Under the pieces are notes generated by a model. That model was not told where the DNA came from and did no database searches. It saw only the letters and a program-made list of their open reading frames with translations. A stretch of DNA of 7,044 nucleotides, from NCBI GenBank assembly GCA_013817135.1, contig JACDDF010000110.1:1-7044 (forward strand). The letters run 5' to 3'. This DNA comes from Nitrospirales bacterium (GTDB lineage: Bacteria > Nitrospirota > Nitrospiria > Nitrospirales > UBA8639). Position 1 is the first letter of the stretch. Every line of letters starts with the position of its first letter. Below, piece by piece: positions 1 to 7,044 of the stretch. The translations under genes were made by a program, and so were the position numbers.

Positions 1-1180
1 GTGATTGAATGGATGGAAATACCTGGTCTTCGGCTTCTTCATTCCCATAGACAAATTCTGTCAACCCTTTGATTAATGATTGCCCCACACGAAGATTTCC
101 GGCAATAGGTTTGGCTTTGAGAAAGGCCAGGCGTTCCCAGGTTCGGCCTCGACCCGCGTAATAATGAAGCGCGTCCTCCAGGGACGAGGCCAACGGTCCG
201 ACCATCCCTTCCGGACGGAGCCGTAGATCGACCCGAAACAAGGCGCCTTCGGCTGTTGGCGCCGTCAAGACCGCCGTGAGTTCCCTGGCCAGGGTTTCAC
301 AATACAGCACACGAGCAATACTGGTTTGTCCCTTCCCCGCTTTCGTCTTCCCTTCGGGAGCATGGTACACATAAATGAGATCGACATCCGAGCTGTAATT
401 AAGCTCCCAGCCTCCGAGTTTCCCCATGGCCAGCACGGAGAAACCGTCCGCCTTTTTCCCGGTCGATACCCCCACTCCAAAATCACCAAACCGCTGGGTT
501 AACTCCTCGTTCACCAGTTCATAGACTGCCTGAATGACTACTGAGGCGAGATCCGACAAGACGGTATAGGTTTCTACGGGCGTGGCTATGCTCAATAAAT
601 CGCGAATTCCGATTCGGAGCATTTCTCGCCGCTTCATCCGTCGTAACGCTTCGCATTTCCCCTCAAAACTCGTCACCGTACCGAGGGCAGCCTGCACGTT
701 GGCCTCAAGAGCACTCCGCGTCATCCGCCGTCGCAGGATCCCATCATCTTCAATCCAATACACTAATAATGGATCACGGATAAACGTTTGCGCCATGGCC
801 GGACTATTTCCGAATGCCGCTCCCAACACTTCGACCACATGCGGGACCATCGCTAAATATTGAAATAGTTGGAGCCGTTGAATACCGGAGTCGACATAGC
901 GTTCCCATTCATTCATGGCCTGATCCGGATCGGCCGTACGCGCAACGCTGCGTAACACGGCAGGCAGAATGGTCGCCAGGGCTTTCCGGGTGACCGGGTC
1001 CCCGGCCATAGCCTGAAGATTATGGTCGGCTCGTTCCCACTCCTGTAGGCCATAGGCCTGAAGGATCCGGGCGACATCTTGCGTGATAAGTCCTGAAGCC
1101 AGGAGTAAAGGCGTGGGATCGGGAAGGCAAGCAGCCGGAGGATCACCCTCAGAAGCTGCATGTGGTTTAAAAGCGGTCAT
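1..1180 (-). CDS. glnE: GlnE, glutamine synthetase adenylyltransferase/deadenylylase (N-terminal part, cut by left edge)
   Basis: GlnE attaches AMP to, and removes it from, the regulatory tyrosine of glutamine synthetase in the cytoplasm, in response to PII and glutamine. Reading the minus strand from ATG 1180 gives 393 uninterrupted codons to the edge. Residues about 100-200 form the helical lead-in typical of GlnE, including FIRDPLLVYWIEDD near 133 and RRMKRREMLRIGIRDLL near 180-195. The nucleotidyltransferase core follows: GKLGG at 253-257, then SSDVDLIY with metal-binding Asp265 and Asp267. The RVDLRLRP motif at 316-323 supplies the third acidic residue, Asp318. The ELNxSSDxDLI form resembles the N-terminal deadenylylase half of E. 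coli GlnE, so a second half of several hundred residues should lie beyond the left edge. The start was chosen because a perfect TATAAT lies 13 bases upstream and no in-frame start precedes it closely; there is no Shine-Dalgarno, consistent with a near-leaderless mRNA. It is divergent from a second GlnE-type gene and near glnA, its expected substrate. Family assignment is firm; whether the full protein has both halves cannot be seen. Confidence 0.93.
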   Translation of the reverse strand, partial: MTAFKPHAASEGDPPAACLPDPTPLLLASGLITQDVARILQAYGLQEWERADHNLQAMAGDPVTRKALATILPAVLRSVARTADPDQAMNEWERYVDSGIQRLQLFQYLAMVPHVVEVLGAAFGNSPAMAQTFIRDPLLVYWIEDDGILRRRMTRSALEANVQAALGTVTSFEGKCEALRRMKRREMLRIGIRDLLSIATPVETYTVLSDLASVVIQAVYELVNEELTQRFGDFGVGVSTGKKADGFSVLAMGKLGGWELNYSSDVDLIYVYHAPEGKTKAGKGQTSIARVLYCETLARELTAVLTAPTAEGALFRVDLRLRPEGMVGPLASSLEDALHYYAGRGRTWERLAFLKAKPIAGNLRVGQSLIKGLTEFVYGNEEAEDQVFPSIQS

Positions 1181-1193
1181 CGTGAAGAGGAAA

Positions 1194-1222
1194 ATTATAC
1201 GGGAGCGCGTCCGGCCTTACAA
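1194..1222 (-). promoter_or_regulatory. Predicted sigma70-type promoter of glnE
   Basis: On the minus strand, a -35 TTGTAA (1222-1217, four of six consensus bases) is followed by a 17-base spacer and a perfect -10 TATAAT (1199-1194). Transcription would begin around 1183-1188, leaving a leader of at most about 8 bases before ATG 1180. The -35 hexamer is the same six base pairs used by the divergent promoter. Prediction by inspection only. Confidence 0.6.
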
Positions 1223-1244
1223 TGCAACAATTTTTCAGTATACT
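1217..1244 (+). promoter_or_regulatory. Predicted sigma70-type promoter of the ACT-GlnE gene
   Basis: On the plus strand, a weak -35 TTACAA (1217-1222, three of six) is followed by a 16-base spacer and a good -10 TATACT (1239-1244, five of six). A start site 7 bases after the -10 falls on A1252, the first base of an in-frame ATG, so the mRNA would be leaderless. The -35 lies over the -35 of the glnE promoter on the other strand, so the two polymerases could not occupy both at once. Confidence 0.5.
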
Positions 1245-1251
1245 CGGCACC

Positions 1252-3498
1252 ATGAACGAATCAGAGCGGATCCAGTCTTATCAGACTCAATGTCCTGATC
1301 TTCGTCCGGCGTTGATCAGAGATTTTGTCCAGCAGATGGACCCGGATTATTTTGAAAGCTTTCCTCCCGCCGCGATCCTGGAACATGTAGCCCTGGCGAA
1401 CCAGCTCACGTTTGAACGACCCTGTGCTATCTCGATCCGGACACTGCCCACTCGTCAATTTCAACTGACTCTGGTGGGTTACGATTATTTTTCGGAGTTT
1501 GCCACATTCTGTGGCGTCTTATCTTCATTTGGGCTGGATATTCGAGAGGCCACGATTTTCACGTCTTTAGAAAAAATGGCTCCAACTCTTTCATCAACAC
1601 CATCATTGCAAGGCCTTACATCCACGGGCACTTCCTCACAAGCGACTCGAGGGTTGACCCGGAAAATTGTCGTGGATGTCTTTCATGTTCAGGCTCTTGA
1701 AGATCTGAAATTTGCCAAACCCGAACAACGTGAGTTTCAAGAGATGGTGACGGCCCTTCTCATCCTTCTTCAAAAGAATCAGATCCGGCAAGCCCGTCGA
1801 CAGGTGAATCGCCGGCTCATTGAGAATTTAGAGAACATGCGTCAAAAACCGACGGAGATGGTCCATCCGGTCCACATCACGTTTTCCAACCCGCGCGGCA
1901 GTCATGAAACCATTCTGGATATTAGCTCAACCGATACGCCGGCATTTTTGTACACCTTTGCCAATGCCCTGGCCATGCGCGGCATCTATATTGTGAAAGC
2001 CAAGATTGAAGTCGCCAACCACCGCGTCCGGAACCGGCTCTATGTCCGCGGACGTCAGGGTGGAAAAATTGAGGGAAAAGGCGAACAACAGGAACTGCGA
2101 ACGGCGGCCACCTTACTCAAAGAATTCACCCATTATCTGAGATGGGCACCGGACCCCGGGAAAGCGCTCGATCATTTTGATCAATTCCTGGATCTATGGT
2201 TAGAGCAGGCGAATACCCCCTCGCATCTTACCAAGCTAAGCCAGGCTTCCACTCTGGAACGACTGGCTCAACTCTTTGGCAGCAGTGATTACCTGTGGGA
2301 GGATTTACTCCGTCGGCAGCATGACAATTTGTTGCCCATGATGAATCAATACCAAAAAGGCCCCCTGATTCGATCAAAATCTGTGCTCAGCAAAGCCATA
2401 GAGCCGTTATTGCTTAAAGCCAAAACTCCTGTCGACAAAAAACAGCGTTTGAATCAATGGAAAGACGAAGAGCTGTTCCGAATCGACATGCGTCATCTCC
2501 TGGAAAATAGTCCACTCCCCGACTTTTCCATGGCCCTGACCAATCTCGCTGATGTCATTCTCAACCAGGCCCTTCTGCATTCTCAACAAGCGATCAATCC
2601 GAAAGCCTCCCTCACCACTCCTCCTTCGATGGCGATTTTTGGATTAGGAAAACTCGGAGGCGGCGAATTAGGGTATGCCTCAGATATCGAGATTCTGTTC
2701 GTCTATCAAATGCCCGGCAAACCTTCGCGAGGCCAGACGACTCAGGAATTTTCAGATTATTTTGAACGCTGGGCGCAGGAATTTCTCCAATGGATTGAAG
2801 CCAAGCAGGAAGGCATTTTTCACCTGGATACCCGGTTGCGCCCCCATGGAGAAAAAGGCCTCCTCGCCAATTCCCTCCACGAGATTCAGCGCTATTATGC
2901 GCCACAGGGTGGAGCCGCTCCTTTTGAACGACAGGCGTTACTCAAGCTCCGTTTTCTTGCTGGAAATCGTGCGGTGGGAAAAGCCGTTGAACACCATCGT
3001 GACCAATTTGTCTATGCCCCAGACCCATGGGATCTTCAGACGGCCCTCCATCTTCGTGAACGTCAAATCAAAGAGTTGGTCCAGCCGGGAACCACGCATG
3101 TCAAATACGGAGCCGGTGGCCTGCTTGATGTGGAGTATACCGTGCAATATCTTCAACTCATGCACGGGCACGACCATCCTTCCATTCGCACGCCCAATAC
3201 GATTGAGGCCATCGATCACCTGAGCGGGGAAGGCCTGTTCACTCTTGAAGACGGGGCTCAGCTCAAAGACGATTACCTGTATTTTCGACAACTCATTGAC
3301 GGACTTCGAATAGTCCGTGGCCATGCCCAGGATCTGGTCCTGCCACCATCCGGTTCTGATGAAATGGTTTTTTTAGCTCGCCGGCTCGGGATGCTCACCA
3401 CAAACTGGCTTCAGGGAGCCGACGATCTGGAGCATGCCATTCACACCAGAATGACGAAAATTCGCAAACAATTCCTTCAACGGTTTCCCAAACAGTAA
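1252..3498 (+). CDS. GlnE-type nucleotidyltransferase with N-terminal tandem ACT domains (GlnD-sensor/GlnE-catalytic chimera)
   Basis: Likely a cytoplasmic enzyme that adds or removes AMP on glutamine synthetase; the substrate is inferred from family and neighbourhood. Numbered from ATG 1252 (748 aa): residues about 60-147 form a first ACT-like unit ending in VVDVFHVQ, as in GlnD ACT domains. Residues about 205-275 form a second unit (VHITFSNP, then TILDISSTDTPAFLYTFANAL, GIYIVKAKI and GGKI). Residues about 330-590 form the GlnE core, with helical lead-in, GKLGG (466-470), SDIE (Asp478, Glu480) and DTRLRP (526-531). KYGAGGLLDVEY (618-629) opens the C-terminal helical domain shared by GlnE and GlnD. 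Only one catalytic unit is present, against two in classical GlnE of about 950 residues. The ELGYxSD form resembles the adenylyltransferase half of E. coli GlnE; the usual Asp-x-Asp is Asp-x-Glu. An ATG at 1222 would add 10 residues, but it has no properly spaced Shine-Dalgarno and lies upstream of the predicted -10. It is divergent from glnE and convergent with glnA. Domain calls are strong; direct glutamine sensing is inference. Confidence 0.9.
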   Translation: MNESERIQSYQTQCPDLRPALIRDFVQQMDPDYFESFPPAAILEHVALANQLTFERPCAISIRTLPTRQFQLTLVGYDYFSEFATFCGVLSSFGLDIREATIFTSLEKMAPTLSSTPSLQGLTSTGTSSQATRGLTRKIVVDVFHVQALEDLKFAKPEQREFQEMVTALLILLQKNQIRQARRQVNRRLIENLENMRQKPTEMVHPVHITFSNPRGSHETILDISSTDTPAFLYTFANALAMRGIYIVKAKIEVANHRVRNRLYVRGRQGGKIEGKGEQQELRTAATLLKEFTHYLRWAPDPGKALDHFDQFLDLWLEQANTPSHLTKLSQASTLERLAQLFGSSDYLWEDLLRRQHDNLLPMMNQYQKGPLIRSKSVLSKAIEPLLLKAKTPVDKKQRLNQWKDEELFRIDMRHLLENSPLPDFSMALTNLADVILNQALLHSQQAINPKASLTTPPSMAIFGLGKLGGGELGYASDIEILFVYQMPGKPSRGQTTQEFSDYFERWAQEFLQWIEAKQEGIFHLDTRLRPHGEKGLLANSLHEIQRYYAPQGGAAPFERQALLKLRFLAGNRAVGKAVEHHRDQFVYAPDPWDLQTALHLRERQIKELVQPGTTHVKYGAGGLLDVEYTVQYLQLMHGHDHPSIRTPNTIEAIDHLSGEGLFTLEDGAQLKDDYLYFRQLIDGLRIVRGHAQDLVLPPSGSDEMVFLARRLGMLTTNWLQGADDLEHAIHTRMTKIRKQFLQRFPKQ

Positions 3499-3553
3499 CG
3501 CCCGGGCATCACAAGGAATTGTTTATTCCCATCATTGACTCACCCGGGCGTTA
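3496..3553. repeat. Perfect 11-bp inverted repeat starting at the stop codon
   Basis: TAACGCCCGGG (3496-3506) is exactly complementary to CCCGGGCGTTA (3543-3553), with 36 bases between. The left arm contains the TAA stop of the ACT-GlnE gene. A smaller stem, GGAAT (3515-3519) with ATTCC (3525-3529) and a 5-base loop, sits inside, so an RNA could fold as a hairpin within a stem. No T-run follows, so it is not a simple terminator; it could be an mRNA 3'-end structure or a protein-binding palindrome. Confidence 0.6.
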
Positions 3554-3564
3554 GGAATCCGTAT

Positions 3565-3592
3565 GCCTTCCCCACAGGAACGTGGGGAAGGC
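3565..3592. terminator. Predicted intrinsic terminator between convergent genes
   Basis: GCCTTCCCCAC (3565-3575) pairs perfectly with GTGGGGAAGGC (3582-3592) around a 6-base loop, giving a GC-rich 11-bp stem. On the plus strand it is followed by CACTTTTC, a short T-run that suits ending the ACT-GlnE transcript. On the minus strand it lies 14 bases past the glnA stop but has little downstream T-richness, so it may act there as a 3' stabilising hairpin or a weaker terminator. Confidence 0.7.
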
Positions 3593-3605
3593 CACTTTTC
3601 AGCGC

Positions 3606-5015
3606 TTAACAATCATAGTACATGAAATATTCATACGGGTGTGGCCTGACTCGAATCGCATCGATTTCATTGGTCCGTTTATGGGCAATCCAGGCTTCAA
3701 GCAGGTCCTCGGAAAACACTCCGCCTTTCAAGAGAAATTCATGGTCATCCTCAAGAGCCTTTAAGGCCTGTTCCAGACTCGACGGCAATGAGGGAATATT
3801 TCCTAATTCCTCCGGCTCTAAGTCATAGAGATTCTTATCCATGGCCTCGCCCGGATGAATTTTATTTTGAATCCCGTCTAACCCGGCCATGAGCATGGCA
3901 CTGAAGGCCAAATACGGATTACACGAGGGATCAGGGAACCGGACCTCAATGCGTTTGGCCTTGGGACTCGGCGAGTACATGGGAATCCGGATGCCCGCCG
4001 ATCGATTCCGGCTGGAATAGGCGAGCAACACCGGTGCTTCAAAGCCCGGGGTCAGCCGTTTGTAGGAATTCGTAATCGGGTTGGTGAGCGCGGCTAACGC
4101 CGGACCATGTTTAAGGATCCCGCCGATATAATACAAGCACATCTGCGAGACACCCGCATATTCCTTTCCCGCAAACAATGGCTTCCCGTCTTTCCAGATA
4201 CTCTGATGGGTATGCATCCCGGTGCCATTATCTCCATAGAGCGGCTTGGGCATAAAGGTCACGGTTTTGTTATGGCGACGCGCGACATTGCGCACAATAT
4301 ATTTGTACATCATCATCTGATCGGCCATCTTGACCATGGTATCGAATCGAAGGTCGATTTCGGCCTGGCCTCCGGTGGCCACTTCATGATGATGTTTCTC
4401 CACCTTGATCCCGGCTTTTTCCATTTCCCGGCACATCTCTGACCGGATATCCTGTTGCGAGTCGACAGGGGCCACGGGAAAATAGCCCTCCTTATGACGC
4501 GGTCGAGACCCGAGGTTCTCTCCGTCTTTTCCGGAATTCCAGATGCCCTCTTCCGAGTCGACAAAGTAGTAACTGGAGTGACTGTTTTGATCGAACGACA
4601 CATGGTCAAAAATAAAAAATTCGGCTTCAGGACCCCAATAGGAAACATCCCCGATTTTGGTGCTCTTGAGATATTGCTCCGCGCGAAGGGCCACTCCGCG
4701 GGGATCCCGCTCATAGACGGTTCGGGTAATGGGATCTTGCACATCCCCCACAATGCTTAACGTCGGAATCTCCATGAACGGATCCATGCAGGCGGTATTC
4801 GGATCAGGGACGATCAACATGTCACTATTTTGGATCGCACGCCACCCCCGCATTGACGATCCATCAAATCCAGAGCCTTCTTTAAAGAGATCCAACGTCA
4901 ACTCTGACGTAGGAATCGAAAAATGCTGCCAGGTCCCCAGCAGGTCGACAAACTTGACGTCAACCATTTCTACCTTGTTCTTTTTCGCATAATCCAACAC
5001 TTCTTTCGCGGTCAT
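3606..5015 (-). CDS. glnA: Type I glutamine synthetase (GlnA)
   Basis: Catalyses ATP-dependent joining of ammonia to glutamate to give glutamine, the entry point of ammonium into metabolism; the family forms cytoplasmic dodecamers. The 469-aa length equals that of E. coli GlnA. Visible motifs: FDGSSMRGW at 50-58 (N-terminal active-site segment), [10 protein letters not shown] at 128-137 (metal-binding glutamates), [17 protein letters not shown] near 208-224 (further metal ligands) and NGTGMHTH at 263-270. [17 protein letters not shown] at 312-328 carries the flap glutamate, [10 protein letters not shown] is at 336-345, and [16 protein letters not shown] starts at 355. [10 protein letters not shown] places Tyr397 exactly where GlnE adenylylates this enzyme type, so it should be a substrate of the GlnE-type enzymes to the left. 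The start is supported by a full AAGGAGGT Shine-Dalgarno six bases upstream. It lies 142 bases after amtB on the same strand and is convergent with the ACT-GlnE gene. Confidence 0.98.
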
Positions 5016-5141
5016 TCAATACCTCCTTCGCAAACACATCTGTTTATAAAAGTAATACCACGCTCTCATATCCGTAACCGCTGCCAGGCACTCATCAGAG
5101 GTGGACCAGACGCAATGCCCCTTCCACCGAATCATGCTCAT
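5016..5141 (-). CDS. Candidate small ORF between amtB and glnA (41 aa, unrecognised)
   Basis: From ATG 5141 the minus strand reads 41 codons beginning MSMIRWKGHC and ending LRRRY, then TGA directly abutting the glnA ATG. An AGGAGGG (5154-5148) lies 6 bases upstream, a good Shine-Dalgarno. It begins 16 bases after the amtB stop. The product is rich in aromatic residues (4 Trp, 4 Tyr), has 3 Cys and a basic end. I recognise no family. It could be a translationally coupled leader peptide for glnA or a chance ORF; an open run of this length in a gap of this size is not improbable by itself. The strong ribosome site and exact stop-start junction are what argue for it. Confidence 0.3.
   Translation of the reverse strand: MSMIRWKGHCVWSTSDECLAAVTDMRAWYYFYKQMCLRRRY
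5021..5028 (-). promoter_or_regulatory. Ribosome binding site of glnA
   Basis: Minus-strand AAGGAGGT is a full match to the anti-Shine-Dalgarno and sits at ideal spacing from ATG 5015. It lies inside the last codons of the candidate small ORF 5016-5141, so translation of that ORF could affect glnA initiation. Confidence 0.85.
5043..5048 (-). promoter_or_regulatory. Possible -10 element upstream of glnA
   Basis: Minus-strand TATAAA (5048-5043) lies 27 bases before the glnA start and would give a short leader containing the Shine-Dalgarno. No convincing -35 hexamer is seen at 16-18 bases upstream, so an activator-dependent promoter or simple readthrough from amtB are both open. Confidence 0.25.
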
Positions 5142-5157
5142 CCACATCCCTCCTGCA

Positions 5158-6471
5158 TTAGGAATAGGCTCGCTCATTATGTTGACTAAGATCCAACCCC
5201 ATTTCCTCGTCTTGGGCGGAGACTCTCAGCCCTACCGTCACATCCACGATTTTAAGAATGAGATAGGTTCCGATGACAGAAAAGGTCAAGGTTACCAAAG
5301 CCAATACGACTTGTATACCGAACTGTTCGGCGTTTCCGAAAAACAAACCCTGCGCCCCGATTGAGGCAAACAACCCTGTCGCTAAGATGCCCATAAATCC
5401 GCCCACGCCATGAATACCCACGACATCAAGCGAATCATCATAGCCAAGCCGCATTTTCCACACGACCGCAACATAACAGACGGTGCCTGCAACCAGCCCA
5501 ATCAAGAGGGCTGACATCGGCCCGATAAATCCTGCAGCCGGAGTCACCGTGGCCAAACCCGCGACCACCCCACTGGCGACCCCTAACACGGTCGGTTTAC
5601 CCCTGTGTACCCATTCAGCCACCATCCAGCTTAGTCCCCCTGCCGACGCGGCCGTGTGCGTGGCGAGAAACGCGGCCGCGGCCACACCATTGGCTCCTAG
5701 CGCACTCCCCGCGTTAAAGCCGAACCACCCGAACCAGAGAAGTCCTGCTCCCAGAATGGTCATCGGCAAATCATGTGGGGGCATCGGGTCTGTCCCAAAC
5801 CCCTTGCGCTTCCCAAGCATCACGGCACAGACCAACGCCCCGAACCCTGAAGAGATGTGGACGACCGCGCCACCGGCAAAATCCAAGGCTCCAAGCTTGG
5901 CTAACCACCCTCCACCCCACACCCAATGCGCCAACGGGGTATAAATCAGGAGAGACCATAAGACGGCAAACAACAATAAGGCTTTAAAATTCATTCGCTC
6001 GGCCACGCTGCCGGTAATCAGCGCCACGGTGATGGCGGCAAACATGAGCTGGAAGAGCATAAAGACTTGATGGGGCACCGTCGACGCATAAATCGGACTC
6101 GGATCCAACCCCACACCATTCAGACCCACCCATTCCAGGCCGCCGATTAACCCTCCGACATCAGGACCGAAGGCTAAACTGTATCCGCACAGCACCCAAA
6201 TCAGGCTGATTAAACAAAGAATCACCATCGTATGCATGATGGTCCCGAGCACATTTTTTTTGCGAACCAGCCCGCCATAAAATAAGGCCAGTCCAGGAAG
6301 CGTCATACACAACACCAGCGCCGAAGACATTAAGAGCCAGGCCGTATCCCCCGTATCGATTTTAGGCAAACCCTCTTCACCTGCCCAAACAGCAAATGGC
6401 TGACTCAGACTCATCCATAGCCCCAGTCCGGTCAACCTTCCCGGCGTTAAGCGTGGAACGAACAGATTCAT
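5158..6471 (-). CDS. amtB: Ammonium transporter AmtB
   Basis: Inner-membrane trimeric channel-type transporter for ammonium. Starting at ATG 6471 it has 437 aa. An upstream in-frame ATG at 6492 is less likely because the AGGAGGGG ribosome site (6481-6474) lies directly before 6471. Residues about 1-30 look like a cleavable signal peptide (basic MNLFVPRL, hydrophobic stretch, then PFAVWA before GEE), as in E. coli AmtB. About eleven hydrophobic segments follow. Signature positions of E. coli AmtB are all present: paired Phe in FQLMF (Phe103/Phe107), Trp148 in VWGGG, Asp160 and His168 in LDFAGGAVVH, Phe215 and Ser219 in GWFGFNAGS, and His318 in GIHGVGG. The cytoplasmic tail ends LDLSQHNERAYS and should meet the PII T-loop. 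It is 44 bases after glnB, so the two are very probably co-transcribed, as in glnK-amtB operons. Confidence 0.97.
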   Translation of the reverse strand: MNLFVPRLTPGRLTGLGLWMSLSQPFAVWAGEEGLPKIDTGDTAWLLMSSALVLCMTLPGLALFYGGLVRKKNVLGTIMHTMVILCLISLIWVLCGYSLAFGPDVGGLIGGLEWVGLNGVGLDPSPIYASTVPHQVFMLFQLMFAAITVALITGSVAERMNFKALLLFAVLWSLLIYTPLAHWVWGGGWLAKLGALDFAGGAVVHISSGFGALVCAVMLGKRKGFGTDPMPPHDLPMTILGAGLLWFGWFGFNAGSALGANGVAAAAFLATHTAASAGGLSWMVAEWVHRGKPTVLGVASGVVAGLATVTPAAGFIGPMSALLIGLVAGTVCYVAVVWKMRLGYDDSLDVVGIHGVGGFMGILATGLFASIGAQGLFFGNAEQFGIQVVLALVTLTFSVIGTYLILKIVDVTVGLRVSAQDEEMGLDLSQHNERAYS

Positions 6472-6473
6472 TT

Positions 6474-6481
6474 CCCCTCCT
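6474..6481 (-). promoter_or_regulatory. Ribosome binding site that fixes the amtB start
   Basis: Minus-strand AGGAGGGG ends two bases before ATG 6471, a short but workable spacing from its GGAGG core. It lies within the seven codons that would be added by the upstream ATG at 6492, so it favours the shorter protein. Confidence 0.7.
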
Positions 6482-6515
6482 CGAGTAAACAAGTGGTGTG
6501 GTAGGGTGGCAATGG

Positions 6516-6970
<455 letters not shown>

Positions 6971-7044
6971 TTAACCATAGGCCCGTTCCCGGTGTTGTGT
7001 CAGATCACATCCGAGCACCTCCTCTTCTCGATTGATGCGTAACC
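6971..7044 (-). CDS. C-terminal end of a second Amt-family ammonium transporter (cut by right edge)
   Basis: The minus strand entering at 7044 reads 24 codons to a TAA at 6971: LRINREEEVLGCDLTQHRERAYG. This aligns with the tail of the complete transporter downstream (LRVSAQDEEMGLDLSQHNERAYS), sharing LR, the acidic EE pair, G-x-DL, QH and ERAY. That tail is the cytoplasmic segment of Amt proteins that contacts PII. The gene lies 116 bases upstream of the PII gene in the same orientation, so PII is flanked by two Amt genes. Only the tail is visible; the body, start and any lesion lie outside. Confidence 0.85.
   Translation of the reverse strand, partial: LRINREEEVLGCDLTQHRERAYG

What the first reader, a model, noticed from the sequence alone, without database searches (positions are those of the whole stretch)
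1252..3498. GlnE-type enzyme with a GlnD-type tandem ACT sensor fused at its N-terminus
The first roughly 275 residues carry two ACT-like units very similar in pattern to the glutamine-sensing ACT pair at the end of GlnD (VVDVFHVQ; D-x-PAFLY...GIYIVKAKI...GGKI). The rest is a single GlnE catalytic unit plus its helical C-terminal domain. Classical GlnE has two catalytic halves and no ACT domain; GlnD has ACT domains but a different catalytic order. The fusion suggests a GS-modifying enzyme that reads glutamine itself, possibly bypassing PII. Similar ACT-bearing GlnE relatives may exist in databases under a generic adenylyltransferase name.
Basis: partly seen in the sequence, partly recalled or inferred. 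Interest (0 to 1): 0.75.

Follow-up and report, generated by a model that had tools for sequence, protein, structure and literature searches.

The report
Split GlnE with built-in glutamine sensor
In Nitrospira-type bacteria the two-headed enzyme GlnE, which elsewhere adds and removes an off-tag on glutamine synthetase, is encoded as two neighbouring single-headed genes, and one of them carries a sensor module related to that of the protein GlnD, which would likely let it read glutamine directly; one genus among them keeps the pair while most of its sampled genomes have no detectable GlnD.

Summary
The fusion is real. ORF 1222/1252-3498(+) is a GlnD-type regulatory module (linker helices plus tandem ACT; profile E 3e-23; AlphaFold pLDDT 86) followed by one GlnE catalytic unit and its helical domain. 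In the window's class GlnE is this adjacent pair (21 of 22 mapped loci, the 22nd ends at a contig edge); outside the class it is one long chain in 32 of 33 chosen genomes, the other being cut. I read the sensor-bearing protein as the adenylylating arm (moderate, mixed support) and the partner as the deadenylylating arm (good support). In one genus 27 of 35 genomes lack GlnD yet keep the pair; in 26 of 26 checked, glnB and glnA are adjacent where relatives have glnD between them. There ACT2 is about as constrained as the catalytic core. Glutamine binding is inferred: the loop glycine usual in amino-acid-binding ACT domains is mostly Ser/Ala. PII keeps Tyr51, so bypassing PII is not supported; bypassing GlnD is. 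My paper searches found no description of either the fusion or the split.

The parts
1222..3498 (+). ACT-GlnE: GlnD-type sensor module fused to a single GlnE unit (758 aa; 748 aa if started at 1252)
1258..2145 (+). GlnD-like regulatory module, residues about 13-308: linker helices, ACT1 (about 68-205, with a low-confidence insert 119-143), ACT2 (about 217-300)
   Evidence: GlnD models, profile-profile, AlphaFold2 and structure matches
2257..2991 (+). GlnE nucleotidyltransferase unit, residues 346-590; D488, E490 and D536 invariant in 71 of 71 homologues (SDxE in place of the usual SDxD)
   Evidence: PF03710, columns
3094..3474 (+). GlnD_UR_UTase-type helical C-terminal domain, residues 625-751
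   Evidence: PF08335
2..1180 (-). Companion: N-type (deadenylylase-type) GlnE half, cut by the contig end; intact relatives are mostly about 530-645 aa and single-unit
   Evidence: PF03710 E 1.3e-60; trees; half-profiles; map
3606..5015 (-). glnA, type I glutamine synthetase, with the adenylylation-site tyrosine (residue 397, NLYDL): likely substrate of the pair
   Evidence: TIGR00653 672 bits
5158..6492 (-). Ammonium transporter amt
   Evidence: TIGR00836
6516..6863 (-). PII protein with Tyr51 (RGTEY, E. coli numbering)
   Evidence: PF00543

Best explanation
This is one arm of a split GlnE: a GlnD-related tandem-ACT sensor module fused to a single GlnE catalytic unit that is predicted to adenylylate (switch off) glutamine synthetase when the sensor binds glutamine, while the divergent neighbour encodes the other GlnE half, predicted to remove the adenylyl group. 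Shown by sequence: the module and its kinship with the GlnD regulatory region; one catalytic unit per gene; conserved adjacency of the two genes; GlnD missing in many genomes that keep both. Inferred: which arm does which reaction (companion = deadenylylase, well supported; ACT-GlnE = adenylylase, moderately supported), that GlnA is the substrate (glnA, amt and PII are the next genes), and that glutamine is the ligand. Mechanism proposed: high glutamine binds the ACT pair, frees or activates the adenylyltransferase unit and inactivates GS; low glutamine leaves the deadenylylase, probably still under PII control, to reactivate it.
For: GlnD kinship of the sensor incl. linker helices; fold. Single catalytic unit. 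Pair adjacent in 21 of 22 mapped loci (17 divergent, 4 convergent) and in 38 of the 41 family genomes with a strong ACT-GlnE match, the other 3 lying at contig ends. One long GlnE chain in 32 of 33 chosen genomes outside the class. Companion groups with N-halves (97/89; 99) and scores higher with the N-half profile in 20 of 21; ACT-GlnE scores higher with the C-half profile in 23 of 23; controls right in 20 of 20. ACT-GlnE plus companion as one clade: p-AU 0.019. ACT-GlnE has the C-half state at R612 (14 of 14), D636 (13 of 14), R696 (14 of 14), E530 (13 of 14). GlnD absent in 27 of 35 genomes of one genus, 79 of the 81 other genomes having it (re-tested for 26 with two positive controls); ACT2 dN/dS 0.045 against 0.037 for the catalytic core in 25 GlnD-less sequences.
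Confidence: 0.6

Rival explanations
1. The pair is a split GlnE as described, but the ACT module does not read glutamine: it binds another ligand or serves as a docking surface for PII or GlnA.
For: Loop glycine replaced in both ACT units; PII with Tyr51 kept everywhere checked; Pfam ACT models score below cut-off.
Against: Kinship specifically with the GlnD module, which the literature passages seen treat as the glutamine sensor (PMC3173338 and PMC4285133, passages); strong constraint on ACT2 in GlnD-less genomes. E. coli GlnD ACT1 also lacks the glycine.
Confidence: 0.22
2. The arms are the other way round: the ACT-bearing protein removes AMP and the companion adds it, or each single unit does both.
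For: Single-sequence and fold comparisons put ACT-GlnE slightly nearer E. coli's N-terminal (deadenylylating) half; the truncated window companion prefers the C-half profile.
Against: Companion placed with N-halves in both trees and by profile in 20 of 21; ACT-GlnE prefers the C-half profile in 23 of 23, and so does the A1 profile against solved structures (186 v 174 bits).
Confidence: 0.12
3. ACT-GlnE modifies PII rather than GlnA, standing in for GlnD.
For: GlnD-like sensor; PII Tyr51 kept in 26 of 26 genomes without GlnD.
Against: The same protein coexists with GlnD in most of the class; its catalytic unit is GlnE-type; glnA is the next gene in the window.
Confidence: 0.06

Closest known systems
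Bifunctional GlnE (E. coli GS adenylyltransferase/adenylyl-removase; structures 1v4a and 3k7d)
   Same: Catalytic unit plus helical domain (PF03710, PF08335); both halves exist in the pair; third Asp of the active site kept
   Different: Two genes instead of one chain; SDxE instead of SDxD in the ACT-bearing arm (71 of 71); ACT sensor module added
GlnD (PII uridylyltransferase/uridylyl-removing enzyme)
   Same: Linker helices plus tandem ACT module, here at the N-terminus
   Different: No GlnD catalytic or HD domain found; a GlnE unit follows the module
Plant ACR11 (tandem ACT protein linked to chloroplast glutamine synthetase)
   Same: GlnD-related ACT pair tied to GS (PMC3173338, passages); Pfam ACT_ACR9_3rd is a sub-threshold hit in five of six relatives scanned
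   Different: No catalytic domain in ACR11; loop glycine kept there
Large 180-kDa glutamate dehydrogenase of Mycobacterium smegmatis (9hv0, 7jsr)
   Different: No significant sequence match with the family profile; different catalysis

Membership tests
Bifunctional GlnE | GlnE catalytic unit and helical domain | tested here: met
   PF03710 E 2e-37, PF08335 E 1.8e-11
Bifunctional GlnE | Two catalytic halves in one chain | tested here: not met
   One unit only; the other half is a separate gene
Bifunctional GlnE | SDxD motif of the nucleotidyltransferase | tested here: not met
   SDxE in 71 of 71; every classical half and companion that the motif pattern caught has SDxD. Acidic, so activity is not excluded
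Bifunctional GlnE | Adenylylates and deadenylylates GlnA | not testable with these tools
   Needs assay; glnA with the site tyrosine is the next gene
GlnD | C-terminal-type tandem ACT module with linker helices | tested here: met
GlnD | GlnD uridylyltransferase domain and HD domain | tested here: not met
   Pfam finds only GlnE and GlnD_UR_UTase; GlnD models match only the ACT part as best stretch
[quoted passage not shown]
Amino-acid-binding ACT domains | Glycine in the beta1-alpha1 loop | tested here: not met
   Ser 61/71 at residue 91, Ala 62/71 (Gly 3/71) at residue 241
Amino-acid-binding ACT domains | Binds glutamine | not testable with these tools
   -

The most novel reading that the evidence does not exclude
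Nitrospira-type bacteria run a rewired glutamine-synthetase switch: writer and eraser are separate proteins, the writer carries a captured GlnD sensor and measures glutamine itself, and in a mostly comammox-like genus this direct circuit has made GlnD, and with it PII uridylylation, dispensable.
Probability: 0.4. Interest if true: 0.75.

Novelty: new variant of a known kind. Interest (0 to 1): 0.62.

Why it matters
The GlnD-PII-GlnE cascade is a textbook case of covalent enzyme control. A class of ecologically important nitrifiers appears to have taken GlnE apart and attached a sensor to one arm, and one genus then does without GlnD. This gives naturally separated arms for assay, a test of what GlnD and PII uridylylation are needed for, and a better annotation of nitrogen control in nitrite oxidisers and likely comammox bacteria.

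Tried and rejected
A stand-alone odd GlnE paralogue beside an intact classical GlnE: rejected, the neighbour is also single-unit in relatives. ACT-GlnE as a recent duplicate of its neighbour: disfavoured, p-AU 0.019; a second AU test in that call did not finish. Loss of PII Tyr51 with GlnD: tested, not found (26 of 26 keep it). Co-loss of GlnA's site tyrosine with the pair: tested, not found (10 of 10 pair-less genomes keep it); G302 has the pair but only a distant GlnA-like match. Sequence kinship with large glutamate dehydrogenase: no hit at E up to 1. ACT-GlnE on plasmids: no record covers 80% of the query. Searches that list 120 proteins (1823, 255 and 528 hits) leave the rest unseen, so wider spread is not excluded.

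Rows dropped or faulty: the row L090 was a wrong ORF (mended); from the careful tree I left out seven classical GlnE proteins for size and Halomonas, whose gene is frame-broken in the record; Halomonas and Nonomuraea were kept out of the profiles, 25 of the 27 GlnD-less genomes were used (not the fragmentary G150 and G293), and pairs with unusable dS were dropped.

Full report
What is there. The window is one whole contig (G000:C357) of a genome 85% complete; the ten named relatives found are all Nitrospirota MAGs, mostly Nitrospirales. The flagged ORF runs 1222-3498(+), 758 aa (748 aa from 1252). Pfam finds one GlnE unit and one GlnD_UR_UTase helical domain. Its first 320 residues are kin to the whole regulatory end of GlnD: GlnD models hit residues 32-294, and a profile-profile comparison aligns linker helices, ACT1 and ACT2 with probability 99.5, E 3e-23. 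AlphaFold2 (71 homologues, pLDDT 85.7) gives two ACT-like units, which match tandem-ACT regions of aspartate kinase and threonine deaminase. Around it lie glnA with the adenylylation-site tyrosine, amt and a PII gene with Tyr51.

The missed partner. The gene at 2-1180(-) is a second GlnE unit, cut by the contig end. In relatives it is a single-unit protein beside ACT-GlnE: 21 of 22 mapped loci (17 divergent, 4 convergent; the 22nd contig ends soon after ACT-GlnE), and 38 of the 41 genomes of the window's family with a strong ACT-GlnE match, the other three lying at contig ends. Strong GlnE-domain matches (E below 1e-30) occur in 104 of 116 class genomes. Of 33 genomes that I chose outside the class in the phylum, 32 have GlnE in one frame of 872-1311 codons; one is cut.

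Which arm is which. In a careful tree of 67 rows the companions form one group (100/99) inside the N-half side (97/89, which also holds one actinobacterial C-half), and ACT-GlnE forms one group (100/100) between the N- and C-halves; a quick tree of 85 rows gave the same split. Profiles of the halves, right in 20 of 20 leave-one-out controls, favour N for 20 of 21 companions (the exception is the truncated window copy) and C for 23 of 23 ACT-GlnE, by 0.5-56 bits only. Single-sequence and fold comparison lean slightly the other way, the A1 profile against solved structures leans to the C-half, and NCBIfam stretches disagree. I conclude companion = deadenylylase-type (N-terminal half of E. coli GlnE) with good support, ACT-GlnE = adenylylase-type with moderate support. 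That the N-half of E. coli GlnE deadenylylates is recalled; 3k7d's title names the C-half as the adenylylation domain.

GlnD can be missing. With the GlnD model, 27 of 35 genomes of one genus (g11) have no GlnD, their only hits being the ACT part of ACT-GlnE, while 79 of the 81 other class genomes have one (E at most 1e-100). The two others are the window's own incomplete genome, whose near-complete congeners G047 and G029 have GlnD, and G225. A close GlnD query confirmed absence in 26 of the 27, finding GlnD in both positive controls. In the six GlnD-bearing genomes of that family for which I looked up all three genes (G056, G102, G107, G130, G155, G185) the order is glnB-glnD-glnA; in 26 of 26 GlnD-less genomes glnB and glnA are neighbours with 63-248 bases between. 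All 27 keep both arms, two in fragments. In 25 GlnD-less ACT-GlnE sequences median dN/dS is 0.045 for ACT2, 0.037 for the catalytic core, 0.061 for the C-terminal domain and 0.117-0.128 for linker/ACT1; in 16 GlnD-bearing ones, a broader set, it is 0.102, 0.115, 0.094 and 0.199-0.227; dS is near saturation. Ammonia monooxygenase is found in 21 of the 27 GlnD-less and 2 of the 8 GlnD-bearing genomes of the genus, so the loss is mostly in comammox-like genomes.

Limits. Tyr51 of PII is kept in 26 of 26 GlnD-less genomes and GlnA's tyrosine in 25 of 26, the other being cut, but the latter also stays in 10 of 10 pair-less genomes, so neither retention proves a circuit. The ACT loop glycine is replaced. 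One homologue is from a Blastocatellia MAG contig (P0228) and falls within the class's ACT-GlnE group: transfer or a binning error. Literature: searches for GlnE with ACT domain, and for GS adenylyltransferase with ACT domain, found no paper; Nitrospira with glnE gave five, seen as a listing only; further listings. I read passages and part 1 of 2 of section 6 of PMC6311188, and passages of PMC3173338, PMC4285133 and PMC5448240. Absence from print is claimed for these open-access searches only.

Verdict: a class-wide split GlnE with a GlnD-derived sensor on one arm; a new variant of a known kind.

Noticed in passing
G074, G083, G090 and 24 further g11 genomes: 27 of 35 genomes of one Nitrospira-type genus have no GlnD; glnD is missing from between glnB and glnA, mostly in genomes with ammonia monooxygenase (21 of 27), yet PII keeps Tyr51.
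   Followed up: yes
window 2683-2691: Strict SDxE in place of SDxD in the active-site motif of the ACT-bearing arm (71 of 71).
   Followed up: partly
[not shown]
   Followed up: partly
P0228: An ACT-GlnE in a Blastocatellia MAG contig of 6.4 kb, nested among Nitrospiria copies in the tree.
   Followed up: partly
L004 308-3457: A 1049-aa ORF near the pair with no Pfam match at E 0.001.
   Followed up: no
L004 11933-15057: Two ammonium transporters flank PII downstream of glnA.
   Followed up: no
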